Made by a program: the position numbers and the translations under genes. Under the pieces are notes generated by a model. That model was not told where the DNA came from. It worked only from the letters and a program-made list of their open reading frames with translations, and ran no database searches. DNA of 64,000 bases from Natronomonas salina (GTDB lineage: Archaea > Halobacteriota > Halobacteria > Halobacteriales > Haloarculaceae), in contig NZ_CP058335.1 of the NCBI RefSeq assembly GCF_013391105.1, forward strand, positions 1,798,001 to 1,862,000. The letters run 5' to 3'. Positions 1-64,000 of the stretch are shown piece after piece. How positions within the stretch are numbered: position 1 is the stretch's first letter; each line of letters opens with the position of its first letter.

Positions 1-294
1 CTCGCGCTCCGGCGGACTCGAGGACGACGGACCGAAACCTCGAACCGCGATCACGATGATGGCCAGCGCGAAGAACGCGACCAGGAGCCAGCGACCCATC
101 TGCGTGCTGAGAGCGCTGACCACCATCCCGAGCAGGTCGATGCCGACTGCCTGCCCGAGCGCGAACAGCAACAGGACGAACCCGAAGACCGCGAGGGCGA
201 TCCGGAGCGTCGATTCCGCGAACCACTCGCCGGCGCGTTCGGTGCGACCTCGCTCGACGGTCTCGTCGTTCGCTCCGCCTCCGGTGCGTGACAT
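1..294 (-). CDS. Membrane protein, 3' part cut off by window edge
   Basis: Reading from the ATG at 294 towards position 1 gives an open frame of 98 codons with no stop, so the gene runs off the window. The first 30 residues are hydrophilic (Gly, Glu, Arg rich). Two hydrophobic helices follow, about residues 32-55 (IALAVFGFVLLLFALGQ) and 68-88 (WLLVAFFALAIIVIAV), then a Ser/Pro-rich tail. This looks like the N-terminal half of a small haloarchaeal integral membrane protein. No family motif is recognised. The gene points out of the window and is divergent from nothing on its left. Confidence 0.55.
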   Translation of the reverse strand, partial: MSRTGGGANDETVERGRTERAGEWFAESTLRIALAVFGFVLLLFALGQAVGIDLLGMVVSALSTQMGRWLLVAFFALAIIVIAVRGFGPSSSSPPERE

Positions 295-423
295 GATACC
301 ACGTACGCGGTCGATAGGGATTAGTACACACCACCTAGAGAAAGTATGGTTCGCTGACATCTACGGGAGATGGGTTCGCAGACTGCGACCGGTTCGGAAC
401 GACCTTCGAGGGGTCGGCGCCGC

Positions 424-585
424 TCAGTCCTGATTGGTCGAGACGGCCGACACGACCGTGACGAGATCGCCGTCCTCGAACTCCCGCCGGCACCCCTCAC
501 AGAGCTGGAGCGTCTCCGTCGCCGCCTCGACGTACTCGATGCGCACCGTCTCCGCGTCGTCGTGACCGCACTCTGCACACGCCAT
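424..585 (-). CDS. CxxC zinc microprotein (53 aa)
   Basis: This 53-residue protein starts MACAECGHDD and carries two Cys pairs: CAEC at residues 3-6 and CEGC at residues 29-32. The spacing suits a single zinc ribbon. The body is acidic. Small proteins with two CxxC pairs are abundant in haloarchaea and some have been shown to affect growth and biofilm phenotypes, but this one has no assigned function. Its ATG lies 2 nt downstream of the stop of another possible small frame (588-725), so the two may be co-transcribed. Confidence 0.65.
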   Translation of the reverse strand: MACAECGHDDAETVRIEYVEAATETLQLCEGCRREFEDGDLVTVVSAVSTNQD

Positions 586-587
586 GA

Positions 588-725
588 TCAGTTACCGAGT
601 CCCCCACGCTGGGTTCGGTCGTCGGACTGTTCGACCATGCTCTCGGTTGCAGTCCCGTCGTCGCCGCACGTGCCAGAAAACCCTGGGCCACCGGTCGAGG
701 GAGCGCCTCGGTCGAGCGACGTCAT
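588..725 (-). CDS. Possible small protein (45 aa) upstream of the zinc microprotein
   Basis: An ATG at 725 opens a 45-codon frame (starts MTSLDRGAPS, ends RTQRGGLGN) that stops 2 nt before the start of the zinc microprotein. It is Gly/Ser/Asp rich, with one Cys and no membrane segment. The tight junction is the only support; an internal Met (residue 30, position 638) is an alternative start. It may equally be untranslated leader. Confidence 0.3.
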   Translation of the reverse strand: MTSLDRGAPSTGGPGFSGTCGDDGTATESMVEQSDDRTQRGGLGN

Positions 726-907
726 TACCTCCGACAGAATCTAAGCCCGTATAGTGATTTCGAATTTCGCAATCCCTTGAGTTACGAAAACCACAATCCG
801 AAGGTTACGGATTTCTTACCGAGGTCCGCCGAACGTTGTCTCAAGTGGTAAGTAACGGCGATACCGTTTCGGAAGTCGGAACCGGACGCGCTCGGCTCGC
901 TTCGCGA

Positions 908-1423
908 TCAGACGTCGTAGACCGCCTCGTCGTCGCTGCCGCTGACGTCCTGGGTACCGAAGTGGTTGAAGGGCCGGAAGTAGTGGTGGCGGATCAGCTC
1001 CTCGCTCTCGACGCTCAGCCCCATCTCGTCGAGCGTCCGAGCGATCCGGGTGAGGTCGTCGTGGCGGGGGGCGACGGCCTTGACCTCGACGTTCTCGCGG
1101 CCGGTCATCACCTCGTGGACCTCGACGACCCCCTCGATCTGGAGCGCTTCGCGCGCCAGGTCCTCCCGATCGACGATCGGCGCCGTGCACATGATCCGTA
1201 TCTGCAGCTGGTAGCCCGCCAGCTCGTAGTCCACCATCGGGACGTACCCCTCGATGATCTCGCTTTGCTCCATCTTGTCGATGCGGTTCCGCACCGTCCC
1301 GTCGGTCACGCCGACGCGGTCGGCGATGTCGACGGCCGTCAGGTTGCGGGCGTCCCGCTGGAGCAACTGGAGGATGGCGCGGTCGACGTCGTCGAGCGGG
1401 GTGTACTCGTGACTGGCGCACAT
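908..1423 (-). CDS. Lrp/AsnC family transcriptional regulator
   Basis: The protein has 171 residues. The N-terminus (about 10-60) matches the Lrp/AsnC winged helix-turn-helix: DDVDRAILQLLQRDAR, then IADRVGVTDGTVRNRIDKM. Residues about 70-145 form the RAM/ACT-like effector-binding sandwich (QLQIRIMCTAPIVD, VVEVHEVMTGRENVEV). The tail after residue 150 is longer than in the core family. Proteins of this type bind amino acids or other small ligands and control metabolic genes. The neighbours give no clue to the regulon. The ATG at 1423 directly follows a 325-bp gene-free stretch. Confidence 0.88.
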   Translation of the reverse strand: MCASHEYTPLDDVDRAILQLLQRDARNLTAVDIADRVGVTDGTVRNRIDKMEQSEIIEGYVPMVDYELAGYQLQIRIMCTAPIVDREDLAREALQIEGVVEVHEVMTGRENVEVKAVAPRHDDLTRIARTLDEMGLSVESEELIRHHYFRPFNHFGTQDVSGSDDEAVYDV

Positions 1424-1748
1424 GCCTCACGTGAGGGGGCGACCACCCTTGGAAGCTGGGTGGCGGTCGAACGGGCGCGAGGAGACATCGAGTCACCCGC
1501 CGGTCGTACCAGAAGGGTCGGATTCGGTCGGTCCGATCAGCGGTCCCGAACTGGGTCGCGACTTGGGGGGTCGCCAGAAACATCGAAGATCAACCACTCG
1601 GTCCACGACGGCAGCTGTGCCGGATTATCGGCGAAGGTGGACCTGCGGACGTTCAGCTACGCGTACGAGCTCGAAAGGAAGGGGGAGCGTCCCTCCGGAC
1701 GCCGACGCGCCCGGCAGGGTCGACGACGCTGCTAGCGCGGCAGTGTCG
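1424..1748. other. Gene-free stretch, upstream region of the Lrp gene
   Basis: These 325 bp lie between the start of the Lrp gene and the end of the MscS-like gene. Frames on either strand are GC-driven shadows without family features. The part next to 1424 must hold the Lrp promoter, but no clear TATA box was identified. Confidence 0.5.
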
Positions 1749-2525
1749 TCACTCCGGCGGCCGACCACTGGACGGGCCGGTTCCGGAGTCCGGGTCGCGA
1801 CCGGCGCCGGACGACGAGACCTCGGACTTCCCGGAGCGCGCCCAGCGGTCGATGTTCTCCCGGACGTAGTCCTGGCCGCCGAGGCCGAAGGAGATACCGA
1901 GGCCGAGTGCGAGCGCGACCGCGAGGCCCCAGGCCATCGCCCGCGCGAACACGAACAGGATGCCGACGTCGATACCCATCGTGTCGAGGCCGATCACGAT
2001 CACGACGAAGTAGAGGAACAGCTGGACGCCGGTGGCGACCCAGTTCGTGTAGCCGGTGCGGGTCGCCGCCTCCGTCCGCTTGATCGCGTCACCGACGAAG
2101 TCGGCGACCACGAACCCGAGGATGATCACCAGCAGTCCCGCGACGAACGCCGGCAGGTACGAGACCGCGGTGTTGATCCACTCCGACAGCACGGCGATGG
2201 CGAGGACGTCCGCGGCCGCCAGGATGGCCAAGGCGTAGACGAACCACCGCGTGAGCGTCCCGAAGGCGTGGGCGACCGCGCGTTCGGTGCCGCCGAGTAT
2301 GTTGCCGAGTGGCGTCTCGAGGACCATCTCGTCGAGTTCGACCCTGTCGACGAGCCGTTCGACGACGCCGCCGATCGCCCGTCCCACCACCCAGCCGATG
2401 AGGAGGATGATGAGCGCGCCGATCAACCGCGGCAGGAACGTGATCGCCGCTCCGAGCGCCTCTCGGAACTGGTCTTCCACGGCTCCGACCTGTGCGACCG
2501 TCGATAGCTGGTCAGGTTGTACCAT
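1749..2525 (-). CDS. MscS-like TM-helix-repeat membrane protein
   Basis: The protein has 258 residues and about five membrane segments: roughly 26-48, 88-110, 120-145, 163-182 and 190-215. It contains the conserved TM-helix repeat found beside mechanosensitive channel domains (ALIILLIGWVVGRAIGGVVERLVD, then FVAGLLVIILGFVVADFVGDAIKR). The last membrane segment ends in GLGISFGLGGQDY, which resembles the MscS pore-lining helix. The cytosolic MscS beta domain is missing, so it is a short relative. A role in membrane-tension or small-solute permeability is inferred from the family. The Ser/Gly/Pro-rich C-terminal tail is probably disordered. Confidence 0.75.
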   Translation of the reverse strand: MVQPDQLSTVAQVGAVEDQFREALGAAITFLPRLIGALIILLIGWVVGRAIGGVVERLVDRVELDEMVLETPLGNILGGTERAVAHAFGTLTRWFVYALAILAAADVLAIAVLSEWINTAVSYLPAFVAGLLVIILGFVVADFVGDAIKRTEAATRTGYTNWVATGVQLFLYFVVIVIGLDTMGIDVGILFVFARAMAWGLAVALALGLGISFGLGGQDYVRENIDRWARSGKSEVSSSGAGRDPDSGTGPSSGRPPE

Positions 2526-2857
2526 GAGTCCCTACCTACGGATGGGACACGAATTGTTAGACACAATATATGAAGAACGCCACCAAGTTAAGTTATCAAA
2601 ATATTCGTCACGATTAGAATAATATAGTGGCAGAAATTTACCGTCTGCTGACCGGATAGCTGGTCGCCCGGCCGCCAATCAGAGGTCGTTCGAATCGGTA
2701 CCGACGTCGAGTACCGGGCCGTAGAACGGGGACCTTACGCGAGGTGAGTACTTCCCTGAGAGTGCTCCTGAGCGGCGTTCATCGACGCTCACTGCGCATT
2801 TCTACGAATCTCGGTGGGCGCCTCGCCTGGGACAGTCAGGACGAATCCGAACCCAGA
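2526..2857. other. Gene-free stretch with A/T-rich promoter region
   Basis: The 332 bp hold a clearly A/T-rich block at about 2550-2640, with several TATA-like runs (acacaatatatgaa, atcaaaatattcg, gaataatatagtgg). It lies just upstream of the minus-strand channel gene and probably contains its promoter. The remainder (2640-2857) has no convincing coding frame. Confidence 0.5.
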
Positions 2858-3247
2858 TCAGAACTCCTCCGCCGTGTCGATCCCGACGACGATCCCGCTG
2901 TCGTCGTCCGCGAAACGCTCGTCGACGCCGACGGCGTCCTCGAAGGCGAGCCGCGCCTGCTCCGTGTGGGCGTGCTCGACCGCGTCGGCGACGTCGTCGT
3001 CCAGGTCGAACTCCTCGGCCAGCTCGTCCCAGACGGACGAGGGAACGCGGTAGGCTCGCGTCTCGTCGACCGTCACGTAGTCGTGGTCGGCCTCGTACTC
3101 GGAGTGCCGTCCGAGCAGGTCCCCGTAGAGGACGACGAGCACGTTCCGGATCTCCGCCGCGTCGACGTCGAAGCGGTCGGCCGTTCGGTCGATCACGGCG
3201 TCGTCGATGTGCGCCTCGCTGACTTCGGCGGGCTGGTCGTCGGTCAT
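2858..3247 (-). CDS. Acidic hypothetical protein (129 aa)
   Basis: The protein is very acidic and probably soluble. The ATG at 3247 (MTDDQPAEVSEAH) was chosen over an upstream in-frame Met at 3358 because the extra 37 residues are basic, Pro/Arg rich and unlike the rest. Most of the protein is predicted helical (AHIDDAVIDRTADRFDVDAAEIRNVLVVLYG, split here by commas only in description; residues about 11-40) and it ends DSGIVVGIDTAEEF. No catalytic motif or metal site is visible. It looks like a conserved haloarchaeal protein of unknown role. Confidence 0.65.
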   Translation of the reverse strand: MTDDQPAEVSEAHIDDAVIDRTADRFDVDAAEIRNVLVVLYGDLLGRHSEYEADHDYVTVDETRAYRVPSSVWDELAEEFDLDDDVADAVEHAHTEQARLAFEDAVGVDERFADDDSGIVVGIDTAEEF

Positions 3248-3414
3248 GGTCTCGTGTGTACCGTCGGCGGCCGGCCGTTTCGAACTTTCGACCGCGAACC
3301 GAGGACAGAATCGCAGCCGGCCCGACTCGCAGTCCTTCGGTGCCGACCCGGGTATCAAGGCCCTGCAGTTGCAGCCCGGACTGGCTTCCTTCTGGTTCGT
3401 CTATTGACAGATGT

Positions 3415-3510
3415 ATGCTCGGTACCCTGCGTTCGTTCGCACAGGAGGCCATCAGTCTCGTCATCGCGATCATCACGTTCCCGCTCCGGCTGCTGCGCTC
3501 GCTGCTGTAG
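3415..3510 (+). CDS. Possible 31-aa amphipathic/membrane peptide
   Basis: The frame starts MLGTLRSFAQEAIS and ends LRLLRSLL. The central IVIAIITFPL-like stretch could span or lie on a membrane, and positive charges flank it. The sequence lies in a 480-bp interval without other genes, and a second short cationic frame (3733-3843) follows. The shared pattern AIITFPLRLLRSL versus SIITTVRLIRRL hints that the two are related. No ribosome-binding site or clear TATA box was seen, so translation is not established. Confidence 0.35.
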   Translation: MLGTLRSFAQEAISLVIAIITFPLRLLRSLL

Positions 3511-3732
3511 GCGGCAGGCCGGACACGGAACGCAGCGTCTCCGGTCGGGAGTCGCTGGTGTAGAGGCGGACGCAACGTCGTGACCACGGTCGAATCCGCC
3601 ACCACCCTTCTGGAGAACCCAGATGTATCGCCCGTGCTGGCAGTACGGGAGCCGATCGGTCGCTTCAGAGACGCCCCCGACCCGGCGAATGCCAGCCACG
3701 CGCCCTTCCCTCTCGTCGCCCTAATTACGGGC

Positions 3733-3843
3733 ATGGCTTCGAAACTCAAGCGGCTCGGCAAGCTGGTGTACAACGTCACGAGCATCATCACCACCGTCCG
3801 ACTGATCCGACGGCTCGCCCGTAAGTTCCGTAGCAGCGGATAG
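3733..3843 (+). CDS. Possible 36-aa cationic peptide
   Basis: The frame starts MASKLKRLGKLVYN and ends RLARKFRSSG. It has ten Arg/Lys and almost no acidic residues, which is striking in a haloarchaeon whose proteins are normally acidic. It would form a cationic amphipathic helix. It lies 222 bp after the 31-aa frame, with which it shares the pattern IIT..xRLxRxL. It may be a small membrane-associated protein; the function is unknown. Confidence 0.35.
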   Translation: MASKLKRLGKLVYNVTSIITTVRLIRRLARKFRSSG

Positions 3844-4016
3844 CATCGACCACCTGGGCGCGGACCGGTTCTGGGAAGGAACCGACCGGATTTTTCGTAT
3901 CGGTACCCCACCGGAGCGCCACCCGTATCGACCGCCTCGTCAGTGTTCAGCGAGCGGAATCTCGGCGCCTCACTGGCATCCTTTTTCAGTGTTCGCCTCC
4001 ACCGTCCAGGTGCACC

Positions 4017-4484
4017 ATGACAGATCTGGACCGACGAGCGTTCGTCAAGATCGCGGGAGCGACGGCCGTCGCGCCGGCCGTCGCGGGCTGTTCGGGCAAC
4101 GGCGGGAACGGTGGCAACGGCGGGAACGGCGGCGACGTCCCCGACGAGATCGACGAGTACCTCTCGAACGCCAACGGGTACGACGGTTCGCTCGAGGACC
4201 ACACGGGCGAGGACGAGGTGGCCGTCGACGTCGGGACGGGTGACATCGGCTATGCGTTCGGCCCGGCTGCGATTCGAATCGACACCGGAACGACCGTCGT
4301 CTGGGAGTGGACCGGCGAGGGCGGCTCCCACAACGTCGTCCACGAGAACGGCGACTTCGAGAGCGACCTCCAGGGCGAGCAAGGCGACACCTTCGAATAC
4401 ACCTTCGAGGAGTCAGGGAACTACCGCTACTACTGCAACCCCCACAGAGGGAACGGCATGCTGGGCGGCGTCGTCGTCGAGTAA
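4017..4484 (+). CDS. Halocyanin-type blue copper lipoprotein
   Basis: The protein has 155 residues and is an electron carrier of the plastocyanin/halocyanin type, exported folded by Tat and anchored by lipid. The N-terminus has a Tat-like RRAFVK motif and a lipobox VAGC with Cys25. A Gly/Asn repeat linker (residues 27-39) follows. The cupredoxin domain spans about 65-155. The type-1 copper ligands are visible: His105 (GGSHNVVHE), then Cys140, His143 and Met148 (YYCNPHRGNGM). It probably passes electrons between membrane redox complexes on the outer face. It appears to be monocistronic. Confidence 0.93.
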   Translation: MTDLDRRAFVKIAGATAVAPAVAGCSGNGGNGGNGGNGGDVPDEIDEYLSNANGYDGSLEDHTGEDEVAVDVGTGDIGYAFGPAAIRIDTGTTVVWEWTGEGGSHNVVHENGDFESDLQGEQGDTFEYTFEESGNYRYYCNPHRGNGMLGGVVVE

Positions 4485-4530
4485 CCCGCCTCGTTCACAC
4501 GGGGCTGGATGTAATCCACGGCGAAATCAC

Positions 4531-4545
4531 GCCGCCTCCCCGATT
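4531..4545. repeat. Copy of the tRNA-Phe 3' end
   Basis: The 15 nt gccgcctccccgatt are identical to 4692-4706, the 3' acceptor/T-arm end of tRNA-Phe, 161 bp away. The copy lies beyond the 3' end of the tRNA. Such a copy can remain after an integrase-type element used the tRNA as an attachment site and was later lost. No integrase is present. Confidence 0.45.
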
Positions 4546-4690
4546 CCAATAGCTGGTAGACGGTCCTGCTCGGTCCTTCCCGCTGGTCACTCCCTGTGTG
4601 GGCTTCGACTACCAGACTCGAATCGGGTCGGGAGCGTTTTCACTGCTCGCGGTCTCGGTCGCTCCGCTCCCTCGACGACTCGCAGGAAAA

Positions 4691-4764
4691 TGCCGCCTCC
4701 CCGATTTGAACGGGGGACAGCTCGATCTTCAGTCGAGTGCTCTCCCAGTCTGAGCTAAGGCGGC
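4691..4764 (-). tRNA. tRNA-Phe (GAA)
   Basis: The minus strand folds as a 74-nt cloverleaf. The acceptor stem is GCCGCCU/AGGCGGC with discriminator A. The anticodon stem-loop CUCGA-CUGAAGA-UCGAG gives anticodon GAA, and the T-arm is CCCCG-UUCAAAU-CGGGG. CCA is not encoded and there is no intron. Confidence 0.96.
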
Positions 4765-4828
4765 TCGCAGACGAACCGAGGCCGAGGCTATCAAAAAGGG
4801 TTTCGAAAGTCGCTGCCCGGCGCGGCGG

Positions 4829-4954
4829 TCAGATGAGGAAGACGTCCGCGGAGTCGAACCGCCGGCCGCAGTTCTTGCAGACGTACTCCACGCCGTCCTC
4901 CGAGACCAGTTGGCCGCCGCACTCCGGACAGTCCGACCCAGCGCGTCCTGACAT
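4829..4954 (-). CDS. Zinc-ribbon microprotein (41 aa)
   Basis: This 41-residue protein starts MSGRAGSDCPECGG and carries two pairs: CPEC at residues 9-12 and CKNC at 26-29. This is a complete short zinc ribbon. It sits between tRNA-Phe and tRNA-Val on the same strand. The arrangement CPECGG..(13)..CKNCGRRF resembles the zinc ribbons of transcription or translation factors. The function is unknown. Confidence 0.7.
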   Translation of the reverse strand: MSGRAGSDCPECGGQLVSEDGVEYVCKNCGRRFDSADVFLI

Positions 4955-5008
4955 TACGTGTTAGTCGGTGGCGACGGCTGATAGGCCTTTCGCGGCCGCA
5001 GAAGCGAG

Positions 5009-5080
5009 TGGGCACGGATGGAATCGAACCATCTTCTCGTCCTTGTAAGGGACGCGTCATAGCCACTAGACCACGCGCCC
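5009..5080 (-). tRNA. tRNA-Val (UAC)
   Basis: The minus strand folds as a 72-nt cloverleaf. The acceptor stem is GGGCGCG/CGUGCCC (one G-U pair) with discriminator A. The anticodon stem-loop CGUCC-CUUACAA-GGACG gives anticodon UAC, and the T-arm is GAUGG-UUCGAUU-CCAUC. No intron or encoded CCA is present. Confidence 0.95.
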
Positions 5081-5165
5081 GCACCGGGACGGAATCGGCC
5101 CGAGCGGATAACGCTTACTCTCCGTCGCGGAACGCTTAGGGTCGCCCGCGACGATATCCCGGAGC

Positions 5166-5738
5166 GTGACCTCACTTCGCACCCTCGCGACCGCCCTCCT
5201 CCTCGTCGTGGCTCTCCTCGCGACCGGCTGCGTCACCCCCTTCGACGCCGGCGATTCGTCGACGCCGACCGCCGAGACGCCGGCGACGCAGACGGCCACG
5301 CCGACGCCCTCGCCGTCACCCCCGCCGGCGGCACACGAGGGGTACGACCAGACCACGGTGACCGTTCTCGACGCCGAGACCGACGCGGAACTCGGACGCG
5401 TCGAGGCCGCCGTCGCGGACAACAGCTCGCTCCGCTACACCGGCCTGAGCGACACCGAGGAGCTTCCGGCGGACCGCGGGATGCTGTTCGTCCACGAGCG
5501 AGAGCGCGACCTCACCTACGTGATGCGGAAGATGGACTTCGGCATCGACATCGTCTTCGTCGCCGAGAACGGTACCATCACGTCGACCCACCACGCGACC
5601 GCACCCGGCCCCGACGAGGACGGCAACGACCAGGGCTACTCGGGGACCGGCCGCTACGTCCTCGAGGTGAACTACGAGTGGACCGCCGAGCGGGGTATCG
5701 AGGCCGGCGACCGCGTGGAGTTCGAGCTCCCGGAGTGA
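5166..5738 (+). CDS. DUF192 lipoprotein (tandem copy 1)
   Basis: The protein has 190 residues and starts at a GTG. The N-terminus is a signal peptide with lipobox LATGC (Cys22), followed by a Thr/Pro linker (residues 30-58). The DUF192 domain (about 65-190) shows the family hallmarks RYTGLSDTEELPADRGMLFV, YVMRKMDFGIDIVFV and GRYVLEV. Family members are small beta proteins of unknown activity. It lies 75 bp before a paralogue that shares most of the domain but is membrane-anchored differently. Both are presumably extracellular. Confidence 0.85.
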   Translation: MTSLRTLATALLLVVALLATGCVTPFDAGDSSTPTAETPATQTATPTPSPSPPPAAHEGYDQTTVTVLDAETDAELGRVEAAVADNSSLRYTGLSDTEELPADRGMLFVHERERDLTYVMRKMDFGIDIVFVAENGTITSTHHATAPGPDEDGNDQGYSGTGRYVLEVNYEWTAERGIEAGDRVEFELPE

Positions 5739-5813
5739 GGCGGCGCGCCGGGGGCGGGTGACGCCGCCCGCGCGTCGGCAGCCTTTTCGCGGCCGCCGCC
5801 GTTCGCCCGGTCG

Positions 5814-6350
5814 ATGCGGTCCCGCACGCCCGGCTACGCACTCACGGCCGTCGCCGTCGCCGTCGCGCTGCTGTACCTCGGCGTCGCGACGGGCCTGCTC
5901 GTCCCGTACCTCGGCGGCTACGACCCCGCGGAGCCGGGCGACTACGACCACACCACAGTCACGGTCGTCGACGACGCGACGGGCGAGGAACTCGGCACCG
6001 TCGAGGCCGCCGTCGCCGACAGCTTCCGGACGCGGTACGTCGGTCTGAGCAACACCGACGAACTACCCGCGGACCGTGGGATGCTGTTCGTCCACGACGA
6101 CGCCGACCGGCGGACCTACGTGATGCGGAACATGGACTTCGGGCTCGACATCGTCTTCGTCGCCGAGAACGGCACCGTCACGACCATCCACGAGGCGCCG
6201 GCGCCGGGGGACGACGAGGACGGCGGCGACCAGCAGTACAGCGGCAGGGGCACGTACGTCCTCGAGGTCAACCGCGGCTGGAGCGACGCACGCGGCGTCG
6301 AGGAGGGCGACCGGGTCGCCATCGAGGGCTACGTCGAGATCGATCAGTGA
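5814..6350 (+). CDS. DUF192 membrane-anchored protein (tandem copy 2)
   Basis: The protein has 178 residues. An N-terminal hydrophobic helix (about 9-31) acts as signal anchor with no lipobox Cys, unlike the upstream copy. The DUF192 domain (about 45-178) repeats the same blocks (RYVGLSNTDELPADRGMLFV, YVMRNMDFGLDIVFV, GTYVLEV). The near-identity of the two domains points to a recent tandem duplication with divergence of the anchoring segment. The biochemical role is unknown. Confidence 0.85.
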   Translation: MRSRTPGYALTAVAVAVALLYLGVATGLLVPYLGGYDPAEPGDYDHTTVTVVDDATGEELGTVEAAVADSFRTRYVGLSNTDELPADRGMLFVHDDADRRTYVMRNMDFGLDIVFVAENGTVTTIHEAPAPGDDEDGGDQQYSGRGTYVLEVNRGWSDARGVEEGDRVAIEGYVEIDQ

Positions 6351-6413
6351 TCGGCCCCGCGTCTTCGACAGCGTCGACAGCCGGAGCCCGCGGTTCCGGC
6401 CGCTGGGCCAAGC

Positions 6414-6436
6414 GTTATACTGACCGGACGGTCAGT
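6414..6436 (+). promoter_or_regulatory. TATA box plus perfect 18-bp palindrome (operator)
   Basis: A TTATA box at 6414-6418 is followed at once by ACTGACCGGACGGTCAGT (6419-6436), an exact inverted repeat with 8-bp arms around GA. The exporter ATG is at 6444, 26-30 nt after the TATA box, so the transcript should be leaderless. The palindrome fills the space between TATA box and start site. A bound dimer would block polymerase recruitment. The shape and spacing are typical of TetR-family operators, but no TetR gene is next to it. Confidence 0.7.
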
Positions 6437-6443
6437 TAGGGTA

Positions 6444-8387
<1,944 letters not shown>

Positions 8388-8480
8388 CCGGCGGTCGCCG
8401 ACCGTTCAGGCGCAGCCAGCCCCACGGCGTACCGGTCGCCGGACCTGCGGATTCAAGACGACGCCGGCCCACGCACACCC

Positions 8481-9350
8481 ATGCTCAGGTTGGCGGTGGC
8501 GACGAACGCGGAGACCCTCGAGCGCATCCGCGACCCGCTCGCGGACCAGGACATCCGCGCCGAGCACGTCCCGACCCGCGAGCGCGCCCAGCCGCTGGAC
8601 GAACCGCTCGCCGACGGGGCCTTCGACGCCGGGTTCGTCTACCCGCCGCGACTGATGGAGGGCGGCGTCGCCGACGCGATACTCGGCGTCCCGTGGGTGA
8701 ACGACCGGGAGGCGGTCCTCCGGAGCCGGAACAAGGCCGAGACGCTGGCGCGGCTCCGGGCGGCCGACGTCCCGACGCCCGAGTCCGCCTACGTCTCCAG
8801 TCCCGTCGGCGAGTCCGAACTGGCGGCGGTCTTCGAGCGGTTCGACCCGCCGGTCGTCGTCAAGCCCAACTCGACGACCCGCGGCGTCGGCGTCGCGAAG
8901 GCCCACGACCTCGACTCCTTCCTCGGCGTCTGCGACTACCTCTCGCTGATCCACGACTTCCGCGCGACCGGCGACCGGTCGTTCCTCGTCCAGGAGTACC
9001 TCCCGGACGCCCGCGACTACCGGGCGATGGTGGTCGACGGCGAGTACGTCGGCGCGGTCGAGCGGCGGCTCCCCGACGGCGAGCGCGCGGCCGGCCGCTG
9101 GAAGCACAACGTCCACCGCGGGGCGACGGCGGAGGGCGTCGAACTCCCCGACGCCCTCCGGCGGCTCGCGGAGGACGCCGCCGCGGCCCTGGAGATCGAC
9201 TGGCTGGGCGTCGACCTGCTCGTATCCGGCGAGCGGGCGGTGGTCAACGAGACGAACGCGCGGCCGACCGTCGACGCGGCGACGAAGTACGAACCGGGGT
9301 TCTACGACCGGCTGGCGGGGCTGATACGGACGACGGCGCGGCAGGAGTAG
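8481..9350 (+). CDS. RimK-like ATP-grasp ligase
   Basis: The protein has 289 residues. It has the ATP-grasp layout of RimK/LysX-type carboxylate-amine ligases: an N-terminal pre-ATP-grasp domain, SRNKAETLARLRAADVPTPE (ATP-grasp entry), VVVKPNSTTRGVGVAKA (nucleotide lysine and glycine loop), VQEYLPDARDYRAMVVDGE, and the metal site VVNETNARPT near residue 257. Such enzymes add glutamate or another amino acid to a carboxylate, using acyl-phosphate chemistry. Candidate acceptors include ribosomal proteins, coenzyme gamma-F420 and lysine-biosynthesis carriers, and the context does not choose between them. Confidence 0.8.
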   Translation: MLRLAVATNAETLERIRDPLADQDIRAEHVPTRERAQPLDEPLADGAFDAGFVYPPRLMEGGVADAILGVPWVNDREAVLRSRNKAETLARLRAADVPTPESAYVSSPVGESELAAVFERFDPPVVVKPNSTTRGVGVAKAHDLDSFLGVCDYLSLIHDFRATGDRSFLVQEYLPDARDYRAMVVDGEYVGAVERRLPDGERAAGRWKHNVHRGATAEGVELPDALRRLAEDAAAALEIDWLGVDLLVSGERAVVNETNARPTVDAATKYEPGFYDRLAGLIRTTARQE

Positions 9351-9428
9351 CGAAAGCGAGACGGACGACCGCGGGACACGGGGCGCGAAGAAGACGGAAG
9401 CGGAGTCGGCTGCGGGACGCGGACCGGG

Positions 9429-9803
9429 TCAGGACAGGTCGATGTTCGCGGAGCTGCCGGTGCGGTCGAGGGTGATCTCGAGGATGCCGTTGTTGAACGT
9501 CGCCTTCGCGGAGTGCTCGTCGACGCGGGTCGGGAGCTCGATGCGCTCCTCGTAGTCGCTGCGGTCGGTCGACGCCGAGATCGTGACGTGCCGGCCGTCG
9601 CACTTGATGTCGATGGCCTCCTTGGAGACGCCCGGCATGTCGGCTACGACGCGGATCTCGTCGTCCTCCTCGTAGATGGAGACGTGGGCGTCGCTGCCGA
9701 AGCCGGCGTTGCCGCCGGCCACACCGCCCGTCATCTCCTCCATCATCCGCTCTATCTCGCTGAAGATGTCGTCGAAGGGGTCGTCGCGGTCGTCCCGGCG
9801 CAT
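9429..9803 (-). CDS. Hsp20/alpha-crystallin small heat-shock protein
   Basis: The protein has 124 residues starting MRRDDRDDPFDDIF. This ATG (9803) is preferred because MRR..PF(D)xIF is the usual start of haloarchaeal Hsp20; an ATG eight codons upstream (9827) is possible. The alpha-crystallin domain covers about 38-115: VVADMPGVSKEAIDIKCDG, HVTISAS, ERIELPTRVDEHSAKATFNNGILEITL. It acts as an ATP-independent holdase in oligomers. A Glu/Met-rich N-terminal helix (IERMMEEMTGG) precedes it. It is convergent with the ATP-grasp gene. Confidence 0.9.
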   Translation of the reverse strand: MRRDDRDDPFDDIFSEIERMMEEMTGGVAGGNAGFGSDAHVSIYEEDDEIRVVADMPGVSKEAIDIKCDGRHVTISASTDRSDYEERIELPTRVDEHSAKATFNNGILEITLDRTGSSANIDLS

Positions 9804-10068
9804 GGGCGTGGGTACGAGAGTCCGCATGAAAAGCCTTCTGTCGGTGGCACGTTTCGATACCGTTCCGCCGCCGACCGCCCGAGAGGAACCCGGAGGAGAC
9901 GGCCCGAGACGGCCGCTCTGACGTCCCGGGGTCGCGTCGGCGCATGCACTCCGGCGAGGGCGAGACGTGGGTCCACCGGCCGCCGTCAACCCCATCGAGG
10001 CGGGACCGTCAGACGCCTGGCTGACGGACCTTTTTGTAGTATCTCGGCCAAGAGACCACTCCCAGACC

Positions 10069-10392
10069 ATGTCGCAACGGGACACTCCCGACGAGGACCC
10101 TCCTCACGACGACCACGTCCCCATCGAGGTGAGCGTGGACGCGGAGGACGAGCAGCCGGCCGTGGAGTCGAACACGAGAATCGACATCCTGGTGGAGAAA
10201 GAGGCGTACCCGACCGCCAGGCTCGACGACGGCCGATACGTGGCGTGGTGGTTCACGCCGGACGCGCCGGCCATCGACGACCCCGCCGCGAGCGAGTGGG
10301 TCGCCGCGCCGACGCGCTTCCTCGCCGCCGGGACGCTCCACGAACTGTGGGAGAACCCCTCGGCCCTCGAGTCGCTGCCCGCGCAGGGCTAG
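10069..10392 (+). CDS. Hypothetical acidic protein (107 aa)
   Basis: The start MSQRDTPDEDPPHDDH follows a TTTTTGTA box at 10031-10038, about 31 nt upstream, so a leaderless transcript is likely. An upstream in-frame Met (9967) would run through that promoter and was rejected. The first 45 residues are disordered and acidic. Residues 45-105 look folded (RIDILVEKEAYPTARLDDGR, VAWWFTPDAPAI, WVAAPTRFLAAGTLHELWENP). No family is recognised. Confidence 0.6.
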   Translation: MSQRDTPDEDPPHDDHVPIEVSVDAEDEQPAVESNTRIDILVEKEAYPTARLDDGRYVAWWFTPDAPAIDDPAASEWVAAPTRFLAAGTLHELWENPSALESLPAQG

Positions 10393-10519
10393 TCCCCGTT
10401 CCATCTCCGTTTTCGCGGCCGTGACGACGTCGGCCTTGCGAGCCCTGCCTGTGCTTACTCTGTTACAACGGTACCGTAAAACCTGGCGCCGGTAGTTCGA
10501 AGAGGCCGTTACACTGGGC

Positions 10520-10556
10520 CGCTAAGCCCCACGGAGACCGTAACGCTCGCTTAGCG
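10520..10556. repeat. Nested inverted repeat in gene-free stretch
   Basis: CGCTAAG (10520-10526) pairs with CTTAGCG (10550-10556). Inside it ACGG (10531-10534) pairs with CCGT (10538-10541) around AGA. It lies about 90 bp before the small gene at 10648, and could be a terminator for the upstream gene or a regulatory fold. Confidence 0.4.
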
Positions 10557-10615
10557 ACCCCCCGTCGCGACCGTGTCCGGCAACGATTGCCGCATCTACA
10601 CTAACAATCATGAGG

Positions 10616-10622
10616 TTTAATA
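10616..10622 (+). promoter_or_regulatory. TATA box for the 45-aa gene
   Basis: TTTAATA ends 26 nt before the ATG at 10648, which is the spacing of a leaderless haloarchaeal promoter. Confidence 0.55.
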
Positions 10623-10647
10623 CTGTCGAGCCGATACCCATAGGTAG

Positions 10648-10785
10648 ATGACGAACGATGAAATCGAGCCGATGGTTCCCGTGATGCCTCGACAAACGTC
10701 CACCTCCGGCGTCGTCGCGGACGGTGGCCGCCAGAAGCGCTACGAGGCGCCAGAGGTAGAGGCGCCCCTCGTCCCCCAGTTCTGA
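10648..10785 (+). CDS. Small protein (45 aa), probably leaderless
   Basis: The frame starts MTNDEIEPMVPVMPRQTS and ends EAPEVEAPLVPQF. It has no Cys and no membrane helix, is Pro/Val rich, and contains VVADGGRQKRYEAPEVE. A good TATA box 26-32 nt upstream, inside an otherwise empty 490-bp interval, supports expression. It could be a small regulatory protein or a peptide precursor, but no modifying enzymes are adjacent. I do not recognise the family. Confidence 0.5.
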   Translation: MTNDEIEPMVPVMPRQTSTSGVVADGGRQKRYEAPEVEAPLVPQF

Positions 10786-10882
10786 GTCCGTCGCTGTTCT
10801 CGGCCAGTTCTTCGACGTTCGCCAGCCGCGCGGCCGGCGAGTTCGGCACGCGGCAAGAAGCGAGTTCGTCGCGGTCGTCGGC

Positions 10883-11899
10883 CTAGAACCCGACGCCCAT
10901 CGCCTCGTTCGTCCGGTCGATCGACTCCTGGGCGTCGGCCTCGCCGAGCACGGCGCGGATGGCGTCGACGTTCTCCGGGACGACGTCGGACTCCTGGTGG
11001 ATGGCCTGGAAGAGGTAGAGGTCGTCGCCCTCCATGGAGATCGACTCCTCCCAGATGCAGTTCTCCCAGATGTCCGCCCGCGGGCGGTCGCGGTCCTGGG
11101 CGTACTCCTTGAGCGCGCCGGCGCCGTCGATGCCGGAGTCCGCCTGGATCATGAACGTCCGGCTCTGCTCGCGGAGCAGGTCGGCGACCTCGCTGGCGTC
11201 GGGCGTCGTCTCCAGGGTGACGTTGACCGAGTGGGTGTGCATCAGCGTCGCCGGCACCTTCAGCCCGAGCGTGTCGATCGAGAGGTCCGGGAAGATGGTG
11301 TTGACGTCCGGGCCGTGGTGGCTCGGCAGCGTCACCGGGTTCGGCAGGATGTCGTTGATCGGGCCGCGGCCGCTCTGGGCGGGGTCGCCGCCCCGACGGA
11401 CGAGCGTGATGCGGGCCTTCTCGACACCGTACTCCTCCTGCAGCGGCGCGAGCAGTCGCGACAGACCGGTCGTGTTACAGGAGACGACGCGGACGTGGTC
11501 GGCGCCCTCCGCGTCGGCGAAGTTCGACCGCGCGTTGAACGAGACGTCGACCATGTCGGCGTCCTCGCCGCCCTGGTAGAGCGCGGGCGTGTCGTACTCC
11601 TCGTAGAGGGACTTGTTCTCCTCGCCGATGCCGGAGGGGCAGGCGTCGACGACGACGTCGGCCGCGTCGACGAGTTCGTCGACGGTCCCGGCCAGTTCGA
11701 TGCCGGCGTCCTCGAAGAGCTCGATGCGCTCCTCGATGGCGGCGTACAGCGGGTAGCCGTTCTCGACGGCCAGCTCCGCCTCGTGGTTGGGGCTGGTCTT
11801 CGCGACGCCCACGAGTTCCATGTCGGGCTGGAGCGTGACGGCGTCGGCGACGCGCTTGCCGATAGTCCCGTAGCCGTTGACCGCGACCTGGATGGTCAT
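10883..11899 (-). CDS. gap: Type II glyceraldehyde-3-phosphate dehydrogenase
   Basis: The protein has 338 residues. It starts [21 protein letters not shown], an N-terminal Rossmann nucleotide site. The catalytic Cys is in [13 protein letters not shown], and the archaeal type II pattern continues with RRGGDP and [11 protein letters not shown]. It converts glyceraldehyde 3-phosphate and phosphate to 1,3-bisphosphoglycerate with NAD(P), or the reverse in gluconeogenesis. The ATG at 11899 is chosen because Rossmann strand 1 begins right after it; the longer open frame upstream is non-coding. It is divergent from the acyl-CoA ligase with a 225-bp shared upstream region. Confidence 0.95.
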
Positions 11900-12124
11900 A
11901 CTCTGATATCTCTCGGCGACCCGAATAACCATTTCTCTCCTAACCAACAGTTCGTGCCCCGTTGACGCGTGACAGTAATCGTCCAGTACCGGCGTCGTGA
12001 CGGCATAGGCGTCGGGGCCGGCTTCTCGCCGAATCGTTGTGGGCCGAGCGGAACAGGGACCTCCTCGACTGCCGGCCGACCCCCGAACCGTTAACTCCCC
12101 GGGGCCGTACTGTGTGTTATTCTC

Positions 12125-13660
12125 ATGCAACCGACGCTGGCAGACACCCTCGAGTTGACCGCAGACCGGTACCCCGAGAAGGAGGCGCTCGTCTACCCCC
12201 GGAAGGACCAGTCGTACACCTACGCCGAGTTCGACGAGCGGGCGACCCGGCTGGCGAACGCCCTGGCCGACCTCGGCGTCGGGAAGGGCGATCGCGTCTC
12301 GACGATGCTGTACAACGGCAGCGAGATCGTCCTGACGGCGTACGCCTGCGGGAAGCTCGGCGCCGTCTTCAACCCGCTGAACTACCGCCTTCCGGCGGGC
12401 GAGGTGGAGTTCATCTGCAACGACGCCGGCTCGAGCGTCCTCCTCTTCGAGGCCGACACCCGCGAGGCCGTCGAGGGCGCCCGCGAGGACCTCGAGACCG
12501 TCGAGGAGTTCGTCTACGTGGACGAGGACGGTCCCGAGTACGCCCGTGACTTCTACGCGATGGTCGAGGCGGCCCCGGCGGAACCACCGTCGACCGTCGT
12601 TAACGCCGACGACGTCTACGCGTTCATCTACACCTCGGGAACCACGGGCCGTCCGAAGGGGGTCGTCCACGAGCACCGCGACATGGTCGAGCACTCGCTC
12701 ATCTGCGTCGCCGAGGGCGGCATCCGCAAGGACGACGTCGGGCTCTCGGCGCTGCCGCTGTACCACTGCGCGGAGCTACACGCGAACCTCTTCCCGCGCG
12801 TCCACGTCGGCGCGACGAACGTCGTCCACCACGAGTTCGACCCGGCGGCGGTGCTGCAGGCGGTCGACGAGCACGACGTGACGCTGTTCTTCGCCGCACC
12901 GACCGCCTGGAACGGCCTGGTGCAGGCGGCCGACGCCGTCGACGCCGACACCACCTCGCTCCGGCTCGGCTTCTACGGCGCCTCCCCGATGCCGAAGGAC
13001 GTCCTCGACGCCTGCATGGACCGCTTCTGCGAAGATTACCTCCAGGCCTACGGCATGACAGAGATCGGCCCCTGCGGGACGTTCCAGCACCCCGACGAGC
13101 AGCTCTCGAAGCAGGGCTCGGCGGGGCTGCCCGCGCTGAACCACGACCTCCGGATCGTCGAACCCGGCGCCGCGCCGGACGCCACCGTCGAGCGCGGCGA
13201 GATCGGCGAGATCCTCCTGGCCGGCCCCTGCACCATGCGGGAGTACTGGAACCGGCCGGAGGCGACCGCCGAGTCGCTGCGCGAGTACGGCGGCGTCGAG
13301 TGGTACTACTCCGGCGACCTCGGCTACCGCGACGAGGACGGCTACCTCTTCGTCGTCGACCGGAAGGACGACATGATCATCTCCGGCGGCGAGAACGTCT
13401 ACCCGACGGAGGTCGAGGACGTCCTCTTCTCGCACCCCGACGTCGTCGAGGCCGCCGTGGTCGGCCAGCCCGACGAGGAGTGGGGCGAACTCGTCGTCGC
13501 CTACGTCGTCGGCGACGTCGACGGCGAGACGCTGGACGCCCACGTCCGCGACAGCGACGACCTCGCCGACTTCAAGCGGCCCCGCGAGTACCACCTCGTC
13601 GAGGAGCTGCCGAAGAACCCCAGCGGGAAGGTCCAGAAGTTCAAGCTCCGCGAGGAGTGA
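12125..13660 (+). CDS. Acyl-CoA synthetase (AMP-forming)
   Basis: The protein has 511 residues and belongs to the ANL superfamily. Visible motifs are the P-loop [11 protein letters not shown] (about 166-176), YGMTEIG, the hinge and A8 region [20 protein letters not shown] followed by [12 protein letters not shown], and the catalytic Lys in NPSGKVQK near the end. It activates a carboxylic acid to acyl-adenylate and then to acyl-CoA. Chain length cannot be read. The full length is normal for fatty-acyl or medium-chain ligases. A role in fatty-acid or aromatic-acid catabolism is likely. Confidence 0.92.
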
Positions 13661-13705
13661 CCGACGACAGGAACGAATATCCGGCGGCCCGTCGAACCAC
13701 GGGCC

Positions 13706-14689
13706 ATGAGCGACTCCGACGTACTCGAGATACAGGACTCCGACGCCGTCGCCGCCGCGGCCGAGACGGCCGTCCAGCAGTGTCTGGACGTACAGGCGGG
13801 CGAGACCTGCGTGGTCGTCACGGACGACAAGCGCCGCCCCATCGGCGAGGCGCTGTACGAGGCCGCCCTCGAGGCCACCGAGGACGCGGTCGTCGTCCGC
13901 TACCCGCCGGGGCCCCAGCACGGCGCCGAACCGCCCGCGCCGGTCGCCGCCGCGCTGGCGTCGGCCGACGCCTTCCTCGCGCCGACGACGAAGAGCCTGA
14001 GCCACACCCGCGCCCGCTCGGACGCCACGGACCAGGGTGCCCGCGGCGCCACCCTCCCCGGCATCACCGAGGAGGTGTTCACCACCGGGCTCGACGCCGA
14101 CTACGAGGCCATCGCCGCGGAGTGCGAGTCGATGCTCGAGGAGGTCGTCGGTGCCCACGAGATCCGCGTCCGGTCGCCGCAGGGGACCGACATCACCTTC
14201 GAGCTGGGCGACCGCGTCTGGCAGGACGACACCGGCATCGTCCACGAGGACGGCGCGTTCTCGAACCTGCCCGCGGGCGAGGTGTTCGTCAGCCCCGAGT
14301 CCGCCGACGGCACCTACGTCGTCGACGGGACCATCCGCCCGCACGGCCTGCTCGACGACGGCCAGACGGTCGCCTTCGAGGTCGAGGACGGCTACGTCAC
14401 CGACATCGGCGATGACGCCATCCGCGCGGACGTCGAGGAGGCCGCCGACCAGGTCGGGCAGAACGCCTACAACCTGGCGGAGCTCGGCATCGGGACCAAC
14501 ATCGGCGTCACGGAGCTCGTCGGCAGCGTCCTGCTGGACGAGAAGGCCGGCGGCACCGTCCACATCGCGCTCGGCGACGACGCCGGCATCGGCGGCGACA
14601 ACGACGCGCCCATCCACCTCGACGGCATCCTCCGGGAGCCCTCCGTCTTCGTAGACGGGGAGGAGATCGACCTGCCGACCGTCCGATGA
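13706..14689 (+). CDS. M29-like aminopeptidase family protein, divergent
   Basis: The protein has 327 residues and is related to the thermophilic M29 aminopeptidases. Probable metal ligands are present: Glu in PAGEVFVSPES, Glu in AELGIGTN, His in TVHIALG, and His/Asp in APIHLDG. The Tyr that normally follows the first His by seven residues is not there (Ala instead). The N-terminal part is shorter than in the canonical copy at 59387-60478. It may have altered activity. It follows the acyl-CoA ligase by 45 bp on the same strand. Confidence 0.75.
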   Translation: MSDSDVLEIQDSDAVAAAAETAVQQCLDVQAGETCVVVTDDKRRPIGEALYEAALEATEDAVVVRYPPGPQHGAEPPAPVAAALASADAFLAPTTKSLSHTRARSDATDQGARGATLPGITEEVFTTGLDADYEAIAAECESMLEEVVGAHEIRVRSPQGTDITFELGDRVWQDDTGIVHEDGAFSNLPAGEVFVSPESADGTYVVDGTIRPHGLLDDGQTVAFEVEDGYVTDIGDDAIRADVEEAADQVGQNAYNLAELGIGTNIGVTELVGSVLLDEKAGGTVHIALGDDAGIGGDNDAPIHLDGILREPSVFVDGEEIDLPTVR

Positions 14690-14776
14690 CGGGGCGACCT
14701 GCAGTCCCGGCGTGAGGGTCGGCCACCTGAGACGCGGAGCCGCGCGCTTATACGTCCCGACCGAAAAGTACCTCCA

Positions 14777-15427
14777 ATGAGTCAACAGCGCGTCGCGGTC
14801 CGCTGTCCGTCCTGCTCGCCGGGGGCGGAGACCGCCCACGAGGTCCTCAACGAGGGCGGACAGGCGACCGTCCGGTGCGGGGAGTGTAGCCACGTCCACA
14901 AGACGACCATCCAGGAGGAGTCCCGGGTCGACCGCCGGGTCATCGTCTCCCAGGAGGACGAGTCGACGGAGGCGCGGATCGACATCCCGCCGGCCGAGGA
15001 GCTGTCGACGGGTGACGAGTTCCTCGTCGAGACCGACGAGGCCATCCTGACGGCGCGGGTCACGTCCCTGGAGCTCACCGACGGCTCGCGGGCCGACGAG
15101 GCGTCCGCCGAGGACGTCAAGACGCTGTGGACCCGCGCGGTCGGCAACGTCGCGGTGAACCTGACGCTGCACCCGAAGGACGGCGGCCACGATGAGACGC
15201 GGAGCGTGAAGATCCAGGTGCCGGGCGACGAGAAGTTCGTCGTCGGCGAAGTCCAGGAGTACGGCGGCGAGGAGTTCACCGTCGAGCGCATCCTCGTCCG
15301 CGACGACGCCACGAACTACCACCGCGAGGGGTACGACCACGACGGCGACTTCGCGCTGGCGAAGGACTGCAAGCGCGTGTACGCACGCGACGAGAACGCA
15401 CAGCAGCGGGCGTGGTCCGGGTGGTGA
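14777..15427 (+). CDS. HVO_0476-type zinc finger protein
   Basis: The protein has 216 residues. An N-terminal zinc ribbon has CPSC at residues 10-13 and CGEC near 35-38. A long mixed domain follows with conserved blocks IDIPPAEELSTGDEFLVE, VKTLWTRAVGNVAVNLTLHP and EYGGEEFTVERILVR, and the end is YDHDGDFALAKDCKRVYAR. This matches the conserved haloarchaeal family named after HVO_0476. The function is unknown, though the layout suggests nucleic acid binding. It is 4 bp upstream of the Pcm gene and probably translated with it. Confidence 0.8.
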   Translation: MSQQRVAVRCPSCSPGAETAHEVLNEGGQATVRCGECSHVHKTTIQEESRVDRRVIVSQEDESTEARIDIPPAEELSTGDEFLVETDEAILTARVTSLELTDGSRADEASAEDVKTLWTRAVGNVAVNLTLHPKDGGHDETRSVKIQVPGDEKFVVGEVQEYGGEEFTVERILVRDDATNYHREGYDHDGDFALAKDCKRVYARDENAQQRAWSGW

Positions 15428-15431
15428 GCCG

Positions 15432-16085
15432 ATGTTCGGACGCGACTCCGGTCCCGACGACTTCGAGACCCGACGCGAGCGGATGGTCGAGGGGCTCGCC
15501 GAGTCCGGCCGCGTCGAGCGACCGGAGACCATCGAGGCGCTGAAGACGGTCCCGAGACACGAGTTCGTCCCGGAATCCCGCCGCGAGAGCGCCTACGCCG
15601 ACCGGCCGCTGCCCATCGGCAACGACCAGACCGTCTCGGCACCGCACATGGTCGGCATCATGTGCGACCTTCTGGAACTCTCGCCGGGCGACCAGGTCCT
15701 CGAGATCGGCACGGGCTGCGGCTACCACGCCGCCGTCACCGCCGAGATCGTCGGCGACGGCAACGTCTACAGCGTCGAGTACCACGCCGACCTCGCGGAG
15801 GACGCCCGGCGCCGGCTCGACCGCCTCGGCTACGACGTCAACGTCCGCGTCGGCGACGGCCACGCGGGCTGGCCCGAGCACGCCCCCTTCGACGCGGCGT
15901 ACCTCACCTGCGCGGCCCCGGAGCTGCCGGACCGGGTCGTCGACCAGCTCCGCGTCGGCGGCGTCGTCCTCGCCCCGATCGGTCGCGGCCGACAGACGCT
16001 CGTCAGGGCGACGAAGACGGACGACGGCCTGCGCCGCGAGGACCACGGCGCCGTCCGGTTCGTCCCGATGCAGGGCGGGGAGTGA
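15432..16085 (+). CDS. pcm: Protein-L-isoaspartate O-methyltransferase
   Basis: The protein has 217 residues. It methylates isoaspartyl residues with S-adenosylmethionine to start repair of damaged proteins. Family motifs are VPRHEFVPESRRESAYAD, the substrate-site DQTVSAPHMV, SAM motif I VLEIGTGCGYHAAV, and LTCAAPELPDRVVDQL. The length is that of normal archaeal Pcm. It begins 4 bp after the zinc-finger gene and its stop is followed 1 bp later by the next start, so the four genes 14777-17758 form an operon. Confidence 0.93.
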   Translation: MFGRDSGPDDFETRRERMVEGLAESGRVERPETIEALKTVPRHEFVPESRRESAYADRPLPIGNDQTVSAPHMVGIMCDLLELSPGDQVLEIGTGCGYHAAVTAEIVGDGNVYSVEYHADLAEDARRRLDRLGYDVNVRVGDGHAGWPEHAPFDAAYLTCAAPELPDRVVDQLRVGGVVLAPIGRGRQTLVRATKTDDGLRREDHGAVRFVPMQGGE

Positions 16086-16086
16086 G

Positions 16087-16995
16087 ATGCCCACCCAGGA
16101 CCGCTCCGAGCCGGGGTGGCGCGGAATCGCGCTCCCGTGGGCCGCCCGGCGCTGCGGCGCCCTAGAGGCACTGGCGACGAGTTCGGGCACGCCTGAGGAC
16201 ATCGCCGAAGCGACGGGCGTCGACGAGGACGCGGCGGAACGGCTCGTCGCCGCACTCGAATCCGAGGGGTTCCTCGCCCGCGTCGGCGACGAGTACGAAC
16301 CGACGAACCGGCTGCTCGGCTTCCTGACGAAGACCGACCTCCGCTCGATCGGTCGGCTCCCGGCCGAACTCGACGCCTTCGACCGGTGGGTCGCCCTCCC
16401 TGGGACGGTGGCCGGCAAGGCGCCGCCGGAGCCGCCCGACGCGCTCCGGAACCGGCTCGGCCGAGAAGCGGCGGCCGACGAGACGCGCGTCCGCTCGGAG
16501 GTGACGACGGCCGTCTACGCCGCCCCGGACGGCGAGCGCGTCGTCGTGGTCGGCGACGGTCCCGGCAGGCGCGCCGTCGAGTTCCACGAGCGCGGGTGGG
16601 ACGTGACGCTGCTCGATTCCGAGGCGCGGATCGACGCGGTCGAACCCCTGCTCCGCCGTGAGGCCGTCGAGTTGCGCGGCGGTGACCCCACCGACCTGCC
16701 GGACTGCGACCTCGCGGTCTTCGTCGGGACGCTCTCGGAACGCGACGCCGACGGCGCGCGGGCAGTCGTGGAGGCGGCCGGTCGGGCGTCGCCGGCCGCG
16801 GTCTTCCTGGACGCGTTCCACGGGGAGACCGACGGCGCGGCGCTGGCGGACGTCGACCGGCTCGCGACCGGTGCCGGACGCGTCCACGACGCCGAGACGG
16901 TACGGTCGTGGGTGGCCGATTCCTTCGGCGACGCGGCGATGGAACCCGTACCCGGGAGCCCGATGTCGGCGGCCGTCGGGCGCGCGATTCAATAG
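16087..16995 (+). CDS. HTH plus Rossmann methyltransferase-like protein
   Basis: The protein has 302 residues. Residues about 20-75 look like the winged-helix/dimerisation domain of small-molecule O-methyltransferases (ALEALATSSGTPEDIAEATG, ERLVAALESEGFL, YEPTNRL). From about 150 a Rossmann-like fold begins (RVVVVGDGPGRRAVEFHERG, VTLLDSEARID), with AVFVGTLSERDADGARAVV later. The SAM glycine loop is degenerate (GDGPGRR), so catalysis is uncertain. It sits between two Pcm paralogues, starting 1 bp after the first one stops. Confidence 0.7.
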   Translation: MPTQDRSEPGWRGIALPWAARRCGALEALATSSGTPEDIAEATGVDEDAAERLVAALESEGFLARVGDEYEPTNRLLGFLTKTDLRSIGRLPAELDAFDRWVALPGTVAGKAPPEPPDALRNRLGREAAADETRVRSEVTTAVYAAPDGERVVVVGDGPGRRAVEFHERGWDVTLLDSEARIDAVEPLLRREAVELRGGDPTDLPDCDLAVFVGTLSERDADGARAVVEAAGRASPAAVFLDAFHGETDGAALADVDRLATGAGRVHDAETVRSWVADSFGDAAMEPVPGSPMSAAVGRAIQ

Positions 16996-17017
16996 GCTGC
17001 GGCACGATTTTCGAGCT

Positions 17018-17758
17018 ATGGACCCCGCGGTACTGCGCGACGACATGGTCGACAGCCTCGAACACGAGGCCAAGGCCGTCGTCCGCTCCGAGGACGTCAG
17101 CGTCGCGATGCGGGAGGTGCCGCGCGAGCCGTTCGTGGAGGACGACTCGGTCGCCTATGCCGACCGCTCCTTCGAGCGCCTCGGCACGCGCGTCCTCTCG
17201 CCGAGCGCCGCCGGCCGGCTGCTGGAGGCCCTCCGGGTCGAACCGGGCGACGACGTGCTCGTGGTCGGCGCCGGCGTCGGCTACACCGCCGCCGTCATCG
17301 CCGAGATCGCCGGCGAGGCGAACGTCCACGCCGTCGATATCACCCGCCGTCTCGTCTACGAGGCGCGCTCGAACCTCGCGGAGGCCGGCTACCCCGGCGT
17401 CCTCGTCGACTGCCGCGACGGCGCCCAGGGGCTGCCCGATTACGCACCCTACGACCGCATCCTCGTGGAGGCCGCCGCCGTCGATCCCCCGCGGCCGCTG
17501 CTCGAGCAGCTGGCGGACGGCGGCCGGCTCGTCATGCCCGTCGGCACGGGCGGCCAGGAGCTCGTCGCCATCGAGGACGGCGAGACCGTCGCCGAGTACG
17601 GCACCGTCGTCTACCACCCGATGCTCGTCGAAGGCGAGCAGGCCGACACTATCGAGCGCAACCGCACCCACCGCGAGGACCGCGAGCACGCCCGCCGCGC
17701 CGCGGAGCGTCGCAAGGGCTGGGAGCAGCAGTGGATCGACTGGGACGACCGACTGTAG
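17018..17758 (+). CDS. Pcm-like methyltransferase, second paralogue
   Basis: The protein has 246 residues and starts MDPAVLRDDMVDSLEHE. It keeps the Pcm fold (REVPREPFVEDDSVAYADRS, VLVVGAGVGYTAAVIAEIAG, DRILVEAAAVDPPRPLLEQL) but differs at key places. The SAM loop is GAGVGYT instead of GTGCGYH, and the substrate-site motif is LGTRVLSPSAAG in place of DQTVSAPH. It has an added charged helical C-terminus (residues about 213-246). It is probably a methyltransferase with another target. It begins 22 bp after the previous gene. Confidence 0.8.
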   Translation: MDPAVLRDDMVDSLEHEAKAVVRSEDVSVAMREVPREPFVEDDSVAYADRSFERLGTRVLSPSAAGRLLEALRVEPGDDVLVVGAGVGYTAAVIAEIAGEANVHAVDITRRLVYEARSNLAEAGYPGVLVDCRDGAQGLPDYAPYDRILVEAAAVDPPRPLLEQLADGGRLVMPVGTGGQELVAIEDGETVAEYGTVVYHPMLVEGEQADTIERNRTHREDREHARRAAERRKGWEQQWIDWDDRL

Positions 17759-17778
17759 CGCCGGGGCGACCACACCGC

Positions 17779-18228
17779 TCACCGCGATTCGACGACGAGC
17801 AGCGCCGTGTTCTCCCGCTCGTCGGCGTACTCGCTACCGGCCGGCGGCTTGACGTCGAACTCGACGGTGCCGTCCCGCTGGTTCGCCGCGAGTTCCGGCG
17901 ACAGCGTCAGTTCCGCCGTGCCGTTCTCGCCGGTCGTCGCGGTCTCGACCCCGTCGAGCCGCGCCGACCCGCCGCGGGCGACGACCGTCGCGCCGGCGAC
18001 GCCCCGGCCCTCGGGGTCGACGACGGTCACCTCGACGGTGCGGTCGCCGGGTTCGACCACCTCTGGCTCGGGGCGGACGTCGAGTTCGGTGACCGCGAGC
18101 CCGGAGATGCTCGAGAGCATGCTCATCATCACCGAGAGGCTGGCGACGCCGACGACGAGCGCGATGACCAGCCGGATCGGCAACCCCTCGATACCCCGCC
18201 GGTCGTCGCGGAACCGGTGTTCGGACAT
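17779..18228 (-). CDS. Membrane-anchored protein with carboxypeptidase-regulatory-like domain
   Basis: The protein has 149 residues from the ATG at 18228 (MSEHRFRDDRRGIEG). The longer frame is rejected because it overlaps crcB. A single hydrophobic helix (about 20-45, LPIRLVIALVVGVASLSVMM) follows a basic segment, reminiscent of haloarchaeal pilin-like N-termini. Residues 50-140 form an extracellular Ig/CarboxypepD_reg-like beta sandwich (VTVVDPEGRGVAGATVVARGG, TATTGENGTAELTLS). It resembles a haloarchaeal family I associate with DUF7382. It is convergent with the Pcm-like gene and divergent from crcB. Confidence 0.7.
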   Translation of the reverse strand: MSEHRFRDDRRGIEGLPIRLVIALVVGVASLSVMMSMLSSISGLAVTELDVRPEPEVVEPGDRTVEVTVVDPEGRGVAGATVVARGGSARLDGVETATTGENGTAELTLSPELAANQRDGTVEFDVKPPAGSEYADERENTALLVVESR

Positions 18229-18307
18229 GGGGACGCTGGCCGCGCTCCGGTACAAGAACCTTCGCCCGAACCGGAAGACACCTGACGGCCGCGGCGGAGG
18301 AGCGACC

Positions 18308-18664
18308 ATGGAACGGCGGGCGGCGGCGCTGGTCGCGGCCGGCGGCTTCGCGGGCGCGCTGAGTCGCCACGCCGTCGCCGTCGCGCTCCCCGGGGGCTTC
18401 CCCTGGGGGACGCTGGCGGCGAACGTCGCCGGCGCGTTCGTCCTCGGGCTGGTGGTGTACGGGACCGCCGAGCATGGCCGCATCTCGGCCGCCGCTCGGC
18501 GGTTCGTCGCGACGGGCTTCCTCTCGTCGTTCACGACCTACAGCACGTTCGCCGCCGAGACGAGCGCGCTCGACCCGCGGCTGGCGGCCCTCAACGTCGC
18601 CGCCAACTACGGCCTGGGGCTGCTGGCGGTGCTGCTCGCCCGTGGGGTGATCCGGTGGCGCTGA
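18308..18664 (+). CDS. crcB: CrcB/Fluc fluoride channel subunit 1
   Basis: The protein has 118 residues and four membrane helices. Family hallmarks are GGFAGALSRHAV, the pore Asn in TLAANVAGAFVLG, and TGFLSSFTTYSTFAAE. It exports fluoride passively. Haloarchaea commonly carry two crcB genes whose products may pair. This copy overlaps the next by one base (TGATG), which implies coupled translation and a heterodimer. No fluoride riboswitch was recognised in the 79-bp upstream gap. Confidence 0.9.
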   Translation: MERRAAALVAAGGFAGALSRHAVAVALPGGFPWGTLAANVAGAFVLGLVVYGTAEHGRISAAARRFVATGFLSSFTTYSTFAAETSALDPRLAALNVAANYGLGLLAVLLARGVIRWR

Positions 18665-19005
18665 TGAGTGCGCTGGCTGTCGGCGTCGGCGGCTCGGCGG
18701 GGGCGCTCGCACGGTACGCCGTCGGCGACTGGGTCGAACGCCGGGCGCTCGACACGCTGGCGGTCAACGTCATGGGGAGCTTCCTGCTCGGGGTCGTCCT
18801 CGGTACCGGGGTCGGCGGCTCCGCGTTCCTCGCCGCCGCCGTCGGGTTCTGCGGCGCGTTCACCACGTTCTCCTCGTTCGCGGTGGAGACAGTGCGGCTG
18901 GCCGAGGATGGCGAGACCGTTGTGGCTGTCGGCAACGCCCTGGGGACGCTCGCCCTCGCGCTCGTCGCCGTGATCGTCGGGTCCGCTTTCGGCGGCCTGC
19001 TCTAA
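18664..19005 (+). CDS. crcB: CrcB/Fluc fluoride channel subunit 2
   Basis: The protein has 113 residues with four helices. It shows GVGGSAGALARYAVGD, TLAVNVMGSFLLG and VGFCGAFTTFSSFAVET. The start is taken at the ATG 18664 inside the TGATG junction; a GTG three codons earlier is possible. Together with the preceding gene it should form the dual-topology fluoride channel. Confidence 0.9.
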   Translation: MSALAVGVGGSAGALARYAVGDWVERRALDTLAVNVMGSFLLGVVLGTGVGGSAFLAAAVGFCGAFTTFSSFAVETVRLAEDGETVVAVGNALGTLALALVAVIVGSAFGGLL

Positions 19006-19053
19006 CTCAGTGGCATTAGTGCAGAGGGATGCGTCCCATCCAGCACGGCCATA

Positions 19054-19060
19054 GATATAC
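19054..19060 (+). promoter_or_regulatory. TATA box of the cyclase/FAH unit
   Basis: GATATAC ends 26 nt before the ATG at 19086, as expected for a leaderless transcript. Confidence 0.55.
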
Positions 19061-19085
19061 GTGGGTTGCTCGCGCGTACCACAGT

Positions 19086-19883
19086 ATGTTCCAGGACGCG
19101 ACGCTCGTCGACCTCAGCATCGGCATCGAGGACGGGGCGGCGAGCGAACCCGACCCCGCGAGCATCGACCGGATGGACCACCGCGAGGGCGCCGAGTGGC
19201 TGGCCCAGAACCTGCAGGCGATGGGCCAGGACGTCGAGGCCGACGACTTCCCGGACGGCACGTCGCTGGCCTGGGAGGAGGTCCACGCGATCACGCACAC
19301 GGCCACCCACATGGACGCGCCGTACCACTACGGCGCCGAGAGCGGCGGCGAGCCGGCGCGGACCATCGACGAGGTGCCCCTGGAGTGGGGCCTCGGCGAG
19401 GCGGTCGTCCTCGACGTGCGCCACCTCGACGCCGGTGCGGAGATCGGCGTCGACGACGTCGAGGGCGCGCTCGACGACCTCGACCACGAGCTCTCCGAGG
19501 GCGAGATCGTCCTGATCCAGACCGGCGCCGACGAGCTGTGGGGGTCGGCGGAGTACCTGACGCAGTTCCCCGGGATGGGCCGGGAGGCGACCCTGTGGCT
19601 GGTCGAGCGGGGCGTCCGGGTCATCGGCACGGACGCCTACGGCTTCGACAAGCCGTTCCTCGAGATGGGTCGGCGGTTCGAGGAGACCGGCGACCCCGGG
19701 GAGCTGTGGCCGGCGCACCTCGCGGGTCGCGAGCGGGAGTACTGCCAGATCGAGAAGATGGCGAACCTCGACGAGCTGCCGCGGAAGACGAACGTACCGC
19801 TGGTGGCGTTCCCGATCGTCGTCGAGGACGGGAGCGCCGGCTGGGTGCGCCCGGTCGCCGTCTTCGAGGAGGGGGCAGCATGA
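19086..19883 (+). CDS. Cyclase/kynurenine-formamidase-like hydrolase
   Basis: The protein has 265 residues. The start MFQDATLVDLSIGI was chosen because a TATA box sits just upstream and the family begins with a DLS motif. The metal-site signature ITHTATHMDAPYHY (HxxxDxPxH type) and later GTDAYGFDKPF and RKTNVPLVAFPI place it in the cyclase family (PF04199). Members hydrolyse N-formylkynurenine or cyclic amides and lactones. Its stop overlaps the next start (ATGA), so it is co-translated with an FAH protein. Confidence 0.85.
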   Translation: MFQDATLVDLSIGIEDGAASEPDPASIDRMDHREGAEWLAQNLQAMGQDVEADDFPDGTSLAWEEVHAITHTATHMDAPYHYGAESGGEPARTIDEVPLEWGLGEAVVLDVRHLDAGAEIGVDDVEGALDDLDHELSEGEIVLIQTGADELWGSAEYLTQFPGMGREATLWLVERGVRVIGTDAYGFDKPFLEMGRRFEETGDPGELWPAHLAGREREYCQIEKMANLDELPRKTNVPLVAFPIVVEDGSAGWVRPVAVFEEGAA

Positions 19884-20848
19884 AGCTCGCGACCTTCGAG
19901 GTCGAGACCGCGGTGGGACCGCAGCGCCGCGTCGGCGTCGTCGACGGTCACGGCGCGCTCGTGGACGTGACGGCCGCCTACGCCGCGTCGCTCGAATCGG
20001 CCGGCGAGGCCGACCCGGTCGGGGTCGCGGAGACGCACGCGCCCGCAGAGATGCGGTCGTTCCTCGCGCGGGGCGACCGCGCGCTCAACGCGGCCCGAGA
20101 CGCCCTGGAGTTCGTCCGGTCGAGCGACGTCGACCGCGGCCCGACGGGCGGCCGCCTGCGCTTCGACGAGGAGGAGGACGGCGTCCGGCTGCTGGCGCCG
20201 CTGCCCCGGCCGAACTCCATCCGGGACTTCATGGCGTTCGAGGAGCACGTCAAGAACAGTCTGGGCGAGGAGCCCCCGGACGTCTGGTACGACGTCCCGG
20301 TCTACTACAAGGGCAACCCCGACACGGTCGTCGGACCGGACGCGACGGTCGAGTGGCCGGACTACTCGAACCAGATGGACTACGAACTCGAGGTCGCGGC
20401 CGTGATCGGCAAGCGCGGCAGCGACATTCCGGTTGAGGAGGCCGACGACTACATCGCCGGCTACACGGTGTTCAACGACTTCAGCGCCCGCGACACGCAG
20501 ATGCGGGAGATGCAGGGTCGCCTGGGGCCGGCGAAGGGCAAGGACTTCGCGAACGCCCTCGGCCCCTACCTCGTCACCGCCGACGAGTTCGACCTGGCGG
20601 ACGCGTCGATGACAGCGACGGTCGACGGCGAGACGTGGTCGGAGGGCACCCCCGGCGAGATGCACCACTCCTTCGCCGACATCGTCGCGCACGTCTCCCA
20701 GAGCGAGCCGCTGCAGCCGGGCGACGTGCTGGGCAGCGGCACCGTCGGCGAGGGCTGCGGACTCGAACTGGGGCGGTTCCTCGAGTCGGGCGATAGGGTG
20801 GCCCTGACGGTCGAGGGCATCGGGACGCTGGAGAACACGGTCCGCTAG
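19880..20848 (+). CDS. Fumarylacetoacetate hydrolase family protein
   Basis: The protein has 322 residues. The C-terminal FAH domain (about 110-322) shows RDFMAFEEHVKNS, the metal-binding YELEVAAVIG, YTVFNDFSARD, RLGPAKGKDFANALGPYLVT and VLGSGTVGEGCG. The family cleaves or tautomerises beta-diketo and 2-oxo acids in aromatic or sugar-acid breakdown. Coupling to a cyclase-family hydrolase suggests successive steps of ring or amide opening and C-C cleavage of one substrate. The stop overlaps that of the convergent response regulator by 4 bp (CTAG). Confidence 0.88.
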   Translation: MKLATFEVETAVGPQRRVGVVDGHGALVDVTAAYAASLESAGEADPVGVAETHAPAEMRSFLARGDRALNAARDALEFVRSSDVDRGPTGGRLRFDEEEDGVRLLAPLPRPNSIRDFMAFEEHVKNSLGEEPPDVWYDVPVYYKGNPDTVVGPDATVEWPDYSNQMDYELEVAAVIGKRGSDIPVEEADDYIAGYTVFNDFSARDTQMREMQGRLGPAKGKDFANALGPYLVTADEFDLADASMTATVDGETWSEGTPGEMHHSFADIVAHVSQSEPLQPGDVLGSGTVGEGCGLELGRFLESGDRVALTVEGIGTLENTVR

Positions 20849-21444
20849 ATCGACCGGCCGGCGGCGTTCGGCGAGCCGTCGGCGTTCAGCTGCCGGAGCT
20901 CGACCTCGAGGTCGCGGACGGAGAGCTGCTCTGTCGTCCGGTGGAGCTCGTCGCGGAGCTCCTCGAGCTCGACTTCGAGGTCGGCGTAGGCCTCGCTCTC
21001 GTCGAGTTCGTGGGCGCTCTTCTGGGACTGCAGCGCCGCCCGCTTCGAGGCCAGCGCGAAGAACTCCTGGAGCTGGCGGTCGTAGGTGGACCGCGAGACG
21101 AGCGACTCGACGACCTCGGTGAGGTCGCCGTGGCGGATCGGCTTGACGATGTACTCGTCGAACCCCATCTCGATGATGTCGAAGTCGGGCTCGACGGCGG
21201 TCACCATCGCGACGCGGCACTCGTAGCCCTCGCTGCGGACGTACTCGAGCACCTCGTCGCCGGAGATGGTCGGCATCAGCCGGTCGATCAACGCGACGTC
21301 GACCGACTCGTCGAGTGCCTCGATCGCGCCCTCGCCCCCGTAGGCCGTCCGCACCTCGTAGTCGCTCTCGAGCCAGGCCGCATAGAGGTCCGCGAGGTCC
21401 CGCTCGTCGTCGACGACCAGCACCGTCTGTGTATCTTCGGTCAT
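20845..21444 (-). CDS. HalX-type response regulator
   Basis: The protein has 199 residues. The receiver domain (about 6-115) has acidic Asp12-Asp13, phospho-acceptor Asp54 in DVALIDRLMP, Thr82 and Lys101. A HalX helical domain (about 125-195) follows: STYDRQLQEFFALASKRAAL, then a coiled coil AYADLEVELEELRDELHRTT. HalX regulators occur in haloarchaea without a DNA-binding domain and work with orphan histidine kinases. No kinase is adjacent here. Confidence 0.88.
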   Translation of the reverse strand: MTEDTQTVLVVDDERDLADLYAAWLESDYEVRTAYGGEGAIEALDESVDVALIDRLMPTISGDEVLEYVRSEGYECRVAMVTAVEPDFDIIEMGFDEYIVKPIRHGDLTEVVESLVSRSTYDRQLQEFFALASKRAALQSQKSAHELDESEAYADLEVELEELRDELHRTTEQLSVRDLEVELRQLNADGSPNAAGRSI

Positions 21445-21819
21445 GTACGTCTCGTTGTCCCGAGGGAGACGGCCGGGACTGATAGCCGTTTGGACCGTTC
21501 TCTACGATGAAACTCACCGCGGTCGGGCCGACGACCACGGCGAGGAGGAGTGTCGTTCGAGAGCCATACTCCGGTGCTGACGCCGAACCCGTTTCGTTCG
21601 GTCATGACCTTCGAGCATTGCCGCCACGGCGGGTTCACTGTTCGGACTATAGAATTAGGTAATCGGTAACAAGGCGCGAGCGTAGACGGATAAGCGGGAC
21701 TGGTGGCACCCAGTGCGTGAGAACCCGATAGAACGAGAGACGAGACTACTGCGGCCGCCCTGCGAATGCAGGCGCCGCCGTTATTCTGTCGACAGCGCTA
21801 TTCAGCACGGTGACAACCC
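21445..21819. other. Gene-free stretch between response regulator and HMA-like gene
   Basis: The 375 bp contain upstream regions of two divergent genes. An A/T-rich spot at about 21648-21672 (actatagaattaggtaatcgg) could be a promoter. A short hairpin CCTGC-GAAT-GCAGG lies at about 21762-21775. No convincing small gene was found. Confidence 0.4.
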
Positions 21820-22029
21820 ATGGCCGAGAGTAGGGAGACGTTCACGATCCGAGGTATCGACGACGACCACGAGAAGGAGGACATCAAGGACACGCTCAAC
21901 CACCTCGACGGCGTCATGGAGACCGACGTCGACGACTCCGGGGAGGCGTCGGTCCGCTACGACGAGGACATCATCGGCGGCGAGGAGGTCGAACACCGGG
22001 TCCAGAAGATGGGCTACGACACGGAGTAG
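21820..22029 (+). CDS. HMA-fold protein lacking the CxxC metal site
   Basis: The protein has 69 residues. It follows the heavy-metal-associated domain pattern closely (FTIRGID, LNHLDGVMETDVD, ASVRYDEDIIGGEEVEHRVQKMGYD), but the GMxCxxC loop is replaced by GIDDDHEKEDI. There is no cysteine in the protein. Copper(I) binding of the usual kind is therefore unlikely. It may bind other ions through the Asp/His loop or act in protein contacts. Confidence 0.75.
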   Translation: MAESRETFTIRGIDDDHEKEDIKDTLNHLDGVMETDVDDSGEASVRYDEDIIGGEEVEHRVQKMGYDTE

Positions 22030-22260
22030 CTCGAGTGGGAGGCCGTCTCGCCAAACGTGGGTGACCCGCCGAAAGGCGATGTTGTTACCAGGTATAATAG
22101 CCTGCTAGGCGGAGTCCTCCTGGGGAGGAATCCATAGACGGCACACTCGTTACCACTCGTCAGTCCGATATCGTCGCCGACCGGGTTATGTCTGACAGTT
22201 GTCTCCGTAGTTACACCACAGGTGCCGATAACAAATTTTTACTAGTGGTTCGCGAGAAAC

Positions 22261-23568
22261 ATGGTTCCCGCACCGACCCCGGGGGGATCGGCGATTCCCG
22301 CAACCGGAACCGCGAGTAGCACCGCAGCCATCCGGTCGCTCGGCCGCGAGGGCGTCCGCACCCTCGCCTTCTCCGAACTGGAGTCTCCGCCGGGCTTCGC
22401 CTCGCAGTACTGCGACGAGACGACCGAGGTCCCCGACCCCACCGAGGACCTGACCGGGTACGAGAACGCCCTCCTCGAACTCGCCCGCCGCCCCGACGTC
22501 GACACCGTCCTGCCCTTCCGCGAACCCGACGTCTACGTCCTGGCCCGCAACAGGGGCGCCCTCGCCGCCCACGTCGGGACGCCCTGGCCGGACCTCGAGA
22601 CGCTCCGTCGGGTCCAGGACCGCAAACTGCTCTTCGAGGCCGCCGACCGCGCCGACGTCCCGGCGCCGGTCACGCGGACCCTCGACGAGTGGCCCGTCCG
22701 GGACGGCGACGTCGTCGTCAAGCCCCGATACACCGTCCACGCCGCCGAGTACGCCGACCGCTTCCCCGTCAGCCACACCCAGTGGAGCACCACCAGGTAC
22801 GTCTCGCCGGAGGACCGCCTCGACCACGAGGCGCTCACGGAGGCGATGGGCCACGTCCCGCTCGTCCAGGAGTTCGTCCCGTCGACCGACGAGTACGGGT
22901 TCTTCGCGCTGTTCGACCGCGGCGAGGCGGTCGCCACCTTCCAGCACCGCCAGCGCCGCGGCTGGAAGTACTGTGGCGGTCCGAGCGCCTACCGCGAGTC
23001 GGTCGACATCCCGGAACTCGAGGCCGCCGGGCTGCGGCTCCTCGAAGAACTGGACTGGCACGGCGTCGCCATGGTCGAGTTCCTCCGCGACCCCGAGACC
23101 GGCGAGTTCGAGCTGATGGAGGTCAACCCCCGGTTCTGGTTGTCGCTGCCCTTCACGATCCAGGCCGGCGTCGACTTCCCGGCTCTCTACTGGCGGCAGG
23201 CGACCGGGCGGCCGGTCGAGTCGGCCCCCGAGTACGACGTCGGCGTCGCCGGCCACCTGCTCCGCGGCGAGGCCCTCCACCTGCACAGCGTCCTCGCCGA
23301 CGACTACCCGCTGGTCGACCGACCGTCGTTCGCGAGGACCGCCCTCTCGGTGGCGGGGTCGCTGCTCCGCCACCCCCGCTTCGACTACCTCAGCGCTCGC
23401 GACCCGGCGCCGTTCGTCAGGGACCTCGTCGAGACCTACCGCATCTACGCCGACGACTCGGAGCCGGATACCGCCGAAGTTCCGTCGAGGGCGCCCGGGG
23501 CGTCCGAGGGACCGACGGCGAAGGAGCCGAGCGAGTTCGCGACGGTCGGCGCGGAGTCCGACGACTGA
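22261..23568 (+). CDS. ATP-grasp carboxylate-amine ligase-like enzyme
   Basis: The protein has 435 residues. An N-terminal domain (1-110) precedes the ATP-grasp fold. Markers are RRVQDRKLLFEAADRADVPA, VVVKPRYT, LVQEFVPSTDEYGFFALFD, LDWHGVAMVEFLRD and the metal-binding ELMEVNPRFW. This is the layout of carbamoyl-phosphate-synthase-like ATP-grasp enzymes often found in haloarchaeal surface or lipid-linked pathways. The Pro/Ser/Glu-rich tail after about 400 is probably disordered. The substrate is unknown. A TTTTTACT element lies at 22236-22243. Confidence 0.78.
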   Translation: MVPAPTPGGSAIPATGTASSTAAIRSLGREGVRTLAFSELESPPGFASQYCDETTEVPDPTEDLTGYENALLELARRPDVDTVLPFREPDVYVLARNRGALAAHVGTPWPDLETLRRVQDRKLLFEAADRADVPAPVTRTLDEWPVRDGDVVVKPRYTVHAAEYADRFPVSHTQWSTTRYVSPEDRLDHEALTEAMGHVPLVQEFVPSTDEYGFFALFDRGEAVATFQHRQRRGWKYCGGPSAYRESVDIPELEAAGLRLLEELDWHGVAMVEFLRDPETGEFELMEVNPRFWLSLPFTIQAGVDFPALYWRQATGRPVESAPEYDVGVAGHLLRGEALHLHSVLADDYPLVDRPSFARTALSVAGSLLRHPRFDYLSARDPAPFVRDLVETYRIYADDSEPDTAEVPSRAPGASEGPTAKEPSEFATVGAESDD

Positions 23569-24120
23569 GGGGACGAGTCTCGCGTGGCACTCCGCAGAGA
23601 CTTCACGGTCGGGTCGGTCCCCCGACCGGCCACGATCTGTATAGCGCGGCCGCTGGTGCGGAGCAGTTGTGATGCAGAACGACGCACCGGTGAGGGTGCG
23701 TCACCACCTTCCGGTGGCCCATCCCGAGAACTGACGATCTACCCATGGATGACAGTACGGGATGGTGAGCGGGACCAGGGACTACAGGTACGTAAGTAAG
23801 AGCCACGTACCCTGTTACTAGTCCAATAACTGGACGACCGCACGAACTGGCCACGGGGCCTCGTCGACAGTCAGCGACCAGGCGACTGACCGCCCAGACC
23901 GACGGAACGCGGCTCGCTAGTGGTCTTCTAGGGTGGCCGGCGGGCCGTCTCCGAGGGATTAAGCACCGCGGAGCCGTCGCGTACGTGTAGACGCGTCGAT
24001 ACGTCTCGGTCGGCGGGTCGGCGGACCGGCCGTTCGGACGTCGACCCGGAGAGAACCACTGGACCGCGGACGCACTGCCACACCACTACGCCGACCGCAG
24101 GCGGATCTCACCCACACCAG
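23569..24120. other. 552-bp gene-free stretch
   Basis: The first half (to about 23835) is rich in inverted repeats and is described as a candidate RNA. The second half (23836-24120) has scattered short repeats only and must hold the promoter of the gene at 24121. Open frames here (for example 23584-23799) look like chance frames. Confidence 0.5.
23590..23824 (+). ncRNA. Candidate structured RNA with at least six stems
   Basis: Within a 552-bp gene-free region the sequence forms a series of exact pairings. CTCCGCA 23590-23596 pairs with 23657-23663 and encloses an 8-bp hairpin 23606-23628. An 8-bp hairpin spans 23681-23702. CCACC/GGTGG forms 23704-23717. CCATCCCG 23719-23726 pairs with 23758-23765 and has an inner ACTG/CAGT. 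GGACTA 23779-23784 pairs with 23819-23824 and encloses CAGGTACGT/ACGTACC(C)TG. Strand is assigned only by position before the plus-strand gene. I did not find the conserved boxes of RNase P or SRP RNA. Confidence 0.45.
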
Positions 24121-24516
24121 ATGAACACCCAACGAAGGTGGTCACTGTTCGTCGACGTCGCCGCGATCGTCTGGATCGTCCTGTTCGCGGTCGACGTGGC
24201 CGCCAGGTTCGACGTCGTCGCCCTCGCTTCGTCGACCACGACCGTCGTCCGCGGGGCCCTCCAGGCGCTGCTGGCGGTCTTCCTGCTGGACCTGGCGCTC
24301 CTCTACCGCTGGTCCGACCAACGGCCGCGGGCGTTCGTGCGGTCGAACTGGCTCCTGATCCTCACCGTCGTGCCGTGGTTCCGGCCGCTGCGGCTGGTAC
24401 GGCTCGGCCGGAGCGTGCGGGCGCTCAAGGTACTGGCCGGGTCGCGCCGCGCCGGCTCGTTCCTCAACAAGGCCAGGCGGATGGCTAGACGCTACTGGCG
24501 CCGACTTCGCGAGTGA
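24121..24516 (+). CDS. Stand-alone voltage-sensor-like (S4) membrane protein
   Basis: The protein has 131 residues with three or four membrane segments: about 8-28, 42-62 and 74-104. The last one carries Arg88, Arg91, Arg94, Arg97, Arg100 and Lys103, one positive charge every third residue, as in S4 helices of voltage-gated cation channels (PLRLVRLGRSVRALK). It is preceded by RSNWLLILTVVPW, like the S3 region. The pore domain is absent. The C-terminus is very basic. It may be a channel relative without pore or a charged membrane protein; function is unknown. It is convergent with the DUF389 gene and overlaps it by 32 bp. Confidence 0.6.
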   Translation: MNTQRRWSLFVDVAAIVWIVLFAVDVAARFDVVALASSTTTVVRGALQALLAVFLLDLALLYRWSDQRPRAFVRSNWLLILTVVPWFRPLRLVRLGRSVRALKVLAGSRRAGSFLNKARRMARRYWRRLRE

Positions 24517-25879
24517 CCCGCTGGCCGAACGCGCCGAGCCGGTCGAACAGCCGGGCGACCAGACTCGAGGACCGCGTCTCGCTCGGGTCGGGCTCGGCGC
24601 GCTCGACGTCCTGGAACTGGACGTTCACCGTCACGGGGCGACCGGTCGCCTCGCTGATCCGCGTCTGGAGCGTCTCGTCGAGGTCCTCGTAGGCGGCGTC
24701 GGTCGACCGGGTCACCGTCACCGTCACCGAGATGTCGCTCGAGAGGACGTTCATGTGGTTGTAGTCGGTCTGGACGGTGCCCAGGTCCAGCGAGCTGTAC
24801 GCCGGGTCGTCCATGGTGGCCTGGACCTCCTGGTTGACGTCCTGCTCGAAGGCGACGTGCTGGTACGTTCCCGCGGCCGTCAGCGCGACCACGACGGCGA
24901 ACAGGACGACGAGCAGCGCGTACCCGCCCGTCCGGGGCGAGACGACGAAGTCCTCGCGCAGCGACCGGATGACCGACGACCGGTAGCCCAGCGAGACGAG
25001 CGCGACGTACGCCGAGAGGTTGATGAACACGATGTTCATCAGAAGCAGGACGATCGCCCCGAGGACCATCAGGGGCTCGCCCCAGACGACGCCGATGCCC
25101 GCCGCCGACGCCGCGGGAACGATCGCCGCCGCGACCGCGACCCCGGCGATGGAGACGGGGAGGTCCGTCGCCAGCGCCAGCGCGCCGGCGAGGCCGGCGG
25201 CGATCGCGATCACCACCGTCAGGAGGTTCGGCGTGAGGAAGACGCTCACCTGCTCGACGCGGGCCACGACCAGCGACCCCGGGACGAACCCGGCCTGTCG
25301 GAGGAGGAGGCTCATCAGTATCGCGCCGACGAAGGCGACGAGCAGCCCGACGACCTGCGCCCGCGCGCTCTCGATGACCATCCCCCGGTCGCCGATGACC
25401 GTCCCGACGCTCGCCGACAGCGTCGAGCCCGCGAACGGCGCGATCACCATCGCGCCGACGATGACGATCGCGGAGTCCAGCAGGAGGCCGCCGACCGCGA
25501 CGATGGCGCTCAGCGCCGCGAAGGCGACGTAGGTCGCGAACTCGGGTTTGAGGTCCTCCGCCCGCTCCCGGATCTCCGGGTGGGAGGCGCCACGGTCGCC
25601 CTTCGGTCCCTCGACGTAGCGGTCGGTCAGCTCCTCGACGTTGGGGATGTTGGCCCGTTCGACGTCCGTCACGACGGTGTAGGTGTCCTCGTCGAGGCCG
25701 GCGTCGTACAGTTGCTCGAGGACCGTCTCCACCGCACCGCCGGGGACTGGGATGTTCGCGACCGATCCGTCCCGGGAACCGACCTCGTCGACGAAGAGGT
25801 ACTCGACGCCCATCTCGTCGAGGGCCGACTCGATGGCTACCCGGTCGTCACTGGGGACGAAAATCTCTATGAGCCGCAC
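24485..25879 (-). CDS. DUF389 (TIGR00341-like) membrane protein
   Basis: The protein has 464 residues. The start is placed at GTG 25879 (VRLIEIFVPSDDR) because the family begins with this RLIxVxVP strand, and the 56 upstream codons read through a promoter-like region (TACCTAAG near 25910). Residues 1-110 form a soluble regulatory domain. DUF389 membrane helices lie at about 120-340: SAIVAVGGLLLDSAIVIVGAMVIAPF, GDRGMVIESARAQVVGLLVAF and related blocks. Two C-terminal hydrophobic and soluble stretches follow. The family role is unknown, though transport is suspected. Confidence 0.82.
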   Translation of the reverse strand: MRLIEIFVPSDDRVAIESALDEMGVEYLFVDEVGSRDGSVANIPVPGGAVETVLEQLYDAGLDEDTYTVVTDVERANIPNVEELTDRYVEGPKGDRGASHPEIRERAEDLKPEFATYVAFAALSAIVAVGGLLLDSAIVIVGAMVIAPFAGSTLSASVGTVIGDRGMVIESARAQVVGLLVAFVGAILMSLLLRQAGFVPGSLVVARVEQVSVFLTPNLLTVVIAIAAGLAGALALATDLPVSIAGVAVAAAIVPAASAAGIGVVWGEPLMVLGAIVLLLMNIVFINLSAYVALVSLGYRSSVIRSLREDFVVSPRTGGYALLVVLFAVVVALTAAGTYQHVAFEQDVNQEVQATMDDPAYSSLDLGTVQTDYNHMNVLSSDISVTVTVTRSTDAAYEDLDETLQTRISEATGRPVTVNVQFQDVERAEPDPSETRSSSLVARLFDRLGAFGQRVTREVGASSV

Positions 25880-26104
25880 TGGAAAGGTGGTCGCGGAGGA
25901 CCGACTTAGGTATCCAGACCCTACAGCCGACAGACGTTCGAGCTGGAACGGTCCGGTAACCATCCCCGATAAATCGACAAACGACGAGAGGACGCGGTCA
26001 GGCGCCCCTGCCCCTCTCGACACGCGCGCTCCTGGCCTCTGCACCACGTCTCCGCGCCGTCTCGGCGGGAAAACTACTTTGTTCAGCGAGACCTAGCGGG
26101 AATT

Positions 26105-26536
26105 ATGGCATTCGGGACGTCGTCCCGTCCGCGTTTCTCGGTCGACCGCAGCGTCGCGGCCGTCGCAGCCGGCCTCTACCTCGTGCTCATGCTCTACCCG
26201 GTCACGCAGGCGGACTTCCCGGCCGTCGGGCTGCTCGCGGGCGTCCCGGTCGGCCTCGTCGTCGGCGTCCTGACGCCCCGGAGCGGCGACGAGCTGAACA
26301 ACGCGCTCGTGGGGTGTGCCGTCGGCGCGGCGCTGGTCGTGATCCTCGGTGCCGCCTACGGGTCGTTCGTCTCCTGGCAGGTCGGGTTCCCCCTCGACTC
26401 GGTGCTCGCCGGACAGTTCGCCGTCTACGGCTTCTTCTACGGCGGATTCCTCTTCCCGCTCCACATCGCGGTCGCGATCCCCGTCGCCGTGCTCGTCCGC
26501 TCGGCGCGGCGGCGAACCCGGGCGAGGTTCGCCTGA
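26105..26536 (+). CDS. DUF5518-like small membrane protein
   Basis: The protein has 143 residues and four hydrophobic helices at about 17-35, 38-56, 66-86 and 103-130. The Gly/Val-rich pattern (AVGLLAGVPVGLVVGVLTPRSGDE, LNNALVGCAVGAALVV) resembles haloarchaeal DUF5518-type proteins. A basic tail ends the protein. It is divergent from the DUF389 gene. No catalytic motif is seen. Confidence 0.65.
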   Translation: MAFGTSSRPRFSVDRSVAAVAAGLYLVLMLYPVTQADFPAVGLLAGVPVGLVVGVLTPRSGDELNNALVGCAVGAALVVILGAAYGSFVSWQVGFPLDSVLAGQFAVYGFFYGGFLFPLHIAVAIPVAVLVRSARRRTRARFA

Positions 26537-26698
26537 GGAGGCGAGTCCCGCGGCGCGGATAGACGTCGTCCTCGACGGACTTCCGCGCGGCGACGTAACT
26601 GGAAGAAGGCACCCCTTCGGCCCGACCACCTCGTAGAGAGTCGCAATTTCAGGCATCCTCGACTCCCTTCGTCGCCTCTTCAGTTCTTACGCGCCCCC

Positions 26699-26745
26699 TT
26701 ATATATAACGAGAACCGGTTACCCACCACCGGAAGCTATTTTTGG
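26699..26745 (+). promoter_or_regulatory. Promoter region of the tup operon
   Basis: A strong A/T run TTATATATAA begins at 26699. A second box GCTATTTTT (26737-26745) lies about 22-30 nt before the ATG at 26767, the right place for a leaderless start. Between them AACCGGTT and a repeated CCGG (ccggttacccaccaccgg) could be a regulator site. Which box is used is unknown. Confidence 0.4.
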
Positions 26746-26766
26746 CGGCACTCCAACGGTGTTCCC

Positions 26767-27690
26767 ATGCCGATACAACGCCGACAGTTCGTCTCCGCGC
26801 TGGGGGGCGGAGCACTCGCGGGGCTGGCGGGCTGTTCCCGGATCGGCGGCAGCAACGGCGAGCGACCCGGGGTTGCCGGCGAGACGCTCACGCTGACGAC
26901 GACGACGAGCACGTACGACACGGGCCTCCTGGACGAACTCAACGCCCCGTTCGAGGACATGTACGGGGTCACCGTCGACGCCGTCGCCCAGGGGACCGGC
27001 GCCGCCCTGGAGACGGCGCGGAACGGCGATTCCGACGTGGTGATGGTCCACGCCCGGTCGCTGGAAGACGAGTTCATGCGCGAGGGCTACGGCATCAACC
27101 GCCGCGACCTCATGTTCAACGACTTCGTCATCGTCGGTCCTGAGGACGACCCCGCCGGCATCGAGGGGATGGGCTCCGCCGTCGACGCCTTCGCCACTAT
27201 TGCCGGCGCCGAGGCGACGTTCGTCTCGCGCGGCGACAACTCCGGGACGCACACGAAGGAACTCGCCGTCTGGGACGAGGCCGGCGTCGAACCCGGCGGC
27301 GACTGGTACCGCGAGACCGGCCAGGGGATGGGAGAGGTGCTGAACATCGCGAACGAACAGGGCGGCTACACGCTCTCGGACCGGGGCACCTTCCTCTCCC
27401 AGCGCTCGGAGATCGACCTCACCATCCTCGTACAGGGACCGATCCGGGACGGCCCGGAGCTCCTCGCGAACCCCTACGGCATCCTGGCGGTGAACCCCGA
27501 GATCCACGACAACGTCAACTACGATCTGGCGATGGCCTACATCGGCTACGTCACGAGCCCCGACGCCCAGCAGACCATCGCGGAGTACGAGGCCGACGGC
27601 GAACAGCTGTTCTTCCCGCGGGCGCTCTCGGAGGAGCCGAACTTCCAGCAGTACGTTCCGGAAGGGTGGAGTGGGAACGCCACGGAGTGA
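26767..27690 (+). CDS. tupA: Tungstate-type ABC transporter substrate-binding lipoprotein
   Basis: The protein has 307 residues. The Tat motif RRQFVSA and lipobox LAGC anchor it outside the cell. The mature part starts with the TupA signature [15 protein letters not shown] and contains [42 protein letters not shown] and [10 protein letters not shown], all typical of tungstate-binding proteins. It captures tungstate (or molybdate) for TupB and TupC. Tungsten feeds aldehyde oxidoreductases in many archaea. It is the first gene of tupABC plus regulator. Confidence 0.9.
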
Positions 27691-27712
27691 CCCACTGAAC
27701 ACCGTGTCCACG

Positions 27713-28411
27713 ATGACCGCAGTCCCGCTGTTGTTCGAGTTCCCGTTCGAGGCGGTGTACATCCGGAGCATCATCCGGGTGTCGCTGTACGTCAGCACGG
27801 TCGCCGTCCTCCTGAGCACCCTCGTGAGCCTCCCGATCGCGCTCGTCGTCGGGTTCACCGACTTCCCCGGCAAGCGGTTCCTCACGGCGGTCATCAACAC
27901 CGGGATGGGCTTTCCGAGCGTCGTCGTCGGGCTGCTGGTCCTCTTCGCCGTTTCGAACCAGGGACCGCTCGGCCAGTTCGGGCTCGTCTTCACGCCCGAG
28001 GCGATGATTCTCTCGCAGTTCGTCCTCGCGACGCCGCCGATCACGGCGATCAGCCTCGCGGCCATCGCCGGCGTCGACGGGAACGTCCGGTCGGCGGCCC
28101 ACATTCTCGGCGGCACCCGGCTCGACGTCGCGCTGGTCACCATCAAGGAGGCCCGCTACGGTATCGCGACGGCGATCCTGGCCGGGTTCGGGCGGGCGAT
28201 CAGCGAGGTCGGCTCCGTCCTGATCGTCGGCGGCAACATCGCCAGCGCGAACGGCGTCTCGAAGACCCGGACGCTGACGACGGCGATCCAGCTGGAGGCC
28301 CGCCAGGGCCGGTACGAGACGGCGATGTACCTCGGCGCCGTCCTCGTGGTGCTCGTCCTCCTCGTGAACGCCGTCGTTGTCCGTCTCGGGGACGGGAGGG
28401 TCCAGCGATGA
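27713..28411 (+). CDS. tupB: Tungstate-type ABC transporter permease
   Basis: The protein has 232 residues and five or six membrane helices. The start [17 protein letters not shown] is chosen over an earlier GTG (27671) that would overlap tupA. The permease EAA-type loop is visible ([39 protein letters not shown]). It overlaps tupC by 4 bp (ATGA), indicating coupled translation. Confidence 0.9.
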
Positions 28412-29175
28412 CGCTTCGAGCGGTCGACGTCTCCGTCTCCCACGGCGGAGAGGACGTCCTCCGAGGGGTCTCGCTCGACGTCGACGCGGGGGAGACCATC
28501 GCCGTCATCGGTCCATCGGGCGTCGGGAAGACCACGCTGCTGCGCGTCCTCGCGCTGTCGCTGCGGCCCGACGCCGGCACCGTCGCGTTCGACGGGGTCG
28601 AGCCCTGGGCGGTCGACGAGGCCGAGCGACTCGCCCAGCGGCGGCGCATCGGGATGGTGTTCCAGGAGGCGAGCCTCTTCGACGCGTCGGTCGCCCGGAA
28701 CGTCGAGTACGGCCTCCGGATCCGCCGGTCGTGGCGCGACCGCCTCCGCGACGAACTCAGCTCGATCGTCCGGTCGAACGGGCGCGCCGACGCCGTCGAG
28801 GAGGCCCTGGACGTCGTCGGGCTCGCGGACGTCCCCGACCAGCACGCGGGGTCGCTGTCGGGCGGCGAGGCCCAGCGCGTCTCGTTCGCGCGGGCGCTCG
28901 CCTACGACCCCGACGTCCTCCTGCTGGACGAGCCGACGTCGGACCTCGATCCGCGCAACACGGCGGTCATCGAGAATGCGATCGGGGAGGCGCGGAACCG
29001 GGGCATCGGCGTCGTCGTCGCGACCCACGACATGCACCAGGCCGAGCGGGTCGCCGACCGGGTGGCGGTGCTGCTCGACGACGACATCGCCGAACTCGGC
29101 CCGACGGAGACGATCTTCGAGGACCCGACGGACGACCGCACCCGGAAGTTTATCTCCGGCGAATTGGTATACTGA
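28408..29175 (+). CDS. tupC: Tungstate-type ABC transporter ATPase
   Basis: The protein has 255 residues. Walker A is GPSGVGKTT (about 35-43), Q-loop VFQEASLF, signature [15 protein letters not shown], Walker [14 protein letters not shown] and switch ATHDMHQ. An extra loop [21 protein letters not shown] (about 110-130) is inserted before the signature compared with many short ATPases. It energises TupB. A 47-bp gap follows before the regulator gene. Confidence 0.92.
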
Positions 29176-29222
29176 GCGGAGATTCCGCCGCCCACCGCGA
29201 CTCCGAGAACACCACCCCAACC

Positions 29223-29933
29223 ATGACACTCCAGAAGGGATTCGAACCGCACCTCGGCATCGGCGACACGACGGTCTCGGCCCGGGACGTCGAGATGCTC
29301 CGGGCCATCGACCGGCACGGGTCGATGTACGGGGCGGCGGACGCGCTCGGCCGCTCGTACCCCCACCTGCAGCGGCGGGTGGTCGAACTCGAGGAGGCCG
29401 TGGGGTCGTTGACCGAACGCGTCCGCGGCGGCGAGGACGGCGGCGGGACGAGGCTGACCGCGGAGGCGGTCGACCTGATGCGTCGCTTCGAGCGGTTACG
29501 GGTCGAACTCGCGGGCGTCACGACCGTCTCCGAGTCGGTCATTCCGGGGACGGTCGTCGACCGCCGGGGGGACCTGGGCACCGTCCGGACCGAGGCCGGA
29601 GACCTCGGAGCGCGGATCCCGGTCGCCGCGGAGCGGGTGGAGATCGCCGTCCGCGCCGACGCGGTCGTGCTGATGAACCCCGGGTCACCGTCGCAGGTCC
29701 ACACGAGCCTCCGGAACCAGCTCGAGGGGGTGGTCGGCTGCGTTGAGAGCGACGAGGAGGTGGCCACCGTGACCGTCGAGGTCGCCGACGGGGTCGCGAT
29801 CGACTCCGTCGTCACGAAGAACAGCGTCGACCAGCTCGGGCTCGAACCCGGAGCCGACGTGATCGCTGCGTTCAAGACGACCGCCGCGAGAGCGACGCCG
29901 ATAGAGCTCTCGGACGACAGCGAAGCGGAGTAA
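29223..29933 (+). CDS. ModE-like HTH-TOBE regulator
   Basis: The protein has 236 residues. The N-terminal winged helix (about 18-80) resembles ModE/LysR: VEMLRAIDRHGSMYGAADAL, SYPHLQRRVVELEEAVG, GGTRLTAEAVDLMRRF. Two oxyanion-binding-like TOBE regions follow (about 100-165, 165-225), the second containing SLRNQLEGVVGCVES. This is the layout of ModE, which senses molybdate or tungstate. As the last gene of the tup cluster it most likely represses tupABC when the metal is plentiful. Confidence 0.8.
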   Translation: MTLQKGFEPHLGIGDTTVSARDVEMLRAIDRHGSMYGAADALGRSYPHLQRRVVELEEAVGSLTERVRGGEDGGGTRLTAEAVDLMRRFERLRVELAGVTTVSESVIPGTVVDRRGDLGTVRTEAGDLGARIPVAAERVEIAVRADAVVLMNPGSPSQVHTSLRNQLEGVVGCVESDEEVATVTVEVADGVAIDSVVTKNSVDQLGLEPGADVIAAFKTTAARATPIELSDDSEAE

Positions 29934-29947
29934 GGCGACAGGAAGTG

Positions 29948-29974
29948 AGTGGACTCGCTGGGATTTGAACCCAG
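29948..29974. repeat. Copy of the tRNA-Ala 3' end
   Basis: Positions 29948-29974 are identical to 30099-30125, the acceptor and T-arm end of tRNA-Ala plus two flanking bases. The offset is 151 bp. The copy lies past the 3' end of the minus-strand tRNA. The interval also holds a fragment (ccaggggttcaaattc) resembling a T-arm in the opposite direction. It looks like the trace of an integration event. Confidence 0.6.
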
Positions 29975-30046
29975 AGGAAGACGTTCCTGCTCGCTCCGCT
30001 GTGCGGGCTGCGACTTCCAGGGGTTCAAATTCAGCTTCGTGCTTCC

Positions 30047-30094
30047 TTTCGCGGCGCAACGCGACGAGCGAAGCGAGGAGTCTGCGCCGCGAAA
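30047..30094. repeat. 12-bp inverted repeat with GAGCGAAGCGA loop
   Basis: TTTCGCGGCGCA (30047-30058) pairs exactly with TGCGCCGCGAAA (30083-30094). The loop region contains GAGCGAAGCGA, a motif that recurs in other hairpins of this window. It lies between the tRNA-Ala 3'-end copy and tRNA-Ala. Confidence 0.6.
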
Positions 30095-30100
30095 ATCCAG

Positions 30101-30172
30101 TGGACTCGCTGGGATTTGAACCCAGGGCCTCTTCCTTGCGAAGGAAGCGATCTACCGCTGATCTACGAGCCC
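30101..30172 (-). tRNA. tRNA-Ala (CGC)
   Basis: The minus strand folds as a 72-nt cloverleaf. The acceptor stem is GGGCUCG/CGAGUCC with one G-U pair and discriminator A. The anticodon stem-loop CUUCC-UUCGCAA-GGAAG gives anticodon CGC. The T-arm is CUGGG-UUCAAAU-CCCAG. No intron is present. Confidence 0.94.
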
Positions 30173-30286
30173 GCGATAGTCGGTTGTCGATTCGGTCGCT
30201 TGTAGCTTGCGTTTCGCAGTCACCGAAAGCGACCGGGAGCGGTCGCGCGTGAGTGCTGCGGCGGGCACGGGGCCCGGGCCGCGCCG

Positions 30287-30604
30287 TCAGGCGCCGCCGT
30301 CCTCGAGGACGATCTCGATGGAGACGTCGTTCGGGACCTGGATCCGCATCAGCTGGCGGAGCGCGCGTTCGTCGGCGTCGATGTCGATGAGGCGTTTGTG
30401 GACGCGCATCTCCCAGTGTTCCCACGTCGCCGTCCCCTCACCGTCGGGGGACTTGCGCGCGGGGATCTCCAGCGTCTTCGTCGGCAGCGGCACCGGACCC
30501 GACAGCTCGACGCCGGTCTTGTCCGCGATCTCGCGGACGTCCGCCGTGATGTCGTCGAGGTCCTCGGGAGCCGTGCCCGCGAGGCGAACGCGTGCCTGCT
30601 GCAT
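30287..30604 (-). CDS. rps10: Small-subunit ribosomal protein S10 (uS10)
   Basis: The protein has 105 residues, normal length for archaeal uS10. Conserved parts are [48 protein letters not shown] (with the extended loop) and [20 protein letters not shown]. It sits in the 30S head. It follows tuf with a 3-bp gap in the classical tuf-rps10 order. Confidence 0.97.
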
Positions 30605-30607
30605 GCG

Positions 30608-31873
30608 TTATCGCTCGTTGACGCTGAGGACCTTGCCGGCCGCGACGGTCTGACCCATGTCGCGGATGGCGAAGCTGCCCAGCTCGGGGATGTCGTTCGA
30701 GGACTCGATGCTGAGCGGCTTCTGCGGTCGGACCGTGACGACCGCGGCGTCGCCGGACTGGATGAAGTCCGGGTTCTCCTCGGCGACCTCGCCGGAGGAG
30801 GGGTCGATCTTCTTGTCGATGGACTCGATGGTACACGCGACCTGCGCCGTGTGGGCGTGGAAGACCGGCGTGTACCCGGCCGTGATGACCGAGGGGTGCT
30901 GCATGACGACGACCTGCGCCTGGAAGGTCTCGGCGACCGTCGGCGGGTCGTCGGCGGGGCCACAGACGTCACCGCGGCGGATGTCGTCCTTGCCGACGCC
31001 GCGGACGTTGAACCCGACGTTGTCGCCGGGGCCGGCCTCGGGGACCTCCTCGTGGTGCATCTCGATGGTCTTGACCTCGCCGCCGGCGTCGCTGGGCTGG
31101 AACGACACGTTGTCGCCCGTGTTCAGCATGCCCGTCTCGACGCGGCCGACCGGCACGGTACCGATGCCGGAGATGGTGTAGACGTCCTGGATCGGGAGGC
31201 GCAGCGGCGCGTCCGTCGGCGGCTGCGGCTCCGGCAGGGAGTTGAGAGCCTCCAGCAGCGTGGGGCCGTCGTACCACGGCGTGTTCTCGGAGTCCTCGGA
31301 GACGTTGTCGCCCTCGAAGGCCGAGGTCGGGATGTACTTGGCGTCGTCGGTGTTGAAGCGAACCTGCTGGAGCAGCTGGTTGACCTCGTCGACGACGGCC
31401 TTGTACTTGTTCTCGTCGTAGTCGACGAGGTCCATCTTGTTGACCGCGATGATGAGCTCGTCGATGCCGAGGGTGCGGGCCAGGAAGACGTGCTCCTGGG
31501 TCTGCGGCTGGACGCCGTCGTCGGCCGCGACGACGAGCACCGCGTTGTCGGCCTGGCTCGCGCCAGTGATCATGTTCTTGACGAAGTCGCGGTGGCCCGG
31601 ACAGTCGACGATGGTGAAGTAGTACTCGTCGGTGTCGAACTCCTGGTGGGCGATGTCGATGGTTACCCCGCGCTCACGCTCCTCGGCGAGGTTGTCCATG
31701 ACGTAGGCGAACTCGAAGCCACCCTTGCCCTTCTCTTCGGCTTCTTCCTTGTGCTGTTCGATGACGTGCTCGGGGACGCTCCCGGTCTCGTAGAGGAGCC
31801 GTCCGACCATCGTACTCTTCCCGTGGTCGACGTGGCCGATGACGGCCAGGTTCTGGTGCGGTTTGTCGCTCAT
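30608..31873 (-). CDS. tuf: Translation elongation factor aEF-1alpha
   Basis: The protein has 421 residues. It delivers aminoacyl-tRNA to the ribosome as a GTP complex. G motifs are visible: GHVDHGKST (13-21), DCPGHRDF (near 88) and NKMD (near 144). Domains 2 and 3 follow ([54 protein letters not shown]). The length is normal. It is first of the tuf-rps10 pair, and hom lies about 200 bp upstream. Confidence 0.98.
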
Positions 31874-32070
31874 TGTTGTGTCTCACGCGCAGAGGCGCTA
31901 TATCGGAGCCTTTTGTCGCTGCCCCGTAAAACGATTTCGAAAGGGATTCCGCCGATTCCCGGCGCGTCGGGCGGTTTGCGAGCAGATACCACGAAAAGAC
32001 AGCTAACGGGAGGCAACCCCGAGTACCGCCGTCAGAGCCGGCGGGACCGCCCCGAGCGGGCGGCGGTCGG

Positions 32071-33018
32071 CTACTCCAGCGGCGGCAGCCGGCCGACGTC
32101 GGCCAGCACCGCACTCGCCGTCTCGGGCCCGCCCGCGCCCCGCCCGGAGATGTTCAGGCGGCCGGCGTGCTTCGTCTCCAGCTGGATTATGTTCAGCGTC
32201 CCCGACACCGCGAGCGTCCCGTTCTCGGGGAGCAGCCGCGGGCCCACCCGGACCTCGCCGTCGGCGACCTCGCCGATGAGCCGGATGGTCCGGCCGTCCT
32301 CGGCGGCCAGTTCGAGGGCGCTGCCCGGGAGGTCGGCGATGCCCTCGACCTCCGCGTCGGCCAGCGCGTAGCTGTCCTCGTACAGCACGTTCGCGAGGAT
32401 GACGCACTTCAGCGCGGCGTCGGTCCCCTCGACGTCGAAGGTCGGGTCGGCCTCGGCGACGCCGAGGTCCTGGGCCTCCGCGAGGACGTGCTCGTAGTCC
32501 AGTCCCTCGGCGGCCATCCGGCTGAGGATGAAGTTCGCCGTCCCGTTGAGGACGCCGCGGGCGGCCGTCACCTGCCCGTTGAGGTCGTCGATCGTCGAGA
32601 GGATGGGGATGGCGCCGCCGACGGCCGCCTCGAACAGCACCGTGCCCCGCGAGTCGGCCTCCAGGGCCCGCACCTCGTCGTAGCGCTCGGCGAGCGGCCC
32701 CTTGTTCGCCAGGACGACGTGCCGGTCGCGCCCGAGCGCGCGCTCGACGTGCGAGAAGCCCGGCTGGGCGTCCCCGAGCGTCGTCGGCGTCGCCTCGACG
32801 AGCGCGTCGTAGTCGGCCGACAGCGCGGCCTCGGGGTTGGCGTCGCCGACGACGCCCTCATCGCGCTTCCGGGCGAGCACGCCCTCGGCGTCCACGCCGC
32901 CCTCGTCGACGGCCGCCGTCGCGGAGTCGGCCACCGCGACGACGTCGTGGCCGTACTCGCCGGCCAGTTCGACGACCGAGGTGCCGACCGCGCCGGCGCC
33001 GACGACGGCGAGCTTCAC
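32071..33018 (-). CDS. hom: Homoserine dehydrogenase
   Basis: The protein has 315 residues. It reduces aspartate semialdehyde to homoserine for threonine and methionine. The N-terminal Rossmann motif is VVGAGAVGTSVVELAGE. Further markers are VLANKGPLAERYDEV, GGAIPILSTIDDLNG, GVLNGTANFILSRM and AEADPTFDVEGTDAALK, including the catalytic Lys/Asp region. It is a monofunctional short form without its own ACT domain. The start overlaps the stop of an ACT-domain gene by 4 bp, which may supply feedback control. Confidence 0.94.
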   Translation of the reverse strand: MKLAVVGAGAVGTSVVELAGEYGHDVVAVADSATAAVDEGGVDAEGVLARKRDEGVVGDANPEAALSADYDALVEATPTTLGDAQPGFSHVERALGRDRHVVLANKGPLAERYDEVRALEADSRGTVLFEAAVGGAIPILSTIDDLNGQVTAARGVLNGTANFILSRMAAEGLDYEHVLAEAQDLGVAEADPTFDVEGTDAALKCVILANVLYEDSYALADAEVEGIADLPGSALELAAEDGRTIRLIGEVADGEVRVGPRLLPENGTLAVSGTLNIIQLETKHAGRLNISGRGAGGPETASAVLADVGRLPPLE

Positions 33019-33539
33019 GGCGACCCCTCCGTGAGCGGCTCGACGACGCGCAGGTCCTTCTCGTCGGCGACCTCGCGGACGGTCTCGAGGGCCGTCGCGG
33101 ACTGGCCCTCGCTGGCGACGAGCCGGAGGCGGGCACTGGAGGGGCCGTCGGTGCCCGCGGGCGCCGACAGCGAGACGTCGGCGACGGAGGCGCCGCCGCA
33201 GTCCTGGAAGCGCTGGAGCGTATCCGAGAGGTCCGTCTCCACGAGGTGGCCGACGAGGACGACCGTCAGCTCCTCGCTGTAGCGCTCGGCGCCGGCCTGG
33301 ATGACGTTGACGCCGGCCGACCGCAGGGCGTCGACGATGACGTCGAACTGCTGGGTGGTCGCCTCGAGGTCGACCTCGACGGGGATGTGCCCCCGCGGTG
33401 TGAGGTTGCCGCGCTCGTGGAAGATCGACAGGAGGTTCCCGCCGTTGCTCGCGATGGGCTCGAGCGCACGCAGCAGTTCGCCGGGTTCGTCGACCAGCTC
33501 CAGCCGGACGGTGTAGGAGTGCACGTCGGCCTCGCTCAT
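33015..33539 (-). CDS. ACT-domain amino-acid-binding protein
   Basis: The protein has 174 residues with two ACT domains: about 8-85 (YTVRLELVDEPGELLRALEP, GGNLLSIFHERGN) and about 90-170 (ELTVVLVGHLVETDLSDTLQ, ARLRLVASEGQSATALETV). ACT domains bind amino acids in the interface of dimers. Coupled translation with hom (ATGA) suggests that it senses threonine or methionine and regulates homoserine dehydrogenase in trans. Confidence 0.85.
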   Translation of the reverse strand: MSEADVHSYTVRLELVDEPGELLRALEPIASNGGNLLSIFHERGNLTPRGHIPVEVDLEATTQQFDVIVDALRSAGVNVIQAGAERYSEELTVVLVGHLVETDLSDTLQRFQDCGGASVADVSLSAPAGTDGPSSARLRLVASEGQSATALETVREVADEKDLRVVEPLTEGSP

Positions 33540-33626
33540 CGACTCACCTCCAGACGTTCGGTCATTACCCCAACCTCACGCGCGCCCGGCTATAAGAGCG
33601 CCGGGATTCGCAAATCTCTCCGGGTG

Positions 33627-34514
33627 CTATGCCTCGTCGGTCCAGGCGGGCTCGTCGACCGTCGTCGAGCCGACGCCGGTGTAGCCGGCCTCGTAGACGT
33701 ACTCGGTGGACGCCCCGCCGGACTCCACGACGAAGCGGTAGGCGACGTACCTGACGACGCCCGACTCGTCGACGACCAGCGTCGCGGCGCCGTCGGCGTC
33801 CGCGCCCAGCCCGACGCCGAACTGCGCGCCCGAGGTGTCGTAGCGGGTGACCTCGGCCCCGTCCACCTGCCCGCTGCCGGACCGGTTCCACGTCGAGCTA
33901 TCGACGACGTCGCGGGCGATCTGCCCGAGCGTGTACGCGACCGTCTCGTCGACCGGCCGCGGGTCGGAGTCGCCGTACGGTTCGCTCCCGCTTCGGTACC
34001 GGGTCTCGGTGCCGCCGTCCGTTCGCTCGACCTGCCGCTCGTAGGTCGTCCCGCCCTCGGTGTACCGGGTCGTCGTCGGCAGATCGTCGACCGCGCCGTC
34101 GACGACGTACGTGATGTTGGCCGTGTTCGCCGCCGGCCCATCGCGCTCGACGGCGTAGCTCCCGTTGATGTACCGGGTCGCCGACGCGTTGCGGATGACC
34201 AGCGAGCTCTGCCGGCTGAAGCTCCCGGCGGCCTCCAGCGCGGCGACGTGGTCGGCGTCCACCGCCGCCGCGTCGAACTCGTACTGCTGCTGGCCGTCGG
34301 TCGCGGTCCCCACGGGCATCGCAGGGTCGGTCACCCCGCCAGTCGCCGACGGCGCGGTCGTCGACTCCGGCGTCGGAGCGTCGGTCTCCTGGGACCCGGC
34401 GGTCGGCCCGGGCGTGGACGTGGGGGACGCGGCGTCGCCGCCGAGGAGCACCGAGCACCCCGACAGCGAGGCGAGGAGTGCGAGCGCGACCAGCAGCGTC
34501 ACGCGCCGGTCCAT
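33627..34514 (-). CDS. Secreted lipoprotein, DUF7537-like
   Basis: The protein has 295 residues. The signal peptide ends in lipobox LSGC (Cys20), followed by a Thr/Pro/Ser linker (25-70). The folded part (75-290) is beta rich with repeated aromatic positions (ATRYINGSYAVERDG, TTRYTEGGTTYERQ, VVRYVAYRFVVESGG), like the LppX/LolA-type fold seen in haloarchaeal DUF7537 proteins. Sequons for N-glycosylation are present (NGS, NAS, NRS). The start overlaps the previous stop (TGATG), linking it to the repeat protein upstream. A similar lipoprotein is at 62657-63784. Confidence 0.7.
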   Translation of the reverse strand: MDRRVTLLVALALLASLSGCSVLLGGDAASPTSTPGPTAGSQETDAPTPESTTAPSATGGVTDPAMPVGTATDGQQQYEFDAAAVDADHVAALEAAGSFSRQSSLVIRNASATRYINGSYAVERDGPAANTANITYVVDGAVDDLPTTTRYTEGGTTYERQVERTDGGTETRYRSGSEPYGDSDPRPVDETVAYTLGQIARDVVDSSTWNRSGSGQVDGAEVTRYDTSGAQFGVGLGADADGAATLVVDESGVVRYVAYRFVVESGGASTEYVYEAGYTGVGSTTVDEPAWTDEA

Positions 34515-35866
34515 CAGAGGTTCAGCAGGGCGTCGGGGTTGACCGGCAGTGCGTCCAGGTTCACCGGCGGCTCCTCACGCTCGCCGAGGCCGGTCAGGAT
34601 GCCGACCAGGTCCCCGGGGCCGAAGAGGTTCGGGAGCCCGACGAGCGAGTACTCGCAGGGGCCCAGCGGGTTCTCCTCGAGGGAGTCGACGCTGAGGGCG
34701 CCGTCGTACTCCTCGAGGTTCTCGCAGCCGCCCTCGACGCCGGCCTGCTTGCCGAGGAGTATCAGGACCGCCTCGTACTCGACGCCGTCCTCGTTGTACC
34801 GGAACCGCGGGTCCAGCCCGTAGTCGTTCCGCCCGTCGTTGAGGACGAGCTTCTGGTCGACGTCGCCGTACTCCGGCGTGAGGAGCAGTCCGCTCATCCC
34901 GTCGATGCTCGGTCCCCCCTCGGAGTCGTCCAGCGTCCCCTCGTAGTAGACGAGACCGACGCCGCCGTCGTTGTACTCGCCGAACCGGGCCACGTCGAGC
35001 GTCCCGCGGGGCTCGTCCGGCGGGTCGGTCGGGTCGATCTGCGGATCGTTCGGGTGGACGACCTCGCAGGGAGCGGGCACGATGCCGAGGACGATCCCCA
35101 GGACCGCCTCGGGCGTGATGAGGCTGGCGGGGACGCCGGGCGGCTGGAGGCCGTCGGGGAGGTCGCCGAGGCCAGGGAGGGCCCCGACCGGCAGGTCCTG
35201 GGGCCCCAGGTCGAGCGGTTCGCAGACGTTCACGGTCGCGTTCTCGCCGCCGACCGGAACGTCCTCGGGACCGGTCTCCTCGGTCTCGGGCAGCGACTGG
35301 AGGACCCGCGTCAGCGGACGCTGTTCCTCGGGGATGTCGTTCGTGTCGACGTCGAGGTCCGTCGGTTCGGTCGGCACGTCGGGGGTGTCGGTGCCGCCGA
35401 GACCGCCGTCGGACTCGTCGAATCCGGTGTCGCCCTCGGAGAGGTTCCCGACCTGCGGGGCGAGTTCGTCGGCCTCTCCCTCGGTGAGGTCGGCCTCGCC
35501 AACGCGGACGCCGTCCGTGCCGGCCGCGATGCCGTCCTCGCCGACCCTGACGTTGGCGCCGTCGTCGGGGCTGGCCTCCACTTCGACGCCGTCGCCGACG
35601 CCGACCTCGGCTCCCTCGTCGGGGCTCGCGCCGACGGTCACGCCCTCGTCGCCGCCGACGCTGGCGTTGACGCCGTCCTCGGGGTCGGCGCCGATCTGGA
35701 TGCCGCCGTCTCCACCGATTCCGATACCGTCAGTGCCGATGCTGATTCCGCTGTCCCCGCCGATGTCCACGCTCTCGCTGGCCGCGACGGGGGCGACCGA
35801 CATCCCCGTGAAGACGCTGATCGCGAACGCGACGGCGAGTAGCTGGCGGACGTGTCGCTGCAACAT
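34514..35866 (-). CDS. Secreted Gly/Asp-repeat surface protein
   Basis: The protein has 450 residues from ATG 35866 (a GTG two codons earlier is possible). The signal peptide ends near VAAS. Residues about 32-125 form an imperfect 8-10-residue repeat of the type V-x-I-G-x-D-x-G (SVDIGGDSGISIGTDGIGIG, and so on), which would fit a beta-helix or calcium-binding roll. A folded domain of about 200-450 has four to six Cys (VCEPL, PCEVVH, GGCENL, GPCEYS) likely in disulfides. The protein is strongly acidic. Its partner is the lipoprotein gene that overlaps its stop. Confidence 0.65.
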   Translation of the reverse strand: MLQRHVRQLLAVAFAISVFTGMSVAPVAASESVDIGGDSGISIGTDGIGIGGDGGIQIGADPEDGVNASVGGDEGVTVGASPDEGAEVGVGDGVEVEASPDDGANVRVGEDGIAAGTDGVRVGEADLTEGEADELAPQVGNLSEGDTGFDESDGGLGGTDTPDVPTEPTDLDVDTNDIPEEQRPLTRVLQSLPETEETGPEDVPVGGENATVNVCEPLDLGPQDLPVGALPGLGDLPDGLQPPGVPASLITPEAVLGIVLGIVPAPCEVVHPNDPQIDPTDPPDEPRGTLDVARFGEYNDGGVGLVYYEGTLDDSEGGPSIDGMSGLLLTPEYGDVDQKLVLNDGRNDYGLDPRFRYNEDGVEYEAVLILLGKQAGVEGGCENLEEYDGALSVDSLEENPLGPCEYSLVGLPNLFGPGDLVGILTGLGEREEPPVNLDALPVNPDALLNL

Positions 35867-35882
35867 GCCCACAACAAACTGG

Positions 35883-35890
35883 TATATAAT
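35883..35890 (-). promoter_or_regulatory. TATA box upstream of the repeat protein gene
   Basis: ATTATATA on the minus strand lies 17-24 nt before the ATG at 35866. The spacing is a little short for a leaderless start at that codon, so the true start may differ slightly. Confidence 0.5.
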
Positions 35891-35992
35891 GAAGGAAGTT
35901 GCCCCGTCGTGAATCGGCTCTTTATATGGATAAGAGGGAATCGACCCGCTCGGTCCCAGCGACGGGTTTCGAGTGCCGATACCGCTCGGAGC

Positions 35993-35999
35993 TATTTAT
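35993..35999 (+). promoter_or_regulatory. TATA box of the DUF membrane protein at 36024
   Basis: TATTTAT ends 25 nt before the ATG at 36024, consistent with a leaderless transcript and used to choose this start. Confidence 0.55.
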
Positions 36000-36023
36000 G
36001 GAGATACCGCCTACACACGGGGT

Positions 36024-36443
36024 ATGTCGGAGTGGCGCCTCTCTCACGTCGTGCTCGCGGGGGTCGCGAGCGCGATCGTCGCGATCGTCGCGGCCTTCGC
36101 CATCGTGGTGAACCCGACGGGTCTCGAGCCGTTCTACGCGGCGCTACTGGCGTGGCCGGTGGTGGTCGGCGCCTTCGTCGCGGTCGACGCCGAGGCCCGG
36201 CGCCTGCCACGGTTCGCCGCCGTCTTCTGCGGGTCGCTGGTCGGCCTCACGCTGCTGTTCGGCGCCGTCGTCGACTACAGCCTGCTCGACGCCGCCCTCA
36301 GCGGCGTCCCGGCGGGCGCCGTCGGGTTCGCCGTCAACCCCGTGATGGCCGTCCTCGTCGGCGGCGCACTGGTGCTGTCGTACTACGGCGTCTTCCAGTG
36401 CGGGAACGGCAGAAAGGGCGGCAACGACGGGCGAGCGGTCTGA
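36024..36443 (+). CDS. Small membrane protein of unknown function (139 aa)
   Basis: Four hydrophobic helices are predicted at about 8-28, 37-53, 63-83 and 96-122. The start MSEWRLSHVVLAG was chosen from the promoter position. The sequence is Ala/Val/Gly rich without charged motifs. The end GNGRKGGNDGRAV is cytosolic-like and basic. It is convergent with fusA across a hairpin-rich intergenic region. Confidence 0.65.
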   Translation: MSEWRLSHVVLAGVASAIVAIVAAFAIVVNPTGLEPFYAALLAWPVVVGAFVAVDAEARRLPRFAAVFCGSLVGLTLLFGAVVDYSLLDAALSGVPAGAVGFAVNPVMAVLVGGALVLSYYGVFQCGNGRKGGNDGRAV

Positions 36444-36475
36444 AGTTCTACCGAGTACTCGGTTGACGTGAGTGT

Positions 36476-36571
36476 CCGCGCGAGCGAAGCGAGCGCGGTT
36501 CTCCGGACGCGACCGGAGGGAGCGTCCGGTAGCGTCCGACGACTACCGCGGGCCCGAACGGAGTGAGGGCC
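36476..36571. repeat. Three consecutive hairpins with a shared 11-nt loop
   Basis: H1 is CCGCGC-GAGCGAAGCGA-GCGCGG (36476-36498). H2 is CCGGACGC with loop GACCGGAGGGA (36503-36529). H3 is GGCCC with loop GAACGGAGTGA (36551-36571). Stems differ but every loop is 11 nt and fits GANCGRAGNGA. They lie between two convergent genes. Confidence 0.7.
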
Positions 36572-36606
36572 AGCGACTGGAGGAGGGCGCGCATATTTTC
36601 CCCAAG

Positions 36607-36642
36607 TTTTTGCCGGGCCGGCGAAGCCGGCCCGTGCAAAAA
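36607..36642. terminator. Bidirectional terminator-like hairpin
   Basis: CGGGCCGGC (36614-36622), loop GAA, GCCGGCCCG (36626-36634) is a perfect 9-bp stem. TTTTTGC before it and GCAAAAA after it extend the pairing with one bulged T. Each strand therefore ends in a U-run after the hairpin. The position between convergent genes supports termination in both directions. Confidence 0.55.
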
Positions 36643-36650
36643 GTGGAGGT

Positions 36651-38837
36651 CTAGAAGTAGTCGATCTGCTCGGGCAGCTCGGTCTTCATGCCCTTCCGCT
36701 CGCGGATCTCCTGGATGATCTCGGGCTGGAGGTTGTCGGCCATCACGCGGAAGCCGGCGTTCTCCGTGTTCCAGGAGGCCCGTCCCTCGGTCGCACTACG
36801 GATGTCCGAGGAGAACCCGATCATCTCGTCGACGGGCGCGATACCCTCGACGACCATGAGGTCGCCCTCCTGGTACATGTCGTCGACGCGGCCGCGTCGA
36901 CCCTGAATCTCGCCGGAGGCGGCGCCCATGTGCTCGTTCGGCACGTCGATGCGGACCTCCTGGATCGGCTCAAGGAGCTTGATGTCCGCGTCGATGAGCG
37001 AGTTGTGGACGGCCTGGCGGACGGCGGGGATGACCTGTGCCGGGCCGCGGTGGATGGCGTCCTCGTGGAGCCGGGCGTCGTGCAGCCGGATGAGCGAGCC
37101 CTCGACGGGCTCGGCGGCCAGCGGGCCGTCGTCCAGGGCCTCCTCGAGGCCCTCCACGACGAGCTCCATCGTCTCGTTGAGGTGCTGGATACCCTTCGTG
37201 TCGTCGATGAAGACGTTCGTGCCGTGGATCGTCTCGACGTTCTGGGCGGTGTCCTTGTCCATGCCCTGCTCCATGAGCTCCTCGCGGCGCTCGAGTTCGG
37301 GCATGTCCATCGAGATGTCGCCCAGCTTGATCGAGTCGATGATGTCCTGGTCGAGCGGCTCGACGGTGATGTAGAACCGGTTGTGGTTGTTCGGCGACCG
37401 GCCCTCGACCTCGCGGGACTCGCTCTGGGGAGCCTCGCGGTAGACGACGATCGGTTCGCCGGTGTTGACCGGGATGCCCTGGTTGCGCTCGATGCGCTGG
37501 GTGATGACCTCGAGGTGGAGCTCGCCCTGCCCGGAGATGAGGTGCTCGCCGGTGTCCTCGTTGATCTCGATCTGGATCGTCGGGTCCTCCTTGGAGACCT
37601 GCCGGAGCGTCTCGATGAGCTTCGGGAGGTCGTCCATGCTCTGGGCCTCGACGGACTTCGTGATGACCGGCTCGGAGATGTGCTCGATGGACTCGAACGG
37701 CGTCATCTCGACGGAGGAGACCGTCGAGCCGGCGATGGCGTCCTTCAGGCCGGTGACGGCGGCGATGTTACCCGCGGGGACGCGTTCGACCTCCTCGCGC
37801 TCGCCGCCCATGTAGATGCCGACGCTCTGGACGCGGTTCGTGCCGACGGTCCCGGAGACGTACAGCTCCTGGCCCTTCTCGATCGTCCCGGAGAAGACCC
37901 GGCCCGCGGCGATCTCGCCGGCGTGGGGGTCGACGCCGATGTCGGTGACCATCAGGACGACCTCGCCGTCCTCGTTGACCATCCGCATCGTGTCGGCGAG
38001 TTCGGAGTCCGCGTCGCCGCGCCAGATGCGCGGGATACGCATCGGCTGGGCGTCGACGGGGTTCGGGAAGTGCTCGCAGACCATGTCGAGGACGACGTCC
38101 GACAGGGGCGTCCGCTCGTGGAGCTCCTGGCGCTTGTCGTTGCGCTCGAGGTCGATGATCTCGCCGAAGTCCATGCCCGTCCGCTGCATCGACGGCATCG
38201 AGACGCCCCACTTGTACAGCGCGGAGCCGAAGCCGACGGTGCCCTCCTCGACGGAGACCGTCCAGTCCTCGACGTCGTCCATCTCCTCGGTCATGCCGCG
38301 GATGAGCTCGTTGACGTCGCGGATGACCGACAGCAGGCGCTCCTGCATCTCTTCGGGGCCCTCCTGGAGCTCGGAGATGAGGCGGTCGACCTTGTTGATG
38401 AACAGCGTCGGCTTGACGCCCTCGCGGAGCGCCTGTCGCAGGACCGTCTCCGTCTGGGGCATCGCGCCCTCGACGGCGTCGACGACCACCAGCGCGCCGT
38501 CGACGGCGCGCATCGCGCGGGTGACGTCCCCGCCGAAGTCGACGTGGCCCGGCGTGTCGATGAGGTTGATGAGGTGGTTGGTGCCCTCGTACTCGTGGGT
38601 CATCGAGACGTTGGCCGCGTCGATGGTGATGCCGCGTTCCTGCTCGTCCTCCTCGGTGTCCATCGCGAGCTGCTCGCCGGCCGTCTCGTCGGAGATCATG
38701 CCCGCGCCGGCCAGCAGGTTGTCCGTCAGCGTCGTCTTCCCGTGGTCGACGTGGGCGGCGATGGCGATGTTCCGGATGTGCTCCGGTTCGTCCATCAGCC
38801 GCTCACACTCCTGTACAATCTTCTTGCGTCGGCCCAT
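36651..38837 (-). CDS. fusA: Translation elongation factor aEF-2
   Basis: The protein has 728 residues. It drives ribosomal translocation with GTP. G motifs are AHVDHGKTT (28-36), DTPGHVDF and NKVDRL. Later blocks include RIMKFM-type variants as [16 protein letters not shown], and [15 protein letters not shown], whose His is the expected diphthamide site. The length is normal for archaeal EF-2. It is monocistronic here, with convergent and divergent neighbours. Confidence 0.98.
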
Positions 38838-39108
38838 TATACAGTGAGCTTTCAGCAGCAGCGTGAAAAGGATAGTGTTTCTTGATTAGCCGCGTCAGGC
38901 CGTCGCAGTACCGCCGCCTCCGCCTTCGCAAGGCGCGCTCGGCACCCCGTACCGGTCTCGGAGGTACTCGCCGGAACCACCGGCACCGAAGGCGTCATAA
39001 TCGCTGGACGGCTATCGGACGCATCGATCAGAACCGCACCACCGACCGACCGCCCGTATCGCCGCCGGCACAAGAGTCAAGCGGCGCAAGCCCGTGGTAA
39101 TAACAGAC

Positions 39109-39867
39109 ATGGACGTTCGCGTGACGGGTCGTGGGCCCGCCGAGCCCTTCCTCGCCGCCCGTGACCTGCTCGGCACCGAGTACGACCTCGAGCTCCCGGT
39201 GGTCGTGAAGATCCGGGAGAACCCCGACGAGCGGACCGTCGCGGGCCACTACGACGACCGCCACGAGCTACTGGTCTCCCGGCGCGCGGCGACCTCCGCG
39301 ATGGCCCGCGAGCTCGCCCTCCACGAGTTCGCCCACATGGCCAGATACGAGGAGGAACACCCCTCGCACCTCCAGTCCACGGAGGAAGCGCTGTTCCTCG
39401 CGCTCGCCGGCAGGAGTGTCGAGCGCCGGAAGCTCGCGCACTGCTACCAGATCGCCAACCACATGAAGGACATCTACGCCGACGACATCACCCTCGACAT
39501 CGGCCCGACGGAGAAGCTCGTCGCCTTCATGGAGTCGTCGCTGGCGCGAGCGGTCGCGGACTCGCCGCCGACCGACGCGCCGCCGGGCGACTACCAGCGG
39601 CTGACCGCCGCCGCCGACCCAGAGATCACGGCGGTCAACGCCGCCTTCGCACTGGCGCTGCTGGAGCGCCACGACGCCATCGGCGACGACCACCGGCTGT
39701 ACGACCTCGCGCACGCGGCCGCGGCGGACGCGCCGGGCGTCTCGCTGTCGCGGTTCAAGACGCACTTCCGGTCGCTGGGCGACGACCCCGACGAGTCCGA
39801 GTACCGCAAGGCGCTCGTCGACGTCACCCGCGACTACGCCGGCGGCGGCGGGCAGGCGGCCGACTGA
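39109..39867 (+). CDS. DUF5781 family protein with HExxH motif
   Basis: The protein has 252 residues starting MDVRVTGRGPAEPF. The zinc-metalloprotease signature HEFAH is at His72-Glu73-His76 (ELALHEFAHMARYEE). A conserved block follows (RRKLAHCYQIANHMKDIYADDITLDIGPTEKLVAF, residues about 105-140). The family is widespread in haloarchaea and uncharacterised. A cytosolic zinc peptidase role is inferred from the motif only. The alternative Met five codons upstream was rejected because it lies in the promoter-proximal leader. Confidence 0.75.
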   Translation: MDVRVTGRGPAEPFLAARDLLGTEYDLELPVVVKIRENPDERTVAGHYDDRHELLVSRRAATSAMARELALHEFAHMARYEEEHPSHLQSTEEALFLALAGRSVERRKLAHCYQIANHMKDIYADDITLDIGPTEKLVAFMESSLARAVADSPPTDAPPGDYQRLTAAADPEITAVNAAFALALLERHDAIGDDHRLYDLAHAAAADAPGVSLSRFKTHFRSLGDDPDESEYRKALVDVTRDYAGGGGQAAD

Positions 39868-39888
39868 CGGACCGAACGCGTCCCGCGG

Positions 39889-41280
39889 TCAGTTCTGGAC
39901 GATCCGGACCAGCCGGTCGTCGCCCTCGGTCGGGAAGGAGTCCTCCTGCGGTTCGCTGCTCCGGCCGTCGCGGTTCGAGGTGACCGCGTACAGTTCGCCG
40001 TTCGGGCCCTGCTCGACGTGGCGGATGCGCCCCAGTTCGTCCTCGAAGAGCGCGTGGGCGACCGCGTCGTAGTCGGGGTGCATCCAGTCGGCGTCGTAGC
40101 GGGTGCCGCCGATGTCGGGTGCCTCGCCCTCGTAGACCGAGACGACGTTGAGCCGCTGGGAGACGAGGCCGCCGAGGACGAGCCGCCCCGAGAGTGCGGG
40201 GACGTCGTCGCCGGTGTAGAACGTCCCGCCCGGCGGCGCCCACGTCTCGCTCCCGGTGTTCACGAGCGGCGGCGTCACGTCGTCGTGGTCGGTGTAGGAG
40301 CCGTAGGCGTCGTCGCCCGGGCCGCCGCGGGCCTTCGGCCAGCCGTAGTTGTTCCCGCCCTCGACGACGTTCACCTCGTCGCGGGCGTTCTCGCCGTGTT
40401 CGGCGGCCAGCGCCGTCGCGTCGGGCAACCACGTGATGGCCTGGGAGTTCCGGTGGCCGACCGTGTGGATGCGGGGGTCCGGGAAGCCGGGGTTGTCCTC
40501 GGGTGGCGTGCCGTCGGGCTTCAGTCGGAGGATCTTCCCCGCGAGGCTGGCGGTGTCCTGGGCGAGTTCCCCGTCGCCCGAGTCGCCGGTCGTCACCCAG
40601 AGGTAGTTCCGGGGGCCGAACGCGAGGCGGGCGCCGTTGTGGATGATCCGGTGGCCGGGCACGTCGTCGATGACGACGGTCTCCTCGGCGTCGTTCCCGA
40701 GGTCGTAGAACACCAGCCGGTTGCGGTAGACGCCCTCCTCGTCCTCGCTCGGCGGCTGCGCCTCGTAGGTGTAGTAGGCGTACAGCACCGGCACGTCGGG
40801 GTAGTTGGGGTGCAGCGTGATGCCGAGCAGGCCGCCCTCGCTGCCGCCACCCCACCAGTCCTCGCCCTCGAACTCCGGGGCGACCGACGTGGCGTGGTCG
40901 ATGACGTCCCCGGGTTCGGTGACGGTCTCGATCTCGCCGGCCTCGTAGCGGCTGATGCGGCCGATGCGCTCGGAGAAGAACAGCGTCCCATCGTCGGCGA
41001 ACGACATGTCCCAGGGGATCTCGAGGTTCTCGACGACCGTCTCGGTCCCGAGTTCGGCCTCCGTCGGCGACGTCTCCGGCGGCGACCACTCGGGGTCGTA
41101 GTCGGCCCAGTTCTCGACGTCGTGGTCGATCGAGAGGTCGTACGGCGACTCCACGGGCTCGATGTCCTCCGGCGGGGTGGACGTCCCGGGGTCGTCGTCC
41201 GACGAGCAGCCGGCGAGGGACAGCGCCCCCGCCGCGCCGACCGTCGCGAGGAACCGGCGGCGAGTGCGTTCGCAGGTCAC
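39889..41280 (-). CDS. PQQ-type sugar (aldose/sorbosone) dehydrogenase
   Basis: The protein has 463 residues. A Tat motif RRRFLAT and lipobox LAGC (Cys25) export and anchor it. The six-bladed beta-propeller starts near 80: LEIPWDMSFADDGTLFFSER, GLLGITLHPNYP, RLAFGPRNYLWVTTGDSGD, IHTVGHRNSQAITW (catalytic His region), WPKARGG, and PNGELYAVTSNRDG at the end. It oxidises sugars at the cell surface with PQQ or a related cofactor. It is likely to feed electrons to the respiratory chain. Confidence 0.88.
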   Translation of the reverse strand: MTCERTRRRFLATVGAAGALSLAGCSSDDDPGTSTPPEDIEPVESPYDLSIDHDVENWADYDPEWSPPETSPTEAELGTETVVENLEIPWDMSFADDGTLFFSERIGRISRYEAGEIETVTEPGDVIDHATSVAPEFEGEDWWGGGSEGGLLGITLHPNYPDVPVLYAYYTYEAQPPSEDEEGVYRNRLVFYDLGNDAEETVVIDDVPGHRIIHNGARLAFGPRNYLWVTTGDSGDGELAQDTASLAGKILRLKPDGTPPEDNPGFPDPRIHTVGHRNSQAITWLPDATALAAEHGENARDEVNVVEGGNNYGWPKARGGPGDDAYGSYTDHDDVTPPLVNTGSETWAPPGGTFYTGDDVPALSGRLVLGGLVSQRLNVVSVYEGEAPDIGGTRYDADWMHPDYDAVAHALFEDELGRIRHVEQGPNGELYAVTSNRDGRSSEPQEDSFPTEGDDRLVRIVQN

Positions 41281-41400
41281 GTCGGAGCCTGTGCTCGCCT
41301 GTCGCTAAAGTGTTCAGGTCTCGCGTCCGCGGCGAGGGCGCCGCTGGCGGTCGCTCGCGACCGTCGAAAGAAGCGAGGAAGTGGGGTGGTGGCGACGCGA

Positions 41401-43920
41401 TCAGCCCGCGACCCGGAGAAGCGTGTCGTCGGAGTCGCTCTGGGTCTCCGTCGCGGTGCCGTCGTCGCCGGAGTCCGACTCGGTCGCGGTGCCGGTTATC
41501 GAGTCGACCTCGGTCTCGACCGGGAGGTCCGACCCCCAGTCGATGTCGAGCGGGTCGGTCCCGTTCAACAGCAGCACCGTCCCGTTGTCGAGCTGTGTGA
41601 GGTTCTCGTCGGCGTCGATCTCGTCCTCGGAGAGGTGGGTGGTCTCCTCGGTGACGTTCGCGACGTCGTCGACCCCGCCGTCCGTCTCATCGATGGTATT
41701 CAGCACCGAGTCCTCCTCGTCGTCGGGGACCTGGTCGAACCAGCTCGGGAGGTCCTCGGTGTCCTCGGGCGTCGCGGTCGGAACCACCGTCTCGGTCACC
41801 GGCACGTCGGTCTCGGTCGTCGTCTCCGTCACCGTCTCCGTCGTCGTGGCTGTCGCCGTCGACGTCTCCGTCGCGGTCGACGTCTCGGTGGACGAGGGGA
41901 CCACCTCTTCCGTGGAGCCGACCACTTCGTCGGTCGTCCCGTCGACGGCGTCCGTAACGCCATCGGTGGTCGCCGTCGACGTCTCCGTCGCGGTCGTCGT
42001 CTCGGTGGTCGAGGTCGCCGTCTCCTCGGTGGAGCCGACCACAGCTTCGGTGGTGTCATCGACGGTGTCCGTCACGCCGTCGGTGGTGTTCTCGACCGTC
42101 TCGGTCGTCCCGTCGACGGCGTCGGTCGTCCCGTCGACGACCTCGCTGCCGGTCCGGTTCTCCTCGGTGCCGGCGACCTCGTCGGTCGCGTCGGTCACGT
42201 CGTCGGTCGTCCCGGTCACCTCTCCGGTGGTGTCGTCGACGGTGTCCGTCGTCTCGTCGACCGCATCCGTGGCGTTCTCCGGCGGCTCGCCGTCGGCCGT
42301 CCGCCGGGTGGTGTTCTCGACGGACTCGTTCACCGAGGAGACGACGTCCCCGGTGCCGGTCGTCAGGTTGTCGGTGGCGTTCACCGCGTCGACCGGGCCC
42401 GACGACGCGTTCTCGATGGTCCGGTCGACGCGGTCCACGGTGTCGTTGACGGCACCGACCGTGTCGTTGACACCGTCGACCGTCTCGTTGACGCCCGCGG
42501 TCTCGTTGACCGCACCGACAGTCTCGTCGACACCGTTCACCGTCTCGTTGACGGCGTCGGCGGTCTCGTTCACGGGGTCGACCGTCCCGTTGCGGTCGCC
42601 GAGTTCGCCGGTATCGTTGAGGAGCCGCTCGTCGAGGCTGTCGTTGAGGACGTCGTCGACGTCGCCGGCGACCTCCTCGACGTCGGAGACGTTGCCGACC
42701 TCGGTGAGGTTGTCTCCCCCGGTCTCGTTGTCCTGGGGTGCGACGAACTGGAAGCCGCCGGGTTCGGGGATGGCCCCGTCGACGGACTCCATATTCATCA
42801 TCGAGACGCCCTGTGAGCCGCGGAGCAGCGAGCTCGACTGGAAGTGGTTCCGGAAGACCGTCCGGCTGGTCTGGTCCTCCTGGGTGCAGCCGAGGGAGGT
42901 CGCCAGCATGTCGAGCCGGTCGTTCTCGCCGCTGGTCTCCATCACCATGGTGTCCTCGACCTCCAGTCTCGGGAAGGTGGTCTTGACGGCCTCGTCGCCA
43001 CGCTGCTGGTAGATGGTGGCGTCGACCAGCGTCGCGTCGGTGATGGTCACGTAGTAGGTGTCGCCGCTGCCGGCGGCCGCACAGATCTGTCCGCCCTCGC
43101 CGAGCCGGATCTCGCCGACGTCGACGGTGTAGCTGGTCTGGCCGTTGTCGCCGAGTATCGCGGCCGCGGGGATGGTGCTGACGAGCGTCAGCGTCCCGCT
43201 GGTCACCACGAGCAGCGCGAACGTCATCGCGAGACGCTTCGACGTCCAGCCGGACGTCGCCGCGTCGACGACGCGCCCGGGGTCGGCTCCGGACTCCGCC
43301 CGCCGAAGCAGGTCGGTGCCCTCCCGCGCCGCTCGGCGTGCCCGGCGGCGGACGCGGTCGAGGAGCGCCCCGCCCGCGGCGAGGCCGAGCAGGTCATCGT
43401 CGTCCTCGTCGGTCGCTCCGGTCGGCTCGTCTTCGGGAACCGTGCCGCCGTCGGTCCGGACCGCCGGCCGGTCGTCGGTCGTGTCGTCGCTGCCGCGCTC
43501 GGGGCGGCTCTCGTTCCGACCGTTCTTCTCGTTCGTGGCGCCGGGAGGGGACCAGGCGACACAGAGGTTGCCGCCGATGATCCCGAGGATCATCCCGATG
43601 AGGAGGCCGCCGAGGGCCCCCAGCAGCGACAGGATCGAGATGACGACCCCGATCACGCCGAAGATGGTCGACAGGTCCGGGCGGTACATGGCGAACGCGC
43701 CCGTGAGGAACACCCCGACGGACCACAGCAGGCCGATGTAGGTGTAGCTACCGCCGACCAGGAGGAGTTCGAAGGCGAACTGCATCGGAACCCAGGCGAT
43801 CAACAGCCCGGCGATCATCAGCAGGACGCCGCCGGCGAACGGACGCTGACGTCGCCACTCGCGGAACCGCGCCCGCCGGCTGCGGGACCGCCCGTCGTCG
43901 GTCGACGACGCTACCGGCAT
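41401..43920 (-). CDS. DUF6114-like membrane protein with long sequon-rich repeat stalk
   Basis: The protein has 839 residues. Residues 20-125 match the DUF6114 pattern (FREWRRQRPFAGGVLLMIAG, four helices). A charged linker leads to a fifth helix at about 225-250 (MTFALLVVTSGTLTLVSTI). A beta-rich segment (255-400) resembles the DUF6230 ectodomain. From about 410 to 720 there are degenerate repeats of the type VNETVDGVND/TTDEVTD, with many N-x-T/S sequons. A short acidic domain ends the protein. It follows the DUF6230 gene by 109 bp on the same strand. It is probably a glycosylated surface stalk. Confidence 0.65.
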   Translation of the reverse strand: MPVASSTDDGRSRSRRARFREWRRQRPFAGGVLLMIAGLLIAWVPMQFAFELLLVGGSYTYIGLLWSVGVFLTGAFAMYRPDLSTIFGVIGVVISILSLLGALGGLLIGMILGIIGGNLCVAWSPPGATNEKNGRNESRPERGSDDTTDDRPAVRTDGGTVPEDEPTGATDEDDDDLLGLAAGGALLDRVRRRARRAAREGTDLLRRAESGADPGRVVDAATSGWTSKRLAMTFALLVVTSGTLTLVSTIPAAAILGDNGQTSYTVDVGEIRLGEGGQICAAAGSGDTYYVTITDATLVDATIYQQRGDEAVKTTFPRLEVEDTMVMETSGENDRLDMLATSLGCTQEDQTSRTVFRNHFQSSSLLRGSQGVSMMNMESVDGAIPEPGGFQFVAPQDNETGGDNLTEVGNVSDVEEVAGDVDDVLNDSLDERLLNDTGELGDRNGTVDPVNETADAVNETVNGVDETVGAVNETAGVNETVDGVNDTVGAVNDTVDRVDRTIENASSGPVDAVNATDNLTTGTGDVVSSVNESVENTTRRTADGEPPENATDAVDETTDTVDDTTGEVTGTTDDVTDATDEVAGTEENRTGSEVVDGTTDAVDGTTETVENTTDGVTDTVDDTTEAVVGSTEETATSTTETTTATETSTATTDGVTDAVDGTTDEVVGSTEEVVPSSTETSTATETSTATATTTETVTETTTETDVPVTETVVPTATPEDTEDLPSWFDQVPDDEEDSVLNTIDETDGGVDDVANVTEETTHLSEDEIDADENLTQLDNGTVLLLNGTDPLDIDWGSDLPVETEVDSITGTATESDSGDDGTATETQSDSDDTLLRVAG

Positions 43921-44029
43921 CGTCGACCACCCGGATTCGTCGTACCGTGCGATGTCATGTTGTTGGGGACCTCCGTTGGAATCGCGTCCGGCGTTCGGCT
44001 ACCAGTCCCACCGGTCGTGGGCCGCATCG

Positions 44030-44785
44030 TTACGAGGCAGCGGCCATGGCTTTGTTCTTCTCGCCGTCGCGGTCACCAGCTTCGACGACCTGCTGGTCCT
44101 CCTGGCTGTCGTTGTCCTCGCTGTTCTGTTCGGTCGTGCTGGCGCCGCTGCTATCACTCTCGCTCGGACTCGCACCCTCGTCGTACTCGACGTTGATCTG
44201 GATGTCCGGGATGCTGATCGAGCTGACGGCCAGGTAGTGGGCCTGGATCTCGGCGTTCTTGAGGACCAGCCCCGGCTCGGAGCCGGAGATGTTGACGGTC
44301 TTGCCATCCTGGGCGTCACCAGGTGCGGCGATGTCGAACTGATCGCTCGGGTTGTCGCTGTTGTGCTCGTTGACGACCTGCCCGGAGAACTGCGACTCCT
44401 CGGCCTGCAAGGAGGTGAACTTCAGCATCTGTTGGCCGGTCTCGACGGTCTCGTTACCGCCCTGTGAGATGACGACCCGCATGGTGCCGTCGAGGCCGGG
44501 CATCGGGCTCGCGTCCATCTCCTTGGTCAGGGTGAGTCCGTCGATCTCGGTCGATTGCATCTCGGTCACGGCGACCGGCTGCGCGTCACTTTCGCTGGTC
44601 TCCTCGACGCCGGGGTACATGTACATGCTCTCCCCGCGAATCTCGTCTGCTTCGACGGTGAACCCGCCCACGCCCGCAAGCGGGACCGCGTACGCGACCC
44701 CGCTCGCGGCGAGGAGGACGCCGATGAGTGCCAGTGCGCCGATCGATGCCGCCAATCCTGCTGCCAGTATCCGTTTGTTGTACAT
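44030..44785 (-). CDS. DUF6230-like membrane-anchored surface protein
   Basis: The protein has 251 residues. A signal anchor (9-33) is followed by an extracellular beta-rich domain (about 38-205) beginning VPLAGVGGFTVEADEIRGES, with lipid-binding-like pattern PMPGLDGTMRVVIS and LVLKNAEIQAHYL. This matches DUF6230 proteins of Actinobacteria, which are encoded next to DUF6114 proteins, as here. The Ser/Asp/Glu tail is disordered. The upstream 100 nt hold an A/T-rich box (ATTATAATA near 44883-44891) as likely promoter. Confidence 0.65.
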   Translation of the reverse strand: MYNKRILAAGLAASIGALALIGVLLAASGVAYAVPLAGVGGFTVEADEIRGESMYMYPGVEETSESDAQPVAVTEMQSTEIDGLTLTKEMDASPMPGLDGTMRVVISQGGNETVETGQQMLKFTSLQAEESQFSGQVVNEHNSDNPSDQFDIAAPGDAQDGKTVNISGSEPGLVLKNAEIQAHYLAVSSISIPDIQINVEYDEGASPSESDSSGASTTEQNSEDNDSQEDQQVVEAGDRDGEKNKAMAAAS

Positions 44786-45221
44786 ATGTAAGTGTGATCT
44801 CCGGTTTTCGCTGCCGTCGTCGGTTCAGGACGGCTATCTCGGTGTCTCGCGTGCGACGGACTCCCCTTGACCGTCTACTGGTATTATAATATGCAGCTTA
44901 TAGCCGGTGGAACGGATTATTCGGTGACCCTACTCGAGACATCCACTGCTTACCGGCGCGGCGATTCCGACCGCACGCAGGCCGTTGGTTCGCCCGGCAG
45001 CCGGCCCAGATCGCCGGTAAGGTCCTGTTACCTGAACAACACGATGTGAATCGGAGCCGAGACCGGGCCGGAGGACCGTGGTTATCAGTTGGCTAAGTAA
45101 GCTTCCTGGAAAGCTTCGATTGCATCTATCACACCTTCGTCCGCGGGCGCGGCTGGTCGGTCGAAGCGACAGCAGATGAGAGAGAAGACGTCGGTCGGGC
45201 ACGGTGGCCCGGCGACGTGGC
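44786..45221. other. Gene-free stretch with promoter and inverted repeats
   Basis: The 436 bp carry a TATA-like run (tattataatatg, 44882-44893) serving the DUF6230 gene. A hairpin-like repeat AAGCTTCC..GGAAAGCTT at about 45099-45116 may end rps7 transcription. No coding frame with family features was found. Confidence 0.45.
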
Positions 45222-45833
45222 TTACCTCGCGGCCGCCGCGACGCGCTCTTGCTCTTCCTTCTGGCTGATCGGGTACGCCTGGAGGTCGTAGTTGGCGGCG
45301 CCGACGAGCTGGTTGGCCAGCGCCTCCTCGGCGGGCGTCGTCGACTTGAACGACGCGTTGTACGTGCCCTGGGCGATGAACTTCAGCGCCTGGTCGACGC
45401 GGCGCTGCGGGCCGACGTCGACGGCCTTCGGCACCGAGATACCGCCGTACTTCAGGCGGACGGTCTCCTCGCGCGGGCCGGCGTTCTCGACGGCCGTCAC
45501 GAGGACCTGCACCGGGTTCTCCTCGGCGCGCTCGGCGACGATCTCGAAGGCCTCCCGAACGATGCGGGTCGCCTGCTGCTTCTTGCCCGTGTTCTCCTCG
45601 GTCTGCATCAGGCGGTTGATCAGCCGCTCGACGATGCTGATCTCGGACTTCTTGAACTGCTTCTCGGAGTGCCGGCCCATCGTGTGGGCGATCGGCGTCA
45701 CCGTGATGTACCGCCGGGTCGAGGGGTCGGCGTACTCGATGTCGTCGACGCTGTACTCCTCGAACAGCTGCGCCGAGACGCGCTCGTCGTCGGTCGAGGC
45801 GGGCGCGTCCGGCTCGGGGGCTTCCGAGCTCAT
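45222..45833 (-). CDS. rps7: Small-subunit ribosomal protein S7 (uS7)
   Basis: The protein has 203 residues with an acidic haloarchaeal N-terminal extension. Conserved blocks are [37 protein letters not shown] (about 52-88), [35 protein letters not shown] and [23 protein letters not shown]. It binds 16S rRNA in the 30S head. The start overlaps rps12 by 4 bp (ATGA). Confidence 0.97.
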
Positions 45834-46258
45834 CGTACCGGCTTCTCCGCGTTCCCGCGGACGAGTTCGATCAGCGAGACGCCGTTGACCTTCTCGACCT
45901 TGTAGTTCACGCCCGAGAGGTCGCCCATCGCACGACCCTTCGCCCCGCCGATGCCGGCGATGGTGACCTCGTCGTGCTCGTCGATGAACGAGATGGCACC
46001 GTCACCGGGACAGAAGGCGGTGACCTGTTTGCCGTTCTTGATGAGCTGCACCCGGACGCACTTCCGGATGGCCGAGTTGGGCTGTTTCGCTTCGATTCCG
46101 ACCTTCTCGAGGACGATGCCCCGACCCTGCGGGGCGCCCTCGAGGGGGTCGGACTTCTTGCCGAGTCCGCGGGCACGGCGCGCGTAGTCCGAGTCGGACC
46201 ACCGATGTTTCTGGCGGTCCTGCTTGAGCTTGCGCGCGGCGTATTTGCCGTTCGCCAT
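45830..46258 (-). CDS. rps12: Small-subunit ribosomal protein S12 (uS12)
   Basis: The protein has 142 residues, the standard archaeal length. Conserved parts are [53 protein letters not shown] (about 37-70) and the decoding loop [16 protein letters not shown]. It contributes to the decoding centre. It opens the rps12-rps7 pair. Confidence 0.98.
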
Positions 46259-46448
46259 AGTGGCTCTTGCTTGCCTACGGAGCTACTTAAGCGTCCCTTT
46301 TCGGCCCCGCCGACGTGTGTGACTCACGCACGCGTCCGTCGCCGCCGCAGTGACCACTGCTGTCCAGTTACCTTCGGTAGCCTGTTCCGCGACGTTTGCC
46401 GGCCATGCTAGGCCACGACCTTAGCGTCGTCTCGGCCGAAGCCAGGGT

Positions 46449-46763
46449 ATGGCCTCGAAACCAGAGCGGCAGTTCTACGCCATCTCCGACGAGCCGGGCT
46501 GTGACCACGAGCGGGTCCGCCACCTCGCCCAGGGTGGCGACGTGAACCGCTACTACCGCTGCCCGGACTGCGACGGCGTCCTGGTCCGCGAGGGCGGCCC
46601 CGCGCCGACCGGCGGTTCCGACGTCCTGGGGACCATCGACCCGGAGATGGGCGACCTGATGGCCGACCTGGAGGCCCACCGGGGCAGTCGATCCTCGACG
46701 ACCGGGCGCTCGGACTCCGTCCTCGGACGCTTCGCCGCCGCCTGGCGACGGCTCGTCCACTGA
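46449..46763 (+). CDS. Zinc-ribbon hypothetical protein (104 aa)
   Basis: The N-terminal half has Cys/His spacing CDHERVRH..YYRCPDCDGVL (one Cys near 18 and CPDC near 38-41), compatible with a small zinc site. The middle is MGDLMADLEAHRG. The end SVLGRFAAAWRRLVH is an amphipathic helix. It is transcribed against the rpo/str operons. The function is unknown. Confidence 0.6.
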   Translation: MASKPERQFYAISDEPGCDHERVRHLAQGGDVNRYYRCPDCDGVLVREGGPAPTGGSDVLGTIDPEMGDLMADLEAHRGSRSSTTGRSDSVLGRFAAAWRRLVH

Positions 46764-46862
46764 CCGGGGGCTGATACCCGCGGAGCGACCGCGATGTCAC
46801 GGCGGGCGTTGCGGGTGCCGTTTGTTTTCCCGTTCCCTGGCGGTTTGTCAGGGACACGCAAC

Positions 46863-46869
46863 CTATAAT
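46863..46869 (+). promoter_or_regulatory. TATA box of the histidine kinase gene
   Basis: CTATAAT ends 26 nt before the ATG at 46895. It overlaps an earlier in-frame ATG (46868), which is therefore an unlikely start. Confidence 0.55.
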
Positions 46870-46894
46870 GTGGGCCTGGGCCTTCCACCGACAG

Positions 46895-48127
46895 ATGGCA
46901 TCCCCGAACCGGACCGCCCGGGGCGTGTCGCCGCTGTGGTTCCTCGCCGCCGCAAGCGGCCTGTTCGTCGCCCTCGGCGTCGTGCAGGCGGGGCTCCGGC
47001 TGAACGCCGGCGCCTCCCAGACGGCCGCCCTCATCGACTTCACGCTGGTCGCCGGGCCGGGGTTCGCCCTCCTCTACGGTACCTACCGCGTCTCGCGGTC
47101 GAGCATCCACGCGTCGCTGTACGCCCGTATCACGGGGTGGGCCCTCGGCGGCATCGTCCTGATGCTCGGCGTCGTCTGGCTGCTCACGTGGAACCCCGCC
47201 GGCAGTCTCGACCACCCGCTGCGGGCCGCCGTGATCGGGGTCGGAATCGGCGCGAACGGCGGCTTCCTCGTCGGCACCAACGAGGCCCAGTCGATCGTCC
47301 GCGCCGACGAGGCCGAGGAGCGCACCCAGGAACTCGCCAGAACCAACCGGGAGCTCGAGGAGACCAAGGCCGAACTCCAGGAGACCGTCGCCCAGCTGGA
47401 GCGCTCCAACGAGCGCCTCGAGCAGTTCGCCTACGCCGCCTCCCACGACCTCCAGGAACCCCTCCGGATGGTCTCCAGCTACCTGCGGCTCCTGGAGGAC
47501 CGCTACGACGACGACCTGGACGAGGAGGCCCACGAGTACATCGAGTTCGCCGTCGACGGCGCCGACCGGATGCGGGCGATGGTCGACGGCCTCCTCCAGT
47601 ATTCCCGGGTCCAGTCGGAGGGCGACCCCGTCGGCCCGGTCGACCTCGACGAGGTCCTGGCGGACGCCCGCGACGACCTCGCCGTCCGCATCGAGGCCAC
47701 CGACGCCGAGATCGAGGCCGACCCGCTGCCCGTCGTCGAGGGCGACGAGAACCAGCTCCGCCAGGTGTTCCAGAACCTCCTCGAGAACGCGATCAAGTAC
47801 AGCGGCGACGAGCCGCCGCGGATCGACGTCTCCGCCGAGCGGAGCGACGACGGCGACTGGCGGGTCGCGGTCGGCGACGACGGCATCGGCGTCGACCCCG
47901 ACCACCACGACCGCATCTTCCAGATGTTCAAACAGCTGCAGAGCGGCGAGGACGGCGCCGGCATCGGGCTGCCGCTCTGCAAGCGGGTCGTCGAGCGTCA
48001 CGGCGGCGAGATGTGGCTCGACTCCGAGCCCGGCGACGGCTCGACGTTCCACGTCACGCTGCCGGCGGCCGAAGAGTCAGCAGAACGGCGGGCGACCGCG
48101 ACCGCCGGATCCGAGGCGGCGCGGTAG
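46895..48127 (+). CDS. Membrane histidine kinase
   Basis: The protein has 410 residues from MASPNRTARGVSP. Four membrane helices span about 12-145. A coiled coil (about 150-195, ERTQELARTNRELEETKAEL) joins them to HisKA with the phospho-His in AASHDLQEPLRMV, and to HATPase with N box FQNLLENAIKYSG, G1 VAVGDDGIGVDP, and G2 SGEDGAGIGLPL. It autophosphorylates and passes phosphate to a response regulator. No regulator is adjacent; the HalX protein at 20845 is one candidate partner. It is convergent with nusA. Confidence 0.9.
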   Translation: MASPNRTARGVSPLWFLAAASGLFVALGVVQAGLRLNAGASQTAALIDFTLVAGPGFALLYGTYRVSRSSIHASLYARITGWALGGIVLMLGVVWLLTWNPAGSLDHPLRAAVIGVGIGANGGFLVGTNEAQSIVRADEAEERTQELARTNRELEETKAELQETVAQLERSNERLEQFAYAASHDLQEPLRMVSSYLRLLEDRYDDDLDEEAHEYIEFAVDGADRMRAMVDGLLQYSRVQSEGDPVGPVDLDEVLADARDDLAVRIEATDAEIEADPLPVVEGDENQLRQVFQNLLENAIKYSGDEPPRIDVSAERSDDGDWRVAVGDDGIGVDPDHHDRIFQMFKQLQSGEDGAGIGLPLCKRVVERHGGEMWLDSEPGDGSTFHVTLPAAEESAERRATATAGSEAAR

Positions 48128-48132
48128 TACCG

Positions 48133-48558
48133 TCACGTCAGCTCGATCTCGTCGATGCCGAAGTGCCGCTCGACCAGCCGCCGCGCCAGGTCGATGTTGC
48201 GGCCCTCCTTGCCGATGGCGACGCCGGTGTCGTCGTGGTCGACCTCGGCGTAGGCGACCGTCGTGTCGTTCTCCGAGATGGTGACGTTGTAGACGGCCGC
48301 CGGCGCCAGGGCGTTGGCGACGAAGGCGTCGGGCGTCTCCGCGCCCTCGATTATCTCGACGTCGCGGCCCAGCTTCGACTCGAGGCGCTTGACGTGCTCG
48401 CCGCCCGGGCCGATGACCTGGCCCATCGTCCCCGGTGGGACGACGAACGCCACGCGGTCGTACTCGTCGTCGACGACGCAGTCGGTCGCGCCGACGTCCG
48501 TCTCCTCGTCGAGGACCGCGATGTACCGCCGCGCTTCGTCCGATAGGGTGACGGGCAC
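48133..48558 (-). CDS. nusA: NusA-family KH-domain transcription factor
   Basis: The protein has 141 residues. Archaeal NusA is reduced to two KH domains: GQVIGPGGEHVKRLESKLG (about 46-65) and GVAIGKEGRNIDLARRLVER. It lacks the bacterial N-terminal and S1 parts. It is the last gene of the rpoH-rpoB2-rpoB1-rpoA1-rpoA2-nusA operon, 7 bp after rpoA2. Confidence 0.95.
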   Translation of the reverse strand: MPVTLSDEARRYIAVLDEETDVGATDCVVDDEYDRVAFVVPPGTMGQVIGPGGEHVKRLESKLGRDVEIIEGAETPDAFVANALAPAAVYNVTISENDTTVAYAEVDHDDTGVAIGKEGRNIDLARRLVERHFGIDEIELT

Positions 48559-48565
48559 GGGGCGG

Positions 48566-49774
48566 TCAGTCGTCGGCGGAGGTGCCGCCGGCGCGCTTGG
48601 CGCCCATCCGGAGGTCGACGTCGCCGGTGCCGAGCTTGATCGGCTTGCCGACGATGACGTTCTCCGTGACGCCGTCGAGCTCGTCGACCTCGCCGTGGAT
48701 GGCCGCGTCCAGGAGGTGGTTGACGGTCACCTCGAAGGCCGCGCGGGCCAGCACCGAGTCCTTGTTCCCGGAGATGCCGTGGCGGCCGATGGACTCGATC
48801 TCGCCGTTGTTGGTCATGATGTCGGCGACCAGCATCAGGTGGCGGATGTTCACGTCGTCGAGGCCCTGCTCCTCGAGGGTGTTCATCGTCTCCTCGATGA
48901 TGGCCTCGCGGGCCGCCTCGATGCCGAGGTTCTTGTGGATCTCGTGGATGTTGTTACACGTCGTCCGCGAGGCGTCGACCCCCTCGATGTCGAGGACGTC
49001 CTTCAGCGACGACCCCTCGGTGTAGAGGACGAACTCCTCGCCGTCCTCGAGTTCCTCCTTGCGGATGACGACGCGGCTGATCTCCTCGATACCCTTGAAG
49101 ACGATCTCGCGGAGCTCCTCGACGAGCTGCAGCAGCTCGCGGTAGGACGGCTGGTCGGGGCCGAACTCCACGACCGTCGGCTCGGGGCGGACGGCGTCGA
49201 CGCCGAGGGAGGACTCGATGGTGTCGGCGATTTGGCCGGCCACCTCGTCGATGTCGTCGGTCGTCGGCCACCGCTCCTCGAGGGTCTCCTCGTTGAGGTC
49301 GATGCGGACGAGCATGTCCGCGACGTTCGTCGAGACGTCGCCGAGCGCGAGGATGCGCGTCGCCTCGATCTGCCAGACGACCTCGTGGGCCTTCTCGCGG
49401 TCCTCGGCGTACTCGTCGGCCAGGTGGACCGTCATCATCGGCGTGTCCGGCGTCTTCCGGGCGTCCACCAGCTCGATGAGCCGAGGGAGCCCCTGCGTGA
49501 CGTCGATCTCCGCGACGCCCGCGTAGTGGAACGTGTTCATCGTCATCTGCGTGCCGGGTTCGCCGATGGATTGGGCCGAGACCGTTCCGACGGGGTCCAG
49601 CGGGTCGACCCGCGTCTGGAGGTACTGGGACTCGACGGCCTCCGTGATGTCCTCGACATGCTCGACGGTGACGTCGTCGCGGGCGGTGACCGTGTCGTAG
49701 ACCTCGTCCTTCAGGCGCCGCGGCAGGTCGGTGTCCTCGACGATGGCCTCGACCTCGTCGGCGACCTCAGTCAT
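48566..49774 (-). CDS. rpoA2: RNA polymerase subunit A'' (Rpo1C)
   Basis: The protein has 402 residues. It holds the C-terminal third of the largest subunit. Markers are [20 protein letters not shown] (part of the trigger loop region), [28 protein letters not shown] and the end GMLGISGNK-type segment as [21 protein letters not shown]. The start overlaps the end of rpoA1 by 8 bp. Confidence 0.98.
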
Positions 49775-52721
49775 CGGAGCTCACCTCCAGGCCGTCGTCG
49801 GCGCGCCACGACTCCCCGTGCTCCGAGAGGTTCGTCCGCGGCTCCTGGATGCCCAGGAACTCCTCTTTCTGCTCTGCGGAGTCGAACTCCTCGTCGACGA
49901 TGCGGTCGGCGATCGACGCGACGTCGATGTCGAAGTCCTCCTTCGAGGAGACCTGCACCGGCGAGGTGCCGTCCTCGCCGAACTCGAACTGGACGACGGT
50001 GTCGGAGGTGTCCCGGACGGTGCCGTCGTACTGGGACTCCAGTTCGGAGAGCGCGTTGATGAGCCGGCGCTGCAGGTACCCGGACTTCGAGGTCCGGACG
50101 GCGGTGTCGACCAGCCCCTCGCGGCCGCCCATCGCGTGGAAGAAGAACTCCTTCGGCGTCAGGCCGTTCCGGTAGGAGTTCTCGACGAAGCCGTGGGCGT
50201 CCGCCGAGAGGTCGTTGCGCTTGAAGTGGCTGAGGGTGCGGTCCTCGTAGCCGCGGTTGATCCGCTCGCCGCGGACCGCCTGCTGGCCGACGCAGCCGGC
50301 CATCTGCGTGAGGTTCAGCATCGACCCACGCGCGCCGGACTGGGCCATGACCACGGCGGGGTTGTCGGTGCCGAAGTGGTCGTCGGCGATGTCGCCGGCG
50401 GAGTCGCGGGCCTTCCCGAGCGTCTGCATGATCTTCATCTCGAGGGTCTCGTCGACCGTCCGGCCGGGCAGCGACTCCAGCTCGCCGGAGCGGTACGTCT
50501 CGATGAGCTTCTGGACGCGGTCGTAGGCGCTGTCGATGGCCTCCTGGATCTGCTCTTCGGCCTCCCGCTCGATGGACTCGTCGTCGATCCCGATCGAGAA
50601 CCCGAAGTGCATGATGGCGCGCATCGCCAGCGTCGCCACCTCGTTGACGAACACGCGTGCGCGCGTGTTGCCGTACACCTTGCAGATGGTGTCGACGACC
50701 TCGCCGCCGAAGGCGCCGACGGCGTCCTCGTCGATGGTCCCGGAGATCAGCTGGCCGTCCTCGATGACGACCTCGTCGCCGGCCGAGGAGGTGAACTCGA
50801 GGTTCAGCCCGTCCGGCAGCAGCTCCGAGAAGACCGTCTGGCCGGTCCAGTAGGCCTTGCCCTCCTCGTCGGTGCCGTCCGGCTCCGGCAGCTCGTCGAT
50901 GGACGTCGCCCGCAGCAGGTCCAGCGCCTGCGTCTCGTTGAACTGCGGGTTCTCGTGGGTCAGCAGGTACGTCCCCGAGATGTGGTCCTGGATGGCGCCG
51001 ATGATGTTCTCGCCGAACCGCGGGGAGAGCATCTGCTCCTGGACGCGCATCAGCACGCGGGCCTCCGCGCGGGCCTCCTCGTTCTGGAGGGCGTGCATGT
51101 TCATCTCGTCGCCGTCGAAGTCGGCGTTGTACGGCGGACAGACCGTCGTGTTCAGCCGGAACGTCTTGTACGGCATCACGACGACCTCGTGGGCCATGAT
51201 GGACATCCGGTGCAGCGACGGCTGCCGGTTGAAGATCACGATGTCGCCGTCGATCAGGTGGCGGGCGACCTCCCAGCCAGGCTCGATCTTCTGAGCGAGC
51301 TCCTCGCAGTTCTTCTCGGTGACCTTCAGCCGCCGGCCGTCCGGCCGCTTGACGTAGTTGGCGCCGGGGTGGGCCTCCGGCCCGTTGGAAACGTACCGCC
51401 GGGCGTCCTCGAGGTTCCGCTCGTTGACGTTCATCGTCTGGGTCATCTCGCTGGCCACGCGGTCGGGGACGCCGACCTCGTTGAGGCTCAGCGTCGGGTC
51501 CGGCGAGATGACGGTCCGGGCCGAGAAGTTCACGCGCTTGCCGGACAGCGAGCCGCGGAAGCGGCCCTCCTTGCCCTTCAGCCGCTGGCTGAGGGTCTTC
51601 AGCGGGCGGCCGGAGCGGTGTCGCGCCGGCGGCGTCCCGGAGATCTCGTTGTCCATGAACGTCGTGACGTGGTACTGCAGCAGCTCCCAGAGGTCCTCGA
51701 TGATCAGTTGCGGGGCCCCGGCCTCGCGGTTCTCCATGAACCGCTGGTTGATGCGGATGATGTCGACCAGCTTGTGGGTGAGGTCGTCCTCCGACCGCTG
51801 GCCGTTGTCCAGCGTGATGGAGGGGCGGGCCGTCACCGGCGGCACCGGCAGCACGGTCAGGATCATCCACTCCGGCCGGGACTTCTCCGAGGAGATGCCC
51901 AGCGCCTCGATGTCCTCGTCCGGGATGTCCTCGAACCAGTCGCGGATGTCCGAGGGCATCAGCTTGTTCATGTCCTCCTCGGTCAGGTCGATCGACAGCG
52001 CCTTCTCGAGGGCCTCGCGGTCGTCCCGCTTCGGACGGAACTCACCGGAGAGGATCTCGTTGATCCGCTCGAGTTCGATGCCGGTCTCCTCGGAGAGCTC
52101 GTTCGGCGCGATCGGCTCGCGGTCCTCGTCCTCCTCGCCGTCCTCGGCGTCGGGGTCGCGGCCCTCCATCGCGGCGGCGATGCGCTCGGGGTACTCCGAG
52201 GAGAGGACGTCCTGGACCTCGTAGTACGTCGTCGGCTTCTCGTGGTTGATGTCGTACTGCTTCTCGCCGCAGTGCGGACAGCGGTCCTTCTTGCGGGCCA
52301 GCCGGATGGCGGCCTTCGTCACGTCGTTGAGGTCCTCGCCGAGCTGGCGGGTGCGGTCGAGCCGGCTGCGGAACTCGTCCTTCTCGTCCTCGGTGAGGCA
52401 GAGCCGCGAGCAGTCCCGGCAGGTGCCGCGGAGCAGCCGCCGGATGAGCTTCGCGAAGCCGACGTGGATGACCGGCGCGGCCAGCTCGATGTGGCCGAAG
52501 TGGCCGTTACAGGAGCCGGAGTGCTTCCCGCAGGTCTTACACTCCAGGCCGGGGTCGATGACCCCCAGGCGGGGGTCCATCAGCCCCATGTCGATGGGGA
52601 AGCCGTCGTCGTCGTACGTGTCGGCCGTGATGACCTTCGTGGCCGACATGTCGCGGTACTCCTCGGGGTCCATCAGCCCGAAGCTGAGCGACCCGATCTC
52701 CTTGGGTGCGTGTCCGTTCAT
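49767..52721 (-). CDS. rpoA1: RNA polymerase subunit A' (Rpo1N)
   Basis: The protein has 984 residues. It carries the catalytic Mg site [12 protein letters not shown] (near 529-540). The N-terminal zinc site [18 protein letters not shown] and a second CxxC group CPHCGEKQ are visible. The clamp and bridge helix parts are present ([16 protein letters not shown]). Relative to other archaea there is an acidic insertion at about 180-200 ([14 protein letters not shown]). Confidence 0.98.
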
Positions 52722-52722
52722 G

Positions 52723-54549
52723 TTATACAGCGTCCTCCAGTTCGATCCGCGGGGCGATGCCGAGCGCCTTCATCTCGTCGAGCAGGAGCTTGAAGGCGTA
52801 GCTCATCTCCACCTCGTGGACGTCGGTCTCCTCGTCGCAGTTCGGGCAGTAGACGCGGCGCTGGTCGACGTTCTCGACCGCGCTCATCCCGCAGTTCCCG
52901 CAGACGTGGATCCACTCGCGGTCGGACTCGTCGAGCAGCCGCTCCTTCAGCGTCATGGCGGCGCCGTGCCCGATGAAGACGTCGCGCTCCATCTCCCCGA
53001 TACGCAGCCCGCCCTCGCGGGCGCGACCCTCGGTGGGCTGGCGGGTGAGCACCTGCACCGGCCCGCGGGAGCGGGCGTGCAGCTTGTTCGAGACCATGTG
53101 GTAGAGCTTCTGGTAGAAGATGACCCCGACGAAGATCTCGGCCTCGATCTTCTCGCCGGTGACGCCGGAGTACATGACCTCCTTCCCGTTGGACTTGTAG
53201 CCGCGGTCGACGAGTGCGTCGCGCAGCTCGTCTTCGGTCTCGCCCTGGAACGGCGTCCCGTCGACGCGGCGGCCCTCCAGGGAGCCGACCTTCCCGCCGA
53301 GCATCTCGAGGATGTGGCCGACCGTCATCCGCGACGGCAGCGCGTGCGGGTTGACGATGAGGTCCGGGACGACGCCGTCCTGCGTGAACGGCATGTCCTC
53401 CTGGGGGGCGAGGTGGCCGACGACGCCCTTCTGGCCGTGCCGGGAGGCGAACTTGTCGCCGAGCTCCGGTACCCGCTCGTCGCGGACCTTCACCTTCGAG
53501 AGCTTCGAGCCGTCCTCGCCCTCCATCAGCGTCACGGTGTCGACGACCCCGGACTCGCCGGAGCGCATCGTCACCGACGTCTCGCGGCGCTTCTGCGGCG
53601 ACAGCCCGCCCATGTCGTCGGGCTCCTCGAGGAACCGCGGCGGCGACGTCTTCCCGAGCAGGACGTCGTTCTCGCCGACGTCCGTCTCCGGGTTGACGAG
53701 GCCGTCCTCGTCGAGGTGGGTGTAGGCCTCCTCGCCGCGGGCCCCGCGGACCTCGTCGTCCGGGATCTCGAAGCGGTCCTCCTGGCCGCCCGGATAGCGG
53801 CGCTCCTCGCCCTCGTAGGTCCGGAAGAAGTGCGAGCGGGCGAGGGCGCGCTCGACGCTCGCCTTGTTCATGACGAGCGCGTCCTCGATGTTGAACCCCT
53901 CGTAGGACATGACGGCGACGACGAAGTTCTGGGCGGCCGGCCGGTCGTCGTAGCCGATCTGCTCGGTCGTCTGCGTCTTCACGATCGACAGCTGGGGGTA
54001 GTGCAGCAGGTGCTGGCGGGTGTCCGGCCGGATGCGGTAGTTGGCGGCCGGCAGCCCCAGCGACTGCTTGATCATCCCCGACCCCATCGTGATGCGCGGG
54101 GAGGCGTTGTGCTCGGGGTACGGGATCATCCCCGCGCCGATGCCGAACATCAGCGACGGGTCGACCTCGAGGTGGGTGTGGTCCTCGGTCAGCTCGTCCT
54201 CGTCGACCGCGACGTAGATGTCCTCCTCCTCCTCGGCGTCGATGAACTCCACGTAGCCGCGGTCGACGAGCGACTCGAACTCCAGGTCGCCGTCCTCGAC
54301 GGCCTGCAGTTCCTCGTCGGACATCAGCGGCTCGCCGTCCTCGACGACGAGCAGCGGTCGCCGCGCGCGGCCGGCGTCGGCGTTGACGATGACCTCGTTG
54401 GTGCGCTGACGTACCGAGACGTTGACCATCTCGTCGATCTCGCCGCGCCGTCGCGACTCTCGGATGTCGTCTGCGAGTTTGTGCGGGTCCGGATGGGTGC
54501 CGATGAGGCTCCCGTTTACGTACACTTTGGCGTCTCGTCCCTGGCTCAT
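52723..54549 (-). CDS. rpoB1: RNA polymerase subunit B' (Rpo2C)
   Basis: The protein has 608 residues. It contains the nucleotide-site lysines region ([18 protein letters not shown]), [24 protein letters not shown] and a C-terminal zinc site [25 protein letters not shown] (residues about 545-570). Its start is 1 bp downstream of the rpoB2 stop. Its end is 1 bp upstream of the rpoA1 start. Confidence 0.98.
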
Positions 54550-54550
54550 G

Positions 54551-56116
54551 TTAGTCGTCTGCAGTGTGTGTCTCGACCGTCTCGATTCCCGGAATGCCCT
54601 CCACGCCCATCGAGGCGAGCTCGCGTTTGAGCCCGCGCTCGTCGTCGACGTTCTGGGACAGTTCCATCGCCTGTGCGAAGTTCTTCACCAGCCCGCAGTT
54701 CGGCCCCTCGGGCGTCTCGGAGGGACAGATGCGACCCCACTGGGTCGCGTGGAGGTCCCGCGCCTCGAAGTGCGGCTGCGACCGTGACAGCGGCGACCGC
54801 AGCCGGCGGAGGTGCGAGAGCACGCCCATGTAGTCGGTCCGGTCGACCAGCTGGCTGACGCCGGAGCGTCCGCCGACCCAGTTCCCCGTCGCGATCGGGT
54901 GCTCGAGCCGCTCGGTCAGGACGTCCGAGCGGACGACCGTGTTGACCGACAGCTGGCGGTTCCGCATGTTGGCGCGCTCCAGCTGGTACTTCACGTCGCG
55001 TGCCAGCTTGTTCAGCGCCGTCCGGAAGAGGTCCTTCATCAGGTCGCCTGAGACCTTCAGACGCTTGTTCGCGTAGTGGTCCTTGTCGTCGGACTCCCGG
55101 CGTTCCAGGGCCAGCTCGAAGCAGGCCTCGGCCATCCGGCAGAGGTACACCGCCTTGTTCATCCGGACCTCCTCGTCCTCGACGCCCTCCTCGTGGAGGT
55201 GCGGCAGGAGGTAGCGGTCGATGACGTAGTTGGCGCGCTTCAGCTGGTAGTTCTTCCCCTGGCCGGAGGCGACGCGCTGGCCCAGCTCCTCGATGGCCTC
55301 GGCGGTCGACTGGACCTCGGCGGCCTCCAGGTTCTCCAGCATGAACTTCACGATCTCCGGGTCGTCGGAGACCCGGTGGACGATATCCTCGTCGGACTCC
55401 AGGCCGAGCGCCCGGACGAGCGTCACGAAGTTGATCGACCCCGAGACGGAGGGGAACGACACCTCGAGGATGCCGCTGCGGTTCCGCTCGCAGAGCACCA
55501 GCGCCCGGTAGCCGCGGCGCTGGGAGAACGTCTTGGCGATCTGGATCTCGTCGCCGTACTTCGTGTCGTACTCCGCGAGGATCTTGTTCGGCGCGAGGTC
55601 CTCGCTGGTCATCAGGACGCGCTCGGAGCCGTTGACGATGAAGTAGCCGCCGGGGTCGGCGGGGTCCTCGCCGATCTCGATCAGCTCCTCGCGGGTGAAG
55701 TCCGCGATGTTGCACTTGTTGGAGCCGACCATGATCGGCATCCGGCCGACCTTCGTCTCCGCCTGATCGACGATGTGTTCCTCCTCCTCCTCGCCGCCGC
55801 GGACGATGCTCATCTCCATGAACACCGGCGCCGAGTAGGTGATGTTCCGCAGGCGGGCCTCCTGCGGGTAGAGCAGCTCCTCGGACCCGTCGGCCTCCCG
55901 GACCCGCGGCGTCACGATGCGGACGTTCCCCAGGTCGACGCGGACGGGCTCCTGGCCCTCCTTGTCGCCGATGTCGGTGTCGATGCTCTCCTTCTCGTCG
56001 ACGACCTCCTGCATCCCGCGGTCCAGGAAGTTGTTGAACGATCGGAAGTGGTGCGCTGCGAGTCGGTCCCGCGAGAAGTACTCCCGGGAGATCGAACGGC
56101 GGTCTTGCCTGTTCAT
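54551..56116 (-). CDS. rpoB2: RNA polymerase subunit B'' (Rpo2N)
   Basis: The protein has 521 residues. It holds the N-terminal half of the second-largest subunit: NSxR-like opening [22 protein letters not shown], lobe segments, [35 protein letters not shown] and fork region [25 protein letters not shown]. The split from B' is the usual archaeal arrangement. The start overlaps the stop of rpoH (ATGA). Confidence 0.98.
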
Positions 56117-56340
56117 TCTACCACCAGTCGGTACACGACGGCTCGGTCGGTCGTCCGGGAGTCGCGGACGATCTCTACGACGTCGCCGACGCCCGCCTCC
56201 TCCGGGAGGGCGGCGTCGCGACGCTCGATCTTCGGCAGGTCTGTGCGGTCGATGTCGTACTCCGCGAGCACCTCCTCGACGTCCTCCTCGTCGAGGACCG
56301 AGTGCTCCGGAACCAGGTTGTGTTGGCTTACGTCTACCAT
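56113..56340 (-). CDS. rpoH: RNA polymerase subunit H (Rpo5)
   Basis: The protein has 75 residues, normal for archaeal Rpo5. It contains [41 protein letters not shown] (about 8-48) and [24 protein letters not shown] at the end. It is the first gene of the polymerase operon. Confidence 0.97.
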
Positions 56341-56747
56341 GTGTTGGGCTGGCCGGGTGAAGAAGCTGTCACGAGATACTACAGCGTGCTATCGGCGGCA
56401 GCGGTAAAACACTTGCTAAATCGGACGGCCATAGCTACCCGTGCCGCCTCTCACCGCGGCACGCGACTGCTCGTTGCCACTCTGTTATACGGCATCTGTC
56501 AAAAACCCTTTCCCGGACTCTCGCCGCGAGAGCGTCCCCGGAGCGAGCCCTCTCGCCCCTGAATCGCTCGTTCAGTGAGTCTCGCAGGGAGTGTGGAGCT
56601 TGGACCGACGAACATTCGATGCCGGTCGACCGACCGGACGTCCCCCGGCTGAAAACCCACGCCGGCGAGTGGTGTGCCACCTCCCACCGCCCTGCCATCC
56701 TTTGGAAAGCCTTAAGGTCGGAACCCGGCTACGGAGGAATGCAGGGA
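56341..56747. other. Gene-free stretch holding rpoH and tRNA-Asp promoters
   Basis: The 407 bp separate two divergent transcription units. An A/T-rich part at about 56400-56425 (gtaaaacacttgctaaatcgg) fits the rpo operon promoter. A short palindromic hairpin CCGGTC-GAC-CGACCGG lies at about 56622-56637. No gene was found. Confidence 0.45.
56710..56716 (+). promoter_or_regulatory. TATA box of tRNA-Asp
   Basis: CCTTAAG lies 32-38 nt before the tRNA-Asp 5' end, a usual distance for tRNA promoters with short leader. Confidence 0.4.
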
Positions 56748-56820
56748 GCCCGGGTGGTGTAGTGGCCCATCATACGACCCTGTCACGGTCGTGACGCGGG
56801 TTCAAATCCCGCCTCGGGCG
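56748..56820 (+). tRNA. tRNA-Asp (GUC)
   Basis: The 73-nt cloverleaf has acceptor stem GCCCGGG/CUCGGGC (one G-U pair) and discriminator G, the identity element for Asp. The anticodon stem-loop CGACC-CUGUCAC-GGUCG gives anticodon GUC. The T-arm is GCGGG-UUCAAAU-CCCGC. Confidence 0.96.
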
Positions 56821-56937
56821 CTTTCTGACGACGCCAAATCCGAGAGCAACAGTTCCAGGTATCGTCAGCGGCTCGGTGCCGTGCTGTCCGCTCCACCAGG
56901 CGGAGATTTTTGTAGCGAAACCGGACCAGGACCGTCC

Positions 56938-57357
56938 ATGAACACGAAGGACGTGGGGGATACCTCCGAGGCGCTGGTCCTCGCAGAACTGACGCGACGC
57001 GGGTACTCGGTCGCCGTTCCGTTCGGCGACAACGACCGGTACGGCCTGCTCGTCGATGCCGACGCATCGCTCTACCGCGTCCAGGTCAAGACCGGCTGGC
57101 GAGAAGGCGACTGCATCCGGTTCAAGACAGGGTCCCAGACTACGGCCGACGGCGAGGCGACGGTCGAGGAGTACACGGATACCGAGATAGACGCTTTCGC
57201 CGTCAGATGTCGGGACAGCGGCGGATTATTCTGGGTCCCGCTGGAAGCGGCCGGGCGCAAGAGCACGTACCTCCGGGTCGAGGACGCGGCGATCGATCAC
57301 CCGAGGGTCTCGTACGCCGAGGAGTACGCCTTCGAGAACGCGTTGCCGCCTCGCTGA
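56938..57357 (+). CDS. PD-(D/E)XK nuclease-like protein (PDDEXK_5 type)
   Basis: The protein has 139 residues from MNTKDVGDTSEALVLAEL. The fold motifs of intron-associated or archaeal PD-(D/E)XK nucleases are present: Glu11, GDNDRYGLLVD (Asp33, Asp40) and VQVKTG (Gln49, Lys51). It is a stand-alone gene 117 bp after tRNA-Asp. It could be a Holliday-junction-like or restriction nuclease, or part of a lost tRNA-integrated element. The longer frame from 56791 begins inside the tRNA and was rejected. Confidence 0.75.
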   Translation: MNTKDVGDTSEALVLAELTRRGYSVAVPFGDNDRYGLLVDADASLYRVQVKTGWREGDCIRFKTGSQTTADGEATVEEYTDTEIDAFAVRCRDSGGLFWVPLEAAGRKSTYLRVEDAAIDHPRVSYAEEYAFENALPPR

Positions 57358-57359
57358 CG

Positions 57360-58664
57360 TCACACCGTGTGGTCGGCGTCCTCGGGGTCCTCGACGACCT
57401 CGAGGCCGCGGTTGTTGATCGCGTGGGCGTCGAGGCCGACCTCCTCGAGGAACTTCTTGTACTGGCGCTCGCAGGTCTCGGCGTCCTTCTGGGTCTTGCT
57501 GGCGTGGTCGCAGAGGTCGGCGATGCCCTCGGGGACGTCGTTCGTGTAGATGATCCAGTGGTTGACGAGGTCGGAGAGCCGGCGGATGGGCGAGGTGAAG
57601 TGGCCGTAGATCTCGAAGTTCAGCGCGTGGTGGCCGCCGAAGGGGTCGGACATGTACTTCGCCCGCGGCATGACCTTCATCACGGCCCACTGGATCTTGT
57701 TGAGCTGGCGGCCGGGCGCCTCCTCCAGCGTCGCGTTGACGGCCCTCCGGGGGTCGTCCCAGGAGTCGCCGGGGATGGAGACGCCGTCGAGGTCCTGGAT
57801 CTCCCGGAGAGCCTCGTCCCACTCGTCGGGGGTGGGCTGGGGGTGGACGCGGAACATCGCCTCGAGGCCGCGGCCCCACTGGAGTTCGTGGGTGACGGCC
57901 TTGTTCGCCTTCAGCATGCACTCCTCGATGATGGTGTGGGCGCGGTCGCGCTTCGGGTTGAGGACGAGCGAGCCGTCCTCCTTGCGCTGCTCGTGGAGCT
58001 CCTCGGCGAGTTCGTAGACGAGGTTGTTCGCCTCGTGTAGCGGGTGGTCCTCGTCGTCGAGGGCCTCCTCGCACTCGTTGTACGTCAGGCGGGCGTCGGA
58101 GTGGATGACGGACTTGTAGATGTCGATAGACTCGTGAGAGAGCGTCTCCTCGTTGATGTGCATCTCGACGGTGTGGGCCAGCCGGTCCTCCTCGGGGACC
58201 AGCGAGCAGACAGTCTCCGCCAGGATCGGCGGCAGCATATGGATGGTGTAGCCCGGCAGGTAGACGGTGTTGCCGCGCTTCTGGGCCTCATCCCACATCG
58301 CCGTCTCGGGGTTGACGTAGTGGGTGACGTCGGCGATGTGGACCCAAAGTCTGTAGCCGACGTCCGTCCGCTCGATGGAGATGGCGTCGTCGAAGTCCTG
58401 GGCGTCCGCCGGGTCGGTCGTCCACGTCGTCAGGTCCCGGAGGTCCCTCCGGTCTTCGAGTTCCGTCTCGATGTCGCCCTCGGGGTCGGCCGCCCGCTCC
58501 TCGGCCTCCTCGAGGACCGCCCGCGGGAACTCGTCGCGGATGTCGAACTCCTCGAAGAGCTCCTCGCGCTTGTTGGCGAGGTGGCGGGCGAGCTCCTCGT
58601 CGATGACGACCGGGCCCTGGCCCTCCGCCGTCCCCGCGTACGCCTGTTCGTCCTGGTCACTCAT
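57360..58664 (-). CDS. RNB-domain exoribonuclease (RNase R-like)
   Basis: The protein has 434 residues from MSDQDEQAYAGTAEGQGP. The RNB catalytic centre is DPADAQDFDDAISIE (Asp84-Asp93). Further markers are LWVHIADVTHYV, GNTVYLPGYTIHMLPP, SYKSVIHSDARLTYN-like YKSVIHSDARLTYNECE, FGGHHALNFEIYGHFTSPIRRLSDLVNHW. The cold-shock and S1 domains of bacterial RNase R are absent, as in short archaeal forms. It degrades RNA 3' to 5'. The longer upstream frame is antisense noise. Confidence 0.92.
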   Translation of the reverse strand: MSDQDEQAYAGTAEGQGPVVIDEELARHLANKREELFEEFDIRDEFPRAVLEEAEERAADPEGDIETELEDRRDLRDLTTWTTDPADAQDFDDAISIERTDVGYRLWVHIADVTHYVNPETAMWDEAQKRGNTVYLPGYTIHMLPPILAETVCSLVPEEDRLAHTVEMHINEETLSHESIDIYKSVIHSDARLTYNECEEALDDEDHPLHEANNLVYELAEELHEQRKEDGSLVLNPKRDRAHTIIEECMLKANKAVTHELQWGRGLEAMFRVHPQPTPDEWDEALREIQDLDGVSIPGDSWDDPRRAVNATLEEAPGRQLNKIQWAVMKVMPRAKYMSDPFGGHHALNFEIYGHFTSPIRRLSDLVNHWIIYTNDVPEGIADLCDHASKTQKDAETCERQYKKFLEEVGLDAHAINNRGLEVVEDPEDADHTV

Positions 58665-58703
58665 GTCGGGAGGTTCGGGGGTGGTACAGTTAGGCGTTGT
58701 GTG

Positions 58704-58768
58704 CGAGACTCCGAGCGAAGCGAGGAGTCTCGACCAGGCGAGCGGGGAGGAGCGGAGCGACGACCCGC
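58704..58768. repeat. Two hairpins with GANCGRAGNGA loops
   Basis: CGAGACTCC-GAGCGAAGCGA-GGAGTCTCG is a perfect 9-bp hairpin at 58704-58732. The second has loop GAGCGGAGCGA (58750-58760), closed by G-C, a tandem G/A mismatch pair and the 5-bp stem GCGGG/CCCGC (58742-58768). They lie in the gap upstream of the RNB gene. Confidence 0.65.
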
Positions 58769-58950
58769 GAGCTGCGGCTCCTCGGACTCCGTTCGAGGTC
58801 TCAAAATGCCGAACGGCGAGCGGGAACGACCCGCGAACCGCGAGTAAGCGAGTATAGCGAGCAATGCGAAGTGCGACCGGAGACTCCGAAGACCCTCGCG
58901 GCAGCATAGCCGCCACGCTCGAAGGACCAGGCCACCAGCCCGGCACCTCG

Positions 58951-59247
58951 TTATTCCCGTTCGTGGGACTCGGGTGAGTCGCGGTCCTCGTCGACGAGTT
59001 CGACGAAGCGGGCGAGGAACTGCTGGCGGGAGAGGCCGCCGGTCTCCACGTCCGCCAGGAGCGACTCGAGTCCGGTCCGGGACTGGTGGCAGAGGTCGCG
59101 GAAGCAGGGCTTACAGAGGTGCTCGAACTCCTTGTCCTCGCGGTCCCAGCGGTCGCCGTACTTGTCGTACTCGCGCGCCTCGGTGCGGGACACGCGCTCG
59201 CCGCAGGCGATGCAGGTGACCTCGGAGTCGTCCCGCCGGTGCCACAT
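58951..59247 (-). CDS. Zinc-ribbon protein (DUF7562-like)
   Basis: The protein has 98 residues from MWHRRDDSEVTCIACGE (a GTG two codons upstream is possible). Two Cys pairs are CIAC near 12-15 and CKPC near 45-48, with an acidic spacer YDKYGDRWDREDKEFEHL. A helical C-terminal part follows (GLESLLADVETGGLSRQQFLARF). It resembles haloarchaeal DUF7562 proteins. The function is unknown. It is divergent from the aminopeptidase. Confidence 0.7.
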   Translation of the reverse strand: MWHRRDDSEVTCIACGERVSRTEAREYDKYGDRWDREDKEFEHLCKPCFRDLCHQSRTGLESLLADVETGGLSRQQFLARFVELVDEDRDSPESHERE

Positions 59248-59386
59248 GGGCACACGTACGGGAACCCCCGACTTAGCGTTTCCCCGCGGAGGTCACGATC
59301 GGACGGACGTCGAAGCGGGACTCCAGCGACTCCCGCCGCCGCCGCTATCCGTACACGTATAGGGTCCCGCTCCCACACCCCCGGGT

Positions 59387-60478
59387 ATGGACCCGCGCAT
59401 CCGCGAACACGCCGAGATCATCGTCGACCACTCGACGGACGTCCAGGCGGGCGACAACGTCGTGATCAGCGCCCCCGGCGAGGCCGAGGACCTCGCCGTC
59501 GCGCTCCACGAGGTCGTCGGCGACCGCGGCGCCACGCCGGTGTACCTCGCGAACGACAGCCGCGCCGAGCGGGCGTACCTCCGGGCGGTCGACGACGACG
59601 AATTCGAGACGCCGACGCACCTGCAGTCGCTCTACGAGGACACGGACGTCCTCATCCGCGTGCGGGCGGAGGCGAACGCGACCGAGCAGAGCGACGTCGC
59701 CCCGGAGACGCAGGCCGAGCAGTCGAAGGCCACCCGGCCCGTCCAGGAGGTCGCCCTCTCGAAGCGCTGGTGTCTCACGCAGTTCCCCTCGAAGGGCAGC
59801 GCCCAGCTCGCGGGGATGAGCACCGAGGCCTACGAGAACTTCGTCTGGGACGCCGTCAACAAGGACTGGGACGCCCAGCGGGAGCACCAGGCGCAGATGG
59901 TCGACATCCTCGACCCGGCCAGCGAGGTGCGCATCGTCAGCGGCGACACCACCGACGTGACGATGTCGGTCGACGGGATGTCGACGCTGAACGACTACGC
60001 CGAGAAGAACCTCCCCGGCGGCGAGGTCTTCACCGCGCCGGTCGCCGACAGCGTCGAGGGAGAGGTGCTGTTCGACAAGCCGCTGTACTACCAGGGCCGG
60101 GAGATAACGGGCGCCCACCTCGTCTTCGAGGGCGGCGAGGTCGTCGAGCACTCGGCCGACCAGAACGAGGAGTTGCTCACCGAGGTGCTGAACACCGACG
60201 ACGGCGCCCGCCGCCTCGGCGAGCTCGGCATCGGGATGAACCGCGACATCGACCGGTTCACCTACAACATGCTGTTCGACGAGAAGATGGGCGACACCGT
60301 CCACATGGCGGTCGGCCGCGCCTACGATGAGTGCGTCGGCGACGACCGCGAGGCCAACGAGTCGGCGGTCCACGTCGACATGATCGTCGACATGGCCGAG
60401 GACTCCTACATCGAGGTCGACGGCGAAGTCGTGCAGCGCGACGGGACGTTCAGATTCGAAGACGGGTTCGACGGGTAG
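59387..60478 (+). CDS. M29-family aminopeptidase
   Basis: The protein has 363 residues, close to the family length. Metal and catalytic residues are in place: Glu in LPGGEVFTAPV, Glu in GELGIGMN, His in TVHMAVG with Tyr seven residues later (GRAYDEC), and His/Asp in AVHVDMIVDM. It removes N-terminal amino acids using divalent metals (Co, Zn or Mg). It appears to be a single-gene unit. It differs from the divergent copy at 13706-14689, which lacks the Tyr. Confidence 0.92.
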   Translation: MDPRIREHAEIIVDHSTDVQAGDNVVISAPGEAEDLAVALHEVVGDRGATPVYLANDSRAERAYLRAVDDDEFETPTHLQSLYEDTDVLIRVRAEANATEQSDVAPETQAEQSKATRPVQEVALSKRWCLTQFPSKGSAQLAGMSTEAYENFVWDAVNKDWDAQREHQAQMVDILDPASEVRIVSGDTTDVTMSVDGMSTLNDYAEKNLPGGEVFTAPVADSVEGEVLFDKPLYYQGREITGAHLVFEGGEVVEHSADQNEELLTEVLNTDDGARRLGELGIGMNRDIDRFTYNMLFDEKMGDTVHMAVGRAYDECVGDDREANESAVHVDMIVDMAEDSYIEVDGEVVQRDGTFRFEDGFDG

Positions 60479-60499
60479 TTTCGGGAGAACGGGACTGCG

Positions 60500-60766
60500 C
60501 TACGCGTAGTGCTCCTCCAGGTACGCGACGATATCGTCGCTGTCGTAGCGCGTCTCCCGGCGGCGGTCGGTGTCGACGAGGAACGGGATCGTGTCCTCGC
60601 CGCCGATGGCGGTCAGTTCGGCGTGGGTCTGCTCGTTCTTGACGTCGCCGCCCTCGTCGCCCGGCAGCCGGGGGTTATGGATCACGTAGGAGGCGCCGAG
60701 GTCGGTCAGCTTCTCGCGGACGTCCTGGGAGTGCGGACAGCCCTCCGCCTGGTAGAGTTCGAGCAT
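60500..60766 (-). CDS. Glutaredoxin-like thioredoxin-fold protein
   Basis: The protein has 88 residues from MLELYQAEGCPHSQDVREKL. The active site is CPHS (Cys10, Ser13), a single-Cys form. The cis-Pro is in EDTIPFLVDTDRR, and DSDDIVAYLEEHY ends the fold as in GST/glutaredoxin N-terminal domains. Haloarchaea use gamma-glutamylcysteine rather than glutathione, so it may act with that thiol or with Fe-S clusters. It is convergent with the aminopeptidase. Confidence 0.8.
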   Translation of the reverse strand: MLELYQAEGCPHSQDVREKLTDLGASYVIHNPRLPGDEGGDVKNEQTHAELTAIGGEDTIPFLVDTDRRRETRYDSDDIVAYLEEHYA

Positions 60767-60856
60767 CGTGTGTCCGTAGGGCCTCGAGCGGGGTAAACCT
60801 GACACGGGTCGGGTTTGAGTGGCCGACGGCCCGACCCCACCACCGCGCCGCTCGCT

Positions 60857-61600
60857 TCAGAACATCGTGAACTTGTCCCGGCGGTAGAGGTCGATCTCCG
60901 CCGCCATCGAGGGGCTCTGCCCGGCCGCGTAGCGGATGGCCTCCGCGATCTCCTCCGGTTCGGTCACCTCGCCCTCGTCGAAGCGCTCCTCGAAGGACTC
61001 ACCGTACTCGGAGCCGAACTCGGTGCGGACCTCCGAGGGGTTGACGACCGTCACGCCGACGTCGTCGTCGCCGACCTGCGCGGAGACGCTCTGGGCGAAC
61101 CCGCGGGTCCACCACTTGCTCGCCGCGTAGACGGGGTTGAACGGCCGCGGGTACTTGCCCGCGAAGCTGCCGACGAAGATCAGGGTACCCCCGGATTCGC
61201 GAAGGTGCGGCAGCGCCGCCCGGGTCGCGAAGAACATCCCGTCGACGTTGACCTCCATCATCGTCCGGTACTCCTCCGTCGCCATCGACGCCACCTCGCT
61301 GCCGGCCGCGGTGCCGGCGTTGTTGACCAGCAGGTCCAGCCCGCCGAACTCCGCGACGGTGGTCTCGACGAGTTCCTCGACCTCGTCCTCGTTCCGGACG
61401 TTCGTGGGCACGACGAGCGCCTCGGCGTCCGTCTCCGATTCCACCTCGTCGGCCAGCGTCTCGAGGCGTTCGCGCCGCCGCGCGGCGAGCGCCACGTCGG
61501 CGCCCGCATCCGCGAGGGCGTGCGCGGTCTCCTGTCCGATGCCGGAGCTCGCACCGGTCACGATGGCGGTTCGACCGTCCAGCGTCGCCTTCTCGACCAT
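60857..61600 (-). CDS. Short-chain dehydrogenase/reductase
   Basis: The protein has 247 residues. Nucleotide motif TGASSGIG (15-22), NNAG, catalytic Ser/Tyr/Lys (FVGSFAGKYPRPFNPVYAASK). Basic residues after strand 2 (ARRRERLE) point to NADP(H). The end is unusual (SPSMAAEIDLYRRDKFTMF) but typical of haloarchaeal SDRs. The substrate is not recognisable. The start at 61600 agrees with a TATA box 26-31 nt upstream. Confidence 0.9.
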   Translation of the reverse strand: MVEKATLDGRTAIVTGASSGIGQETAHALADAGADVALAARRRERLETLADEVESETDAEALVVPTNVRNEDEVEELVETTVAEFGGLDLLVNNAGTAAGSEVASMATEEYRTMMEVNVDGMFFATRAALPHLRESGGTLIFVGSFAGKYPRPFNPVYAASKWWTRGFAQSVSAQVGDDDVGVTVVNPSEVRTEFGSEYGESFEERFDEGEVTEPEEIAEAIRYAAGQSPSMAAEIDLYRRDKFTMF

Positions 61601-62312
61601 GCGGTGGATGACGGACCCGTTCGTGTTAAACGTCACCACGCACCGGTCGCGAGGCCGTCGCTGTGACGGCGTTCCGATCGAACCGCAAAAAAGGTGTGCC
61701 AGAACCGAACCGCGTCCGCCGGCAGGCGAGGGCGGACGGACGGGAGCTGGGCCGGAGCCCAGCGGCAGGATAACAGGCAGCACGGCAGCAGTGGGTCGAC
61801 AGAACCCAGGACCTAGCGGCAGCGGAATGTCACTGTGTCTGACGGAGCACCTCGTCGGGACCGTTCGGTTCGTCAAGCGCTCCCCGCGGCGTCCTCACCG
61901 TCGCGGAACGGCAGCATCGGACATCTTTACGGGGTGAGTCGCTTGCGATCACTACACCCACATCTATACGGCGTTGTAGTATAAATCTTTGCTATAAGGA
62001 ACCTAATTCAGACTAAGAGTTACATATTTACAGTATTTTCACTTTTTTCGTTGTATTCGGAATCGTTACGGGGCCGGGCTGAGGCTTTTACTGATTGGAC
62101 ATCCCGTGACTGGCGGTGTGAGCCGGCGTTCACCGCATATTGGTTTGCTATCCACGTTGGTCTGGCTCGGCGAAAACAGGTCTGGGCGGATGCGATACCG
62201 ATCGAGCCGGCAGAAAGAGCACTTCACAGCACGGTCTTTCGGAACGCTTTGCTCCCTGTTCGTCTTCTCGAGGCGCACGTTTCGTTCGCTCGACGCTCCG
62301 CTCCTCGCTGTA
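61601..62312. other. 712-bp gene-free stretch with hairpins and an A/T-rich island
   Basis: Three hairpins follow each other: CGTCCGCC/GGCGGACG (61713-61738), GCTGGGC-CGGA-GCCCAGC (61746-61763) and TGGGT/ACCCA (61792-61808). An A/T-rich island runs about 61960-62060, unlike the rest of the window. A 36-codon frame at 61827-61937 was seen but not accepted. The right end borders the 3' end of tRNA-Arg. Confidence 0.5.
61626..61631 (-). promoter_or_regulatory. TATA box of the SDR gene
   Basis: GTTTAA on the minus strand lies 26-31 nt before the ATG at 61600, the spacing of a leaderless promoter. Confidence 0.55.
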
Positions 62313-62387
62313 CGAGCACGGTGGGATTCGAACCCACGGCCATCGGATTAGAAGTCCGACGCTCTGTCCTAGCTGAGCTACGTGCCC
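62313..62387 (-). tRNA. tRNA-Arg (UCU)
   Basis: The minus strand folds as a 75-nt cloverleaf. The acceptor stem is GGGCACG/CGUGCUC with one G-U pair and discriminator G. The anticodon stem-loop UCGGA-CUUCUAA-UCCGA gives anticodon UCU, reading AGA codons. The T-arm is GUGGG-UUCGAAU-CCCAC. Confidence 0.95.
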
Positions 62388-62656
62388 TGGCCGAAAATTA
62401 CACAGGCGGCTTCAAAAGCGGTGCGGGTTCGCTCAGGGGTCGAAGCGAGACCACGAAGGCCGAACCAGAGGCATCCGAGCCACGACCGACGAAGACAGAT
62501 CGACCAGGACTGTCTTGCGAGGAATCGAACACGTGAATTGACAGATAGGACGAGTGTCAGTGAATCAGCGAGTTTAATCGAGGAGTGGTTTATTGATACG
62601 TGTTGATTTGATAAGAATATTTATGTATAGTATGTACTGTACCCACAAAATGACCA

Positions 62657-63784
62657 ATGGGAGACGAACAGCGGTTCACGAGACGGAACCTCTTAGCGAC
62701 GGGTGCGGTAGCAACTAGTTTGCTCGCAGGGTGTACTGGTGGGGACGATCCTGGCGCGGACGCTGGGGAGGACGAGCAACCTGACGCGGCTTCCGGGACA
62801 CCTACTTCGACGCCTGCAGCACCGACGCTGGAGGAATTCGAGTACCCCGAGGGTGCATCGCAGACCGAAGTGGACGGGTCCACTCTCTCGGATACACACA
62901 GGACCGCGATCACTGACGCCAAGTCGCTCACGGTGGAACTGGACGAGCAGCGTTCGTACGACGGTCACGGCCAGTCCGAATCGGTCACCAAGCGATGGGG
63001 CTCCGCGGGCGTCTCGGTAGTGACCGACGGCGACGTGACCGAGACGCTGTGGTCGCCGTCCGGGGAGCAAGTCGGATACGTCCAGATGGACTCCGGCTTC
63101 GACCAGCGATACCGGATCGACAATCAGGCGCCCACGGCCGAATCGGTCTCCGAGGTGTCACGGTTCGGAGCCCTGGTTGCCGGAGTCTCCTGGGGCGAGG
63201 CGACCGAGGTCAAGGAAGACGCTGCTGGCAACTACGCCGCCGTCTACGAGGCCGAGGGCGTCGCCGACGAGCAGAAGCTCTCAGATATCGTCTTCGGTGA
63301 GGTGACGGACCTCTCGGCGTCGGTCGCCGTGAGCCAAGCCGGCTACGTCAGCGAACTCAGCTACGACCTGACGGTCGATCAGGACGGTTCGACGGTGCAG
63401 GAAGCAGTCGAGGCGACGGTCACTGCTGTCGGGGAGACCGACATCCAGGCGCCCGACTGGCTGGAAACGGCCGAGGAGGAAGGCGTCCAGTTCGAGATGC
63501 AGCTCGTCGAGGACGGCGAGGTGATCGAATTAGAGATGGTCAACGGGACCGAGGTACCCGGCAAGGCACAGGTCAACGTGTCATCTGGAAGCAATTTCGG
63601 CCATTCCAGGCTCCCCGAAGCAGTTTCGGTCGGCGACCGGGTGAACCTGGCGCTACCCGCCGACCGCGAACTGTCGGTCGGCGTCAACGAGGTGCCCCCG
63701 GAGAGCGCGCCGCTCGACCGGTTCGTCAACGTCAGACTCCAGTTAGAGCAGTTCCTGCTCTTCGAGGGGGAGATACACCGGTAA
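62657..63784 (+). CDS. Tat lipoprotein of unknown function (375 aa)
   Basis: A Tat motif RRNLLATG and lipobox LAGC (Cys26) are followed by an acidic Pro/Thr/Ala linker (28-58). The folded part (60-370) is beta rich and shows lipoprotein features shared with DUF7537-like proteins (SLTVELDEQRSYDGHGQ, VAVSQAGYVSELSYDLTVD). The last 90 residues form a separate beta domain (FEMQLVEDGEVIELEMVNGT, VNVRLQLEQFLLFEGEIH). A/T-rich promoter sequence precedes it (atatttatgtatag). Base composition is a little lower in GC than neighbours. Confidence 0.7.
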   Translation: MGDEQRFTRRNLLATGAVATSLLAGCTGGDDPGADAGEDEQPDAASGTPTSTPAAPTLEEFEYPEGASQTEVDGSTLSDTHRTAITDAKSLTVELDEQRSYDGHGQSESVTKRWGSAGVSVVTDGDVTETLWSPSGEQVGYVQMDSGFDQRYRIDNQAPTAESVSEVSRFGALVAGVSWGEATEVKEDAAGNYAAVYEAEGVADEQKLSDIVFGEVTDLSASVAVSQAGYVSELSYDLTVDQDGSTVQEAVEATVTAVGETDIQAPDWLETAEEEGVQFEMQLVEDGEVIELEMVNGTEVPGKAQVNVSSGSNFGHSRLPEAVSVGDRVNLALPADRELSVGVNEVPPESAPLDRFVNVRLQLEQFLLFEGEIHR

Positions 63785-63843
63785 CCAGGCCGAGTAAACT
63801 GGATCACCGGCCCTATTCTCGGACGCTACGGCGAAGGATAGCC

Positions 63844-63849
63844 CTTAAA
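63844..63849 (+). promoter_or_regulatory. TATA box of the UPF0200 gene
   Basis: CTTAAA lies 27-32 nt before the ATG at 63876, consistent with a leaderless start. Confidence 0.5.
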
Positions 63850-63875
63850 CCGACGCTCGGACTACCACCGGGTAG

Positions 63876-64000
63876 ATGCAGGTCATCGGAACCGTCGGGC
63901 TGGCCGGCAGCGGCAAGGGCGAGTTCGCGACCGTCGCCGAGGAGCTGGGGGTGCCGGTCGTCACGATGGGCGACGTCATCCGCGCGGAGTGTCGCGACCG
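63876..64000 (+). CDS. UPF0200 P-loop kinase-like protein, 5' part
   Basis: The first 41 codons are inside the window. MQVIGTVGLAGSGKGEFATV holds a P-loop GLAGSGKG, and VPVVTMGDVIRAEC follows, as in UPF0200 and related dephospho-CoA-kinase-like P-loop proteins. The rest of the gene lies outside. A nucleotide kinase role is inferred from the family. Confidence 0.8.
   Translation, partial: MQVIGTVGLAGSGKGEFATVAEELGVPVVTMGDVIRAECRD

Follow-up and report, generated by a model that had tools for sequence, protein, structure and literature searches.

An independent gene for a small non-coding RNA probably lies on the minus strand of the gap between an ATP-grasp gene and a small channel-like gene. 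Its transcript, about 95 nt long and running from about 23770 to about 23676, would form three consecutive hairpins, P1, P2 and P3 (Table 1). Judging from DNA sequence, we give this reading a probability of roughly 0.68. The whole 64,000-nt stretch analysed, here called the window, covers G000:C1:1798001-1862000 on an archaeal chromosome of 3.75 Mb, from a haloarchaeal family that also includes Haloarcula. The proposal is based on a structure above chance, a second copy with compensated stems, the pattern of flank conservation, wobble pairs on the minus strand, and the unrelated neighbours of the two copies. The RNA is probably of a kind already known, the haloarchaeal intergenic sRNAs, in a family apparently undescribed in Rfam.

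Table 1. Features of the gap, the proposed RNA and its counterpart (window positions unless stated otherwise)
Feature	Position	Strand	Description
ATP-grasp gene	22261-23568	+	
Gap with flagged stretch	23569-24120		between ATP-grasp gene and small channel-like gene
Small channel-like gene	24121-24516	+	
Stem CTCCGCA / TGCGGAG	23590-23596 / 23657-23663		read from sequence
Hairpin GGTCGGTC/GACCGGCC	near 23611-23634		inside the 23590-23663 stem; no conservation seen
Stem GACGCACC / GGTGCGTC	23681-23688 / 23695-23702		read from sequence
Stem CCACC / GGTGG	23704-23708 / 23713-23717		read from sequence
Stem CCATCCCG / CGGGATGG	23719-23726 / 23758-23765		read from sequence; ACTG/CAGT within
Stem	23776-23824		present in MFE fold
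Proposed small RNA	23676-23770	-	adjacent hairpins P1-P2-P3; predicted 5' end near 23770, 3' end near 23676
Hairpin P1	23719-23765	-	outer stem CCAUCCCG/CGGGAUGG, inner stem CUG/CAG, apical loop GGGUAR
Near-invariant apical stretch	23740-23756	-	ACUGUCA-(U)CC[R]UGGGUA (DNA: ACTGTCA-CC[R]TGGGTA); alignments A6, A8; largely unpaired
Hairpin P2	23704-23717	-	CCACC-GGAA-GGUGG; 5 pairs, none varies
Hairpin P3	23681-23702	-	GACGCACC/GGUGCGUC here; GGCACACC/GGUGUGCC in L085
Conserved 5' flank	23767-23802	-	18/36 identical to L085, ungapped; possible promoter, ACTTA at 23793-23797
L085	G011:C18:40513-40611 (also placed at 40514-40620)		counterpart in second species of same genus; intergenic

The first-pass annotation had listed at least six stems at 23590-23824 and judged their density far above that of neighbouring gaps. 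All six are present in the sequence or its fold. Compared with shuffled sequence, the flagged region has a fold z of -3.3 when read as plus strand and -3.7 as minus strand; the 235-nt windows that overlap at 23601-23681 give -3.2 to -3.6. Against 159 window tiles of 235 nt (mean -0.45, sd 1.19, 2nd percentile -3.3), this places the region in the lowest 2-3% or so. The judgement on density is borne out for the most part only: the lowest 100-nt fold z is -4.4 in the flagged gap, but gap 36444-36650 reaches -4.3 and gap 26537-26766 -3.8. The flagged gap is among the most structured of the window, and gap 36444-36650 is equally structured. This latter gap has a fold z of -4.7 and holds short imperfect palindromes such as GCGCGAGCGAAGCGAGCGCG, as well as a GC-rich hairpin, CCGGGCCGGCGAAGCCGGCCCG, between T and A runs. 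The lowest fold z of the 159 tiles were obtained at 13161-13395 and 18331-18565 (-4.6 and -4.2, respectively), both of which overlap called genes.

That the region lacks a credible protein frame was confirmed. The two frames running across the stems, 23584-23799 (plus) and 23603-23854 (minus), have third-position GC of 0.59 and 0.58, compared with about 0.8-0.98 in the window's genes, and the gap is non-coding, with no GC3-biased frame. The minus-strand frame was also considered as a small protein and rejected, its tblastn matches being low-complexity noise that included no believable relative.

A FAH/response-regulator pair, reaching to 21444, precedes the gap, and a tungstate-type transporter pair, starting at 26767, follows it. 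Each pair is conserved in the genus, where the two occupy separate places in the genomes; the block between them was not found in the relatives examined. On these comparisons, the gap sits inside a lineage-specific gene cluster, which is why blastn yielded no orthologous interval for it and returned just short stray matches, mostly within coding frames. The 30-nt stray matches to the 23590-23663 portion also fell mostly in coding frames. The lineage-specific block (21445-26766) comprises HMA-domain, ATP-grasp, channel-like and DUF389-like genes; its channel-like/DUF389 pair is also present in Haloarcula salina (L060, L066), and a second ATP-grasp homologue, 47% identical to that beside the gap, lies in the same genome at G000:C1:1189703-1190857.

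Relatives were then sought with R1, a covariance model built on the window copy alone and spanning its three central hairpins (23676-23775); the structure given to R1 was that of the plus-strand fold. With strict filters, R1 gave no match in 146 genomes of the family. When the filters were relaxed and the search confined to the genus (20 genomes, about 55 Mb), one counterpart was obtained, L085 in G011, scoring 29.9 bits (E 0.0096 for the G011 genome), the next best match in the genus being 21.4 bits. In a noise run over 1.97 Mb, almost all from the relative G016, the best score was 24.6 bits; the run gave 13 matches at E<=10, L085 among them, about as many as the E-values predict.

The flagged stretch could instead be a GC-rich, lineage-specific spacer with inverted repeats, and L085 the best chance match in about 55 Mb. 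We consider this unlikely. In its favour, about 0.2 chance matches as good as L085 are expected by E-value over the genus search, so the match needs outside support; the sequence alignment of the window copy and L085 alone is not significant, either genome-wide or at the scale of the genus search; the HMA, ATP-grasp, channel-like and DUF389 cluster has no syntenic counterpart; and other gaps fold equally well. Comparison of the two loci supplies such outside support, in the identity of the 5' flank, the intergenic position of L085 and the near-invariant apical stretch, and these three speak against chance, as do three double compensatory changes in the stems.

The compensatory changes were counted on an alignment of the window copy with L085 that was remade with several trims; A6, which registers P3, was used, and A5, in which P3 is misaligned, was excluded. 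In A6, with two sequences, all 24 tested pairs (P1, the inner CUG/CAG of P1, P2 and P3) are kept, of which 3 are changed on both sides and 1 on one side. The outer stem of P1 carries one double change (A-U to G-C) and the one-sided change (U-A to U-G), and P3 carries two double changes. Many pairs, including all of P2, are invariant between the copies. Sliding the partners by 1-3 columns left 34-53% of cells paired, and a two-row shuffle control gave 56/500, which is weak with two sequences. RNAalifold on the same alignment (minus strand) added four pairs, including an A-U to G-C change in the inner part of P1. The helices of the two-sequence model R2 (window and L085) were first selected on the fold of the window copy and afterwards recognised in L085; the pair counts describe this single structure. 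Folded alone, L085 forms P1 and P3 in its MFE structure and does not form P2; the same P2 stem is present in its sequence, with a loop 10 nt longer. Compensatory changes were the test the first-pass annotation had set for itself, and on this alignment it appears to be answered positively, in one relative only.

L085 also delimits the conserved unit. It gives no support to three of the six stems: the stem at 23776-23824 overlaps the conserved 5' flank, where no counterpart of it is seen, and the 23590-23663 stem and the GGTCGGTC/GACCGGCC hairpin lie in unconserved flank. Conservation ends at P3 and, on the P1 side, continues upstream for some 36 nt. A structured non-coding RNA, as first suggested, is still the best reading, with compensatory changes in one relative, but it would be a smaller unit (23676-23770 plus 5' flank to about 23802) and on the minus strand.

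The 50% identity over the 36 bases of the 5' flank has p 0.0012 against random haloarchaeal DNA; about 10 nt of the 36 lay inside R1 and the rest outside the model. On the 3' side, beyond P3, no conservation was seen (p 0.27). Over the tested lengths of 10 to 60 nt, p for the 5' flank was 0.33, 0.023, 0.0012, 0.0012, 0.0022 and 0.0093, and that for the 3' flank 0.11-0.59. The conserved 5' flank may hold the promoter of the RNA; a promoter matrix derived from tRNA genes found no strong match.

The minus strand is preferred because every one-sided change is G-U on this strand and A-C on the other. The one-sided change in P1 would be A-U to A-C on the plus strand, and two further variable pairs from RNAalifold are likewise standard on the minus strand only, in a fold computed on the minus-strand alignment. 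This wobble pattern emerged although the structure of R1 came from the plus-strand fold. Very improbable, given these pairs, is a plus-strand RNA or part of a longer transcript containing the same conserved unit, for which it can be said that both strands fold well, that the conserved flank could be the 3' part of a plus-strand RNA, and that the tRNA-derived matrix gives no strong minus-strand promoter.

A minus-strand RNA would be antisense to the ATP-grasp gene and converge with its 3' end; no co-directional gene lies ahead of it within the window. This convergence, the multiple hairpins and a patchy distribution in variable loci would also suit hairpins that work at the DNA level or in cis and not as free RNA, such as inverted repeats bound by a protein, an element at the end of the convergent ATP-grasp transcript, or the remnant of a mobile element. 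We regard this as quite improbable: the G-U wobbles suit RNA of one strand, the neighbours in G011 differ, no T-run terminator was found, and neither a second copy within the host genome nor flanking repeats within the gap were detected.

Further searches left the number of known copies at two, the window copy and L085. R2 was applied to 392 genomes of the order (best 10 candidates per genome, prefiltered), and only G000 and G011 stood above noise. Weak R2 matches of 20-27 bits (G139, G046, G259 and others) were rejected, with helices missing or broken; R2 noise in G016 is 23.7-23.8 bits, and the weak matches elsewhere are within or little above it. No third copy was found in loci fetched by synteny, that is, in relatives beside the FAH-response regulator, tungstate transporter and S6e genes, nor in about 2.0 of the 3.4 Mb of G016. 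A tungstate-transporter tree places G014 and G007 closest to G011; both assemblies are incomplete. Plasmid and phage collections held nothing relevant to the hairpin region, and matches in viral contigs were matches to the pattern only, with no model support in those rescored (120 contigs left out). Within the prefiltered genome searches, the putative RNA family is rare or patchy.

The proposed RNA was compared with known structured archaeal RNAs, among them RNase P RNA and SRP RNA. Rfam gave no match at the gathering threshold for the window copy and none for L085. At a permissive threshold, the window region gave just two matches, both far below their cut-offs (one of them SNORD49, 10.9 bits against 37), and none to RF00373, the archaeal RNase P RNA, or to the SRP models. 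The first-pass annotation had found no conserved boxes of RNase P or SRP RNA; the RNase P RNA of this genome lies elsewhere, at G000:C1:2402712-2403092. The suggestion of a K-turn in the 23719-23765 stem fails, since a 3-nt bulge leading into tandem G-A/A-G pairs is absent from both copies, and that of a guide RNA likewise lacks support. Archaeal box C/D and H/ACA guide RNAs are, like the proposed RNA, small and structured. In box C/D sRNAs, the C/D and C'/D' boxes are spaced by about 12 nt and a K-turn is present; by inspection the proposed RNA has no K-turn and no usable box spacing, GUGAUGC and CUGA on the plus strand being 55 nt apart around stable hairpins. H/ACA RNAs have an internal pocket, a K-turn and an ANA box 3' of the stem, whereas here P1 adjoins P2 directly, the pocket is too small, and inspection found no ANA box shared by the two copies.

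A closer likeness is to the trans-encoded, intergenic sRNAs known from haloarchaea, such as sRNA132 of Haloferax volcanii and the itsRNAs of halite communities, which are also intergenic, poorly conserved and without an Rfam family. The itsRNAs are mostly 50-200 nt (PMC7002113), and a length of about 95 nt is within this usual size. In the work consulted on haloarchaeal sRNAs, detection of transcripts is the main basis, and conservation has usually been sought by sequence (PMC7002113). The proposed RNA, likened to them by description and known here from DNA alone, differs in that its relative was found only by a structure-based model, with pairs kept by compensatory changes. If the proposal is true, this is an RNA missed by sequence search and caught by structure-based search, with a defined conserved loop open to direct mutation and testing.

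How such an RNA might act can be sketched. The minus-strand RNA would be transcribed from its own gene, from a promoter located in the conserved 5' flank. P1 would display the conserved, largely unpaired segment ACUGUCA..CC[R]UGGGUAR at its apex, and P3 may serve as a 3'-end hairpin. Our best guess, and the most ordinary reading, is a trans-acting small RNA whose exposed GGGUA loop would engage an mRNA or a protein; we prefer this to a leader function for an adjacent gene. Doubtful in comparison is an undescribed RNA family, at unrelated loci in different species, in which the apical module of P1 binds a protein or ligand and does not serve as an antisense seed.

A cis-leader or riboswitch would have the same gene downstream, on its own strand, in all copies. 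The window copy is antisense to the ATP-grasp gene, and L085, on the equivalent of the minus strand, lies upstream of a gene like that of ribosomal protein S6e in G011; such unlike neighbours argue against a cis-leader. The S6e-like gene in G011 appears to have its own promoter. The sequence TTTCAATACCCTTTTGCCGACGC upstream of the S6e-like gene (L095 6042-6401, L333 5725-6084) is near-identical between G011 and G016, and resembles a promoter common to the two.
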